Of a stretch of DNA of 48,133 nt, positions 1 to 48,133 are shown piece after piece. Source of the stretch: Firmicutes bacterium ADurb.Bin300 (lineage in GTDB: Bacteria > Bacillota > Clostridia > Oscillospirales > Acutalibacteraceae); the NCBI GenBank assembly GCA_002069015.1, contig MWBL01000007.1, positions 1 to 48,133 of the forward strand, written 5' to 3'. Under the pieces are notes generated by a model. The model saw only the letters and a list, made by a program, of their open reading frames with translations, did no database searches and was not told where the DNA came from. Position 1 is the stretch's first letter. Each line of letters begins with the position of its first letter. The position numbers and the translations under genes are program-made.

Positions 1-23
1 GTATCAAAACTTCGGTGCTTATT

Positions 24-100
<77 letters not shown>

Positions 101-153
101 ATATTTAACTGTTTTTAAGAGGACCATTTCGTGCTTTTTTTGAGTGCTCTGTT

Positions 154-183
154 ATTATACATCTGCATTGCGCTTTTTGTCAA
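154..183 (-). promoter_or_regulatory. Sigma-A promoter of the initiator tRNA
   Basis: On the minus strand a perfect TTGACA (178-183) and a perfect TATAAT (154-159) are separated by 18 nt, pointing at the tRNA. The -10 box overlaps the stop codon of the DMT exporter gene, so the promoter lies inside the 3' end of that gene. Confidence 0.75.
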
Positions 184-1108
184 TACCTAATAATAGTTTT
201 TTTCGTGTTGTAATCTTTTCCAAAGGGAGCCGGCTGGAAATAACTGCCGCAAACATAAGGCAACAGCCAATAATTTCACGCTCATTCAAGCTTTGAGAGA
301 GAATAATCCAGCCGAACAAGGCAGCAAATACTGACTCAAAACTCATAATGAGCGAAGCGATAGTCGGGGAAATATTCTTTTGAGCTGAGATTTGAAGCGT
401 AAATGCCACTCCCGAGGAGAATACTCCCGCATAAACTATCGGAATTGCCGCTTCCTTTATCTGCGCAAAGGTAGGCTGTTCAAAGAGAAGCATAAATATA
501 GCAGACAATGTGCAGCCTACTGCAAGTTGAATTAGGGACAGCTTTACCGAATCCACCTTTTCCGTATAATAACCAATAGTTAAAATCTGCACTGCAAAGA
601 ATACAGCGCTGACGAGCGTGTATAAATCTCCCTTGTTTAAACCCTCTCCATCAGTTAGGCAAAGCAGGTACATTCCCGTAACGGCAACGGCAACGCATAT
701 CCACATAACGGGGGTAACTTTCTTTTTTAAAAAAAGACCGAATACGGGCACTAACAGAATATACAAAGCCGTTATAAAACCTGATTTTCCGACAGTTGTA
801 TATAAAAGACCATTTTGCTGAGCTATCGTAGCAATGAACATGGAAACACCACATATTACGGCGGAAATAAGCAGATCGCGCCTTCCCTTTCGGTCAAGCT
901 TTACTGCGGAACTCTCTTTATTTTTAGACCTGAGCTTTTTTACTGCATAAAGGCAAAACAAAAAAACTACCGCAAGACCTGACCTGACCGTAAAAAAAGT
1001 GTATGTACCGAGAGTTTTCATTCCCTCGCTTTGAGCTACAAATGCAAGTCCCCATATGAGCGCTGTGAGAAAAAGCATGAACGCCGATATTCCCGACTTG
1101 TTTTTCAT
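155..1108 (-). CDS. DMT-superfamily (EamA) transporter
   Basis: A 317-residue polytopic membrane protein with about ten hydrophobic helices arranged as two EamA halves. The N-terminal helix carries the usual small-residue pattern (ALIWGLAFVAQ), and the second half repeats it (FSSGVAFTLQ, then ESVFAALFGW). Members export small metabolites such as amino acids or nucleosides; the substrate cannot be told from sequence. The ATG start is supported by GAGGGA seven nt upstream and by its own promoter 31 nt further up. It is downstream of spoIIE but has an independent promoter, so a functional link is unlikely. Confidence 0.88.
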   Translation of the reverse strand: MKNKSGISAFMLFLTALIWGLAFVAQSEGMKTLGTYTFFTVRSGLAVVFLFCLYAVKKLRSKNKESSAVKLDRKGRRDLLISAVICGVSMFIATIAQQNGLLYTTVGKSGFITALYILLVPVFGLFLKKKVTPVMWICVAVAVTGMYLLCLTDGEGLNKGDLYTLVSAVFFAVQILTIGYYTEKVDSVKLSLIQLAVGCTLSAIFMLLFEQPTFAQIKEAAIPIVYAGVFSSGVAFTLQISAQKNISPTIASLIMSFESVFAALFGWIILSQSLNEREIIGCCLMFAAVISSRLPLEKITTRKKLLLGIDKKRNADV

Positions 1109-1138
1109 TTAATCCCTCGCCAAATTATTATATCGGCA

Positions 1139-1167
1139 AGTATATCATAAAAAACTCCAAAGTTCAA
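1139..1167 (-). promoter_or_regulatory. Sigma-A-like promoter of the DMT transporter gene
   Basis: Minus strand TTGAAC (1162-1167), 17-nt spacer, TATACT (1139-1144), about 30 nt before the ATG at 1108. It lies in the short gap after spoIIE. Confidence 0.55.
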
Positions 1168-1176
1168 TCGATAATA

Positions 1177-3497
1177 TCAATCTTTTACCAGCGCAACCGC
1201 AATAGCCGTTATATCATCGTCTTTTTTCCCTTCACAGGAATTTTTTGCATCTGCCGCAAGCTGCCTTACATATGCAGCAAGCTCTCCGCTCTTAAAGACC
1301 TGCAGCTTCTCGCCGATTGATTTAAGGCTTTCGTCTCCTATTCCATCCGAAGTCAGTAAAGCTATATCCCCTTTTTCAAGCATTCCTTTGGTACAAACCG
1401 GATCGCAATCGCGCAGTATTCCCAGCGGCAAAGACGGCAGCTCTACTTTAATACACTTCCCGCTTCTTCTGATAAGGGTTGCCGCGGCGCCCGATTTATA
1501 CAGAACCAACTGCCCTGTGTATAAGTCAATTGCGGCTATATCAAGAGTGACACTCATTTCCTCGCCGGGTTTTACAATTAAGGCGGAATTTATCGACTTT
1601 ATGGAGGCCTCTATTCCAAAACCCGCTTTTATAAGGTTCTCGCATAGTGAAACAGCCAGCGTTGCGCTTACAGCTGCTTTAGCACCAGTCCCCATTCCGT
1701 CACTGAGCACCACATAAAAGAATCCGTTTTCATCCGCAAAGCACGAAAACGCATCGCCGCAGACTCTGCAAATCCCGTCACAACGCGATATGGAGGTTTC
1801 TCCTTGAATGTGATATGAATAGTATCCCCTAAGCTCCCCATTATGGGCATATCAAGCTTCCTTTGTAAAATCCCTTCTACTGTATTTCTGAGCTTTGACT
1901 TGCTAACCTTTGCATTTGTTTGCGCTATATGCATATCGGTGTTTATTCTGTCGTACTTGTCTATAGAGCAACATATGTCATTAACCTTAAGCCCCATTTC
2001 CTCAAGGGCTTTAGTAATCCTTTGAGCCGCTCCGATATCAAAAACCGTTCTCTCGCTAAGCTCTTGAGATAACGAGGCAAGCATAAACGAAATCCCCGTA
2101 AACTGATCCGAAACAACACTTCTGACCTGTGATATTTTAGTCTGCGCCTTTTGATTTGCCGAATACTCACGGTAATACCTGTTGAAGCAATCGCAAATCT
2201 GTTTTGTTCTAATACATTTTGATGCAAAATGCGGCGGAACGGTTGCAAAAGTCGCCGTTCCCGCATCTCTGAGCATTAAAACAATATCATTAAACGCCCC
2301 TATTGTTTCATCATAATTCTGCTCAAAGCAAGCGTCATTTAGACCGCAGCTGTCGCACACTTCGGCGCGTATGCAGGTGTACATATCGGTTATTCCGCTG
2401 TTTTCGCCGATTTTAAGTGTATTTGAAACAGAAACAAGTGACTGAGCTATGTCTGCCGTTATCCTTGAAGCGTTGTGGAGCTTCCAAACGATATCGTTTT
2501 TTACGCTGTCAAGTATGGGAGAAACTGAGGCAGGAGAAAGCATTTCCTCAAGTTTTTTTGTTGCCTTACGCGGTAAAAGCAGAAACAGCAAGGTTGCTGA
2601 AGCGGCCTCTATTACAACAGGTAACGCGGCCTCGTTTTCAGCCTCAATAATAGCGATTATACCGTTTGCAGTCACAAATGCCGCGGCTGTACCTATTCTT
2701 CCCAATTGGGAGAAAACTCCGCCTAACAGCCCCCCGAAGCTATATCCCGCGAGTATAAGGCTCCCGCTTGCGTCGCCGCTGACGCTCAGGGCTATACCCG
2801 TGCATACTCCGACAATAGCCCCTCCCGCTTCATGGGTATATCGCGCGCAAATCAGTACCATAAGAACAGCTGCAACCCGTATGGGAACAAACGCTCCGAT
2901 ACTGATATTGGAAAGAGCCAGCAGCATAAGCCCTATTGTTATCATCAGTGCCGACAGATCCTTTGAGCTTAATACCCCAAAGCTTTTGTACGGTATTTTC
3001 ATCTTTGCCGTGACGCTTATAAAATATGCGCCGCACGCTCCCGTCAAAGCCTCCGTCAGGAACCTCAGAGCAACCGCAATTGTAAGTGTTTGAGAAAAGG
3101 CAAGCGCTAAACCCGTTGAGAACAAAGTTATAAATGATATGGCAGGGGCGAAAAGCTTTGACGCGGTTATATCCTTCATATTTTTAAGAGTCCCCGTGAT
3201 AACTCCACAGGCAAGAATCGACGCTATGTACCTGAGCGCATACAGCGAGTTTTGGGTTACTATATATCCCAGAGAAGCCCCCAAAATGCTTGCGGGCATA
3301 TATAAAAATCCTGCCGCCGCTACAGCGCTTACACCAAAAGGTGAGAAATAGCCTTGCTTACCTCCAAGCGAAAACACAAACGCCAGCACAAATACCACGC
3401 CGTTCTTAATCAAAAACTCTAAAAGCTCCCCAATACCTTCATGCTTTTTATTTTCGGAGACTTTTTTATCGGATATAATTTCCACTTTGACCTTCAT
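1177..3497 (-). pseudogene. spoIIE: Stage II sporulation protein E, frame-broken
   Basis: SpoIIE is the membrane PP2C-type phosphatase that dephosphorylates SpoIIAA and so activates sigma-F in the forespore. The first frame (3497-1668, 609 residues) has a soluble N-terminus, about ten membrane segments, and the family's cytoplasmic regulatory region with a Cys-rich patch (CDSCGLNDAC). Its homology ends at YRVVTGFAE near 1764. The catalytic PP2C part continues in another frame, reading CGDAFSCFADENGFF then LSDGMGTG, and ends at 1177. Joining them needs one extra base modulo three; compared with relatives about six or seven residues seem missing between TGFA and CGDA, so a short 3n+1-nt deletion fits. 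No slippery heptamer is visible. The ATG at 3497 directly abuts AAAGGG, and a GTG four codons later (3485) is an alternative start. It may be a real mutation or an assembly error; the gene is normally essential for sporulation. Confidence 0.85.
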
Positions 3498-3705
3498 CCC
3501 TTTACAATAATCTCTTTGTAGTTAATAGAAATTGTAACGGACAAGCCCCAAAAAATTACTCAAATCATGCTGTACTTTTTTAAGGTAATTTGTTAGAATA
3601 ATTATATATTTCCCGTTTCGTGATATTCCGTAAGAAAACTTTAATACTTTTAAATATCTTTTTGTAATTAATTTATTATATAGTGACTGATGGGGAGGGT
3701 CTGTA

Positions 3706-4395
3706 ATGTACACGGTTCTTGTTTGTGACGATGACTTGGCTATACTTAAGTCCATTGATATATACCTGAAGCTGGAGGGCTATAATACCCTGCTTGCCAA
3801 AGATGGGATAGAAGCTCTTGAGCTTGTGCGCAAAAATGAAATTCACTGTATTGTACTTGATATAATGATGCCCGGTCTTGATGGTCTTGCCACGACCTTA
3901 AAGATGAGAGAGAAATATAATATTCCCATAATCCTTCTTTCCGCAAAAAGTGAGGATACCGATAAAATCGCCGGTCTGTCCTTTGGAGCCGATGATTATG
4001 TAACAAAACCCTTTAATCCTCTTGAGCTGATAGCAAGAGTTAAAAGTCAGATAAGACGCTATGTCAACTTAGGTAGCTTGGAAAGAAAAGAGGGTATTAT
4101 CGAAAACGGCGGTCTTGTTATAGATACAATAGCGCATGAGGTTACTCTCGACGGTGAACCCGTAAAGCTGACGGCAACGGAATACGGGATAATTGAATAT
4201 TTAATGCGTAATATCGGATGTGTTCTTTCTACCGCGCAAATTTATGAGGCAGTCTGGAACGAGCCCTCATTTGCAGGAGATAAAACAGTTACCGTACACA
4301 TAAGAAGAATTCGTGAAAAAATTGAAATCAATCCTAAAGAGCCGAAATATCTTAAGGTGGTGAGGGGAATTGGATATAAAATCGAAAAGCTTTAA
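3706..4395 (+). CDS. OmpR/PhoB-family response regulator
   Basis: A 229-residue two-domain regulator. The receiver domain (1-120) has the acidic triad DDD at 8-10, phospho-acceptor D52 in LDIMMPG, switch S79 and conserved K101 in VTKPF. Residues about 130-229 form the winged-helix DNA-binding domain ending in VRGIGYKIEKL, typical of the OmpR/PhoB class. GGGAGGG lies upstream of the ATG. The histidine kinase gene overlaps its 3' end by 26 nt, so the two are probably translationally coupled. Targets are unknown. Confidence 0.93.
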   Translation: MYTVLVCDDDLAILKSIDIYLKLEGYNTLLAKDGIEALELVRKNEIHCIVLDIMMPGLDGLATTLKMREKYNIPIILLSAKSEDTDKIAGLSFGADDYVTKPFNPLELIARVKSQIRRYVNLGSLERKEGIIENGGLVIDTIAHEVTLDGEPVKLTATEYGIIEYLMRNIGCVLSTAQIYEAVWNEPSFAGDKTVTVHIRRIREKIEINPKEPKYLKVVRGIGYKIEKL

Positions 4396-6997
4396 GTACT
4401 CATATTTTGTTAAAACAACCGCGGTTATGCTTGCGTTTTCGCTCGTATTTATTGCGGGATACTCTGCATTCTCTCTCTACCGAAGTGAAGTAATATTTGC
4501 CGATGACGGGAGCGACAACCTTATTGCAACGCCGTCTTTTTTATATAATATTTCCGAGGATTTGCGCGTTATCGCAGCTTTTACATCATTTAACAAAAAT
4601 CTAGTCGAAGACAGGGAAGCTTTCGCTGCCGAGAATATCGCGACCAAAACCTCCGTAAAGAACCTTACTTCGGACAGGGAACTTGCATTAGAGCTTTTTG
4701 ACATAATTCAAACCTTTAAGACCATGGCTCCGGAAAAAAGCACAACGGCCGAGAATATCGATTCTGATGAAAACTATGATTATTATACTCATGCAAATTC
4801 GCAACAATCAAACACCGGAGAATATACTTATGCAACTGACATATACGAACAGGCGCTTACCGCTCCTGTTTTTATAGCCCCCAACTGGTCCTCCCGCATA
4901 TCCGACAAGGGGAGGCAATACTATGAGTACTACACCGCGTCTAAATTTGACTTGTCCGAGGCAAAAAACCTTCTTAACCGCAAATACCGTAATTACGAGG
5001 AATGGTATTCTTACTATCAGCTGCTTCGCCGATATATATTTACCCTTGTTAACGATGCAAGAAGCCACGATACAATAAACGCCGAATACGATGAAAAAAT
5101 CAGAGACATGATTCAACTCAACTGGGAAAACTACCAAAGCGAATATTATTATTATGAAAACCGCATATCCTCCATGGTCAATGTATTTTTTACAGTTGTG
5201 AACATAAAAACCGGAGAGATTTACACAAATATTGATAAAGATAATTTTAATCTTGATAGCTTTAAAGCTTCTCTCGGAGAAAGTCTTTTTCACATAAATT
5301 ACTCTGCTAAACAGGGTCTTATCGACGGGGGTATACCTGAAAAGTCCGAGGCAACCGATACTATTGTCGAGCTTTTCGGCTATACCTTTGGTGCGCCTAC
5401 TACCTCGGATGCATTCAATAACAACTATCTTAAAAGCTACTTCGGTGATGAATTCGACGCCTATATAATGCTTCCGAAGGAGCTCTCTCGCGGCGATGTT
5501 TACCATTATATTTATCAAAATTATCAAAACATAAACGAAAACAAGACTTTAAGTCTTTCAACGGTAGCTCTTCTTATTCTGCTTTCAGCAATTCCCACTG
5601 TTTATCTGATAATTACAGCGGGACGAAAGAGTGATGACTCCCTCTCCTTAGCTGCTGTTGATAAAATCCCTTTTATTATTCATTTGATGTTTTCTGCAGG
5701 AGTTATAATCGGCTTGTTTGTCCTCGTGGGGATTCTTGCTTCCTTTGAATTCAACAACGCTTTTTATGATACCTCACTTTTTGTAATTCTCTCCGCAGTA
5801 TACTCTGCGGTCCCCGCCGCAGTAGGTATTCTGTTAGGGTTATCGTACCTCACAGTTATTGAAATTACGCTTTCCTTTACACGCCTTATTAAAACGAAGC
5901 AGCTTTACAGGAACACCCTTCTTTATAATATTATTAAGATATTTAAGTTTTTTATAAAATTAGCGACGTTCCCGTTTACCAAAACCTTTAAGAGAAAACT
6001 GACCTGGGGCATTATAGCTTTCCTTTTATTAGACGCCGTTTTATTCTTTTTAACAGCGTTCTCGGTAGACTACAGAGAAGCTTTTATAGTTTTCTTTTTC
6101 TTGTCAGCGGCACTTAATATAAGTGTTTTTGTTGCCACAGCAAAATATTTATCGGGATTGAACTTAATAGCAAAGCTTGCAGAAGAGATGAAGTCGGGCA
6201 ATTATGACGTGCCACTGGATATCTACTCCCTCCCCAAATCGCTCAGGAAAACTGCAGGGGATATTATTGATGTTAGAAGCAGTATTCAGCTTGCCGTTAA
6301 CGACAGACTCAAAGGCGAGAGAATGAAAACCGAGCTCATAACTAATGTATCTCACGATTTGAAAACACCGCTTACCTCAATTATTAACTATGTTGATTTG
6401 CTTAAAAAATGCAGCCTCGAGGACGAAGACTCCAAAAAATATCTTGAAGTGCTCGATGAAAAATCAAAAAGACTCAAACATCTTATAGAAGACCTGACGG
6501 AAGCGAGTAAAGCGTCAACCGGAAACATTAAAATTAACCATGTTCCCATAGATTTATCGGAGCTTGCGCTTCAGGCCTTGGGCGAGCACAGCGATGTGCT
6601 TGAGAATGCCGGTCTTGAAGCAGTTTATAATACGAGTGAAACTCATCCTATTGTTTATGCGGACAGCCAGCATACCTGGCGTATTATCGATAACCTGTTC
6701 TCCAATGTTAAGAAATACACACAAACGGGCACAAGGATATATATTGACGTTTTCATAGAAGGCAACTACGGAGTGTTTTCAATGAAAAACATCAGTAAAA
6801 CACCTCTAAATATCCCTGCAAGCGAGCTTGCCGAAAGATTTGTGCGCGGTGACTCTTCCCGTACGGGCGAAGGAAGCGGGTTAGGACTGTCAATAGCTCA
6901 AAGCTTATGCGAGCTTCAAAGCGGCAGATTTTTACTTGAAATAGACGGAGATTTATTTAAGGCGAGTGTTAAGCTTCCTCTGTATGCGGATGAATAA
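4370..6997 (+). CDS. Sensor histidine kinase with large extracytoplasmic domain
   Basis: An 875-residue kinase. One N-terminal helix (about 12-32) is followed by some 360 residues rich in Tyr, Asn and Asp that should lie outside the cell. Then come about five further membrane helices (400-600), a linker, the dimerisation/H-box NVSHDLKTPLTSI with phospho-acceptor near H662, an N-box (IIDNLFSNVKKY) and a G-box (GEGSGLGLS). The start must be TTG at 4370: an in-frame stop lies at 4361, GAGGGG sits just upstream, and the next ATG has no ribosome site. The extracytoplasmic part is unrecognised; a cell-envelope signal is plausible but inferred only from architecture. Paired with the upstream regulator by a 26-nt overlap. 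Confidence 0.9.
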   Translation: MDIKSKSFKYSYFVKTTAVMLAFSLVFIAGYSAFSLYRSEVIFADDGSDNLIATPSFLYNISEDLRVIAAFTSFNKNLVEDREAFAAENIATKTSVKNLTSDRELALELFDIIQTFKTMAPEKSTTAENIDSDENYDYYTHANSQQSNTGEYTYATDIYEQALTAPVFIAPNWSSRISDKGRQYYEYYTASKFDLSEAKNLLNRKYRNYEEWYSYYQLLRRYIFTLVNDARSHDTINAEYDEKIRDMIQLNWENYQSEYYYYENRISSMVNVFFTVVNIKTGEIYTNIDKDNFNLDSFKASLGESLFHINYSAKQGLIDGGIPEKSEATDTIVELFGYTFGAPTTSDAFNNNYLKSYFGDEFDAYIMLPKELSRGDVYHYIYQNYQNINENKTLSLSTVALLILLSAIPTVYLIITAGRKSDDSLSLAAVDKIPFIIHLMFSAGVIIGLFVLVGILASFEFNNAFYDTSLFVILSAVYSAVPAAVGILLGLSYLTVIEITLSFTRLIKTKQLYRNTLLYNIIKIFKFFIKLATFPFTKTFKRKLTWGIIAFLLLDAVLFFLTAFSVDYREAFIVFFFLSAALNISVFVATAKYLSGLNLIAKLAEEMKSGNYDVPLDIYSLPKSLRKTAGDIIDVRSSIQLAVNDRLKGERMKTELITNVSHDLKTPLTSIINYVDLLKKCSLEDEDSKKYLEVLDEKSKRLKHLIEDLTEASKASTGNIKINHVPIDLSELALQALGEHSDVLENAGLEAVYNTSETHPIVYADSQHTWRIIDNLFSNVKKYTQTGTRIYIDVFIEGNYGVFSMKNISKTPLNIPASELAERFVRGDSSRTGEGSGLGLSIAQSLCELQSGRFLLEIDGDLFKASVKLPLYADE

Positions 6998-7006
6998 TTA
7001 AAGACC

Positions 7007-7053
7007 AAGAAGAGACAGGTACATTTTGCACCTGTCTCTTCTTCTGTTTTTAT
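7007..7053 (+). terminator. Rho-independent terminator after the two-component operon
   Basis: A perfect 14-bp stem (7007-7020 with 7030-7043) around a 9-nt loop, followed by CTGTTTTTATT. It lies between two convergent genes. The T-run is on the plus side, so it mainly serves the kinase gene. Confidence 0.85.
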
Positions 7054-7062
7054 TAAAGACTT

Positions 7063-8790
7063 TTATTCCTCCGATATTCCAATCGAACGATTCAGAATAA
7101 CCGAATAGTCAAATATATCAATTACTCCGTCTTCCTCAAAATCGGCAGCCTCCAAGCCGTAGCCCGAAAGATATTTTTGGTCATTCATATGAAGCTGAGC
7201 GAGGAAAGCGTCTTTTGCATCGCAAACCGAATCGCCGTCAATATCGCCCTGTACTATTAAAACATACGAATCGATAAGCTCAGCTGCGTCCCACTCGTCA
7301 ATAAGGGAACCGGTACCGTATTTGCCCTCTCTGAGTTTTCTGTTTGTGTAGAATGAGGGAGTTCCCGTATAATCGTAAGTCGGTTCGTTAAAAAAAGAAG
7401 AAGGACAATCACAAGAGTATACCGATGCTTTTTTGAACTTGCACCAGGTAGATCCCTCCCATGCATGCAAGCCACTGAGCGTGCTGCTCGTATCTCCATC
7501 CATCAACGCAATCGCTCCTTTGCCCGGAACAAATGTGATTGTGTAAATATATTGTGAATACAAACTTTCCATACCGTCAGCATCATAATAAATTGTATAG
7601 CTTCGAGCCGCATCGTTACCGAGATTTACATAATAAAATCCGTCCGTTATTATGTCTGTGTTAATTTGGAGACTAGAGTTCTGAGCTACCGTAAAATTTA
7701 CACCTATCCAATAACCCCCGCTCTCATCCAAGCCTACCGACTTTTCTAAGTTGCCCGATTTGCTCGTTACGGTATATTCGTCAATTCCCTTACAAGTCAC
7801 AACAGAACCGTTAGCGCTAAAATCCCCCGTTATTTCAAGCATCTGCGATAAATCATCTGTTACATAGAATCCGGAGGAAATGTTTTTGATAAAATACCCT
7901 GTTTCCGCTGTTAAGGATGCAGAAAAACCGTTGGAAACAATGGTCAGGTTTTTATTTACGCTAACGGGTCCGGATATATCATCCGCAAGCATAAAAACCG
8001 TATCGCCGTTTTCAGAAGCGCTTATGGCGCTTGACAAGGAATTATGCTGTGTCTTCAGGTTTACACAAGCGTCACAAACAGCGTCTTGGGAAACATTGAA
8101 AATCACAGGCAAATTAATGTTTATTATAGCGTCGCCGTTTTCAGCCACCAGCTGTTCGGTGCGGGTTGCACTTATTTTTGCGCTTTCGGGTTCCCAGTAA
8201 GACCAGTTAGCTTCTTGGGGCAACACATACGGCTCGGCATCCGGATAGATACTCAGCCCTATGTCAACCTGAACATCATCATTTGACGCGCCTAATAATA
8301 AAAAGGACAGGTCAAGCTCTCCTAAATTATAAAAGTCATCGACAGTCCACTTTTGCAATCCGAACAGACTATAAGTTCCCTGCGAAAAGCTCAAAGCATT
8401 TAAGTCCTTAAAAGAAAACCATTCGTCTTCTATTAAACCGGGAGATTTGCAGATTAAATAACCGACGGCAGTTCCTCCTGATACTGTTAATTTAATGTCT
8501 ATAAGATAATCATCATAACCGACTCCTTTATCGGATATGGATAAAATTTCACCTACACCGTCATAAACCTTAAAGCCCATTTTAAAATCAAAGAAACTGA
8601 GCGTTTCCCACAGCTCTCCGAAAACCGTGTGTCCTTGGAAATCCTCCCACTCGACTTTTGTTGTTGCGGCAGTTGGAAGAGTTCCGTTTTCTGAGGCATT
8701 TGCGGTAAAAATCAGACCTAAGGGCATCAGCAAGGACACCAAAAGTATAAAGGTAATAATGCATGAAATCCTGTTCTTTAGTTTTGCCAT
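7063..8790 (-). CDS. Secreted protein with C-terminal type I dockerin
   Basis: A 575-residue exported protein. The start is the ATG at 8790, preceded by AAAGGTGAT; a TTG five codons upstream lies on the ribosome site itself and is rejected. Residues 1-33 form a signal peptide ending near TANA. The C-terminus carries two EF-hand-like dockerin loops, DIDGDSVCDAKD and DFEEDGVIDIFD, separated by about 20 residues, as in type I dockerins that bind cohesin domains on scaffoldins or the cell surface. The 480 residues between show no catalytic domain I recognise; they look beta-rich and contain one C-D-A-C motif. Dockerins often tether polysaccharide-active or adhesive proteins. No cohesin gene is in the window. 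Confidence 0.82.
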   Translation of the reverse strand: MAKLKNRISCIITFILLVSLLMPLGLIFTANASENGTLPTAATTKVEWEDFQGHTVFGELWETLSFFDFKMGFKVYDGVGEILSISDKGVGYDDYLIDIKLTVSGGTAVGYLICKSPGLIEDEWFSFKDLNALSFSQGTYSLFGLQKWTVDDFYNLGELDLSFLLLGASNDDVQVDIGLSIYPDAEPYVLPQEANWSYWEPESAKISATRTEQLVAENGDAIININLPVIFNVSQDAVCDACVNLKTQHNSLSSAISASENGDTVFMLADDISGPVSVNKNLTIVSNGFSASLTAETGYFIKNISSGFYVTDDLSQMLEITGDFSANGSVVTCKGIDEYTVTSKSGNLEKSVGLDESGGYWIGVNFTVAQNSSLQINTDIITDGFYYVNLGNDAARSYTIYYDADGMESLYSQYIYTITFVPGKGAIALMDGDTSSTLSGLHAWEGSTWCKFKKASVYSCDCPSSFFNEPTYDYTGTPSFYTNRKLREGKYGTGSLIDEWDAAELIDSYVLIVQGDIDGDSVCDAKDAFLAQLHMNDQKYLSGYGLEAADFEEDGVIDIFDYSVILNRSIGISEE

Positions 8791-8828
8791 ATCATCACCT
8801 TTCAATCACACACAAAATGACACTTTGT

Positions 8829-9710
8829 CTACATCCCCATCATTTTCATCAGAGAGCTTTCTTTCTTCTTTTTAGGGGGCCTATACGCAGGAGGATTTTT
8901 AAGTCTTATTCTTGCCCCCTTGCTTTTGCCCGAGGACAGATATTTAACAACCTGCTCAACGGTTCCCGCTAAAATGTCGCTCATGTTTTCCCTAACACGC
9001 TCGAAAAGCTCCGGCTCTTTGTAAAGCTCACCTAAAATCGTTACTGCAATAAGACTTTGGGTTTCATTTGTGCCGTCCTCATAAATCTCATTGAGAAGAT
9101 TAAACAGCTTTCTGATTTTGATTTTATCGTTTCCCTTTATTGTTGCAAGTACTGCTTTATTTCCGTATTCAATAAAAAACTCTTCTGCCAAAAACTCGCC
9201 ATACTTCTCAATATTGTCCCGATAATCGTCCTTAAACTCCTGATAAATACCAACAAATCTGTTGCCCAGGGTCAACGGATCATAGCTCAAGGCACCCGTT
9301 TTTGCCGCATTCTTTGAAACAGGAGTCGGCAGCTTAAGCTTGCCGGCCTGAGTTTTTTTGACGCCAAAGAAATTCTCAAACGTTTCCGCAAACTCGTCAA
9401 ATATATATCTGAGATCTCTTTCGTCATATGTGTCAAGCTCTAATAAAGTCAAGGAAGCCCGAGTCATATCGCTGTCCGCGCTCTCATCGTCTGCATCTGC
9501 TAAATAAAGGGCAAGCTTCTCCTCGCTGTATTCAATTTTAACACGACCTTTTTGACCCCTGTAAATAATATACCGGCTCTTACCCTCCTGCATCAAAGGT
9601 ACCTCGGGAGGGCGTACTTCATCGGGATAATCAAGGCTAAAGCCATGCTCCTTCATGCGCGATTCAAGGCTCTTAATGATTAGATTAAAAGCGTAGCTCA
9701 ATTCAAGCAA
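8829..9710 (-). CDS. Conserved hypothetical cytoplasmic protein
   Basis: A 293-residue soluble protein that I do not recognise. The N-terminal half (1-110) is acidic, with a stretch resembling an alpha/beta domain (RYIIYRGQKGRVKIEY). A Pro/Lys linker near 125-140 is followed by a helical region (about 150-255), and the tail is strongly basic (RPPKKKKESS). The start is TTG at 9710, supported by GAGGTGA and by a good promoter upstream. There is no signal peptide or membrane helix. The neighbours give no clue: the dockerin gene follows 38 nt later but has its own ribosome site. The charge asymmetry suggests contact with nucleic acid or a partner protein, which is speculation. Confidence 0.75.
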   Translation of the reverse strand: MLELSYAFNLIIKSLESRMKEHGFSLDYPDEVRPPEVPLMQEGKSRYIIYRGQKGRVKIEYSEEKLALYLADADDESADSDMTRASLTLLELDTYDERDLRYIFDEFAETFENFFGVKKTQAGKLKLPTPVSKNAAKTGALSYDPLTLGNRFVGIYQEFKDDYRDNIEKYGEFLAEEFFIEYGNKAVLATIKGNDKIKIRKLFNLLNEIYEDGTNETQSLIAVTILGELYKEPELFERVRENMSDILAGTVEQVVKYLSSGKSKGARIRLKNPPAYRPPKKKKESSLMKMMGM

Positions 9711-9736
9711 AAAATCACCTCATTCTTATTCGAATA

Positions 9737-9765
9737 ATTTTAGCACGAGCAGAGATAGTTGTCAA
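9737..9765 (-). promoter_or_regulatory. Sigma-A promoter of the hypothetical gene
   Basis: Minus strand TTGACA (9760-9765), 17-nt spacer, TAAAAT (9737-9742). It sits 27 nt upstream of the TTG start, leaving a short leader that contains GAGGTGA. Confidence 0.65.
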
Positions 9766-9817
9766 TATCGCATTTCATAAATGCTTCTATTTCATGGTAA
9801 TTTCCTTTGGACAGTCA

Positions 9818-9970
9818 CGGCGCGATGTTAGGCCTCGCGTCCTACAGGGTTCCAAATTAAACATACGGCACGATGCTTACATCGTGCCTACATTGTTACA
9901 GAATTAATGAAAATACCCTGTGTTTATTTCATTCTAAATGTAGGGCGCGATGACACATCGTACCGTAAAC
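9818..9970 (+). repeat. Cluster of palindromic GGCGCGATG-type repeats
   Basis: The gap 9766-10080 has no credible gene. It holds three related dyads: an imperfect one near 9820-9842 (GGCGCGATG ... CTCGCGTCC), a perfect one at 9867-9888 (GGCACGATG, 4-nt loop, CATCGTGCC) and an imperfect one near 9947-9968 (GGCGCGATG ... CATCGTACC). The shared core suggests decayed copies of one short palindromic intergenic element. Strand is arbitrary. Confidence 0.6.
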
Positions 9971-10080
9971 GTTATGCATACTAATATAATTTATATGTTC
10001 CGTATTGGCTGTAATCAAAACCCTTTAATCTCTACACATCAGCCTTTGCCTATGTGTTAAAACCTGCATCAAGAAATGTA

Positions 10081-10251
10081 TTATGCTTTAACGGGTGCAT
10101 CTACCGGACAAACATCTGCACAAGCTCCGCACTCGGTACAAAGAGTCTCGTCAATAACATACTTGCCATCACCTTCAGTTATGGCAGCAACAGGACAATC
10201 CGCCTCGCATGCCCCGCATGAAATACACTCATCAGTGATAATAAATGACAT
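10081..10251 (-). CDS. 2[4Fe-4S] ferredoxin, 56 residues
   Basis: A small gene with two classical cluster motifs: [12 protein letters not shown] and [12 protein letters not shown], each CxxCxxCxxxCP. The product is a bacterial-type low-potential electron carrier of clostridial size (family about 55 residues). The ATG at 10251 has AAGGAGG eight nt upstream. It lies 118 nt downstream of ricT in the same orientation, with a possible weak terminator between, so it may be read partly through from the darA operon or have its own promoter. Clostridial ferredoxins serve pyruvate:ferredoxin oxidoreductase, hydrogenases and other enzymes; the specific partner cannot be told. Confidence 0.95.
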
Positions 10252-10291
10252 TGTTTAAGCCTCCTTATTTAATTAAAAGCATTGTAACATA

Positions 10292-10331
10292 AATATAAAA
10301 AATACACAATACTATTTTAAAAAAGTGTATT
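10292..10331 (-). terminator. Weak terminator after ricT
   Basis: On the minus strand AATACAC (10325-10331) can pair with GTGTATT (10301-10307), followed by TTTTTTAT. The loop is long (17 nt), so termination may be partial. Confidence 0.4.
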
Positions 10332-10369
10332 ATTTTGTTTTGTTTTGGGTTTTAGAAACGTATTGTGTT

Positions 10370-11176
10370 TTATCCTTTTGTTACTTCTTTTATATTGTAA
10401 ATTAACGGCGCAGCCTCCTGCTTGTCTTTCAGACTTATTTTAAGCATGCCGGTAATAAGGTTGTTTTCAACGACAACGCCTTCGCCATCTCTTGTAATCA
10501 CCGTTTCTCCGACCTTCGGCGTAATTTTTTGCAACTGTTCATATGATTCCTGTTCGTATTTTAAGCAGCACATAAGCCTGCCGCATGTTCCGCTGATTTT
10601 GACAGGATTAAGGGAAAGCCCCTGCTCCTTAGCCATTTTTATTGAAACGGGTTGAAATTCCCCGAGAAATTCTGAGCAACAGAACGGTCTGCCGCAGACA
10701 CCTAAACCCCCAAGCATTTTTGATTCGTCCCGAACGCAAATTTGACGCATCTCGATACGTGTTCTGAATACGCTTGCAAGGCTTTTTACAAGCTCTCTGA
10801 AATCCACTCTTGCATCGGAAATAAAATAAAACAACAGCTTACTCCCGTCAAACGTATATTCTACATCAATAAGCTTCATATTAAGCTTTAATTCGACCGC
10901 TTTCTTTACACAAACATCAAATGCCTCTTTTTCTTTTTCGCGGTTAGAGACAACAGTTTTCATGTCCTCGTCTGTTGCCAACCTAATTATCATTTTCAGC
11001 GACCTTACGATATTTTCTTCCTCAACATCCCTGTTTTCCATCATAACCTCTCCGCATTCAATTCCGCGAGAGGTTTCAACTATAACGTGGTCACCTTTTT
11101 GAAATGCTTTCCCGTCAGGATCAAAATAATAAATTTTCCCAACCTCTTTAAAACGAACTCCTATAACCTCTGCCAT
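10370..11176 (-). CDS. ricT: PSP1-domain protein RicT (YaaT)
   Basis: A 268-residue protein of the PSP1/YaaT family. The Cys-rich core (GVCGRPFCCSEF and GTCGRLMCCLKYEQ) is diagnostic. In Bacillus subtilis RicT joins RicA and RicF in a complex that carries [4Fe-4S] clusters, helps mRNA processing with RNase Y and affects sporulation and competence. It is third in the order darA-holB-ricT, as in Bacillus, though yaaR, which lies between darA and holB there, is absent. The ATG at 11176 is preceded by AAAAAGGAG. Length matches the family (about 270). Confidence 0.93.
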   Translation of the reverse strand: MAEVIGVRFKEVGKIYYFDPDGKAFQKGDHVIVETSRGIECGEVMMENRDVEEENIVRSLKMIIRLATDEDMKTVVSNREKEKEAFDVCVKKAVELKLNMKLIDVEYTFDGSKLLFYFISDARVDFRELVKSLASVFRTRIEMRQICVRDESKMLGGLGVCGRPFCCSEFLGEFQPVSIKMAKEQGLSLNPVKISGTCGRLMCCLKYEQESYEQLQKITPKVGETVITRDGEGVVVENNLITGMLKISLKDKQEAAPLIYNIKEVTKG

Positions 11177-11196
11177 TTTTTCTCCTTTTTAAACAC

Positions 11197-12063
11197 TTAG
11201 ACTGCCTGCCTTAATTCTGCGGCGAGCGAAGCAGACATTAAAAGCTTGTTTTTATTAAAATCGATTTGCTCAAGCATCCTGCTTGCCGTATCGTATAAAG
11301 CCATAAGCTGTTTTTTCGTCAGTGACGCCGATAAATCGTTAGCTTCCTGCTGAGCAAAGCTTATCCGCTCACCGCGTTCATATGATTTGAGTAAAGCGTC
11401 CCTGAAAATCAGCACAAGCTCATAAAGCACATCTGAAAATAATTGCTTATTTTTATCAAGCTCGCTTGAAGCCTTTATAATGTCGAATTCATCGGGAGAA
11501 AGTATTGCCTGCGCAATTGACCCCGCAATTTTAACACTCCTCGATTCCATTTTGTGTTCCGCTCTCTCTTGACCTAAATCCAGTTTAGTCACACGCGATA
11601 GAACAGTAGGCAATACCACGTTTTTAGAGCTTGCCGTCAAAATAAAAGAAGAATAGCTTGGTGGTTCCTCTAAAATCCCCAAAAGCAAATTCTGCCCCTC
11701 TTCATTCATATCCTGAAGCTCATAAATAACAAGAGGCTTTACATTTGCCTCATTGGGAGTTCGGTATACGCCCTCGCAAAATGCCTGAATGTCTTCCTTC
11801 CTATAATAACGCCTATCTGAACGCTTTTTGAAAAAATAAATATCCGGATGCACGTTGTCTCGCGATTTGCGGCAATCCTCACATTTCTCACAGGGTTTTT
11901 CGATTTCTGAACCGCAAACGGTGAAACGCGCAAGATACAACGCAAGCTTCTCTCTAAGCTGACAGCTTCCTCCGCTTATAAGGACGGCGTGACTTAACCT
12001 GCCTTTCAGAGTCAGGGCATCAAGTGCTTTTTCAATATTTTTATCAATATTAAACATAATCAA
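11197..12063 (-). CDS. holB: DNA polymerase III delta-prime subunit
   Basis: A 288-residue clamp-loader subunit. Visible are the zinc-binding cysteines (C ... CEKCEDC, about 52-64), the sensor-like segment EEPPSYSSFILT and the SRV motif near LPTVLSRVTKL. It belongs to the AAA+ clamp-loader family but lacks a normal Walker A, as usual for delta-prime. The frame may open at TTG 12063, overlapping the darA stop, or at ATG 12057; neither has a strong ribosome site, so translation is likely coupled to darA. The gene order supports the assignment. Confidence 0.92.
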   Translation of the reverse strand: MIMFNIDKNIEKALDALTLKGRLSHAVLISGGSCQLREKLALYLARFTVCGSEIEKPCEKCEDCRKSRDNVHPDIYFFKKRSDRRYYRKEDIQAFCEGVYRTPNEANVKPLVIYELQDMNEEGQNLLLGILEEPPSYSSFILTASSKNVVLPTVLSRVTKLDLGQERAEHKMESRSVKIAGSIAQAILSPDEFDIIKASSELDKNKQLFSDVLYELVLIFRDALLKSYERGERISFAQQEANDLSASLTKKQLMALYDTASRMLEQIDFNKNKLLMSASLAAELRQAV

Positions 12064-12386
12064 AGCTTATAAAACCCTTCAATATTCAAAACAAATACAG
12101 TAGCGCCGCCGACCGTTATCTCTAACGGTGCGGAGGAAACAAAACCGTCACCTGCAAAGGGTGCCGCCGCTGCTGTATATTGACTTCTCTTTGAGCTGTA
12201 CCTCTTGAAAATATCTATTACTTCATCGACCCGACAGTCCTCAACTCCGACAAGAAGCGTTATGTTTCCCGCGCGCAAAAACCCGCCCGTTGTTGCAAGC
12301 TTAGTTGTGGAAAAATGTGCGTTGTTAAGCTGGGCAAGAACATTAGAAACATCTGCATCACTGACAATTCCGATAACAAGCTTCAT
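12060..12386 (-). CDS. darA: Cyclic-di-AMP receptor of the DarA/PstA family
   Basis: A 108-residue PII-like protein (DUF970) with the family signature TTKLATTGGFLRAGNITLLVG. Homologues bind c-di-AMP as trimers and relay its level in the cytosol; downstream targets are poorly known. It heads the darA-holB-ricT operon, with GAAAGGAGCG upstream of the ATG and a consensus promoter (12418-12446). Length equals the family norm (about 109). Confidence 0.94.
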   Translation of the reverse strand: MKLVIGIVSDADVSNVLAQLNNAHFSTTKLATTGGFLRAGNITLLVGVEDCRVDEVIDIFKRYSSKRSQYTAAAAPFAGDGFVSSAPLEITVGGATVFVLNIEGFYKL

Positions 12387-12417
12387 TTGAAACGCTCCTT
12401 TCCATTAATATATATTT

Positions 12418-12446
12418 ATTATAATATTTAATCGCTCATTTTACAA
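12418..12446 (-). promoter_or_regulatory. Sigma-A promoter of the darA operon
   Basis: Minus strand TTGTAA (12441-12446), 17-nt spacer, perfect TATAAT (12418-12423), about 31 nt before the darA ATG. Confidence 0.65.
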
Positions 12447-12452
12447 GTTTTT

Positions 12453-13388
12453 TCACATTGATGCAAGCACTACCATAAAGGGAATCGTGAAAATCGAAAT
12501 AAAGCTCACTAAGGCGACGATTTTTGAGGCGGTTTTTGTATCATGTCCGTATTTTGCCGAAAACATAACGGTATTATTCGCGCTCGGAGCCGAGGCTGAA
12601 ATCATACAAGCCGTCAGAAGTGTGCCCGAAACACCTACAAGCTTATATACAGCAAGCATAATCAGCGGAATAAGTAAAAGCTTAATTATTCCCACAACAT
12701 ATATACCGCCATCAAGAAACATTTTTTTTATGTCCGTATTTGCGATATATGTTCCGAAGAAAATCATTGCCAAAGGAGTGTTCATTCCCGCAATGTGTCT
12801 TAAAGGGGTTAAAATAATGTCGGGCGCCTTAACTCCCGCAATAAAAAGCGGGAGACCTATAAGCACGGAAATAACGCCCGGGTTACGAATTATGCGCTTT
12901 AGCTCAAAGCTCACCTTTTGTCCGTCTGTCCTTTTTGACATTAGCCAAACACCGTGAGTAAAGCAAACCGTATTAAACGCCATAACTCCCGCGGAGCAGT
13001 AAAACACTCCCTCACTTCCGATTATTGCGCTTGCAAGCGGAAGAGACATATATCCCATATTTCCATAAACGCTCGCAAACTGATAAACCGGTTTGTCCGC
13101 TCCTTTTCTTTTAAAAAAAGGTGCTGACAGCAATGCGCCTAATAACATTGTTCCTGCGGCGCCTAAAAAAGCTATCCCGAGAGACGCTGCCTTTTGCACC
13201 GAAAATTCCGTAGATAAAAACGAGGTTATTATCACTGCCGGAGTAACAATATAAAACAACAGGTTGTTTGAAAGCTTAGCCGTACTCTCTGTAAAAATTT
13301 TACGACGGTCGGCTATAAAGCCCACCGCCACAAGGAGATAGAGAATAATCACTTGCATAGCGGCATTTGCCATATTTTCAAGAAACAC
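12453..13388 (-). CDS. AEC-family (auxin efflux carrier-like) transporter
   Basis: A 311-residue protein with about ten membrane helices in two inverted halves, typical of the AEC/bile-acid-arsenite superfamily. Landmarks are the N-terminal LVAVGFIADRRKIF, which AEC proteins share, and the mid-protein FNTVCFTHGVWLM. Bacterial members move organic anions such as malate or malonate; the substrate is unknown here. The likely start is GTG at 13388 after GGGGG; ATG at 13373 is the alternative. It ends just before the darA promoter. Confidence 0.88.
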   Translation of the reverse strand: MFLENMANAAMQVIILYLLVAVGFIADRRKIFTESTAKLSNNLLFYIVTPAVIITSFLSTEFSVQKAASLGIAFLGAAGTMLLGALLSAPFFKRKGADKPVYQFASVYGNMGYMSLPLASAIIGSEGVFYCSAGVMAFNTVCFTHGVWLMSKRTDGQKVSFELKRIIRNPGVISVLIGLPLFIAGVKAPDIILTPLRHIAGMNTPLAMIFFGTYIANTDIKKMFLDGGIYVVGIIKLLLIPLIMLAVYKLVGVSGTLLTACMISASAPSANNTVMFSAKYGHDTKTASKIVALVSFISIFTIPFMVVLASM

Positions 13389-13415
13389 GAGAAAACCCCC
13401 AATACAAATGTCCCG

Positions 13416-14459
13416 TTATTTTTCCGTTTCGTCGGAAGCGTCCTCATTCTCTCCGTAAGCAGAATTATCTAAAGTTTCATCGTAAATAATATGGGTTTCC
13501 TCTCCTCTTTCAGCTTCTTCTTCACCGGCTTGGTCTTCGTTCTCTATATCATACTCTTCATATTCCTCGCCCTTTTGCTCTTTGGCTCCCCCGAAGCCTA
13601 CTCCCAAAGAAGCAAAAATATAAATTACGGCAAACGCTGCCATGGCAAGTGAAGACAAATCAAACGGATAATCCTTGACAAATTCTCTGCCCATTACAAA
13701 AAGAACAAGTCTGGGCACGCTCACTAATATTCCGAACAATGCGGCGGGAAACCCGAAGCCGAATATCTGCCACATTACTCCTTCGCTAGCTATCCCGGAC
13801 GACACCCTTGCAAAATTCATCAGGAACAGCATGGCAAAAACATAAAGACACATTTCGAGCATAAGCTCGGATATCCTGATATAACTTATTTCCTGCATAA
13901 GGCAAGTTATTAAGCTGCACATAGCCCAAAACATAGGCATAATCGCAAGGATTTTTTGATCCTTATATGAAGCTTTTCCTTCAAAATGCGAAACACAAAA
14001 CACAAAGAGATAAACGGCCCCTAAAAATGCGGCAACTGTTTTAAATATGGTTACAAAGCCGCCCTGTTCCGAAAAAATCCGGGAAAAAAGACCTTCGCCT
14101 ATTAACGAAATTTTTGCTGACATATTTTTTAAAATGGCTATTATGTCTCCCGCTACGTTCCAGAGAAGACCCACGCCCAAAATCGCGGAAGCCGTACCTA
14201 TTAACTTGTTTTTTGCCTCAGGAAGCTGCGGAGAAGGGATTTCAGCACTCAAATACGATAATCCGATAGTAAAGGCGCTGAAAATACCGAGAATAACATA
14301 TAAAAGAACAATAGTCGAATCATCGGTTGTGTAAAAACCTGTTTCGGTTTCAACTATCGAGAATAGTTGATACACTCTTACCGGAAGAGTTACAAGCAAT
14401 ATGATTACAAATAAAAACAACAGATATTTAAGCTTGATGCTTTTAACGGAACCTTTCAT
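13416..14459 (-). CDS. Hypothetical integral membrane protein, acidic tail
   Basis: About 347 residues with seven or eight hydrophobic helices (starting at LKYLLFLFVIILLVTLPV) and a very acidic C-terminus of about 45 residues (EEYEEYDIENEDQAGEE). The start is taken at ATG 14459 because AAAGGAATGTTAAA precedes it; a longer frame from 14522 would overlap the upstream citrate synthase gene. I do not recognise a family. It follows citrate synthase by 46 nt and may share its transcript. No catalytic motif is visible. Confidence 0.72.
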   Translation of the reverse strand: MKGSVKSIKLKYLLFLFVIILLVTLPVRVYQLFSIVETETGFYTTDDSTIVLLYVILGIFSAFTIGLSYLSAEIPSPQLPEAKNKLIGTASAILGVGLLWNVAGDIIAILKNMSAKISLIGEGLFSRIFSEQGGFVTIFKTVAAFLGAVYLFVFCVSHFEGKASYKDQKILAIMPMFWAMCSLITCLMQEISYIRISELMLEMCLYVFAMLFLMNFARVSSGIASEGVMWQIFGFGFPAALFGILVSVPRLVLFVMGREFVKDYPFDLSSLAMAAFAVIYIFASLGVGFGGAKEQKGEEYEEYDIENEDQAGEEEAERGEETHIIYDETLDNSAYGENEDASDETEK

Positions 14460-14505
14460 TTTAACATTCCTTTCGCCATAAAAGGCACTTCGTGTCCCTA
14501 AAATC

Positions 14506-15924
14506 TTAAATTCTCTCTTCAAGAGGGGTATATTTTTTTTGAGTACCGTTACGAAGATTGTGCCTTTGTTCTAAAGGAACATACTCTTGCGGAAGGGCAA
14601 GACTCTTATAGGCGGGACGTATAACTCTTCCGCCCGTGAGAATTTCCTCTACTCTGTGTGCCGTCCAACCCGCTATTCTTGCCGTGGCAAAAAGCGGGGT
14701 GAACAAATCCTCAGGTATTCTCAGATGCTTGTAAATAAGCCCCGAATACATATCAACATTTGCGCAGATTTTTTTATTGTAATTTTTCAATGAAGCAAAA
14801 ACCTCTGCAGTAAGATTTTCAATCAAGTCAAGAGCCTTGAACTCTTCTTCAAGCTCGGTTCCCATAACAGCTTTTTCACACTCTGCCTTGAGAATTTTCT
14901 CCCTTGGGTCCGAAAGCGTATAAACCGCATGCCCCATACCATATATAAGACCGGTGCCGTCGCCGGTCTTTTTCATAATAACCTTTTTCAAAAAATCGGC
15001 AACCTGTCCTTCATTTGTTATATCGTTTACGCTTTCCTTAAGGTAATCCAGCATTTCAAGCACCTTATGGTTTGCTCCGCCGTGACGCGGTCCTTTAAGC
15101 GAGCCTATTCCGGCTGCAATTGCGGAATATGTATCAGTGCCTGTAGATGTAAGAACCCTCGTGGCGAAAGTTGAGTTGTTGCCTCCCCCATGCTCTGCGT
15201 GGATAATAAGGCATGTGTCTAACAGCTTCGCTTCTCGGTCAGTAAACTGCCTGTCTGAGCGGATAGAATTTAAAATACTCTCCGCAATTGAATGCTTAGG
15301 ATTAATTGCGTGAATATACATGCTTTTTTTATAGAAATGGCGCCTTTTTACTTGGTAAGCATATGTCATTATGGACGGTAGCTGAGCTATCAGCTGTATA
15401 CTTTGCCTAAGGACGTTTTCAACGGAAACATCATCGGGATTGCTGTCATATGAATAAAGGGCAAGAACACTTCTCTCCATTTTATTCATAATATCCCTTG
15501 AAGGGGCCTTCATTATCATATCCTCAATAAATTCGTCCGGAAGTTCTCTTGCTATAGAAAGCACGGTCTTAAAAGCCTCAAGCTGATCACAAGAGGGAAG
15601 ATTACCGAAAAGCAGAAGTCTTACAACCTCCTCAAACCCGAAACGGTTATCGGCGTTGCAGCCTCTAATAATATCCTCAATATTTATGCCGCGGTACACA
15701 AGCTTGCCCTCGCGAGGCAGCCTTTCGCCGTCAACAATATAATATCCTTCTACCGAGCAAACTTTTGTAAGCCCCGCCATTACACCGCTTCCGTCCCTGT
15801 TGCGAAGCCCCCTGTGGACATCAAATCTTTCATAATCTTCAGGAATAAAATATGCATTTTGTTTAAGCTCATTACATAATTCTAAAAGTGCATCATTGGC
15901 TATAGGAGAAATATATGTTGACAT
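14506..15924 (-). CDS. Citrate synthase
   Basis: A 472-residue citrate synthase condensing oxaloacetate and acetyl-CoA. The conserved elements are present: HAEHGGGNNSTF, the catalytic-His segment GPRHGGANHKV, the second His in YGMGHAVY and the catalytic Asp in CANVDMYSG. A C-terminal extension after the synthase core (RPAYKSLALPQEYVPL) and the long N-terminus resemble the larger clostridial type. The start is ATG 15924, preceded by GAGGTGA; the GTG three codons upstream overlaps that ribosome site. In anaerobes it feeds the glutamate branch. Confidence 0.93.
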   Translation of the reverse strand: MSTYISPIANDALLELCNELKQNAYFIPEDYERFDVHRGLRNRDGSGVMAGLTKVCSVEGYYIVDGERLPREGKLVYRGINIEDIIRGCNADNRFGFEEVVRLLLFGNLPSCDQLEAFKTVLSIARELPDEFIEDMIMKAPSRDIMNKMERSVLALYSYDSNPDDVSVENVLRQSIQLIAQLPSIMTYAYQVKRRHFYKKSMYIHAINPKHSIAESILNSIRSDRQFTDREAKLLDTCLIIHAEHGGGNNSTFATRVLTSTGTDTYSAIAAGIGSLKGPRHGGANHKVLEMLDYLKESVNDITNEGQVADFLKKVIMKKTGDGTGLIYGMGHAVYTLSDPREKILKAECEKAVMGTELEEEFKALDLIENLTAEVFASLKNYNKKICANVDMYSGLIYKHLRIPEDLFTPLFATARIAGWTAHRVEEILTGGRVIRPAYKSLALPQEYVPLEQRHNLRNGTQKKYTPLEERI

Positions 15925-15938
15925 GTCCGTCACCTCGA

Positions 15939-15965
15939 ATAATTAAAAAAAGAATTACATAATAT
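15939..15965 (+). promoter_or_regulatory. Candidate sigma-E promoter of spoIID
   Basis: ATA (15939-15941), 16-nt spacer, CATAATAT (15958-15965), against the Bacillus sigma-E consensus ATA-16-CATACANT (six of eight at -10). It is about 60 nt before spoIID, a sigma-E gene in Bacillus. The region is AT-rich, so chance matches are possible. Confidence 0.4.
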
Positions 15966-16026
15966 TGTATATCAATAATATGTGTATGTCAAACAAAAAA
16001 AGTAAAAATGAAAGGAAAAAAAAGCA

Positions 16027-17037
16027 ATGAAATCATTTGTATACCTTTTTCTCGCAATAATTCTCAGTCTTGTTTTGACCCCTGTTATTGTAAAAAATCC
16101 CGATCCTTCCACAGCGGACACCACAGACTATTCATCCCTCGTCGAAACAACAAAAAAAGATAATTCAAAGCCTTCCGGAGAGGACTCACAAGAGGAAATC
16201 AGCGTTTACCTGAGCGCCGACAAGAATGTGATAACCGTGTCACAGCTTGAGTATGTGTGCGGCGCCGTAGCTGCGGAAATGCCTGCTTCCTATCACGAGG
16301 AAGCGCTGAAGGCTCAGGCGATAGCGTGCTATACAAATGCTGTTCGCTTGAAAAAGGAGGCTTCCGAAGGCGGTGAAAATGCCGCTTTGCCTGGAGCTCA
16401 TATCAGCAATGACAGCTCTGTCCATCAGGGATACCTGACAAAAGCACAAAGGCAGGAAAAATGGGGCGACTCCTTTGAAAAATATGAAAAAAGAATCAAC
16501 GATGCCGTAAGCAAAGTTTTAGGATATAAGCTTACATACAAAGGCGAGCTTTGCGTTGCGGCTTTTCACGCAATATCAACAGGCAAAACCGAAAATGCCC
16601 AGACTGTTTGGGGCACAAACATAGATTATTTAAGAAGTGTAAAAAGCACGGGCGATACTCTTTCCCCGTCATATATTACTACAGTCAGCCTAACAAAAGA
16701 ACAATTTTGCGAAACTGCCGCTTCTCTTGGTGCAAATGTCGATATAAATGACAATTCCACATGGTTAGGCAATGTAAAGACATCCGACTGTAAAACAGTT
16801 CTGTCCATCGAAATAGGAGGCAAAACCTTTACCGGAACACAGGTCAGAAATTCGTACTCTCTCAAAAGCGCCGCCTTTACCGCCCAGGTTACTCAGACAG
16901 GCGTTACTTTTAAGGTTTACGGCTACGGTCATGCAGTCGGAATGAGTCAATACGGAGCCGATTATATGGCAAGACAGGGCAGTAATTACGAAGAAATTCT
17001 TAAGCATTACTATAAAGGGGCAGAAATAACCGAATAG
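16027..17037 (+). CDS. spoIID: Stage II sporulation protein D
   Basis: A 336-residue membrane-anchored lytic transglycosylase that acts with SpoIIP and SpoIIM to remodel peptidoglycan during engulfment. An N-terminal anchor (1-22, FVYLFLAIILSLVLTP) is followed by a Ser/Asp-rich linker. Then comes the SpoIID domain with VCGAVAAEMPASYHEEALKA, which holds the catalytic Glu, and the C-terminal signature GHAVGMSQYGAD. Length matches Bacillus SpoIID (about 340). It is monocistronic here, with a candidate sigma-E promoter upstream and a hairpin downstream. The usual partner spoIIID is not adjacent. Confidence 0.94.
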   Translation: MKSFVYLFLAIILSLVLTPVIVKNPDPSTADTTDYSSLVETTKKDNSKPSGEDSQEEISVYLSADKNVITVSQLEYVCGAVAAEMPASYHEEALKAQAIACYTNAVRLKKEASEGGENAALPGAHISNDSSVHQGYLTKAQRQEKWGDSFEKYEKRINDAVSKVLGYKLTYKGELCVAAFHAISTGKTENAQTVWGTNIDYLRSVKSTGDTLSPSYITTVSLTKEQFCETAASLGANVDINDNSTWLGNVKTSDCKTVLSIEIGGKTFTGTQVRNSYSLKSAAFTAQVTQTGVTFKVYGYGHAVGMSQYGADYMARQGSNYEEILKHYYKGAEITE

Positions 17038-17046
17038 GCTCTCCTA

Positions 17047-17090
17047 AAAAGCTCTGTTTCAAGAATTTGCACTTAACGGAGCTTTTAAAT
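17047..17090 (+). terminator. Terminator after spoIID
   Basis: A 12-nt stem (AAAAGCTCTGTT at 17047-17058 with AACGGAGCTTTT at 17075-17086, one G.T wobble) around a 16-nt loop, ending in TTTTAAAT. The T-tail is short. Confidence 0.6.
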
Positions 17091-17182
17091 AGCAAATTGC
17101 AAATGGAAATTAACGGTCTGCGACGCTATTATATTAAAAACGCGAAGCGTTTTTCCTTTAAATTTAACATCTAAAATCTAAT
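17091..17182 (+). repeat. Dispersed intergenic repeat, copy 1
   Basis: About 90 nt that match, in inverted orientation, the segment at 41847-41935 next to tRNA-Thr. Shared blocks in order are AATTG(C/A)AAATGG, GGTCTGC(G/T)ACGC, AAAACG(C/A)GAAGCGTTTT and ACATCTAAAATCTA. A hairpin AAAACGC-GAA-GCGTTTT lies inside (17137-17153). There is no coding capacity, so it looks like a small non-autonomous element. Next to it is a separate hairpin, GAGGAC-GCT-GTCCTC (17193-17207). Confidence 0.7.
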
Positions 17183-17235
17183 ACTTAAAATCGAGGACGC
17201 TGTCCTCACGAAACTTTCAACTTGCAGCTTACAAA

Positions 17236-17877
17236 TCAGGGTCTGTATTCCGTATCGTATCCCCTGTTTTGATTGGGGCGAAGCTCATTGGGATAATGTA
17301 TATCCGTCTGAATGTCAAGAACTGTTTTTTGTATCTTGCCAAAAAGCTCATAGGGGTTTTCGATGTCGAGTATAGCGGGAGACCTGCTTTTTTGCGCGGT
17401 CTTGACAACGGGATTTACAATAATATCCCCTACTCCCAGCATTCTGTCAATAATACCCACATGAAGGTCAACACTGTTGATTTCCGTATAATAAATATTC
17501 TGAAAATTGTAACCGAGGACTCCGCCTCTGATAATAATCCTTTTATCTGTGACGGCGTATTCGGTATTTTTCCATTGTCTGTTCGCACTTAATACATTCC
17601 ACAACCAAATCCACACGGGCATCAGGTGAAACGCAAAAAAAGGAATTATAAAAAGCCACATTTTTTTCATTGAGCCTGTTGAAGCCATAGTGCCGATGAA
17701 AAAGGCGTCAAAACAAAACCAAAGCAAGGCAAACGGCATCATCACCAGACTTTTATTGATTATAAAGGCATTTTTTTTCGGCTTCCCACTCCACAGAACC
17801 TGCTCGTTTTCCATAAGAAGACCGCTTATGTCATTTTCGATTGGGGCAAAACCGTTATCGTATTTAGTGTATCTCAT
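17236..17877 (-). CDS. Bacterial PH-domain membrane protein
   Basis: A 213-residue protein with two membrane helices (about 33-90) followed by a bacterial PH-like domain (about 100-180): NTEYAVTDKRIIIRGGVLG, then YYTEINSVDLHVGIIDRMLGVGDI. This is the usual YdbS/YdbT-like layout. The N-terminal motif LWSGKPKKNAF is typical of these proteins and recurs as IWAGKPSRGKG in the XRE-PH protein at 32422. The function of bacterial PH-domain proteins is largely unknown; some are envelope-stress related. The ATG at 17877 has AGGTGG upstream. Confidence 0.82.
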   Translation of the reverse strand: MRYTKYDNGFAPIENDISGLLMENEQVLWSGKPKKNAFIINKSLVMMPFALLWFCFDAFFIGTMASTGSMKKMWLFIIPFFAFHLMPVWIWLWNVLSANRQWKNTEYAVTDKRIIIRGGVLGYNFQNIYYTEINSVDLHVGIIDRMLGVGDIIVNPVVKTAQKSRSPAILDIENPYELFGKIQKTVLDIQTDIHYPNELRPNQNRGYDTEYRP

Positions 17878-17930
17878 AAAACCACCTCTATATTAAATTA
17901 TATGTTGTCCTATCTAAATCCATTAATCTC

Positions 17931-18080
17931 TTAAAACAAATCCCTTGAATAAACCTTTTCCGAAACATCTATAATATCTTCACTATACCTGTTCGCTATA
18001 AGAACATCGGAAATCGACTTAAATTCATTAAGATCCCTTATTACCCGGCTGTTGAAGAATTTGAGACCTCGGAAAGCGTC
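17931..18080 (-). pseudogene. ugd: Remnant of UDP-glucose 6-dehydrogenase (C-terminus)
   Basis: The minus strand encodes about 50 residues that match the extreme C-terminus of UDP-glucose/GDP-mannose dehydrogenases: SRVIRDLNEFKSISDVLIAN followed by RYSEDIIDVSEKVYSRDLF and a stop at 17931. The rest of the enzyme (about 340 residues) is missing. The frame stays open to about 18181 but the upstream part is not dehydrogenase sequence. It is a truncated leftover of a capsule or sugar-nucleotide gene, recognised from the family C-terminus. Confidence 0.7.
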
Positions 18081-18350
18081 AAATGTAAAAGGAGTACTCC
18101 TCCAAAATGTTCGATACTGCCTGTTACAATAGGGTACGGTTTCTTCTCTGCCACAAGCTACATCAACAGTCCAGCCGCACTCTTAAGTATAACATATAAT
18201 TTTTAGAAAACAATATTTTATTATAATTGACTTAGTTGAAGATAGTCAAAGAGCGTTATCGTCGTAAATACATCAAATATGAACCGGCTTTTTTTATTTT
18301 TTTGGATAAAGAACCGGAGACTGAACATAATACTTTTGAGGTGATAATAA
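18081..18350. other. Intergenic stretch, no gene recognised
   Basis: The part 18081-18185 continues the open minus frame of the ugd remnant but reads as unrelated, low-confidence sequence (rich in Cys, Arg and Thr). It includes a small palindrome GGAGTACTCC (18091-18100). The rest is very AT-rich leader DNA before the coat gene. I see no tRNA or known RNA here. Confidence 0.4.
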
Positions 18351-18809
18351 ATGCAATTAACACAAAAAGAAACAACTTTATTAAAGGATTTACAAACCGC
18401 AGAAAAACTTTGTATTGAAAAATACTCTAAGCATTCCTCCTGTGCCATTGACCCTCAGCTTAAAACAATGTTCTCGCAAATTTCGAAAAAAGAAGAGCAG
18501 CATCTTAATACCTTAAGCCAAATCGAAAGCGGAACCGTTCCGCAAATGGGAGGCTCTTCTTCCGCCCCTGTGCAGACAACGTTTGCGGCAACCTACGGAA
18601 CCGGTGAAAATAAGGATAAACTCAACGACAGTTATCTTTGCAATGATCTTCTTTCAGCCGAAAAGCATACATCTTCCCTTTATAACACATGTATCTTCGA
18701 GTTTACCGATGTCAACGTCAGAAACACTCTAAACCATATACAAAAGGAAGAGCAGGAACACGGTAAAGCAATATATGACTATATGTCGGCTAACGGAATG
18801 TACGGATGA
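18351..18809 (+). CDS. CotF-like spore coat protein
   Basis: A 152-residue, mostly helical protein of the CotF/ferritin-like coat family. Two repeated helix pairs are visible: LTQKETTLLKDLQTAEKLC with ISKKEEQHLNTL, and CNDLLSAEKHTSSLYNTC with IQKEEQEHGKAIYDYM. The Glu/His spacing (KKEEQH, KEEQEHG) recalls a four-helix bundle. A short Ser/Gly/Thr linker joins the halves. GAGGTGATAATAA precedes the ATG. Such proteins are incorporated in the spore coat under mother-cell sigma factors. It is monocistronic. Confidence 0.87.
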   Translation: MQLTQKETTLLKDLQTAEKLCIEKYSKHSSCAIDPQLKTMFSQISKKEEQHLNTLSQIESGTVPQMGGSSSAPVQTTFAATYGTGENKDKLNDSYLCNDLLSAEKHTSSLYNTCIFEFTDVNVRNTLNHIQKEEQEHGKAIYDYMSANGMYG

Positions 18810-18985
18810 TTACCCCCGGGGCTGTGTCAAAATCTTATTAAATGATGCAGCCGTTTACATAAAAATCAAGTCTTTGACTCGCTTCGCTCAGGTCGCTTTC
18901 GTTGAAACTAAATCCACCCACGCCCGCAGCATTTCATACGTCACAAGCGTATATCACAAATCCACTGCGTGGACTTATTTGGTTG
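18810..18985. other. Intergenic stretch, no gene recognised
   Basis: There is no credible gene. A weak hairpin after the coat gene pairs GGCTG (18832-18836) with CAGCC (18848-18852) without a T-tail. GACTCGCTTCGCTCAGGTC (18877-18895) and a TCCAC-TGC-GTGGA hairpin (18960-18972) are small symmetric motifs of unknown role. Confidence 0.35.
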
Positions 18986-19013
18986 AAAAAAGCAGCCTCT
19001 CTGCTGCTTTTTT
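18986..19013 (-). terminator. Terminator of tRNA-Arg
   Basis: A perfect 11-bp stem AAAAAAGCAGC / GCTGCTTTTTT around CTCTCT, starting two nt after the tRNA CCA. On the minus strand it ends in TTTTTT. Confidence 0.85.
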
Positions 19014-19014
19014 C

Positions 19015-19089
19015 TGGCACCCCCTGCGCGAATCGAACGCACAATTTGCCCTTAGGAGGGGCATGTTATATCCGTTTAACTAAGGGGGC
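19015..19089 (-). tRNA. tRNA-Arg (CCT anticodon)
   Basis: A 75-nt cloverleaf including an encoded CCA. The acceptor stem GCCCCCT/AGGGGGT is complete with one G.T pair; the anticodon stem TGCCC/GGGCA encloses CTCCTAA, giving anticodon CCT, which reads AGG. The T-arm contains GTTCGATTC. It has its own promoter and terminator. Confidence 0.94.
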
Positions 19090-19119
19090 TAATAATGTTT
19101 CCGGAATGCGGTGAAAATA

Positions 19120-19148
19120 ATTTTAACAGACAAGGCATCAAATGTCAA
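19120..19148 (-). promoter_or_regulatory. Sigma-A promoter of tRNA-Arg
   Basis: Minus strand perfect TTGACA (19143-19148), 17-nt spacer, TAAAAT (19120-19125), 31 nt before the mature tRNA. Confidence 0.7.
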
Positions 19149-19255
19149 GCAGAAATCAGTGGCGGTAAAGATTGGTTTTATATTGCTTTTTTTGTCATTT
19201 TATGATATGTTGTTTGTAGTTATTTTAGTTATTTATTATTTTCGAGGTTTTTATT

Positions 19256-20965
19256 TTGAATGTTTTAAAGGCGATTTACAACAATATCTATTTTATAGGA
19301 ATTTATACTTTCAAATACGGCAAAAGGTTTTTTACAAGATTGGTAAGAACCATTAAAAAGCCTGTGTTTTTTGTTGCCATGGCAGCTTATGCGGCGTTCA
19401 AAGCGATTGATATGTTTATACTGGGCACTGCGCACGAAGCTGTTGACGATTACGCCCATCTTAAGGCAGATGTTAAAAAAGCGAGCATTGGTCTTCGTCA
19501 AAACCGCAAATCCCCCGCCGACCTCTTATTCGTTTTGAAAATCTATGTTAAAAGGGCATTCGAGCTTCACCGTCCTGCCTTTTCATATCTTATGAGTATT
19601 GCTCTTCCCGCCGCCTCACTTTGCGTTTTGCTCTTAGTTATTAACTATTACAGTAATATGACTTTCGCGCTTAAGGTCGAATATGACGGTGCTCAAATAG
19701 GATATGTTGACAGTGAGAGCGCGCTGATTTCAGCAGGAGAAAAAGCGGCCGAAATACTTAATTCGGGGAAAAAAACCATAGAAACTGCCGAGATTGAAAA
19801 AAAGGCTTCTTATGCCCTTGCCGCCGTTAATAAGAATGAGCTGTGCGGCACGGATTATATTGCAGATTGCATAGTTAACAGCTCAGCTGAAAACTATACA
19901 AACGCTTGCGCCGTATATATAAACAAATCGCTCTTATGCCTTGTCAGGAGTGAGAGTGAAGCGCTTTATGCTTTTGACAAGCTCCTCTCGGAAAGGAAGG
20001 GCATAAATACCGATGCCACCATAAGCTTTGTTGAAGACATCGAATTTCGTGAGTGCCTTTATCCGATTGAAAAAGCTCAGTTTCTAAGTGCGGACGAGCT
20101 TTACGAAAGGATAAGCGCAGTAAAAACACAGGCAAAAACATATACCGTTAAAAAAGGCGATAAGGAAGACGATATTCTTGAATTGTTTAAGGGTGACGCC
20201 GATTTGATGCGTCAGCTCAACCCTAATACTGATGACATAACGGTTCCCGGTACAGTTATTGTTGTCTCTCCCGCCATTAACAGTCTGAGTACAAAGCTTA
20301 CCTTTACAAATGAACGAACCGTAACAAATAAGCATAAAACGGTAGAGCTTGAGACGGACACGCTTTACAGCGGCGATACGCGCGTTGTTCAAAAAGGGAT
20401 AGACGGCAAAACAAAGATAACCGAGCTTGTGACATATGTTGACGGTGTTCTTACAAGCTCTGTTGAGCTAAAAAGAACTGTCGTAGACGAAACGGTAAAC
20501 AAGATTATAAAGGTCGGAACCGCTGCAAAACCACAAAACTATGTCGGTCAGTATACAATCGGTATAACTAAAGGCAGGTTTGTGTGGCCTGTCGTGGGAT
20601 TGTACACTGTCTATTCCTGGTATGGCTGGAGAAATCTCGGCTGGCATTCCGGACTTGATATTTCAGGGAACAACGCTTCGGGGTCGCTTGTCGTAGCAGC
20701 AGAGAGCGGCAAGGTTGTCACTGCCGGCTGGAGTGACGGCGGGTACGGCTATTATGTAATAATCGAGCACGATGACGGCGTCAGAACTCTTTACGGTCAC
20801 TGCCGGTCAGGCTCTCTTATGGTCAAGGCGGGAGACAAGGTCTCAACAGGTCAGGCAATAGCAAGAGTAGGCAATACGGGATATTCCTTCGGCGCACACT
20901 TACATTTTGAGGTAAGGGTTAACGGCTCCGCTGTAAACCCCGCGCCGTATTTGGGTTTAAGATAA
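19256..20965 (+). CDS. M23 endopeptidase with LysM and G5 domains
   Basis: A 569-residue membrane-anchored wall hydrolase. An N-terminal cytoplasmic part is followed by one strong helix (about 105-125). Beyond it lie a LysM domain (about 298-340, KTYTVKKGDKEDDILELF), a G5 domain (about 350-425, ending SSVELKRTVVDETVNKII) and an M23 peptidase domain (about 440-565). Zinc ligands are visible: H464 and D468 in HSGLDISG, and H550 in HLHFEV. It probably cuts peptide cross-links of peptidoglycan, with LysM and G5 anchoring it to glycan. The start is TTG at 19256 with GAGG eight nt upstream. The stop overlaps the rlmH ATG by one base, so the two are translationally coupled. Confidence 0.92.
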   Translation: MNVLKAIYNNIYFIGIYTFKYGKRFFTRLVRTIKKPVFFVAMAAYAAFKAIDMFILGTAHEAVDDYAHLKADVKKASIGLRQNRKSPADLLFVLKIYVKRAFELHRPAFSYLMSIALPAASLCVLLLVINYYSNMTFALKVEYDGAQIGYVDSESALISAGEKAAEILNSGKKTIETAEIEKKASYALAAVNKNELCGTDYIADCIVNSSAENYTNACAVYINKSLLCLVRSESEALYAFDKLLSERKGINTDATISFVEDIEFRECLYPIEKAQFLSADELYERISAVKTQAKTYTVKKGDKEDDILELFKGDADLMRQLNPNTDDITVPGTVIVVSPAINSLSTKLTFTNERTVTNKHKTVELETDTLYSGDTRVVQKGIDGKTKITELVTYVDGVLTSSVELKRTVVDETVNKIIKVGTAAKPQNYVGQYTIGITKGRFVWPVVGLYTVYSWYGWRNLGWHSGLDISGNNASGSLVVAAESGKVVTAGWSDGGYGYYVIIEHDDGVRTLYGHCRSGSLMVKAGDKVSTGQAIARVGNTGYSFGAHLHFEVRVNGSAVNPAPYLGLR

Positions 20966-21447
20966 TGCAAAGCATCCATATAATATGCCCGGGAAAGCTT
21001 AAGGAGAGCTATCTTTGCGACGCTGTCGCCGAATATTCAAAGAGGCTCTCCCCTTACTGCAAGCTGACAGTAACCGAGCTGCCCGCACAAAGACTTCCCG
21101 AAAACCCTTCAAGGGCGCAAATAGAAGCTTCCCTTAAAAAAGAGGCAGAGAGCATAATTGCCTCAATACCCGAGCTTGCCTTTGTCTGCGCCTTGTGCAT
21201 TGAGGGAAAACAGCTCTCATCCGAGCAATTTGCAAAGGCACTGAGCGCGAAGTCCGTCAGCGGAATAAGCTCCTTTGCGTTTATAATCGGAAGCTCGCAC
21301 GGGCTTGATGCCTCGGTTAAAGAGCGCGCCGATTTTCTGCTTTCTCTTTCCGAAATGACCTTCCCTCACCAGCTGACGAGGGTTATTCTTTTAGAGCAAA
21401 TATACCGTTCTTACCAAATTGATAAGGGCGGAAAATATCATAAATAA
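20965..21447 (+). CDS. rlmH: 23S rRNA pseudouridine-1915 N3-methyltransferase RlmH
   Basis: A 160-residue SPOUT methyltransferase of the size and sequence of RlmH (YbeA/YydA). Characteristic are the N-terminal IHIICPGKLKESYLCDAVAEY, the SAM-binding knot segment FIIGSSHGLD and the C-terminal FPHQLTRVILLEQIYRSYQI. It methylates Psi1915 in helix 69 of 23S rRNA on the assembled ribosome. The ATG overlaps the stop of the M23 gene. The PHP gene follows after 20 nt. Confidence 0.97.
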   Translation: MQSIHIICPGKLKESYLCDAVAEYSKRLSPYCKLTVTELPAQRLPENPSRAQIEASLKKEAESIIASIPELAFVCALCIEGKQLSSEQFAKALSAKSVSGISSFAFIIGSSHGLDASVKERADFLLSLSEMTFPHQLTRVILLEQIYRSYQIDKGGKYHK

Positions 21448-21467
21448 ATAAAATAAGGGGTATCGTT

Positions 21468-22829
21468 ATGGAACTAAAACGCGAACTGACTGACTATGAC
21501 ATCTATCCGAAGGTTTTTCCCGAAAACACCGAGGTCACAATACATATTGTGCCGTTGGGTTTCCACGCCGAGTTTAAGAGTGATACCGAATATACGATAC
21601 ATATCCGCCCGCTTTCCGAGGGCTCACCGTGGAGCTATCCCAACAGGGATAATTTTACACAGTATTACCTTAAGCCCGACGAAAACGGCGGCTTCACATT
21701 CTCTCACAAATTCGGTTCGGAGCAGGAGTATTTTATCAGAATAATCGGTGAGGACGGCAAGAAAATCCTCCAGCTCTCCGTTTATGCGCTCGCGCCCGAC
21801 TTATGCGGAAGGTACCCGTTCAGGGGTGATTTGCATATGCATACGCGCCGTTCCGACGGTAAGGAGGCTCCGGCAGTAGTTGCGGCGAATTACAGGCGTT
21901 ACGGCTATGATTTTCTCGCCATTACCGACCACCAAAGATATTATCCTTCTCTTGAGGCAATAGAAGCGTTTAAGGGAATAAAAACGGATTATGTTCTCGT
22001 TCCCGGTGAGGAAATTCACCTGCCCGACAATGACGTACACTTAGTCAGCTTCGGCGCAAGATACAGCATTAACGGTCTTATTGAAACACGCTCCCAGATT
22101 AAGGAAAAGGGCAAGGATAAAAAATACCGCTCTCTTGAGGGCGACTGTCCCGAGGTATTGACTGAGGATGAATACAAAGCCGAGGTCAATGCTTTAATCC
22201 CCACCTTGAATTTACCGGACGGCTTTCCGGACAAGTTCTCCTATGCCTCATGTATTTGGATATTTAACCAAATAAGGCAGGCGGACGGTTTAGGTATATT
22301 CTGCCATCCTTATTGGATTTCCGATGTTTATCAGGTGCCAGAGAGCTTTACCGATTATATGACAAAAAATATGTCCTTTGACGCGTTCGAGGTCGCGGGA
22401 GGCGAATCATACTACGAGCAAAACGGCTTCCAGTGGTCGAAATACTATGAGGACAGGGAAAAAGGGCGTATTTACCCTATTGTAGGCTCCACGGACAGTC
22501 ACGGCTCTGTACATAACGATAATAAGCTTGTGGCGTGTACAATAGTATTCGCCCGTCAAAACGAGCGCAAGGAGCTTATCAATTCTATAAAGCAATGCTA
22601 CAGCGTCGCGGTTGACACTGTAGGAGAAGATAAAATAATAGGCGAATTTCGTCTTGTGAAATACGCCTGTTTCCTTATGAAGAATTATTTCCCGCTCCAC
22701 GACGAGCTGTGCTTTGAGGAGGGAAGAGCGCTGAAAGCGTACGCCTGCGGCGATAAGAGCGAAAAGAATATTCTTGAGCTTATGTACGGCAGGACTGAAA
22801 GAATGAGGAAGAAATACTTTAAGTTTTAA
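21468..22829 (+). CDS. PHP-domain phosphoesterase
   Basis: A 453-residue cytoplasmic protein. An N-terminal beta-rich region (1-115) precedes a PHP metallo-hydrolase domain with the motifs GDLHMHTRRSDG, AITDHQRY and, late, GSTDSHGS. The last two supply conserved metal ligands of the polymerase-and-histidinol-phosphatase fold. The middle (about 185-290) is an insertion. Substrate unknown; PHP enzymes usually hydrolyse phosphate mono- or diesters. AAGGGGTATCGTT precedes the ATG. Genes of this architecture are often near cell-surface sugar genes, and here a DUF6056-like membrane gene follows after 17 nt. Confidence 0.85.
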   Translation: MELKRELTDYDIYPKVFPENTEVTIHIVPLGFHAEFKSDTEYTIHIRPLSEGSPWSYPNRDNFTQYYLKPDENGGFTFSHKFGSEQEYFIRIIGEDGKKILQLSVYALAPDLCGRYPFRGDLHMHTRRSDGKEAPAVVAANYRRYGYDFLAITDHQRYYPSLEAIEAFKGIKTDYVLVPGEEIHLPDNDVHLVSFGARYSINGLIETRSQIKEKGKDKKYRSLEGDCPEVLTEDEYKAEVNALIPTLNLPDGFPDKFSYASCIWIFNQIRQADGLGIFCHPYWISDVYQVPESFTDYMTKNMSFDAFEVAGGESYYEQNGFQWSKYYEDREKGRIYPIVGSTDSHGSVHNDNKLVACTIVFARQNERKELINSIKQCYSVAVDTVGEDKIIGEFRLVKYACFLMKNYFPLHDELCFEEGRALKAYACGDKSEKNILELMYGRTERMRKKYFKF

Positions 22830-22846
22830 TTTTTTTGGAGGTTAAT

Positions 22847-24378
22847 ATGAATCAGCGCATAAAAAGCCGCAAGCTAAATACTGCTTTGATAATTTTCGTA
22901 TTGGCGTTTGTATTCCTGTTTTTCCTTTGCTACCTGTTCCCGTATACGGGTGATGATTGGGGATGGGGCAGTGAACCGGGTATACAACGATTAAATAATC
23001 ATTTCAGGGACTTAAACGGCAGATACCTCGGAAATTTAGCGGTTATCGCCTTAACCCGCTCTAATTTATTAAAAACAACTGTAATGTCTGCAACACTGTT
23101 TATTACATCTCTTTTTTCATATCGGATTGCGGGAGAAAAGCGTTGGGAGGCTTTTGCCGTTTTATTCTTCGCAATTCTTGCTACTCCGCGCCTCGTTTTT
23201 AGACAGGCAGTTGTCTGGACCTCCGGTTTTGCGAATTATGTATTACCTATACCATTTCTGCTCGCATACTTATACCTTATAAAAGATGTCGCGCAAGATG
23301 GGGATATATCCTATAAAAAGCGGCATATCCCATATGTGGCTTTTCTCGGATTTGCAGGCACATTATTTATGGAGCATGTCACATTATATCAGATTGGTTT
23401 CAGTGCGCTGCTTATAGCATACCTGTTATTTACGCGGCGTAAAGTTTATTCTGTTCATATTTCCTATTTTATAGGTTCTCTTTTAGGTTCGATATTGATG
23501 TTTTCTAACAGCGCCTATAGAAACATCGTAGATGAAACCGACACTTATCGAGAAATTCCCAAGTCTTTATTAGGCATGCTAAAGTATGCGGCAAACGCTT
23601 TTGAGAAAACTATTTACCAACAAAGTATGTTTAACAATATTGTGCTAAATACAGTCCTCGCTATTTTTATTATACTTCTTGCAATTGAGTTTACAAATAG
23701 GGAAAACAGCAAAAATAAGCTTAAAAACTTGGTAGTTTGGCTATGTGCCGGATGCTGTACCGCATATCCGCTATATGCAATTCTAACTGTCGTATATGTG
23801 GGGTGGCCTCTACCCGGTGATGCCAGAACTCGTTTCGAGGTAATCTTTACCCTTGTAACAGCGGCGGCTTTTGTTATTATCACACTTCTTTGTATTACTG
23901 ACAAACCAAAAAGGCGGCGTATGCTATTTGAATTGCTCAGTATAGCCATTTTAATCGTCCCTCTTTTTTTGTGCAACCAATTGGCGGCCGTTGCTTTTTC
24001 ATTACTTACCTGTTTTTTGCGATATATCTTACTGAGCTGGTTTCATATCTCTTAGGGGGAAAAGAGCGTGCATCAATTTACCGCTCGGTTTCATCGGTGT
24101 TCCTATTACTATGCGTTTGTTTTTGCGGCTACTATGCAAGTATTTTTATCCCTATTGCAAAAGCAGATAGAATGAGAACAGAATTTGTTTTATCCCAAGT
24201 TGAAGAAAGTGTGACTCCTGTTTTAGTTCCCAATCTTCCATACAACGGCTATTTATGGATGCCGACCCCCAGGTCGGGTACTTTTTGGGATACGCGTTTC
24301 AGAGTTTTCCATGGTATTGATAATTCTGTAACACTAAAGGCTATTACTTATAAAGAGTGGGAAAAATTAAAGAAGTAG
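22847..24378 (+). pseudogene. DUF6056/GtrII-like membrane protein, split at a T7 tract
   Basis: A polytopic protein of about 510 residues if the frame is restored. The first frame (22847-24055) starts at ATG after GGAGG and has about ten helices; its N-terminus YTGDDWGWGSEPG ... NGRYLGNL is the DUF6056 signature. The tail continues in another frame (to 24378) as PIGGRCFFITYLFFAIYLTE and ends with a soluble region. The switch lies at a run of seven T (23964-23970); eight T would join IVPLFFVQPIGGRCFF without a stop. Relatives are thought to move or attach sugars to surface polymers, so this may be phase variation or a base-call error. A GtrII-type flippase or transferase is the alternative family name. 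Confidence 0.72.
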
Positions 24379-24403
24379 CTTAATATAACCTATACTCAAA
24401 TGG

Positions 24404-24445
24404 AAAAGCACACATCCGTCGTTTATGGATGCGTGCTTTTACTTT
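24404..24445 (+). terminator. Bidirectional terminator between convergent operons
   Basis: A 14-bp stem with one mismatch (AAAAGCACACATCC at 24404-24417 with GGATGCGTGCTTTT at 24427-24440), a 9-nt loop, then ACTTTTCG. It separates the plus-strand envelope genes from the end of the minus-strand teichoic cluster and has T-rich ends on both strands. Confidence 0.75.
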
Positions 24446-24451
24446 TCGTTA

Positions 24452-26875
24452 TTAAAACAGTTTATAAAACTTGCTCAATGCATCAGCGTTATATTTTTTG
24501 TAATCCACATTCATAACAGGGACTTTGCCATCTAATAGATCGAGCATTCCGCGGTAAATTCCCTGGGTTGAATTCTCAACAATATGTCCCCCATGCTCTT
24601 TTAAAAATCCGCGTGGACCGTCAATATCAGTTGATATAACGGGAATTCCGCATATATCTCCTTCTGCAAGCACAAGACCAAAGCCTTCATAGAATGATGA
24701 CAATACAAGGTAATCACAGCGTTTTATAACGGCATACGGGTTGCTCATCGAGCGAATAAGAAATACATGATCTTCATAGCCTTTCATTATTATATACTCT
24801 TTAATTTCCTCGTATAGTATCCCATGCCCGCCAATCAATATCAAATACACATCGCCGTTTTTCTCACGCACTCTCTCAAAAGCGTCAATCAATCGTTTAT
24901 GCCCTTTTTCATATGAAAAACGCCCTACTGTTACAAATACTTTTGATTTGCCGTTTAGTATACCGTTTAACTTTTTAAGGGAAATGGTTGAAACGGTATT
25001 ATCGTCAAAGGTTACGGGCAGTAAAGACTTCTTTTCAATTTTTTCATAATCAATTAGGTTTTCAACAACCTTTACATTCGCATTACTGTTAAAGCTTAAA
25101 ACTGAATGGGCTATTCCACTCGAAACTATGGCTACATTATCGTATACGCCGTATGCGTATTTCAAAACATCTTTTCTTTGATTATTTCTGGTTTTTATTT
25201 CTTCACGCATATCGCTATGAACAAATATTGTAGTATCACAATCAAATTTTGCAAACAGTAAAATTTTACGCACTTCATATCCGTTAAATTGAATTGCATG
25301 GGAAAATGCCGCTCCTCCGAACATTCTCCTTATTTCCATGCGTAATTCCGTATCAAGTAATTTTGCGATTGCACTTGCACTAAAGCCCCTGCGTAAAAAT
25401 AAGAGATAAACAAGCTTTTTCACAGGTCCAAGATTGATTTTACCCATTAAAGGAAAATAATTAAATAAATCCACAACACTTTTATAATTATCAAGATTTC
25501 TTTTTATGTGCGATGTCGTATAAGTGATATAATAATTTCGCTCGCTCATATCAAGATTTGCGCCAAGGTTTAAAAGTGAAGTCGTAATACCGTTCTTAGC
25601 AAGATTTCCACTATATATAATAACATTTTTCTTACCGTTATTCTGCATTTCTTCTGTTTCGAGCAAATCACTTTTCCCCATTATAACGGTATCGCAAATT
25701 TTTTTACACACATCCAAAGAATCATAGCAACAAAATTCCTTAAGAAACTTTTCATCATCGTATTCTTTCGGGCGATTTATTTCTTTTGCAAGATCACAAA
25801 CATTATATACTATAGGGAAAGGAAGTTCATCTATATCTAAATACATGCCCCGGTCAGTAATGTACTGCTCTTTATCATAAGTAAAAAGAATAATCTTGCG
25901 GTTGCTTAGCGCATAATCAAACATAACGCTTGAATAATCTGTAATTAAACAGTCAGTTGCGGTTAAAAACTCATATGTCTCAAAATCATCCGGCATTTTT
26001 CTTATATGCCTAAACATTTTATAATCTATCATATCTCTGGCAATCGGGTGAAGATTTACATACACAATTTGCTTGTCCGTGAGCAGGTTATCAAGCTCCA
26101 GCAAATAATACGCTGTGTATATATAATGAATCCTGCTGTTATAACGCGAACCATTATTGCGCCAAGTCGGAAGGTATGCGAGTATCTGTTTGTTTCCCAT
26201 TTCATAATACTTTCGTACAGTATCACGCGTATGGGTGTTTAAAAATGCAGTATTTCTCGGATATCCCGCGAAAATTATCTTTGCTTTAGATAGGTTTTGA
26301 AGCATATAATCCTCGACTATATGCTCCATAGTAAATTTATTAGGATACAAAAGATAATCGGCAAAACAAAAGTTTTTCATAACATTACCTATAGCGTATG
26401 AATCCGATTTGCTTTTCTTTCCAAGATATTTTAAAGGTGTGCCATGCCAAGTATTAAGATATATCTGTCCTTCCTTTTTTATAAAATACGATAAAAAAGC
26501 CGTATCTGTAAACAAATATTTACAGGATGCAAGAAGTTTATAGTAATGCTTTGACATAATAGTTACCACGGTAACATTTTTATATCCCTTATTATAGAAG
26601 TGAGTTTTAACATTCTTCGCATTTTGACCATTTACGACATAATAAATATCAAATTCCGAGTAATCCGGATTAGTGATTAGTTCGCGTAGTAAATAGTACA
26701 TATTACCGTTAAAGGATCTTCCTTGTTGTGACTCTAGGAGAACAGCCTTATCATTTAAGGGCAAACGTTTATAATACTTTGTGTATCTTAACCCCGCTAA
26801 GGTGTTTTTATTAATCTTTCTTATTCCCTTACTATCATTTCTTAACCTTGTAAACATCTTTTTTAACATGAGCAT
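24452..26875 (-). CDS. Fused CDP-glycerol glycerophosphotransferase / GT4 glycosyltransferase
   Basis: An 807-residue two-enzyme chain. The N-terminal part (about 40-390) is a TagF-type glycerophosphotransferase: NTWHGTPLKYLGKK, PTWRNNG and the catalytic DCLITDYSSVMFDYAL. The C-terminal part (about 420-805) is a GT-B glycosyltransferase of the GT4 type: VTVGRFSYEKGHKRLIDAF, then SFYEGFGLVLAEGDICG. It would polymerise glycerol phosphate and also add a sugar to the same polymer on the cytoplasmic face. Last gene of the cluster, 20 nt after tagH. A fusion of polymerase with a decorating glycosyltransferase is an economical reading but has not been shown. Confidence 0.88.
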   Translation of the reverse strand: MLMLKKMFTRLRNDSKGIRKINKNTLAGLRYTKYYKRLPLNDKAVLLESQQGRSFNGNMYYLLRELITNPDYSEFDIYYVVNGQNAKNVKTHFYNKGYKNVTVVTIMSKHYYKLLASCKYLFTDTAFLSYFIKKEGQIYLNTWHGTPLKYLGKKSKSDSYAIGNVMKNFCFADYLLYPNKFTMEHIVEDYMLQNLSKAKIIFAGYPRNTAFLNTHTRDTVRKYYEMGNKQILAYLPTWRNNGSRYNSRIHYIYTAYYLLELDNLLTDKQIVYVNLHPIARDMIDYKMFRHIRKMPDDFETYEFLTATDCLITDYSSVMFDYALSNRKIILFTYDKEQYITDRGMYLDIDELPFPIVYNVCDLAKEINRPKEYDDEKFLKEFCCYDSLDVCKKICDTVIMGKSDLLETEEMQNNGKKNVIIYSGNLAKNGITTSLLNLGANLDMSERNYYITYTTSHIKRNLDNYKSVVDLFNYFPLMGKINLGPVKKLVYLLFLRRGFSASAIAKLLDTELRMEIRRMFGGAAFSHAIQFNGYEVRKILLFAKFDCDTTIFVHSDMREEIKTRNNQRKDVLKYAYGVYDNVAIVSSGIAHSVLSFNSNANVKVVENLIDYEKIEKKSLLPVTFDDNTVSTISLKKLNGILNGKSKVFVTVGRFSYEKGHKRLIDAFERVREKNGDVYLILIGGHGILYEEIKEYIIMKGYEDHVFLIRSMSNPYAVIKRCDYLVLSSFYEGFGLVLAEGDICGIPVISTDIDGPRGFLKEHGGHIVENSTQGIYRGMLDLLDGKVPVMNVDYKKYNADALSKFYKLF

Positions 26876-26895
26876 TTTGACGCGCCTTTCAACAT

Positions 26896-27633
26896 TTATT
26901 TTGTTTTTGATAAAATATTGTTATATTCAACAACGGCTTCTTCCATATTACCGTCAAAATTTTTCTTGCCTTTCTCTATTACCATTCCTCTTTTGCAGAA
27001 CTGTTTTGCGATTCCGACTTGGTGTGTAACAAGCAGTAATGTTACATGGTCTTTATCAATCAGCTCATTAACTTTATCAAGGCACTTATCCTTAAAAGCC
27101 GTGTCACCTACGCTTAACGCCTCATCCACAATAAGAATTTCGGGACGGACATTTGAGTTAATAGCGAAGCCAAGGCGCGCTTTCATTCCGCTTGAATATG
27201 AGCGCACCGGTTGGTCTATATAGTCACCAATGTCAGCGAAATCAATTATTCGCTGCTCAAGCTCCTGAATTTCCTTTTTTTGAAGCCCGATTGTGGCACC
27301 TTTTAGGTAAATGTTTTCCCTGCCTGTAAATTCCGGATCGAACCCTGCCGTCAGCTCTAAAAGCGCGCTTACCCTGCCGTTTACTATTATTTCCCCTTCA
27401 TTGGGGAAGCAAACGGAGGTTATCATTTTAAGGATAGTGGATTTGCCCGCCCCATTTCTGCCGAGCAAAGCAACGGATTCTCCTCTTTTTATCACAAAGC
27501 TTACATCATCAACCGCTTTTTTCTCCTTATATTTTACGCTTTTAAAAAATATACCGAGCAGCTTGCGCCGTGCGCCGCTGTAAAGCTTGTAGATTTTTGT
27601 AACATTCTTAAACTCAATTACAGTTTCAGCCAT
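26896..27633 (-). CDS. tagH: Teichoic-acid ABC exporter ATPase TagH
   Basis: A 245-residue ABC ATPase of the polysaccharide-export type. Walker A is GRNGAGKST, the signature is SYSSGMKARLGFAI and Walker B is EILIVDEALSVGD. It pairs with the permease gene 15 nt upstream. There is no long C-terminal extension like that of Bacillus TagH, so it may also be close to RfbB/Wzt-type exporters. It would energise translocation of the undecaprenyl-linked glycerol-phosphate polymer. Confidence 0.9.
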   Translation of the reverse strand: MAETVIEFKNVTKIYKLYSGARRKLLGIFFKSVKYKEKKAVDDVSFVIKRGESVALLGRNGAGKSTILKMITSVCFPNEGEIIVNGRVSALLELTAGFDPEFTGRENIYLKGATIGLQKKEIQELEQRIIDFADIGDYIDQPVRSYSSGMKARLGFAINSNVRPEILIVDEALSVGDTAFKDKCLDKVNELIDKDHVTLLLVTHQVGIAKQFCKRGMVIEKGKKNFDGNMEEAVVEYNNILSKTK

Positions 27634-27648
27634 TTTATTTCCTTCCTA

Positions 27649-28455
27649 TTAAAGAACATCCGGAATTTCTTTACGAAGCTTCCTATAACTCCAAAGCGCA
27701 AGTAATCCCATAATTAAAAGTAAAACCAAAAATGCGATAAGCTCTTTCGGTTTATCAAAAAACCATTTATGATTAATCATAGCATCTCTAAATCCTGTTA
27801 CAAGATAAGTGACGGGATTTAGTTTTACCAATCTGCGTAAAGCTTTGTTTTTTACAGTGTCGGCATTCCATACAACACCTGAAAACCAGAATATAGCGAA
27901 TACAAAGGATTTTACAAGGTTTGAAAAATCCTTGCTGATACACGAAATAGGCGCCGAAAACAGTGACCAGAATGTAAAAAACAAAAAGGAAAACAGCAAG
28001 AATACAGGGATTTGCAAGTAATATATATTTGGATAATATCCGAATATACAAAATATGATGATTACTACCGATAATAGAATTAAATTAATTATTAGCTTTG
28101 AAATGCTCACAAATGTCGGGATTGTAGACACGGGAAAGTTCATCTTCGTAATGAGAAAGCTGTATTTTTTCATACTTTCCGTTCCCTGCGTAAGCATTTC
28201 ACTCATATAAAACCACGGTACCAAGCCTGTAATTAGCCACAAAAAGTACGGGTATCCGTTTACATCTCCGCCTCGTCTCATTCCTATCGCAATCGCAAAC
28301 CAATAGACAAATATCGTTACAACCGGTTTAATGATAGCCCACGCCCAGCCTAACGCCGCGCCTCTGTAGGTTTTCAACAGGTCCGATTTTGCCATCTTAA
28401 ATGTCTGCTCAACATTTTGTGTATGGTCTTTTATTATTTCTTTTAATATTTCCAA
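27649..28455 (-). CDS. tagG: Teichoic-acid ABC exporter permease TagG
   Basis: A 268-residue ABC-2 type permease with six membrane helices. An amphipathic N-terminus (EQTFKMAKSDLLKTYRGAALG) and the sequence AIIKPVVTIFVYWFAIAIGM are typical of TagG/RfbA. It forms the channel with the adjacent TagH, for export of the teichoic chain. It follows tagD by 20 nt in the same operon. Confidence 0.92.
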   Translation of the reverse strand: MEILKEIIKDHTQNVEQTFKMAKSDLLKTYRGAALGWAWAIIKPVVTIFVYWFAIAIGMRRGGDVNGYPYFLWLITGLVPWFYMSEMLTQGTESMKKYSFLITKMNFPVSTIPTFVSISKLIINLILLSVVIIIFCIFGYYPNIYYLQIPVFLLFSFLFFTFWSLFSAPISCISKDFSNLVKSFVFAIFWFSGVVWNADTVKNKALRRLVKLNPVTYLVTGFRDAMINHKWFFDKPKELIAFLVLLLIMGLLALWSYRKLRKEIPDVL

Positions 28456-28475
28456 GAATTTTTCCTCCGTACTTG

Positions 28476-28913
28476 CTATTTGTGCTCTCCGGGAATCTGC
28501 GTAATGCCGCCTATGGGCTGCTGAAGCTTTAACGCCTCTTTTATCTGAGAGGTCGAAACACCTTGGGTCCTGTCTAAATAAACAAGCTCACAATAGTCCT
28601 TGAGATAATCAAATTTATCGCTGCCCTTCCAGTCGCTCCCCATAACAACTATATCAACATGATAATTCTTGACATCGTCAAGCTTTTGCTCCCAGTTTTC
28701 CTCCGGAATTACAAGGTCAACATATCTTATTGCCTCAAGCATCTTTTTTCTCGTTTCATAATCGTGATAAGCCGCTTTGCCTTTCCCGGCGTTAAATTCA
28801 TCCGTAGAAAGGGCAACTATAAGATAGTCACCCAATTCCTTGGCTCTTTTAAGGAGTCTTATATGTCCGTAATGAAGCAAATCGAAGGTTCCGTATGTCA
28901 ATACTCTTTTCAT
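28476..28913 (-). CDS. tagD: Glycerol-3-phosphate cytidylyltransferase
   Basis: A 145-residue nucleotidyltransferase making CDP-glycerol from CTP and glycerol-3-phosphate. The HxGH motif is in TFDLLHYGHIRLLKRAK and the C-terminal TQGVSTSQIKE matches the RTxGISTT-type motif. Length is close to TagD (129) with a short extension. The first four nt overlap the upstream transferase. It supplies the donor for the three transferases of this cluster. Confidence 0.95.
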   Translation of the reverse strand: MKRVLTYGTFDLLHYGHIRLLKRAKELGDYLIVALSTDEFNAGKGKAAYHDYETRKKMLEAIRYVDLVIPEENWEQKLDDVKNYHVDIVVMGSDWKGSDKFDYLKDYCELVYLDRTQGVSTSQIKEALKLQQPIGGITQIPGEHK

Positions 28914-30154
28914 TTCTCTTCTCCCTTAAATATCCTGTCTATTACCCGAGCGGATGAGCCTCCGTCGTCGTGCGGATTAAATTTTCCCTTAAAGCGCATA
29001 TACCTTTCGTCCGGAACAAAGTCGTCTAAAGCCCTTTTGATTGAGGCGGCAAGCTCGTCATCAGTCTTGACTATATCGCCGGGAAGCTCTGACAAAGGAA
29101 AATAAAAATCTCTGATTTGACCGACATATTCATCAAGGTCATACATATAAAAAATCATCGGACGTGTTAGATTTGCATAGTCAAAAAACACGCTTGAATA
29201 GTCCGTGATAAGAACATCGCTAATAACATAAAGCTCCGCTATGTCGTCAAAATCCGATACATTATACACAAATTCGCTGTATTTGTCAAAATTAAACCTG
29301 CTCGCAATAAAATAGTGCGCCCTGAAAAGTATAACCGCCTGCTCACCGAACCTTTTTCGGAGCATATCAAAGTCCGCTTGGGGCTTAAATGAGTACCCTA
29401 TGCCGGACTCGTGAGAGTTATCCCTCCAAGTGGGTGCGTAAAGAATAACCTTTTTGCCCACGGGTATTTTAAGAGATTGCCTTAATGCTTGCACCTGTTG
29501 CTGTGTATAGTTATAAAGATAATCGTTGCGCGGGTACCCCTGCTCGATTACGGCATTTTCCTTCCCGAGCGCCTTTAGGTTAAACGCGGAAGTAAATTTC
29601 TCGGTAGTAAAGGGAGAGGGAGAGAGTATGTAAGTGAATTTTTTCCCGTCAATCAAATATTTCTCCCTGAACTCCTCTACCGAATTGAGAGAATTGTTAC
29701 AGTAATCTATGTCATAACCAAGTTTTTTCAGCGGTGTTCCGTGCCAGCATTGAATATAGCATTGATTTTCCCCGGGAAGATAATAATCCACTCTGAAATT
29801 TGTAATCCAATACCTACTTTTTTTCAGCGCCCTCTCATATTCAACGCTGCCGTTTTTTACTATGGCAGTATGGGGAAAATCCATAAGATATTTATATTTT
29901 TCGGGATGGTCCATCACCCATATAAACTTATATTCCTTAAAAAAGTCGTCCCTTTGCATTGCAAGGAAAATCTGCTTTGGGCTGTCACAGTAGGATTTCC
30001 CGTTGAATGCCCCAAACAGTATGGTTTTGTCATCGGTTTTTACTCGGGCGGTATTAACCTTATAATTTATTCTGACAAAAAAAGTGTAAAGAAGCCTTGA
30101 AAGCCTCCTTAATAATCCGAATTTTTTGATTGCGGAATAATAAACCCTTTTCAT
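28910..30154 (-). CDS. CDP-glycerol glycerophosphotransferase (TagF/TagB family)
   Basis: A 414-residue transferase adding glycerol phosphate from CDP-glycerol to a lipid-linked acceptor. Motifs: IQCWHGTPLKKLG, LYAPTWRDN and DVLITDYSSVFFDYA, where His and the DYSS Asp/Ser are expected in catalysis. The start is ATG at 30154 with GAGGT upstream; a longer frame would overlap the preceding gene by about 90 nt. No membrane span is visible; the family binds the membrane peripherally. It probably works as primase or polymerase, but the order within the pathway cannot be told. Confidence 0.9.
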   Translation of the reverse strand: MKRVYYSAIKKFGLLRRLSRLLYTFFVRINYKVNTARVKTDDKTILFGAFNGKSYCDSPKQIFLAMQRDDFFKEYKFIWVMDHPEKYKYLMDFPHTAIVKNGSVEYERALKKSRYWITNFRVDYYLPGENQCYIQCWHGTPLKKLGYDIDYCNNSLNSVEEFREKYLIDGKKFTYILSPSPFTTEKFTSAFNLKALGKENAVIEQGYPRNDYLYNYTQQQVQALRQSLKIPVGKKVILYAPTWRDNSHESGIGYSFKPQADFDMLRKRFGEQAVILFRAHYFIASRFNFDKYSEFVYNVSDFDDIAELYVISDVLITDYSSVFFDYANLTRPMIFYMYDLDEYVGQIRDFYFPLSELPGDIVKTDDELAASIKRALDDFVPDERYMRFKGKFNPHDDGGSSARVIDRIFKGEEK

Positions 30155-30158
30155 ATTT

Positions 30159-31268
30159 CTACCTCGAGTTAAGCAGAGCGTTCGCAATTCTCTCACAGCA
30201 TTTCCCGTCGTCAGTTTCAATAAACCGGGAGTAAAAGCGCACAAGCTCATTTTCCGGGTACTCTTTGCTCTCGATTTTCGCGTAAATATTCTGAAAATCC
30301 TTACAGGATATTAAGGGATATTCCCTAAGCGGGTTAATATTCAAGCCGCGCTCCCTTTCATACTCGTCTAAATCATAAAGGTAAAAAAACAGCTTCTTTT
30401 TTGCCGCAGCAGCCTCAAAGCTTACAGACGAATAATCTGTAATAACGTAATTTGCCACCGAGAATAAATCAAGTACGCTCTCGTCAGAAAAAACCACGCG
30501 GGAACAGTCGGGCTTGTCCTGAGTCAAAACATGAGCTTTTACAATAACATTATACCTCTCAAAATCAACATAATGTAAAATCTCATCAAGCTTAATTCCA
30601 TCATTTTCCCTAAATGTAGGGGCATAAAGAATATTTATTTTATCCTTCAGTGTCGGATACCTTTGGTATAATAAGCTTTTTTTCAGTTCTTTTTCTTGAC
30701 TGTCGCAAATAAGATAATCAAGCCTCGGCATTCCTATGACGCGCACCTTTTCAGACTCAATTCGGAACGCATCCGCGTAAATCTCTTTTGTCGCCGTGCT
30801 CGCGCATGTCACAAAGGTATAATTTTTGTGCATAGACAGTGCGTCTGCAGAAGAAGAGCTTCTTCCGCCCTCCTTGTCAAGGCACTGATAGCCAAACTTT
30901 TTAACGGCTCCCAAGGCATGCCAGATTTGCGCTATGACAAGTTCTCTCCTGTGCCGCAATATGCTTACGGGAAGGCTGTAAGTGTCTGCAACACATGCTT
31001 TTGAGAGCGAAAGCGCGTTCATACATTTAAGTGTATTTGCAGCTATCCTGATAATCCCCGCATGCTTTGTATCAAGAAGCTCACAGACATATACAATTTC
31101 AAGAGAGCCGTCAATACGCAAAAGCTCCTTTTCAAGTAAAAGAAAATCGGCAGGCACATCGTCACTCTCCCGAGAAAGCATACAGACTCTGTTTTTTACC
31201 GGTCTTAGCCTTAAAAAATAATAAAGCGTATTAAGGCAAAGCCTGCCTAAAGCAATAAGGATTTTCAT
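30159..31268 (-). CDS. TagB-like CDP-glycerol glycerophosphotransferase
   Basis: A 369-residue member of the same family, more diverged. Motifs are IAQIWHALGAVKKFG in place of WHGTPLKK, ILYAPTFREN and NYVITDYSSVSFEAA. WHA with a following Lys-Phe fits the TagB-like group that adds the first glycerol phosphate, so a primase role is plausible. The start overlaps the stop of alr by four nt (ATGA), and its stop lies four nt before the next transferase. Confidence 0.85.
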   Translation of the reverse strand: MKILIALGRLCLNTLYYFLRLRPVKNRVCMLSRESDDVPADFLLLEKELLRIDGSLEIVYVCELLDTKHAGIIRIAANTLKCMNALSLSKACVADTYSLPVSILRHRRELVIAQIWHALGAVKKFGYQCLDKEGGRSSSSADALSMHKNYTFVTCASTATKEIYADAFRIESEKVRVIGMPRLDYLICDSQEKELKKSLLYQRYPTLKDKINILYAPTFRENDGIKLDEILHYVDFERYNVIVKAHVLTQDKPDCSRVVFSDESVLDLFSVANYVITDYSSVSFEAAAAKKKLFFYLYDLDEYERERGLNINPLREYPLISCKDFQNIYAKIESKEYPENELVRFYSRFIETDDGKCCERIANALLNSR

Positions 31269-32380
31269 TTCTTATATATCCTTTTTACGCGATTTTTAAA
31301 CGCACAGATTATTTCATAATTTATTGTGTCTGATTTTTCAGCCATTTCCTCTGCAGTAACCTCACAAGACGACTCCTTTCCCATCACGATTACCCTGTCC
31401 CCTATTTTGACATCGGGAATATGAGTAACGTCAACCATCATAAGGTCCATACATACCTTGCCCGTAACATTGGCGTACTCGCCGTTTATTATAACTCTTC
31501 CCTTATCGGACAGCGCTCTCAGATAGCCGTCCGCATAGCCTATGCAGACAGTCGCTATTTTCATTTTTTGCTTTGCCGTAAAGGCATGACCATAGCTGAT
31601 TCCGTCTCCCTTTTCAACCTCGCGCACATTTACAACATGGCTGATTATTTTCATGGCGGGTGTCAGACCGAGCCCAAAGCTTTTAAGCCTTTCATCAGGA
31701 TACAAACCGTAAAGCAGTATTCCTATCCTGACCATATTAAACTTTTCCGCTATGGTCAGTGTGCCTGCGCTGTTGCAGGCATGTTTTACGGGAATTTTCA
31801 CGCCTTTGCTTTCGAGAAGAGAATTAAACCTCTTAAAGCGCTCAAGCTGCTGCTTTGAGAAGCTCGAGTTTCCCTCATCCGCCTTTGCATAATGTGTGAA
31901 CAACCCCTCAACATAAATACCTTTAAGAGAGCATACAGCCTTTATAACGTCGAAATTTTCTTCCTTGTCGGCAAAGCCTATGCGGGACATGCCTGTATCA
32001 ATTTTGATATGTACCGTTGCTGTTTTCCCTGCTTTTTGTGCGGCAACGGACAGGAGCTTTGCATTATCTAAATCGTAAATCGTCTGTGAAATATCGTATT
32101 TCAAAAGCTCGTCATACTGCTGCGGTGAAGAATACGAAAGAACTAAAATCGGTTTTTTAATGCCGTTTTGACGAAGAGCTACCGCCTCCTCCAACGCCGC
32201 CACACCGAAATAATCAACCTTTTCCTCAAGCAAAGGGGCAACCTCGCTTGCCCCGTGGCCATAGGCGTCGGCCTTAACTACCGCCATTATTTTTACATCT
32301 TTATCTATCCTTTGGCGCAGCGTGTTTGCGTTTTGTTTAATTGCTCCAAGTGATATTTCCGCGTAGGTTCTGTAATACAT
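31265..32380 (-). CDS. alr: Alanine racemase
   Basis: A 371-residue PLP enzyme interconverting L- and D-alanine. PLP-binding K36 lies in AVVKADAYGHGA and the catalytic Tyr in GDGISYGHAF; the length matches the family. It overlaps the first teichoic transferase by four nt, so production of D-alanine is tied to wall-polymer synthesis. The D-alanine goes to peptidoglycan and possibly teichoic D-alanylation; no dlt gene is in this window. AGGAAG precedes the ATG. Confidence 0.96.
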   Translation of the reverse strand: MYYRTYAEISLGAIKQNANTLRQRIDKDVKIMAVVKADAYGHGASEVAPLLEEKVDYFGVAALEEAVALRQNGIKKPILVLSYSSPQQYDELLKYDISQTIYDLDNAKLLSVAAQKAGKTATVHIKIDTGMSRIGFADKEENFDVIKAVCSLKGIYVEGLFTHYAKADEGNSSFSKQQLERFKRFNSLLESKGVKIPVKHACNSAGTLTIAEKFNMVRIGILLYGLYPDERLKSFGLGLTPAMKIISHVVNVREVEKGDGISYGHAFTAKQKMKIATVCIGYADGYLRALSDKGRVIINGEYANVTGKVCMDLMMVDVTHIPDVKIGDRVIVMGKESSCEVTAEEMAEKSDTINYEIICAFKNRVKRIYKK

Positions 32381-32421
32381 ATGGCACTTCCTATGAATAA
32401 TAATGTCATTTCCGATTTGCC

Positions 32422-33261
32422 TTAATCAAGAATGCTTCTTAAAATATCGCAGACCTTATTAACACCCTCAATTCCGTAAAAGCCATTAAGCGGAATGTCA
32501 AAGCTTTTTGTTTTTAGTATACGCAATGGATAAGACTGCGGTTGTGCGTTTCCCGAGGGCACATCCTTATCAATAAAAATTATGTTCCCGAAACCGTTCC
32601 CGCCTTCCTCTATCCGTATAGTGTGAATATCATTTAAGCTTATACTTTTAACGGCTTCATCCTCATTCTTGCGCCTGCTTTTAATTATAACTCGTTCGTC
32701 CGTAATTGCGTAATATGTGTTTTCCTTTTGTTTTTTTATTCTGAAAATTCTCAAAACAATCCAAATGACACCCGCCACTATCAGCGGTGCTCCTAAAAAC
32801 GCCGTCGGAGGATACATAAACACCGCTTTAATAATCCAATATAAAAGCATAACAATCCAAAGGTAGCTTGACGCCAGGCGAACTAAGCTTAGTACTCCCG
32901 TACCCTTACCCCGCGACGGCTTTCCCGCCCAAATAAGATTTTCTCCCTTTTTTAGCATGTCATCAAGCGGAGTTAGGATTTTAAGCGAAAAATCGCGCCC
33001 TTTTGTGCTGTCAAGGTCATCGCCGTCTGAAAATTCAGCTTGCGACCTAATGTCCCCATTTAGTGGCATTTCCCCGGCTATTTCTTGAGCTGATACGCCC
33101 AAGCTTGAAGCTATGCGAGGAATTAAAGCTTCGTCGGGACTTTTCAAACCGCGCTCCCAGAAAGCAATGTCTTTTTCTTCAACCTGCAGCAGGCAGGCTA
33201 AATCGTCTCTTGTAAGACCGGCCGCCTTTCTGTGCTTGCGTATATTATCGCCAAAGCTCAT
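32422..33261 (-). CDS. XRE helix-turn-helix protein with bacterial PH domain
   Basis: A 279-residue fusion. An N-terminal XRE/Cro HTH (about 1-60, NIRKHRKAAGLTRDDLACLL ... ISFWERG-like IAFWERG) is followed by a linker, two membrane helices (about 135-180) and a PH-like domain (ENTYYAITDERVIIKSRRKN ... SLNDIHTIRIE). It is a membrane-bound potential regulator. The motif IWAGKPSRGKG recurs in the PH protein at 17236. The start is ATG 33261 after GGGGGTGG. It lies 41 nt before alr and may be the first gene of the wall operon. The DNA target is unknown. Confidence 0.8.
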   Translation of the reverse strand: MSFGDNIRKHRKAAGLTRDDLACLLQVEEKDIAFWERGLKSPDEALIPRIASSLGVSAQEIAGEMPLNGDIRSQAEFSDGDDLDSTKGRDFSLKILTPLDDMLKKGENLIWAGKPSRGKGTGVLSLVRLASSYLWIVMLLYWIIKAVFMYPPTAFLGAPLIVAGVIWIVLRIFRIKKQKENTYYAITDERVIIKSRRKNEDEAVKSISLNDIHTIRIEEGGNGFGNIIFIDKDVPSGNAQPQSYPLRILKTKSFDIPLNGFYGIEGVNKVCDILRSILD

Positions 33262-33335
33262 ATTGCCACCCCCCTGCTTAATACTATATTGCTTTTTATA
33301 GTAACACAAAACCTCTCTTTAATCAATAAATCACA

Positions 33336-33364
33336 TTGATTTTTTACCAAAAATGTCTTATTAT
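33336..33364 (+). promoter_or_regulatory. Sigma-A promoter of nfo
   Basis: TTGATT (33336-33341), 17-nt spacer, TATTAT (33359-33364), about 95 nt before the nfo ATG. Confidence 0.55.
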
Positions 33365-33459
33365 AATATTATAATCAGGCTTATGGTTTATGATAATCGC
33401 AAAGCTAAAGTCTGATGAAGATTTATATAGTTTCTACTTGAAAATTGAAAAGGAGTATT

Positions 33460-34293
33460 ATGTTTAGAATAGGTTGCCATCTTTCTTCCCAAAAAGGCTA
33501 TCTCGCAATGGGCGAGGCAGCGCTGCTTATAGGGGCGAATACATTTCAGTTTTTCACAAGAAATCCGCGCGGCGGCAAGATAAAGCCTCTTGATCTTGAG
33601 GATATAAGAAAATACAACGAGTTCGCAATAGAAAACGATATATCCGATATTCTCGCTCATGCCCCTTACACACTAAATGCGAGTGCCGCGTCGGAGCATT
33701 TAAGGAACTTCGCAAAAGAAACGATGCTTGACGACATTAAAAGGCTTGAAAATATTCCCGGGGCAATGCTTAATTTTCATCCCGGAAGTCATGTCGGTCA
33801 AGGAGTAGAAACAGGTATTGAGCTTGTCTCCCAAATGCTCAACGAGGTACTGACGGAAAAGCAGAAAACGCTTGTCTTGCTTGAAACAATGGCAGGCAAG
33901 GGAAGTGAAATAGGCGGAAGCTTTGAGGAAATTAGGAGGATAATCGACAAAACGAGGTTGTCCTCCAAGCTTGGCGTTTGCCTTGACACTTGCCATATAT
34001 ATGATGCAGGCTATGACATTGTAAATGCTTTAGACCTGGTGTTGAGCGAATTTGACCGAGTTTTAGGTCTTGACCGTCTCAAGGCAATCCATCTCAATGA
34101 CAGTAAAAATCCCTATTCCTCGCACAAGGACCGTCATGAGACAATCGGCAACGGGTCCCTTGGACCCAAGGCAATAGCAGAAATAATAAATCATCCGGTT
34201 TTACTCAAGCTGCCCTTTTACCTTGAAACACCGAATGACGTTGAGGGATATGCGCGTGAAATTGCCCTGTTAAAAACCATGAGGCACAACTAA
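33460..34293 (+). CDS. nfo: Endonuclease IV
   Basis: A 277-residue AP endonuclease with the TIM-barrel zinc-site motifs: [23 protein letters not shown] and DRHETIGNG. It cuts 5' to abasic sites in base-excision repair. The start is ATG 33460 after AAAGGAG; a longer frame begins at TTG 33445, which lies on the ribosome site. Monocistronic, with its own promoter and terminator. Confidence 0.96.
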
Positions 34294-34328
34294 TAGAACA
34301 CGCCGACGAAAGCGTAGATAATAAAAAT

Positions 34329-34362
34329 GGAGCGTCCGTAAATTGCAGACACTCCCTTTTTT
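34329..34362 (+). terminator. Terminator of nfo
   Basis: An imperfect hairpin GGAGCGTCCG / TGCAGACACTCC around a short AAAT-containing loop is followed by CTTTTTTATTTATTT. It is just before the convergent aldolase gene. Confidence 0.65.
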
Positions 34363-34364
34363 AT

Positions 34365-35258
34365 TTATTTCATTAACTCGTTAGAAACGCACCAGTTGTG
34401 GAATGCTTTTAACTGATTGAGCTTTTGAGCGCTCAGGTCATGGTTGCCTCTTGTGAACCAATTCATTTTTGCCCCTTGCAGATTACACAGCTGCTTCGCT
34501 GTTGCGCAGAAGCCTCCCTCCATGGCATTGTCAAGCAGAATAATTTCATGGTACCTCTGTTCGGCAAGCTTCATATCACCGCTGTTGAAGGCGTCCCAAA
34601 AACGAACAAAGAACGCTCCGCCGCAGGTTGTGGGCGTAGCCATAACGCCTCGCGCCCCGAGCTTAAAGGATTCAAAAAGATAAGACATATTGGCTTGATG
34701 TATTACGCTGTCGCCCTTATTGTCAATTTTATCCTTTATGCCTTCAATTGTGCAGGTTGTGTCCTTTATACCGTAAATTCTACCTGTTTTGACGAGTCTG
34801 CCGTATACTCTGCCGCTGATTTTATTGTTGGGATAACCCGGATACTCATATAAAAACACGGGTAAGTTTGTATGTTTAAGTAAATCCGTTATGTAAGAGT
34901 AAAATCGCTCCTCGTCATTTCCGTATCCCTTCGTAACGAGTACAAGTCCGTCAACACCCGTATCGGACATTCTTTTGACCTCCTCTACCTGGGCATCCCA
35001 TGAGGGCTCAAGGTTTCCCGTTGCAACAACTGTTGTCCCTCCCTTATGCTTTACGGCAAGGCGGGCAAGACTGAGTCTCTCCTCCTCGTTAAGCTGTGCC
35101 ATCTCGGAGCTGCCGCATGAGGCAAATAAATGACCGACTCCTTGCTGTACCTGCCAGTCGCAATATTCCTCATAGGCTTTATAATCAATAGTCCTGTCCT
35201 CATTAAAGGGTGTGAGAAGCAATGAAAATATGCCGTCCTTGCTCATTGTATTACTCAC
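34365..35258 (-). CDS. DapA/NAL-family class I aldolase
   Basis: A 297-residue TIM-barrel protein of the dihydrodipicolinate synthase / N-acetylneuraminate lyase family. The Schiff-base Lys is visible in RIYGIKDTTCTIEG and the conserved Tyr in PVFLYEYPGYPN. The motif preceding the catalytic Lys and the absence of other lysine-pathway genes argue against a plain dapA. Candidates are a lyase for a 2-keto-3-deoxy sugar acid or sialic acid, but the substrate is not determined. It is 26 nt downstream of the propeller-hairpin gene and likely co-transcribed with pckG. Confidence 0.85.
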   Translation of the reverse strand: MSNTMSKDGIFSLLLTPFNEDRTIDYKAYEEYCDWQVQQGVGHLFASCGSSEMAQLNEEERLSLARLAVKHKGGTTVVATGNLEPSWDAQVEEVKRMSDTGVDGLVLVTKGYGNDEERFYSYITDLLKHTNLPVFLYEYPGYPNNKISGRVYGRLVKTGRIYGIKDTTCTIEGIKDKIDNKGDSVIHQANMSYLFESFKLGARGVMATPTTCGGAFFVRFWDAFNSGDMKLAEQRYHEIILLDNAMEGGFCATAKQLCNLQGAKMNWFTRGNHDLSAQKLNQLKAFHNWCVSNELMK

Positions 35259-35284
35259 AATATCTGCCTCTTTTCACTTATATT

Positions 35285-37399
35285 TTAATCTTCGGAAATA
35301 AGTCCATAGTAGCGCGCAAACCAATAAGGGTGAAGAAAAACCGTTCCATCCTCTGCGCGGAGCCCGTTTCCCCCGTCGGGAACATAGGGATTAGCATCAT
35401 ATTTTGTAATCGGCTTTTCGTCATACGGAAGAGGAGTTTTAAGTTGTTTTTTACCGCCGAAAATTTCCTGTCCTTTGTCCCATTTCAAATCGGGGCGTAC
35501 ACTGTTTTTTACTTCCCAATGAATTAAATCCAACGGGAGTTCCTGCATGCTGAGTACAGCGTTTTCAATATCGCACATATCCCCACTTAAGGCTCCGTAC
35601 ATTACATTCCAAAGCGGACACCGTTCGGAGCGCTGAATTTCATAGCAGTGCCTGAGTCCGTTCAGGTAATAGGTCCTCAACTGCGGGTCATCTTCATATC
35701 GCAGTAGCGGAACAATTGATAAAAAGCTGAGATTGTCATCAATATGATTTACATTTGCATCGGGTATTTTATACTGCATGCAGTTTAGGGCATAGTGCTC
35801 GCGCTCGATAAGCTTCCTGTATTCATCGTCAAACCGCTTCTCTCCGGTCATATGGTGCACGATTTTCAGCATTGAGAGCAGTTCAAGCGAGTTAACGCAC
35901 TTTTCCCAATAAAATTTATTATCGCGGTTCAATTCATGCGGACCCCAGCGCGCCCAGGTGGTGGGGAGGTTATCAATATCGCATAAGGCATAATCATGGT
36001 CCAAAATATGAGTAACGATTTTTGAGAGATTAGCCGCAACTTCTTTTTTTTCTTTCTTGTTTGCACAAAGGTCGTAGAAAAGCGAAAGACCGTAGAAATG
36101 ACCTGTTGTTTCGTCGCTTGAGGTTTCGCCTTTCCATTCAAGAACGCCGAATTCGTCCTCAACGCGATGCCATTCGGGGTGCTCCTCGCCAAATCTGTGC
36201 TCTCCCTTTCTCCTGTATGCCCTTGCAGGAAAGCCCTCTACCCCGGTTATCTCTACAAGCTTTATAAGAGCCTTTGCGCTGCGCCTTGCAATCTCAAGGG
36301 CTTCGGGAGACTTTGTTACGGCATAACGCAGAACCTGTGAAGCAAGATAACTTCCCGTCCAAAGCCCGTCATTGTCGGAAACCTCAACCTGCCCGCTCGT
36401 AATATCACCGTATTTGTCAAGTGAGCGTATTGTAACATAGCCTACATCTCTGACATGATACTTTTCGGTCATTTGCTGATAATGGTCCGCCTTTTGCTTT
36501 AAGGTAAACATCCTCTGAGAAATTCTGCTTAAGCCCTTTTCCGTTCCCACCCAGATTTCCGAATTATCGTCTTTAACGGCGATTGCCGTAACCTCACTTG
36601 CCGGCAGCCAGCGTTTAGGACCTAAAAAGCTTGTCTTAACACCGCTGATTATGTAAAGCCCTATATCAGTTCCTATATATCTCGTACCGTCCCGGGCAAG
36701 CAGAATTTTCTTAATATCACACTTAGGAAGAATTGTAACCTCCTTGGCAGTAAGCCACGTACTGTAAGAGTCATAAATGCACACTCCCTCATCCGTGCCT
36801 ATCCAAATATGACCGAATTTGTCTGCTGCCATAGCCTGAACACAGTTTGTCGGCATATCGCTGACATCCGGAACAATAGGTCCCCAGCGCGGTCTTTTTC
36901 CGAACAATCCCATAATAGCTATAGGGTTGGCTACATAGATTTTCTTATCCCCATACGCACAAAAGGAATGAGCGTAACCTTCCGAAATTTTTGTGTATAC
37001 CTCAAACTCCTTTTCTCCCTTTATATAGAGAATGTTATTTGTAAGCAGCCATAAATTTCCTGCCCCGTCGCTGTCCATGTCCAAAACAGACTTGGGGAAA
37101 GACTGGGAGAAAATTACCTTGCGTTTCTTTATAGCATATACCGTGCAGTCCGCTCCCGCCCACAGTATGCCGTCCTTATCCCGAAACAAAAACGTGGTCT
37201 CTTCCTTCAACCCCTCATGCGGGAAACTACAGAAAGAATTTCCGTCAAAAACGGCAAGCCCGGCTTGTGTTCCAGCAAACAAATTGCCGTCACTATCAAA
37301 TCCGCAACAGGTAATTTCATCGCAAGGAAGCCCGTCACTACTTGAATAAAAGCTCCTCGTACGCTGTAAAAACGGTTTTATATTAAGACAAGTATGCAT
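35285..37399 (-). CDS. Propeller / (alpha/alpha)6-hairpin two-domain protein
   Basis: A 704-residue protein. The first 330 residues hold beta-propeller repeats of the two-component-regulator type (for example DGNLFAGTQAGLAVFDG, GHIWIGTDEGVCIYDS, SEIWVGTEKGLSRIS). Residues about 360-610 are helical with Asp/Glu-Trp/His patches like a six-hairpin glycosidase barrel (SDNDGLWTGSYLASQVLRYA, then TSSDETTGHFYGLSLFY). No signal peptide or membrane helix is seen. AGGAGG precedes the ATG, which is 24 nt after pckG. It could process a carbohydrate, but no catalytic pair is certain. Confidence 0.75.
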   Translation of the reverse strand: MHTCLNIKPFLQRTRSFYSSSDGLPCDEITCCGFDSDGNLFAGTQAGLAVFDGNSFCSFPHEGLKEETTFLFRDKDGILWAGADCTVYAIKKRKVIFSQSFPKSVLDMDSDGAGNLWLLTNNILYIKGEKEFEVYTKISEGYAHSFCAYGDKKIYVANPIAIMGLFGKRPRWGPIVPDVSDMPTNCVQAMAADKFGHIWIGTDEGVCIYDSYSTWLTAKEVTILPKCDIKKILLARDGTRYIGTDIGLYIISGVKTSFLGPKRWLPASEVTAIAVKDDNSEIWVGTEKGLSRISQRMFTLKQKADHYQQMTEKYHVRDVGYVTIRSLDKYGDITSGQVEVSDNDGLWTGSYLASQVLRYAVTKSPEALEIARRSAKALIKLVEITGVEGFPARAYRRKGEHRFGEEHPEWHRVEDEFGVLEWKGETSSDETTGHFYGLSLFYDLCANKKEKKEVAANLSKIVTHILDHDYALCDIDNLPTTWARWGPHELNRDNKFYWEKCVNSLELLSMLKIVHHMTGEKRFDDEYRKLIEREHYALNCMQYKIPDANVNHIDDNLSFLSIVPLLRYEDDPQLRTYYLNGLRHCYEIQRSERCPLWNVMYGALSGDMCDIENAVLSMQELPLDLIHWEVKNSVRPDLKWDKGQEIFGGKKQLKTPLPYDEKPITKYDANPYVPDGGNGLRAEDGTVFLHPYWFARYYGLISED

Positions 37400-37423
37400 T
37401 TCGTTTTCCGCCTCCTAAGAGAA

Positions 37424-39205
37424 TTATTTTATATTTTCTTTAAGAATGTCAAGCTCCTGCTTAAGCTCTTCGGGCAGCTTTTCCCCGAATTTGGCATAAA
37501 ACTCTTGAATGCCCTTTGCCTCTTCTCTCCACAGAGTTTTATCCACCAGGAGTATTTCCTCAAGAGTCTCCTTGCTTATTTTATCCTCGATGCCTTCAAG
37601 ATTAATGTCCTTTGCGTAAGGCACATATCCGATTTCTGTTTCTCTTGCCCCGACCCTTCCTTCACAGCGGCTGATAATCCAATCAAGCACACGCAGATTA
37701 TCCCCAAAGCCCGGCCACAGAAAATGACCTTCATCATCCTTTCTAAACCAGTTAACGTTGAAGACCTTAGGAGCCTTCATGGGGTCAAGCTCTTTGCCTA
37801 TATCTATCCAATGGCGGAAATAATCGGCCATATTGTAGCCGCAAAACGGGAGCATTGCCATCGGGTCACGGCGAACAACGCCTAAAGCTCCCGTTGCTGC
37901 CGCAGTTGTTTCCGACGCCATAACGGAGCCTATAAACACTCCGTGCTTCCAGTCTCTTGACTGGTAGACGAGCGGAGCAAGCTTTGCGCGCCTTCCGCCG
38001 AATACGAAAGCTGAAATCGGAACACCTTGGGGGTTTTCAAACTGAGAACTTATGCAAGGACAATTGACCGCCGGAGACGTAAAACGACTGTTCGGGTTTG
38101 CGCCGACAACATCGGACGTCTTCCCGTTCCAGGGATTGCCTTTCCAGTCCAAAGCATTCTCGGGCGGATTTTTATCAAGCCCCTCCCACCATACGGTGTT
38201 ATTTTCGAGATTGTGAACCACATTAGTAAATATCGTACCCTCTTTCGTGGAGGCAAGGGCGTTGTAATTAGACTTTTCATTTGTACCCGGAGCGACTCCG
38301 AAAAAGCCGTTTTCGGGGTTGATTGCATAGAGCCTGCCGTCTTCTCCCTTTCTTATCCAAGCAATATCGTCTCCCACGCACCAAACCCTATAACCCTTTT
38401 CCCGGTATCCCTCGGGAGGAATGAGCATTGCAAGATTAGTCTTTCCGCAAGCGGACGGGAAGGCTGCACAGATATACTTTACCTCGCCCTTAGGATTTTC
38501 TATTCCGAGTATAAGCATATGCTCGGCCTGCCAGCCCTCCATGTAGCCCTGATATGAAGCTATGCGAAGAGCAAAGCATTTTTTGCCCAGAAGCACATTC
38601 CCGCCGTAACCGGAATTAACTGAAATAATCGTATTATCCTGAGGGAAGTGACAGATATATCTTTTTTCTTCATCAATTTGACACTTACAGTGAAGACCCC
38701 TTACCCAGTCATCCTTATCACCCAAAGCCCGGAGGACAGGCGTCCCTACTCTTGTCATTATACACATATTCAGAACGACATATATGGAGTCGGTAAGCTC
38801 AATGCCGATTTTTGAAAAGGGTGAGCCAACAGGACCCATTGAATAAGGAATAACATATGCGGTTCTGCCCTTGTAGCCGTCGCGAGCTATGTCATAAAGC
38901 ATCCGATAAGCTTCGTCAGGCGCCATCCAATTGTTTGACGGACCTGCCTGTTCTTTTGTTGGGGCACAAATAAATGTTCTGTGCTCTACTCTTGCAACGT
39001 CGTTTACCGCCGTGCGGTGCAAATAGCAGTCTGGAAGCAGTTCCTGATTGAGTCTGAACATCTCTCCGGTTGAGCACGCCTCCTCTCGAAACTCCTCAAT
39101 TTGCTCCTTTGAGCCGTCTATCCAAACTATTTTGTCGGGCTTTACAAGCTCAAACATCTCGTCAAGCCATTTTAATACGGTTTTGTTTGTTGTTAATGAT
39201 GACAT
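37424..39205 (-). CDS. pckG: Phosphoenolpyruvate carboxykinase (GTP)
   Basis: A 593-residue GTP-dependent PEPCK converting oxaloacetate and GTP to PEP and CO2, or the reverse in fermenters. Diagnostic are the P-loop-like FPSACGKTNLAML, VGDDIAWI and YGGNVLLGKKCFALR. The start is ATG 39205 after AGGAGG; a TTG precedes it and is rejected. The promoter is strong, and a cre-like site overlaps its -35. It begins a three-gene unit with the propeller-hairpin and aldolase genes. Confidence 0.97.
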   Translation of the reverse strand: MSSLTTNKTVLKWLDEMFELVKPDKIVWIDGSKEQIEEFREEACSTGEMFRLNQELLPDCYLHRTAVNDVARVEHRTFICAPTKEQAGPSNNWMAPDEAYRMLYDIARDGYKGRTAYVIPYSMGPVGSPFSKIGIELTDSIYVVLNMCIMTRVGTPVLRALGDKDDWVRGLHCKCQIDEEKRYICHFPQDNTIISVNSGYGGNVLLGKKCFALRIASYQGYMEGWQAEHMLILGIENPKGEVKYICAAFPSACGKTNLAMLIPPEGYREKGYRVWCVGDDIAWIRKGEDGRLYAINPENGFFGVAPGTNEKSNYNALASTKEGTIFTNVVHNLENNTVWWEGLDKNPPENALDWKGNPWNGKTSDVVGANPNSRFTSPAVNCPCISSQFENPQGVPISAFVFGGRRAKLAPLVYQSRDWKHGVFIGSVMASETTAAATGALGVVRRDPMAMLPFCGYNMADYFRHWIDIGKELDPMKAPKVFNVNWFRKDDEGHFLWPGFGDNLRVLDWIISRCEGRVGARETEIGYVPYAKDINLEGIEDKISKETLEEILLVDKTLWREEAKGIQEFYAKFGEKLPEELKQELDILKENIK

Positions 39206-39256
39206 CAAAATTTCCTCCTAAATTATTAAAAAATAACCCATTATGCAATCTTAACA

Positions 39257-39285
39257 ATTATAAACAATTCTAAGTGCTATTGCAA
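39257..39285 (-). promoter_or_regulatory. Sigma-A promoter of the pckG operon
   Basis: Minus strand TTGCAA (39280-39285), 17-nt spacer, perfect TATAAT (39257-39262), about 50 nt before the ATG. Confidence 0.65.
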
Positions 39286-39294
39286 GCGTTTGTT
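39280..39294. promoter_or_regulatory. cre-like catabolite-control site
   Basis: TTGCAAGCGTTTGTT matches the Bacillus cre consensus (WTGNAANCGNWNNCW) in all but one fixed base, and overlaps the -35 of pckG. It would allow CcpA-type repression by sugars. One mismatch and a short motif make this tentative. Confidence 0.35.
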
Positions 39295-39348
39295 TCTACT
39301 ATTAAACTAACTAATTAGATTGACAGTACGCATTAAGCTTCTGTTTTC

Positions 39349-39900
39349 TTATATTTCCCTTCCGTCGGGCGTGAAAAGCGGCAGCTTTTCAAGAAAAATC
39401 AAATCCTCCCTGTTTGCGGCATCGCCTTCCGCAAGCACGGCAGCTTTACCCACAATAATTCCTCCCGCCTCTTTTACAAGAGTCTCAACCGCTTTAAGCG
39501 ACTCCCCCGTTGAAATAACATCATCAACAATCAAAATGCGCTTGCCCCTTATTTTTTCGGCCTCGGCTGTATCAAGGTAGAGCTTTTGTTCCTTCGCCGT
39601 GGTTATCGACCTTACGGTAACCTCAAATACGCCTGTCATATAGAGCTTCGGAACCTTTCTTGCAACAAAATACGTCACATCGCCGTTTTGCCTTGCCATC
39701 TCGTGAGCCAAGGGTATGCCCTTTGCTTCCGCGGTAATAACATAATCGTACTTAGGAGCTTTTTTTAACAGCTCTTGAGCACAGGCAACCGTCAGAGGGG
39801 CATCTCCGAAAATAACAAATGCGGCAATGGAAAGCTCGTCATTAAGCTTGCAAAGAGGTAAGTTTCTCTTTAGCCCCGCTATAGTCATGGTATGATACAT
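39349..39900 (-). CDS. Purine phosphoribosyltransferase (adenine type)
   Basis: A 183-residue type I PRTase. The PRPP loop is LIVDDVISTGESLKAVE and the preceding EAKGIPLAHEMARQ resembles APRT proteins. It would convert adenine, or a related base, with PRPP to the nucleotide in salvage. Length (about 180) and overall order fit Apt/Xpt-type enzymes, but the base is not certain. It is monocistronic between pckG and kdgK. Confidence 0.85.
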   Translation of the reverse strand: MYHTMTIAGLKRNLPLCKLNDELSIAAFVIFGDAPLTVACAQELLKKAPKYDYVITAEAKGIPLAHEMARQNGDVTYFVARKVPKLYMTGVFEVTVRSITTAKEQKLYLDTAEAEKIRGKRILIVDDVISTGESLKAVETLVKEAGGIIVGKAAVLAEGDAANREDLIFLEKLPLFTPDGREI

Positions 39901-39978
39901 AAAAATACTACTTCCCTTCGGGTTTTATATAAATAATATATCACCTTAACAAAGTCTTATCAAGATTTTTCAATACGC

Positions 39979-40007
39979 TTGAAAAATAATGATTAATGAT
40001 ATATTAT
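39979..40007 (+). promoter_or_regulatory. Sigma-A promoter of kdgK-eda
   Basis: TTGAAA (39979-39984), 17-nt spacer, TATTAT (40002-40007). The kdgK ATG is 20 nt further on with GAGGGTGAT between, so the leader is very short. Confidence 0.5.
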
Positions 40008-40026
40008 TAATTTTGAGGGTGATACG

Positions 40027-41121
40027 ATGCTCAAAATTAAAAATCGGTCTTTCTGCACTTTTGATATGCTTGCCTTAGGTGAAATAATGCTGCGCCTTGA
40101 CCCAGGAGACTGCCGCATAAAAACAGCTCGCTCCTTTACCGCTTGGGAGGGAGGCGGAGAATATAATGTGGCACGAGGTCTCAGACGTTGCTTCGGGCTG
40201 AAAACGAGCATTATTACCGCACTTACTGATAATGATGTGGGCAGACTGATTGAGGATTTTGTTCTTCAAGGCGGCGTTGACGCATCCTTTATAAAATGGT
40301 TCCCGTTTGACGGCATCGGCAGACAGGTTAGAAACGGTCTGAATTTTACCGAGCGAGGCTTTGGTATAAGAGGAGCGTCGGGCGTGTCGGACAGGGGCAG
40401 CACAGCAGCGTCACAGCTTACCCCGGACGACTTTGATTTTGATTATATTTTCGGAGAACTCGGTGTATGTTGGCTGCATACGGGTGGAATTTTTGCAGCC
40501 CTTTCTCAAAACACGGCGCAAACAGTACTTAAGGCAGTGCAGACCGCCAAAAAATACGGCACCATAGTCTCATATGATTTAAATTACCGTCCCTCGTTGT
40601 GGAAAAGCATTGGAGGAATCGAAAAAGCTCGTGAGGTTAACTCAAACCTTGCGCGTTATGTTGATGTTATGATAGGCAACGAGGAGGATTTCACGGCGTG
40701 TTTAGGCTTTGAGATTGAAGGCAATGAGGAAAATTTGAAAACCCTGAGCCTTGACGGATATGTGAAAATGCTTGCTAATGCAACAAAAATATACCCGAAT
40801 TTCAAGATAATAGCCACAACCCTAAGGACGGTTAAAACCGCAACAATAAATGACTGGAGTGCCATAGCGTACGCGGACGGCAAGGTATATCACGGCCTTT
40901 CGTTTCCCTCTCTTGAAATATATGACCGCGTTGGCGGCGGAGACTCCTTTGCAAGCGGACTTATATACGGACTTATGACATATGGAGATGTCCAAAAGGC
41001 AGTAGACTTCGGAGTTGCGCACGGTGCTCTTGCCATGACAACACCGGGCGACACCTCAACCGCAAGCCTTAAAGAGGTTGAGAAAATTGTAAGCGGAGCG
41101 GGAGCAAGAGTTATCCGCTGA
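40027..41121 (+). CDS. kdgK: 2-Keto-3-deoxygluconate kinase (PfkB family)
   Basis: A 364-residue ribokinase-fold sugar kinase. The PfkB signature GGGDSFASG lies near the C-terminus, the sugar-acid motif DLNYRPSLW in the middle, and FDMLALGEIMLRL at the start. Because the next gene encodes KDPG aldolase, KDG is the most likely substrate, giving KDPG. The ATG at 40027 has GAGGGTGAT upstream. The pair degrades 2-keto-3-deoxygluconate from uronates or other sugar acids. Confidence 0.88.
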   Translation: MLKIKNRSFCTFDMLALGEIMLRLDPGDCRIKTARSFTAWEGGGEYNVARGLRRCFGLKTSIITALTDNDVGRLIEDFVLQGGVDASFIKWFPFDGIGRQVRNGLNFTERGFGIRGASGVSDRGSTAASQLTPDDFDFDYIFGELGVCWLHTGGIFAALSQNTAQTVLKAVQTAKKYGTIVSYDLNYRPSLWKSIGGIEKAREVNSNLARYVDVMIGNEEDFTACLGFEIEGNEENLKTLSLDGYVKMLANATKIYPNFKIIATTLRTVKTATINDWSAIAYADGKVYHGLSFPSLEIYDRVGGGDSFASGLIYGLMTYGDVQKAVDFGVAHGALAMTTPGDTSTASLKEVEKIVSGAGARVIR

Positions 41122-41136
41122 AAAGGAGAACAGAAT

Positions 41137-41781
41137 ATGGATAAGGAACAGCTACTGAATAAAATACAGGAATGCGGCATTGTGGCGGTAATAAGGGCAG
41201 ATTCCCCGGACAAGGCTCAGCGTATAACAGACGCTTGTATTGAGGGCGGTGTAGCGGCTATCGAGCTTACCTTTACGGTACCCGGGGCTCATAGGGTGAT
41301 TGAAGCTCTCGCGCAAAAATATACAAATGAGCAGATAATCCTCGGCGCAGGTACAGTGCTTGACGCCGAAACCGCAAGAATTGCCATGCTTTCGGGAGCA
41401 AATTATATCGTCAGTCCTTATTTTGATGCAAATACGGTAAAAATGTGCAACCGCTACAGGGTAGCGGTAATGCCCGGTGTAATGTCCGTAAAGGAAGCCG
41501 TAACGGCAATGGAGGCAGGCTCCGACATACTCAAGGTTTTCCCCGGAGAGCTTTTCGGACCTGCAATAATAAAAGCAATAAAAGCACCTCTCCCCCACGC
41601 TAAAATGATGCCTACGGGCGGCGTGGATGTAAATAATGTCAAAGAATGGATAAAGGCAGGCGCCGTCGCGGTAGGCGTCGGAAGCGCGCTTACAAAAGGC
41701 TCAGAGAGCGGCGATTATAAAGAGATAACCCGAACCGCACAGGAGTTTATCAAAAATATAAAGGAAGCAAGGAATATTTAA
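41137..41781 (+). CDS. eda: KDPG / 4-hydroxy-2-oxoglutarate aldolase
   Basis: A 214-residue trimeric class I aldolase splitting KDPG to pyruvate and glyceraldehyde-3-phosphate. The Schiff-base Lys is in GSDILKVFPGELFG; the catalytic Glu in AIELTFTVPGA; and the phosphate loop in MPTGGVDVNNV. It is 15 nt after kdgK with AAAAGGAG. The two form the end of the Entner-Doudoroff-type route for sugar acids. Confidence 0.95.
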   Translation: MDKEQLLNKIQECGIVAVIRADSPDKAQRITDACIEGGVAAIELTFTVPGAHRVIEALAQKYTNEQIILGAGTVLDAETARIAMLSGANYIVSPYFDANTVKMCNRYRVAVMPGVMSVKEAVTAMEAGSDILKVFPGELFGPAIIKAIKAPLPHAKMMPTGGVDVNNVKEWIKAGAVAVGVGSALTKGSESGDYKEITRTAQEFIKNIKEARNI

Positions 41782-41788
41782 AAAGCAC

Positions 41789-41817
41789 TTGCAAAAGTTT
41801 ATTAGGTTTACTATAAT
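41789..41817 (+). promoter_or_regulatory. Sigma-A promoter upstream of tRNA-Thr
   Basis: TTGCAA (41789-41794), 17-nt spacer, perfect TATAAT (41812-41817), about 120 nt before tRNA-Thr. Transcription would cross the dispersed repeat before reaching the tRNA. Confidence 0.55.
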
Positions 41818-41846
41818 ATGCAAGTATGCATTTAGATTATCGACTA

Positions 41847-41935
41847 TAGATTTTAGATGTTAGATCTAAATGAAAACGCTTCTCGTTTTAAATTAAGTTG
41901 CGTAGCAGACCATCAATTTGCCATTTTCAATTTAA
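41847..41935 (-). repeat. Dispersed intergenic repeat, copy 2
   Basis: It matches the repeat at 17091-17182 when read on the minus strand, with the same order of blocks and an internal AAAACG(C/A)GAAGCGTTTT hairpin-like core. It ends three nt before the mature tRNA-Thr. Confidence 0.7.
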
Positions 41936-41938
41936 TAT

Positions 41939-42013
41939 GCTGGTGTGGCTCAATGGCAGAGCAGCTCATTCGTAATGAGCAGGTTGTCAGTTCGATTCTG
42001 ACCACCAGCTCCA
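41939..42013 (+). tRNA. tRNA-Thr (CGT anticodon)
   Basis: A 75-nt cloverleaf with encoded CCA. The acceptor stem GCTGGTG/CACCAGC is complete; the anticodon stem GCTCA/TGAGC encloses TTCGTAA, anticodon CGT, which reads ACG. The T-arm has GTTCGATTC. Followed directly by a terminator. Confidence 0.94.
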
Positions 42014-42015
42014 AG

Positions 42016-42052
42016 GCTCAATTCGTTGTATATCAACGGTTTGAGCTTTTTT
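42016..42052 (+). terminator. Terminator of tRNA-Thr
   Basis: A two-part stem: GCTCAA/TTGAGC and CGTTG/CAACG around TATAT, then TTTTTT. Confidence 0.85.
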
Positions 42053-42123
42053 CTGTCTGCATTCGTAATCTCGCAAACGCCGGTTTCGGTTCAGTTCGAT
42101 ACGGTGAAAAACGGTGTAACAAA

Positions 42124-42177
42124 ACACAGCCCGCAGATTCAGAAATGAGTCTCGGGGCTGTGTGCTTGTTTTTTATG
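42124..42177 (+). terminator. Terminator-like hairpin in decayed DNA
   Basis: A 9-bp stem ACACAGCCC (42124-42132) / GGGCTGTGT (42155-42163) with a 22-nt loop is followed by GCTTGTTTTTTATG. The GGGGCTGTGT arm recurs near 18829-18838, so it may be an element end rather than a real terminator. Confidence 0.4.
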
Positions 42178-42178
42178 A

Positions 42179-42337
42179 TTACTTTTTCTCCACCGGAATC
42201 CAAATTTCATAATACCGCTTTTTGTTTCTTTCGGCATGATCTGTCCAAAGATGAAGAACTTCAATCACCAAATTATTTTTGTGCCTGTATCCCGAACCGG
42301 GTAGCCATGAATCAAAAATCAACTCATTGAGCGTAAA
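42179..42337 (-). pseudogene. C-terminal remnant of a GyrI-like effector-binding protein
   Basis: The minus strand holds 52 codons before a stop at 42179 that match the C-terminus of AraC-effector/GyrI-like proteins: NELIFDSWLPGSGYRHK near the start and RYYEIWIPVEKK at the end. An in-frame stop just upstream (42338-42340) and no N-terminal sequence show it is truncated. It is part of a small cluster of dead genes after tRNA-Thr. Confidence 0.65.
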
Positions 42338-42393
42338 CTAATTAATTGATTCTATAATATGTTTGGTATATATGCACAAATAAACGGTTGATA

Positions 42394-42722
42394 ATTTGTA
42401 AAATATTATCTCCTAAACCCTTATGAAGCAGAAGCCCTAAAATCGGAAATAACCGCCGAGATAATTGATAACCACACGCAAAGAGCTATAAATATAATGC
42501 TTTTTTTATATGCGCGGGCAATTTTTTCTTGACGGAAACAAGCGTACCGCAATGTTAGCGGCTAATAAGGCTGTTTCGTAATACTTGACAAGCAGCGGCG
42601 TGAATTGAGGTATAATTTCAACAGGAATAGAGATAATGCCTTGACCGTTTGCAATCATTTCCGATATGAAGGAGTTAGCGCAATTCATTTACGACAATTG
42701 TATTGACAGAATAAATTTTTAG
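42394..42722 (+). pseudogene. Decayed fic gene with internal inversion and frameshift
   Basis: Remains of a Fic-domain (AMPylase-fold) protein lacking its N-terminus. The first frame gives LLNPYEAEALKSEITAEIID and ends in MLFLYAR. One base out of phase it continues QFFLDGNKRTAMLAAN (42519-42566), the Fic core motif, with Gln where many Fic proteins have catalytic His. The next 109 nt read as Fic only on the minus strand (GQGIISIPVEIIPQFTPLLV), and the plus strand resumes with QFIYDNCIDRINF and the stop at 42720. GCTAA (42561-42565) and TTAGC (42675-42679) flank the flipped part. Reversing it restores a continuous frame from GNKRTAM to the stop. A minus-strand frame here (42506-42688) is an artefact of the flip. 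Fic genes of this kind often belong to toxin or phage-defence loci. Confidence 0.8.
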
Positions 42723-42740
42723 ACAGCCTGCATTTGCCGA

Positions 42741-42788
42741 AGACAAAAGCCGCAATGCACTATCCTGAAGAGAAGGTGCAAATGCGGC
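42741..42788 (-). terminator. Terminator of the cysK-nadA-mnmA operon
   Basis: On the minus strand GCCGCA-tt-TGCAC pairs with GTGCA-t-TGCGGC (arms 42776-42788 and 42749-42760) and is followed by TTTTGTCT. The small internal loop lowers stability. Confidence 0.6.
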
Positions 42789-42806
42789 ATTATGATAATA
42801 GTATTT

Positions 42807-43871
42807 TCAGTCGTTTACTGTTGAAATCGTACCGCCTCCTACGACATCGTCCCCGTCATAGAATACGGCGGCCTGTCCCGGCGTAACGGCTCTTTGCGCC
42901 TCTAAAAACTCAACGCGCACCGTTTCCTCGTCCACCGGAAATACGCGGGCGGGCTGTTCTTTCTGGCGGTAACGGATTTTGACCTTGATTTTCAGTATTT
43001 CGGGCGGCTTGTCAAAAGCTATCCAATTCAAGTCCTTTACCAAAAAAGCCTTTGCAAATAAATCCTCTTCTCTTCCCAGGACAACGGCGTTATCCGCTAC
43101 GCGCTTTTCGCACACATAAAGCGGTTCGGGAAGCGCCAACCCAAGTCCTTTGCGCTGTCCTATGGTATATCTTATAAGACCCTTGTGCCGTCCGAGTACG
43201 CGCCCCTCTTTATCCGTAAAATCGCCCCATGGGTATACTTTACCCGTCAAGTCTTCAATGGTTTCGGCGTAGTCACCGTCCGTTGCAAAGCAGATATCCT
43301 GGCTCTCCTTTTTTTTGGCGTTGTGAAAGCCCTGTTCTTTTGCAATTCGCCGCACCTCGCTCTTTTGATGCTCCCCGAGCGGAAACAAGCTGTGCCTAAA
43401 CTGCTCCTGTGTCAGATAAGACAAGAAATAACTCTGGTCCTTACCTGCATCTAACCCTTTTAACAAACGGCTCCTTCCGTTTTCGTATTTTATGCGCGCA
43501 TAGTGACCGGTAACTATGTGCTCACAGCCAAGCTCTCTTGCAAATTGCAGCAGCCTACCGAATTTTATATATCGGTTACATTCAATACAGGGGTTAGGTG
43601 TATCTCCCCGTTCATAGGCTTCGATAAACCTGCCTATTACCTGTTTTCTGAAATCGTCCGAAAGATCTAACATATGGTGCTCCATTCCCAAAGCGGAGGC
43701 TATGCGCAGGGCGCTTTCCGATTCCTCAAGCGAAAGGCATGAGGAATCGCTCTTCGGGCTGTGACTGAGCAGCATCGTTACCCCGATACACTCATACCCG
43801 CTTTTTTTCATAAGATATGCGGCGACTGAGGAATCAACTCCTCCGCTCATTGCGATAAGCGTCCTACTCAT
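42807..43871 (-). CDS. mnmA: tRNA 2-thiouridylase MnmA
   Basis: A 354-residue enzyme that makes 2-thiouridine at wobble U34 of Lys, Glu and Gln tRNAs. The PP-loop motif is SGGVDSSVAAYL; the two catalytic cysteines lie in NPCIECNRYIKF and ESQDICFA. Length fits the family. The start overlaps nadA by eight nt. Sulphur comes from a cysteine desulphurase, and cysK upstream would supply cysteine. Confidence 0.95.
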   Translation of the reverse strand: MSRTLIAMSGGVDSSVAAYLMKKSGYECIGVTMLLSHSPKSDSSCLSLEESESALRIASALGMEHHMLDLSDDFRKQVIGRFIEAYERGDTPNPCIECNRYIKFGRLLQFARELGCEHIVTGHYARIKYENGRSRLLKGLDAGKDQSYFLSYLTQEQFRHSLFPLGEHQKSEVRRIAKEQGFHNAKKKESQDICFATDGDYAETIEDLTGKVYPWGDFTDKEGRVLGRHKGLIRYTIGQRKGLGLALPEPLYVCEKRVADNAVVLGREEDLFAKAFLVKDLNWIAFDKPPEILKIKVKIRYRQKEQPARVFPVDEETVRVEFLEAQRAVTPGQAAVFYDGDDVVGGGTISTVND

Positions 43872-44784
43872 TGCCGAGCCTCAGCATTTCATCTATACAG
43901 CGCCTTGCCTTTTTCAGCGTTTCCCCGGGCAGGGTTATTTCCTCGCCGCCCGACAGGCGCACACACGAGAGAACCTCCGGCAGCGTCGTCAGCCTCATAT
44001 CACAGCAATTGCAGCTGTTTGAGAGCGGATAAAACCGTTTATCGGGATTTCCGAACTGTAAGTGCTGTACAATACTGTTTTCGGTACCAATAATAAACTC
44101 CCTTTTGTCGCTGTTTTGCGCATACGATATAATACCCGTCGTACTGCCGACAAAATCGGCCATCTCTGAGACTTCCGGACGGCACTCGGGATGAACGAGA
44201 AGAAGCGCATTCGGGTATGCGGCGCGCTTTTGCTCTACATCGCGAGTGGTTATATGCGAATGCACGGGGCAACCGCCGCCGATGAGCTTAAAATTCTTTT
44301 GAGGCAGCTGCTTTGCTATATAGGCGCCTAAGTTAGGGTCGGGTATAAACAGGATATCTTTTCCCTTCATTCTGCCGATAATTTTGACAGCGGAGGATGA
44401 TGTCACACAGACATCACAGATTGTTTTAAGCTCGGCGCTTGTGTTTATATAGGCAACCGTCGCATAACCGGGATAAAGCTCTTTTAATCGGGACAATTCC
44501 TCCAACTTCAACTGCTGTGCCATTGGACAACCCGCTTCGCGGTGTGAAAGGATGACCTTCTTGCCCGGGGACAGTATCTTTACCGTCTCTGCCATAAAGC
44601 GTACACCGCACATAAGAACCGTTTGCGCGGCGGCTTTGGCAGCAGCTTCGCTGAGGGCAAACGAATCACCCGTAAAATCGGCAATCTCAAGTATATCCTG
44701 TGACTGATATACATGCGCAAGTATATAGATGCCGTTTTGCTTTTTTAATTTCAGAATTTCCCGCTGCATATCATAAGTGGTCAT
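43864..44784 (-). CDS. nadA: Quinolinate synthase A
   Basis: A 306-residue [4Fe-4S] enzyme condensing iminoaspartate with DHAP to quinolinate in NAD synthesis. Three conserved cysteines are visible: in VLMCGVRFMAET, in TICDVCVTSSS and in CNCCDMRLTTL. Length equals the family norm (about 300). nadB and nadC are not in the window. It lies 31 nt after cysK and overlaps mnmA, so the three form an operon. Confidence 0.94.
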   Translation of the reverse strand: MTTYDMQREILKLKKQNGIYILAHVYQSQDILEIADFTGDSFALSEAAAKAAAQTVLMCGVRFMAETVKILSPGKKVILSHREAGCPMAQQLKLEELSRLKELYPGYATVAYINTSAELKTICDVCVTSSSAVKIIGRMKGKDILFIPDPNLGAYIAKQLPQKNFKLIGGGCPVHSHITTRDVEQKRAAYPNALLLVHPECRPEVSEMADFVGSTTGIISYAQNSDKREFIIGTENSIVQHLQFGNPDKRFYPLSNSCNCCDMRLTTLPEVLSCVRLSGGEEITLPGETLKKARRCIDEMLRLGNE

Positions 44785-44815
44785 GCTTATCTCTCCTTAT
44801 CCCGTATATTGCGGC

Positions 44816-45748
44816 TCACCCTTCAAACAACTCGGTTGACATATATCTTTCGCCCGAATCGGGCAAAAGAGTAACAATCATTTTGCCTTTGTTCTCCGGC
44901 CTTTTTGCAAGCTCCCCTGCCGCCTTGATTGCGGCACCCGAGGATATTCCTACGAGAATACCGTCGGTTTTGCCGGCTTCCCGCGCCGAAGCAAATGCAG
45001 CATCGTCTTCTACCGTGATAATCTCATCAATAACACCTGTGTTAAGTATTCTCGGTACAAAGCCTGCCCCGATGCCTTGAATTTTGTGTCCGCCCGCATG
45101 ACCCGCCGACAAAGCGGGAGAGCTTGACGGCTCGACTGCAACTATTTTTACCGAAGGCTTTTTCGTTTTAAGGTACTGCGAGGTGCCCGTAAGGGTTCCG
45201 CCCGTTCCGACACCCGCTACGAATATATCAATTTTGCCCCCTGTATCCTCCCATATTTCCGGTCCTGTTGTTTCAAAATGCGCACGTACATTGGCAGGAT
45301 TTTCAAATTGACCCGGAATAAAGCTGTCGGGAATTTCTTCTGCAAGCTCTTTTGCTTTTTGTATAGCTCCCGACATCCCCATTTCTCCCCGGGTCAAAAC
45401 AATCTGTGCTCCGTATGCCTTTATAAGGCTGCGCCGCTCTGCGGACATAGTCTCCGGCATAACTATAATAACCCTGTATCCTCGGGCTGCGGCTATTGCG
45501 GCAAGCCCGATGCCGGTATTCCCGCTTGTCGGCTCGATTATTACTGAGTTTTTTTTGAGAAGTCCTTTCCTAAAGGCATCGTCGAGCATATATTTTGCCA
45601 CGCGGTCCTTAACGCTTCCCGAAGGGTTGAAATACTCAAGCTTAACAATAATTTTTGCCTCAAGACCTTGTTTTTTTTCATAATTAACAAGCTCTAAGAG
45701 CGGCGTTTTTCCTATTAACATGTCAACGCTCGTGCAAATATTCGGCAT
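44816..45748 (-). CDS. cysK: Cysteine synthase A
   Basis: A 310-residue PLP beta-family enzyme making cysteine from O-acetylserine and sulphide. The PLP Lys is in GSVKDRVAKYML and the phosphate loop follows as GVGTGGTLTG; the substrate loop TSGNTGIGLA and the C-terminal GISSGAAIKAA are present. AGGAG precedes the ATG and a consensus promoter lies 70 nt upstream. It leads the cysK-nadA-mnmA unit. Confidence 0.95.
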   Translation of the reverse strand: MPNICTSVDMLIGKTPLLELVNYEKKQGLEAKIIVKLEYFNPSGSVKDRVAKYMLDDAFRKGLLKKNSVIIEPTSGNTGIGLAAIAAARGYRVIIVMPETMSAERRSLIKAYGAQIVLTRGEMGMSGAIQKAKELAEEIPDSFIPGQFENPANVRAHFETTGPEIWEDTGGKIDIFVAGVGTGGTLTGTSQYLKTKKPSVKIVAVEPSSSPALSAGHAGGHKIQGIGAGFVPRILNTGVIDEIITVEDDAAFASAREAGKTDGILVGISSGAAIKAAGELAKRPENKGKMIVTLLPDSGERYMSTELFEG

Positions 45749-45817
45749 AGCTTCCGTCTCCTAAAAATCTTTGATATTTTTCTGTTTTTTAATCGAAGCT
45801 TAAAAATTGTTTTCGTA

Positions 45818-45846
45818 ATTATATCACGGTTTATATCTCTTATCAA
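45818..45846 (-). promoter_or_regulatory. Sigma-A promoter of the cysK operon
   Basis: Minus strand TTGATA (45841-45846), 17-nt spacer, perfect TATAAT (45818-45823). Confidence 0.65.
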
Positions 45847-45882
45847 GAAGTCAAGTCACATTCGGCGACAGAAATAATTTGA

Positions 45883-45910
45883 TTGAAAAAAATCAAGTCT
45901 GTGTTAAAAT
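45883..45910 (+). promoter_or_regulatory. Sigma-A-like promoter of the SGNH hydrolase gene
   Basis: TTGAAA (45883-45888), 16-nt spacer, TAAAAT (45905-45910), about 24 nt before the ATG. Confidence 0.45.
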
Positions 45911-45933
45911 AGAACAAAAAAGGTGTATGCTAT

Positions 45934-46491
45934 ATGAAAAAGATTTTGCTGCTGGGCGATTCTATTCGGGAAAATTATCAAGAGAGGGTAAAAGAGCTTC
46001 TTAAGGGGGACGGCTGTGAGGTTTTTCATCCCGACGAAAACTGCCGTTTCTCCCGCTATACTCTTAATTCCCTGCGTCATTGGCTGCCTAAATGCCCTAA
46101 TCCCGATGTTATTCATTGGAACAACGGCTTATGGGACGTGATGACCGTTTACCCCGAGGACGGCTGCTTTACGGAGTTGTCCGATTATATCAGGGATATG
46201 GGGCGCATCCTCAGAGAGCTTAAAAAGACAGGCGCAAAGGTGATTTTTGCCACTACCACTGCCGTCGGAGACGGAAATCCAAACAGGCTCAACGAGACTA
46301 TTGAGCTTTACAATACCACGCTGATAAATGCCTTAGGGAAAAAGCTTGATGAGGTAAACGATTTGTATTCCCTTACAAGACCGCGGAATAACGTTTATAT
46401 ACGCCTTGATGACAAGGTCCATTTGACTGACGAAGGAATTGAGGTGTGTTCGAAGGCTGTTGCCGACAAGATAAGAGACATGCTCAAATAA
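45934..46491 (+). CDS. SGNH/GDSL-family hydrolase
   Basis: A 185-residue cytoplasmic hydrolase with the SGNH fold. Block I is LLLGDSI with the nucleophile Ser; the oxyanion segment is IHWNNGLWD; and the C-terminal LDDKVHLTDEG supplies catalytic Asp and His. Substrate unknown; relatives are esterases of carbohydrates or lipids. No signal peptide. It is monocistronic, and its last codons lie at the start of a 14-bp repeat that flanks an IS relic. Confidence 0.85.
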   Translation: MKKILLLGDSIRENYQERVKELLKGDGCEVFHPDENCRFSRYTLNSLRHWLPKCPNPDVIHWNNGLWDVMTVYPEDGCFTELSDYIRDMGRILRELKKTGAKVIFATTTAVGDGNPNRLNETIELYNTTLINALGKKLDEVNDLYSLTRPRNNVYIRLDDKVHLTDEGIEVCSKAVADKIRDMLK

Positions 46492-46767
46492 TGCAGTCTG
46501 TCAATAGTTTATGAAAATTTCATACCCAAAAGCGTTGTTAATGCATAAAAATTTCCACCTGTCGGACAATGAGCTTCAGCCGCTGGGCGGCGTCTTTTGC
46601 CGTAATTCTTCCTTTTAGGCACATCCCGATGATTTCTGCTTTGTTTCGTTCTTCTCTGTTTAACATATCTCTCATCCCTCAAGTTTTCCCAGAGGTCTGA
46701 AATTTTAATGCGTTATTTAACTACTATGAAATTATCATAAATCAGCAACACTGAAATAATGCAGTCT
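46486..46767. mobile_element. IS relic with inverted ends and 14-bp direct repeats
   Basis: AAATAATGCAGTCT occurs at 46486-46499 and again at 46754-46767. Between them lie TTTATGAAAATTTCATA (46508-46524) and TATGAAATTATCATAAA (46725-46741), which are reverse complements with one mismatch. Inside is a 42-codon transposase start on the minus strand. The structure resembles a non-autonomous IS or MITE derivative with duplicated flank. The left repeat covers the end of the SGNH gene. Confidence 0.6.
46538..46666 (-). pseudogene. Truncated transposase N-terminus
   Basis: The minus strand encodes 42 residues: MLNREERNKAEIIGMCLKGR followed by ITAKDAAQRLKLIVRQVEI and a stop. The helix-turn-helix pattern is typical of the N-terminus of ISNCY-type transposases, which normally run to about 400 residues. 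The ATG at 46666 has GAGGGATGAG upstream. The rest of the transposase is missing, so the element cannot move by itself. Confidence 0.65.
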
Positions 46768-46795
46768 TGCCTTGCTTTAATACCTGTGTTATACT
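46767..46795 (+). promoter_or_regulatory. Sigma-A promoter of the DUF368 gene
   Basis: TTGCCT (46767-46772), 17-nt spacer, TATACT (46790-46795), 31 nt before the ATG. Its -35 begins at the last base of the right 14-bp repeat. Confidence 0.55.
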
Positions 46796-46825
46796 GATTA
46801 TATTATGATAAAATGAGGATTAATA

Positions 46826-47713
46826 ATGAACGAAAATTCGAAAAAGGGATTTTTATATCGTATGCTTTGCGGGGCGTTTCTCGGAATAAGTATAGTCGCT
46901 CCGGGTATAAGCGGCAGCATAATGGCAGTAATGATGGGAATATATGATGAGCTGATTAACATAATCTCCAATCCTTTCAAGAGCCTGAAAAAGAACATTA
47001 TTTATTGTATCCCTCTTTGTATGGGAGCGGGATTAAGTATTCTCGCCTTTATTAATCTGCTCAAGCTGCTGTTCTCAAGCTTCCCCACTCCCGCATATCT
47101 TCTCTTTATAAGCCTTATTGCCGGCAGTATTCCGACGGTATTCAAGCAGGCAAGGAACGGATTTAAGCTTAAATACATAATCGGTATTGCCGCGGCGCTC
47201 GCCTTTGCTCTTACAATCGGAATGCTTGCAAAGAGCGATTATATTCTTGCCTCGGATTTAACACAAGCTCCCGACAATATAAAAATCGCTTTCTTTTCGT
47301 TTAGCGGCGCAATTGCCGGAATGACAAGCATGATTCCGGGTATGAGCGTTTCAATGATGCTTATGATGCTCGGTGTTTATGAGCCGCTGCTCAATGCCGC
47401 CTCGGAACTTACAAAGCTCGGCAATGTTCCGGTCAATTTACTCCTTGTTCTGCCGACGGGTATATGTTTTGTTATCGGAATGGTGCTCTTTTCAAATCTT
47501 ACTAAAATTGTTTTTAGAAAATTTCAAAGCCTCGCCTATTTTATGGTTTTGGGTTTTATGTCAGGCTCGCTTATCAGCATTTTCCCGGGTCTGCCCAACG
47601 GTTTTCGGGACTGGCTGCTCAGCGGTGCGGCAATTTGTATTGGAATCGGAATATCTTATCTTTTTAAGAGACTCGGTCAGAAATTCAATGTAAAAGAGGA
47701 TTTGATTCAGTGA
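46826..47713 (+). CDS. DUF368 membrane protein (polyprenyl-phosphate transporter family)
   Basis: A 295-residue protein with about eight membrane helices in two inverted repeats. The signatures GISIVAPGISGSIMAVMMGIY and GMTSMIPGMSVSMMLMMLGVY are the paired family motif. DUF368 members (PopT) have been shown to recycle undecaprenyl phosphate across the membrane. If that holds here, it supports peptidoglycan and teichoic-acid synthesis. GAGGATTAATA precedes the ATG. Its stop overlaps the GTG of the next gene. Confidence 0.9.
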   Translation: MNENSKKGFLYRMLCGAFLGISIVAPGISGSIMAVMMGIYDELINIISNPFKSLKKNIIYCIPLCMGAGLSILAFINLLKLLFSSFPTPAYLLFISLIAGSIPTVFKQARNGFKLKYIIGIAAALAFALTIGMLAKSDYILASDLTQAPDNIKIAFFSFSGAIAGMTSMIPGMSVSMMLMMLGVYEPLLNAASELTKLGNVPVNLLLVLPTGICFVIGMVLFSNLTKIVFRKFQSLAYFMVLGFMSGSLISIFPGLPNGFRDWLLSGAAICIGIGISYLFKRLGQKFNVKEDLIQ

Positions 47714-48133
47714 AAAGAAGAAATCTTATCATAACAGCCGGGGCAGTTACGGCAGGAGCATGCTTAATTAACGACATATACAAGAACCTGTCAATAACCT
47801 ATCCTCCCGAAAGACCTGATTCGGATGAAGGCAGCGACCTTATTCACCGCCTGCTTTTTTATCTTGACAATCCGTCTTATGCAAAAAAAGAAGGCATTGA
47901 TATTGATGATAAGTATATAATACAGGCAATAATCCCCGCAAAAAGATATATCGACAACAGATATGACTGCGCCGATTTCCGTATGCAAACGCTCATGCGC
48001 ATTCTGTATTTGCACGGCGAAAGAATAAAAAGTATTTCGCCCGAAGGCTATAGCCTTATACGCGAAGCATTTCTCGGCGAAAAATACTGGATGACCGAAC
48101 CGGGTGAGGATTCGGCTTGTTATTGGTCGGAAA
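47710..48133 (+). CDS. Hypothetical protein, cut by the window end
   Basis: A frame opening at GTG 47710, overlapping the DUF368 stop (GTGA), runs to the window end (at least 141 residues). It has a short hydrophobic N-terminus (LIITAGAVTAGACLI), possibly a signal or lipoprotein-like leader, and then a soluble part with Tyr and Asp (DKYIIQAIIPAKRYIDNRYD). I do not recognise it. Probably an operon partner of the transporter. Confidence 0.7.
   Translation, partial: MKRRNLIITAGAVTAGACLINDIYKNLSITYPPERPDSDEGSDLIHRLLFYLDNPSYAKKEGIDIDDKYIIQAIIPAKRYIDNRYDCADFRMQTLMRILYLHGERIKSISPEGYSLIREAFLGEKYWMTEPGEDSACYWSE

What the first reader, a model, noticed from the sequence alone, without database searches (positions are those of the whole stretch)
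42394..42722. fic pseudogene with a 119-bp internal inversion between 5-bp inverted repeats
The plus strand gives the Fic core (GNKRTAMLAAN) and a Fic C-terminal end (QFIYDNCIDRINF), but the segment between is Fic only on the minus strand. It is bounded by GCTAA (42561-42565) and TTAGC (42675-42679). Flipping 42561-42679 gives GNKRTAMLAANSFISEMIAN and onward to the stop in a single open frame, with codon phase preserved at both junctions. Inversion at such short repeats is unusual. It may be a chance event in a dying gene (there is also a frameshift near 42518 and no N-terminus), or a trace of an invertible switch.
Basis: partly seen in the sequence, partly recalled or inferred. Interest (0 to 1): 0.75.

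Follow-up and report, generated by a model that had tools for sequence, protein, structure and literature searches.

The report
Dead Fic gene with tiny inversion
A broken leftover of a bacterial gene holds a short stretch of about 90 bases flipped end for end; it looks like an ordinary copying or repair accident in a dead gene rather than a genetic switch.

Summary
The inversion is real, but smaller than reported and not at the reported repeats. A profile of 78 intact homologues, scanned over six frames, matches the + strand at columns 145-168, the - strand at 168-199, and the + strand again from about 200. Both + parts share one register, with no base gained or lost. The flipped segment is 42571-42660 (90 bp; 94 bp with the ambiguous ends GG/CC; 88 bp not excluded). 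A 5-bp inverted pair within 20 bp of both ends occurs in 68% of random placements. About 124 of ~220 columns are missing at the start and the frame is shifted, so the remnant cannot encode a whole Fic protein in either orientation. No PF00589 or PF00239 recombinase match lies on the contig; none of 34 other matching family genomes shows a flipped piece. Best reading: a one-off microinversion in a decaying gene. The switch reading is not supported. Low interest.

The parts
42440..42509 (+). Fic remnant, upstream piece (model columns about 125-148), in a frame different from the next piece; a frameshift lies between about 42500 and 42510. No Fic match was found upstream of 42440 (searched from 42330).
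   Evidence: six-frame profile search, +2 frame, columns 125-155, i-Evalue 1.2e-4
42510..42570 (+). Fic core piece in + orientation (columns 149-168, contains DGNKRTA)
   Evidence: DNA 46 of 57 identical to intact homologue L002 over 42510-42566, reached by 1 of 96,154 window places, itself
42571..42660 (-). inverted segment, 90 bp: Fic columns 169-198 readable on the - strand only
   Evidence: over columns 169-198 60 of 90 bases match L002 on the - strand, 22 of 90 on the + strand
42569..42570 (+). GG, left end of the inversion (ambiguous 2 bp)
42661..42662 (+). CC, right end of the inversion (ambiguous 2 bp)
42663..42722 (+). Fic C-terminal piece in + orientation (columns 200-218) and the stop codon 42720-42722; same register as the core piece
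42561..42565 (+).
42675..42679 (+).
42182..42337 (-). remnant of the C-terminal end of a GyrI-like / effector-binding protein, 5' part missing, divergent from the Fic remnant
   Evidence: hmmscan: residues 7-49 of 52 match PF06445 positions 113-154 of 155 (E 0.0013) and PF14526 positions 113-150 of 150 (E 0.0011), both below the curated cut-offs
41939..42013 (+). tRNA-Thr (CGT) upstream of the relic region
42807..43871 (-). mnmA-like gene downstream
   Evidence: PF03054, PF20258, PF20259

Best explanation
This is the dead 3' end of a Fic-domain gene in an unnamed bacterium. One short internal segment, 42571-42660 (90 to 94 bp; 88 bp not excluded), has been replaced in place by its own reverse complement. 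Shown: the three-piece +/-/+ order, the unbroken register and the near-absence of end homology (GG/CC). Inferred: a single error made the flip, either a polymerase switching to the opposite strand and back, or a break within the gene rejoined or copied in reverse. It stayed because the gene was already useless or was killed by that very event. It has no function and does not flip.
For: Unbiased six-frame profile search gives + columns 145-168, - columns 168-199, + columns ~200-221; the own-genome search with the 7-row profile A1 gives the same two strands, 42498-42725 (+) and 42569-42664 (-), and no third match up to E 10. The left and right + pieces are in one register with no net length change. 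78 of 78 homologues have no gap over columns 150-214; these are from the best 80 of 437 relatives found, so the set leans to near relatives. Over columns 169-198, 60 of 90 bases match L002 on the - strand and 22 of 90 on the + strand. The gene start is missing and the frame shifts. End homology is only 2 bp.
Against: No sister genome with an un-flipped remnant was found: of 21 other genus members none matched this locus by DNA (one, G008, had a 38-base match inside an unrelated long open frame), so the timing of the flip is not shown. The closest homologue, L002, is from another genus of the same family, so the breakpoints rest on 66-81% DNA identity plus constant spacing, and columns 168, 169 and 199 are individually weak; an 88-bp flip (42572-42659) is not excluded, though E at column 169 (24 of 78 homologues) is likelier than the alternative A (1 of 78). 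No reads were available. The published human-chimpanzee microinversions all had inverted repeats of 3-75 nt (PMC8755829, passages); 2 bp is below that, so the mechanism is a guess.
Confidence: 0.88

Rival explanations
1. The 119-bp segment 42561-42679 was inverted by recombination or template switching between the 5-bp repeats GCTAA/TTAGC.
For: The two repeats exist and the - strand frame is open across the whole segment.
Against: 42663-42680 reads as Fic columns 200-205 on the + strand: 6.93 bits, reached by 5 of 96,232 window places, the site included; DNA 14 of 18 to L002, reached by 1 of 96,232, itself. The 119-bp version needs compensating gains and losses of about 3 residues where 78 of 78 homologues have none. 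5-bp inverted pairs within 20 bp of both ends occur in 68% of 5000 random placements, and within 15 bp of the real ends no 4-bp pair exists here.
Confidence: 0.03
2. Invertible switch: the segment flips back and forth under a site-specific recombinase and turns a Fic gene on and off (an intragenic inverton).
For: The flip is in place and conserves length; the genome holds 4 PF00589 and 12 PF00239 matches, so recombinases that could act at a distance exist.
Against: None of those matches is on the window's contig C7. Ends share 2 bp, whereas invertons have 10-40 nt repeats (PMC11892184, passages). The gene start is lost and the frame is shifted, so no orientation gives a whole Fic protein. Among 40 listed matches in 35 genomes only the window's own locus has pieces on opposite strands at one place.
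Confidence: 0.02
3. Assembly or amplification artefact: the flip is a chimera in the sequencing product.
For: The genome is a 175-contig draft of 95% completeness and 2.63% contamination; no reads are at hand.
Against: A chimera would have to make two junctions that keep the original register with no base lost; a segment of about 90 bp is short enough for single reads to span (inference).
Confidence: 0.07

Closest known systems
[quoted passage not shown] passages read, part of the abstract among them)
   Same: a short segment replaced by its reverse complement in place, usually pure; template switching or microhomology-mediated break-induced replication is proposed
   Different: those were about 20 nt long and all flanked by 3-75 nt inverted repeats; here about 90 bp with 2 bp, in a bacterial pseudogene, and blurred by divergence from the homologues
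Spacer inversion by polymerase template switching between inverted repeats in yeast (PMC8604942, abstract and outline)
   Same: inversion inside a coding sequence by a proposed replication error
   Different: acts between inverted repeat arms, which are absent at the breakpoints here
Invertons, including intragenic ones (PMC11892184 passages; Chanin 2024 and Milman 2023 seen only as reference-list entries there)
   Same: a DNA segment in or near a gene in reverse orientation
   Different: no 10-40 nt repeats, no invertase on the contig, no second orientation seen, dead gene
Fic-domain proteins with a Gln in place of the motif His (78 intact homologues, residue counts)
   Same: the remnant is a decayed member: same columns, Q at column 152, DGNKRTA core
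   Different: start missing, frameshift, internal inversion

Membership tests
Fic/DOC family (PF02661 superfamily) | homology to Fic-domain proteins | tested here: met
   pieces match a profile of 78 intact homologues; of 4 intact homologues scanned, 2 exceed the PF02661 cut-off (L002, L008) and 2 fall just below (L005, L010). The remnant itself is not detected by PF02661.
Fic/DOC family (PF02661 superfamily) | catalytic His of the HxFx(D/E)GN motif (motif recalled) | tested here: not met
   the remnant has Q at column 152, as do 75 of 78 intact homologues; 1 of 78 has H, 1 K, 1 R; the column aligns with the H of HPFTDGNGR in 5jj6
Fic/DOC family (PF02661 superfamily) | complete open reading frame | tested here: not met
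   first ~124 columns absent, frameshift, inverted segment
Inverton (site-specific invertible element) | flanking inverted repeats of 10-40 nt (PMC11892184, passages) | tested here: not met
   2 bp at the breakpoints
Inverton (site-specific invertible element) | invertase nearby | tested here: not met
   0 of 4 PF00589 and 0 of 12 PF00239 matches of the genome on contig C7; other recombinase families were not searched
Inverton (site-specific invertible element) | both orientations present in a population | not testable with these tools
   no reads and no second genome of the species
Microinversion | segment replaced in place by its reverse complement, without gain or loss | tested here: met
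   common register of both + flanks and symmetric - register; 78 of 78 homologues gapless
Microinversion | flanking inverted repeats of at least 3 nt (as in PMC8755829, passages) | tested here: not met
   2 bp; longer repeats could have decayed since

The most novel reading that the evidence does not exclude
A precise ~90-bp inversion with essentially no end homology points to a repair or replication process in this lineage that makes pure microinversions without inverted repeats, and such relics may be common but unseen in bacterial pseudogenes.
Probability: 0.1. Interest if true: 0.4.

Novelty: new member of a known kind. Interest (0 to 1): 0.17.

Why it matters
It is a clean example of how a short in-place inversion can be recognised in a pseudogene from protein register alone, and a caution that short inverted repeats near a breakpoint are mostly chance. 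It does not add a new mechanism or a new switch.

Tried and rejected
Rejected: the 119-bp boundaries; the 5-bp repeats as cause; a recombinase switch. Led nowhere: a tblastn of the inverted piece in plasmids (none); the G008/L003 DNA match, which lies inside an unrelated long open frame; the left junction sequence in viral contigs (none); PF02661 in the own genome (none); Pfam on the short Fic pieces (no family). A 9-bp inverted match of 42442-42450 with 42657-42665 across the right junction (within pair I2) was set aside as chance, because both halves of that junction are already explained by Fic homology; its chance was not computed. The GyrI-like peptide found no relative among the loci held other than copies of the window itself, so one deletion removing both 5' ends is a guess.

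Errors of mine: the C-terminal piece was translated out of frame and so found nothing; it was read in frame. In one search the script looked for one file per locus and read only L001.fa; it was rerun. In one search the first chance test used 15-bp flanks that stopped short of TTAGC (and found no pair of 4 bp or more); it was redone with four flank sizes. Two of 80 homologues (L097, L107) were dropped before the profile because the open frame from the match start was under 190 residues.

Full report
Setting. The window is bases 1-48133 of contig C7 of a 2.2-Mb, 175-contig draft genome (95% complete, 2.63% contamination). The finding lies between a tRNA-Thr gene (41939-42013) and an mnmA-like gene on the - strand (42807-43871). 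The nearest intact Fic homologue by DNA, L002, lies in another genus of the same family. Its protein is 100% identical over residues 1-220 to one in the named record JAISGQ010000009.1, 'Oscillospiraceae bacterium isolate Hm464_bin109', a MAG (L043).

The observation. To test the order without assuming it, I built a profile from 78 of 80 homologues of a genome scan (437 relatives found, best 80 kept; two short ones dropped) and searched all six frames of 42330-42760 separately, with X at stops. Three frames match clearly. The +2 frame matches at columns 125-155 (i-Evalue 1.2e-4). The +0 frame covers columns 145-221 (3e-18), but its middle is a poor match with stops. The -0 frame covers columns 168-199 (5.8e-12). 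The fourth reported frame, -2, is not significant (0.61). The good part of the + match stops at column 168 and resumes at about 200, and the - match fills that hole. A search of the own genome with the 7-row profile A1 gives the same two places, 42498-42725 (+) and 42569-42664 (-), and no other match up to E 10.

The breakpoints. Column-by-column log-odds show that the left + piece (column c at 42498+3(c-145)) and the right + piece (column 200 at 42663) are in the same register: 42498+165=42663. Nothing was gained or lost. The - codons are symmetric with the + codons about 42615.5. The strong columns put the first change between 167 (+) and 170 (-) and the second between 198 (-, 42572-42574) and 200 (+, 42663-42665). 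With the symmetry this leaves 42569-42662 at most and 42572-42659 at least, 88 to 94 bp. The base pairs 42569/42662 and 42570/42661 are complementary (GG/CC) and 42571/42660 is not, so 90, 92 and 94 bp describe one and the same event. The 88-bp version would put A rather than E at column 169; E is found in 24 of 78 homologues and A in 1 of 78, so I prefer 90-94 bp. Over columns 169-198, 60 of 90 bases match L002 on the - strand and 22 of 90 on the + strand.

Why not 119 bp. It scores 6.93 bits in columns 200-205, reached by 5 of 96,232 places on both strands of the window, the site included, and 14 of 18 bases match L002, reached by 1 of 96,232, itself. The neighbouring + pieces are equally unique: 46 of 57 for 42510-42566 and 26 of 39 for 42681-42719, one place each. 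All 78 homologues have exactly the same spacing over columns 150-214, so the surplus and missing residues that the 119-bp flip implies have no parallel among them. The two 5-bp repeats fall in codons outside the inversion. Such a pair within 20 bp of both ends occurs in 68.3% of 5000 random placements in this window, and within 25 bp in 84.3%; within 15 bp of the real ends there is not even a 4-bp pair, although 90.8% of random placements have one.

Is the gene alive? No. Columns 1 to about 124 are absent here and were not found elsewhere in the draft. The upstream piece is in another frame than the core; the shift lies between about 42500 and 42510, in or beside a T7 run. The present + frame stops inside the inverted part (42579). 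Intact copies exist in other genomes: 8 of 294 other genomes of the order match the inverted piece alone, each within an open frame of 221-321 residues without stops (9 of 295 with the own genome). 34 of 199 other genomes of the family match the family profile at E 1e-5, many of them by distant or partial members (35 of 200 with the own genome); one, G020, is of the same genus. Among the 40 matches listed only the window's own locus shows pieces on opposite strands at one place.

Mechanism. Shown: an in-place, length-conserving inversion with 2 bp of end homology. Inferred: one replication or repair accident. In a human-chimpanzee comparison all definite microinversions had flanking inverted repeats of 3-75 nt, and template switching or microhomology-mediated break-induced replication was proposed (PMC8755829, passages); in yeast, template switching between repeat arms inverts spacers (PMC8604942, abstract). 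Here no such arms are seen, so I cannot choose between a template switch and break repair. A recombinase switch is disfavoured: invertons have 10-40 nt repeats (PMC11892184, passages), and none of the 4 PF00589 and 12 PF00239 matches of the genome lies on this contig. An artefact is not excluded, as no reads are held.

Literature. Searches for bacterial microinversions with pseudogenes (ten papers listed, one opened for passages), for intragenic invertons, for template switching and short inversions and for Fic pseudogenes with inversions (none) showed no report of this kind in their listings; only those searches of the held library stand behind that statement.

Surroundings. A second gene end lies back to back with the Fic remnant: residues 7-49 of the 52-residue frame 42182-42337 (-) match the C-terminal end of GyrI-like profiles, below the curated cut-off. 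Both remnants lack their 5' parts and face away from 42338-42440, which one deletion through a divergent pair would explain; this is a guess, since no relative with that arrangement was found among the loci held.

Side result. The intact family has Gln at the place of the Fic motif histidine in 75 of 78 members (alignment to 5jj6). It is distantly related to FICD structures (best E 9.9e-11) and to DOC (TIGR01550, 19.9 and 23.1 bits against a cut-off of 38.65), and two intact members match PADLOC's candidate defence models PDC-S04 weakly (best E 1.3e-8 and 1.6e-5). What the intact proteins do was not studied.

Noticed in passing
Fic homologues L043-L122 (78 of 80 used), model column 152: This intact Fic family has Gln instead of the motif His in 75 of 78 members (His in 1), with GNK invariant in 78 of 78: a widespread Fic subfamily that may lack classical catalysis. 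Two members match PADLOC PDC-S04 candidate defence models weakly.
   Followed up: partly
42182-42337 (-): C-terminal remnant of a GyrI-like / effector-binding protein back to back with the Fic remnant; both lack their 5' parts.
   Followed up: partly
42807-43871 (-) and L014-L034: The window's mnmA-like gene is 53-62% identical to copies in 4 other genus members but only 40-43% to those in 15 others; G014 holds both kinds about 4 kb apart on one contig. This suggests two mnmA lineages.
   Followed up: no
42442-42450 and 42657-42665: A 9-bp perfect inverted match spans the right breakpoint of the inversion (within pair I2); probably chance.
   Followed up: no
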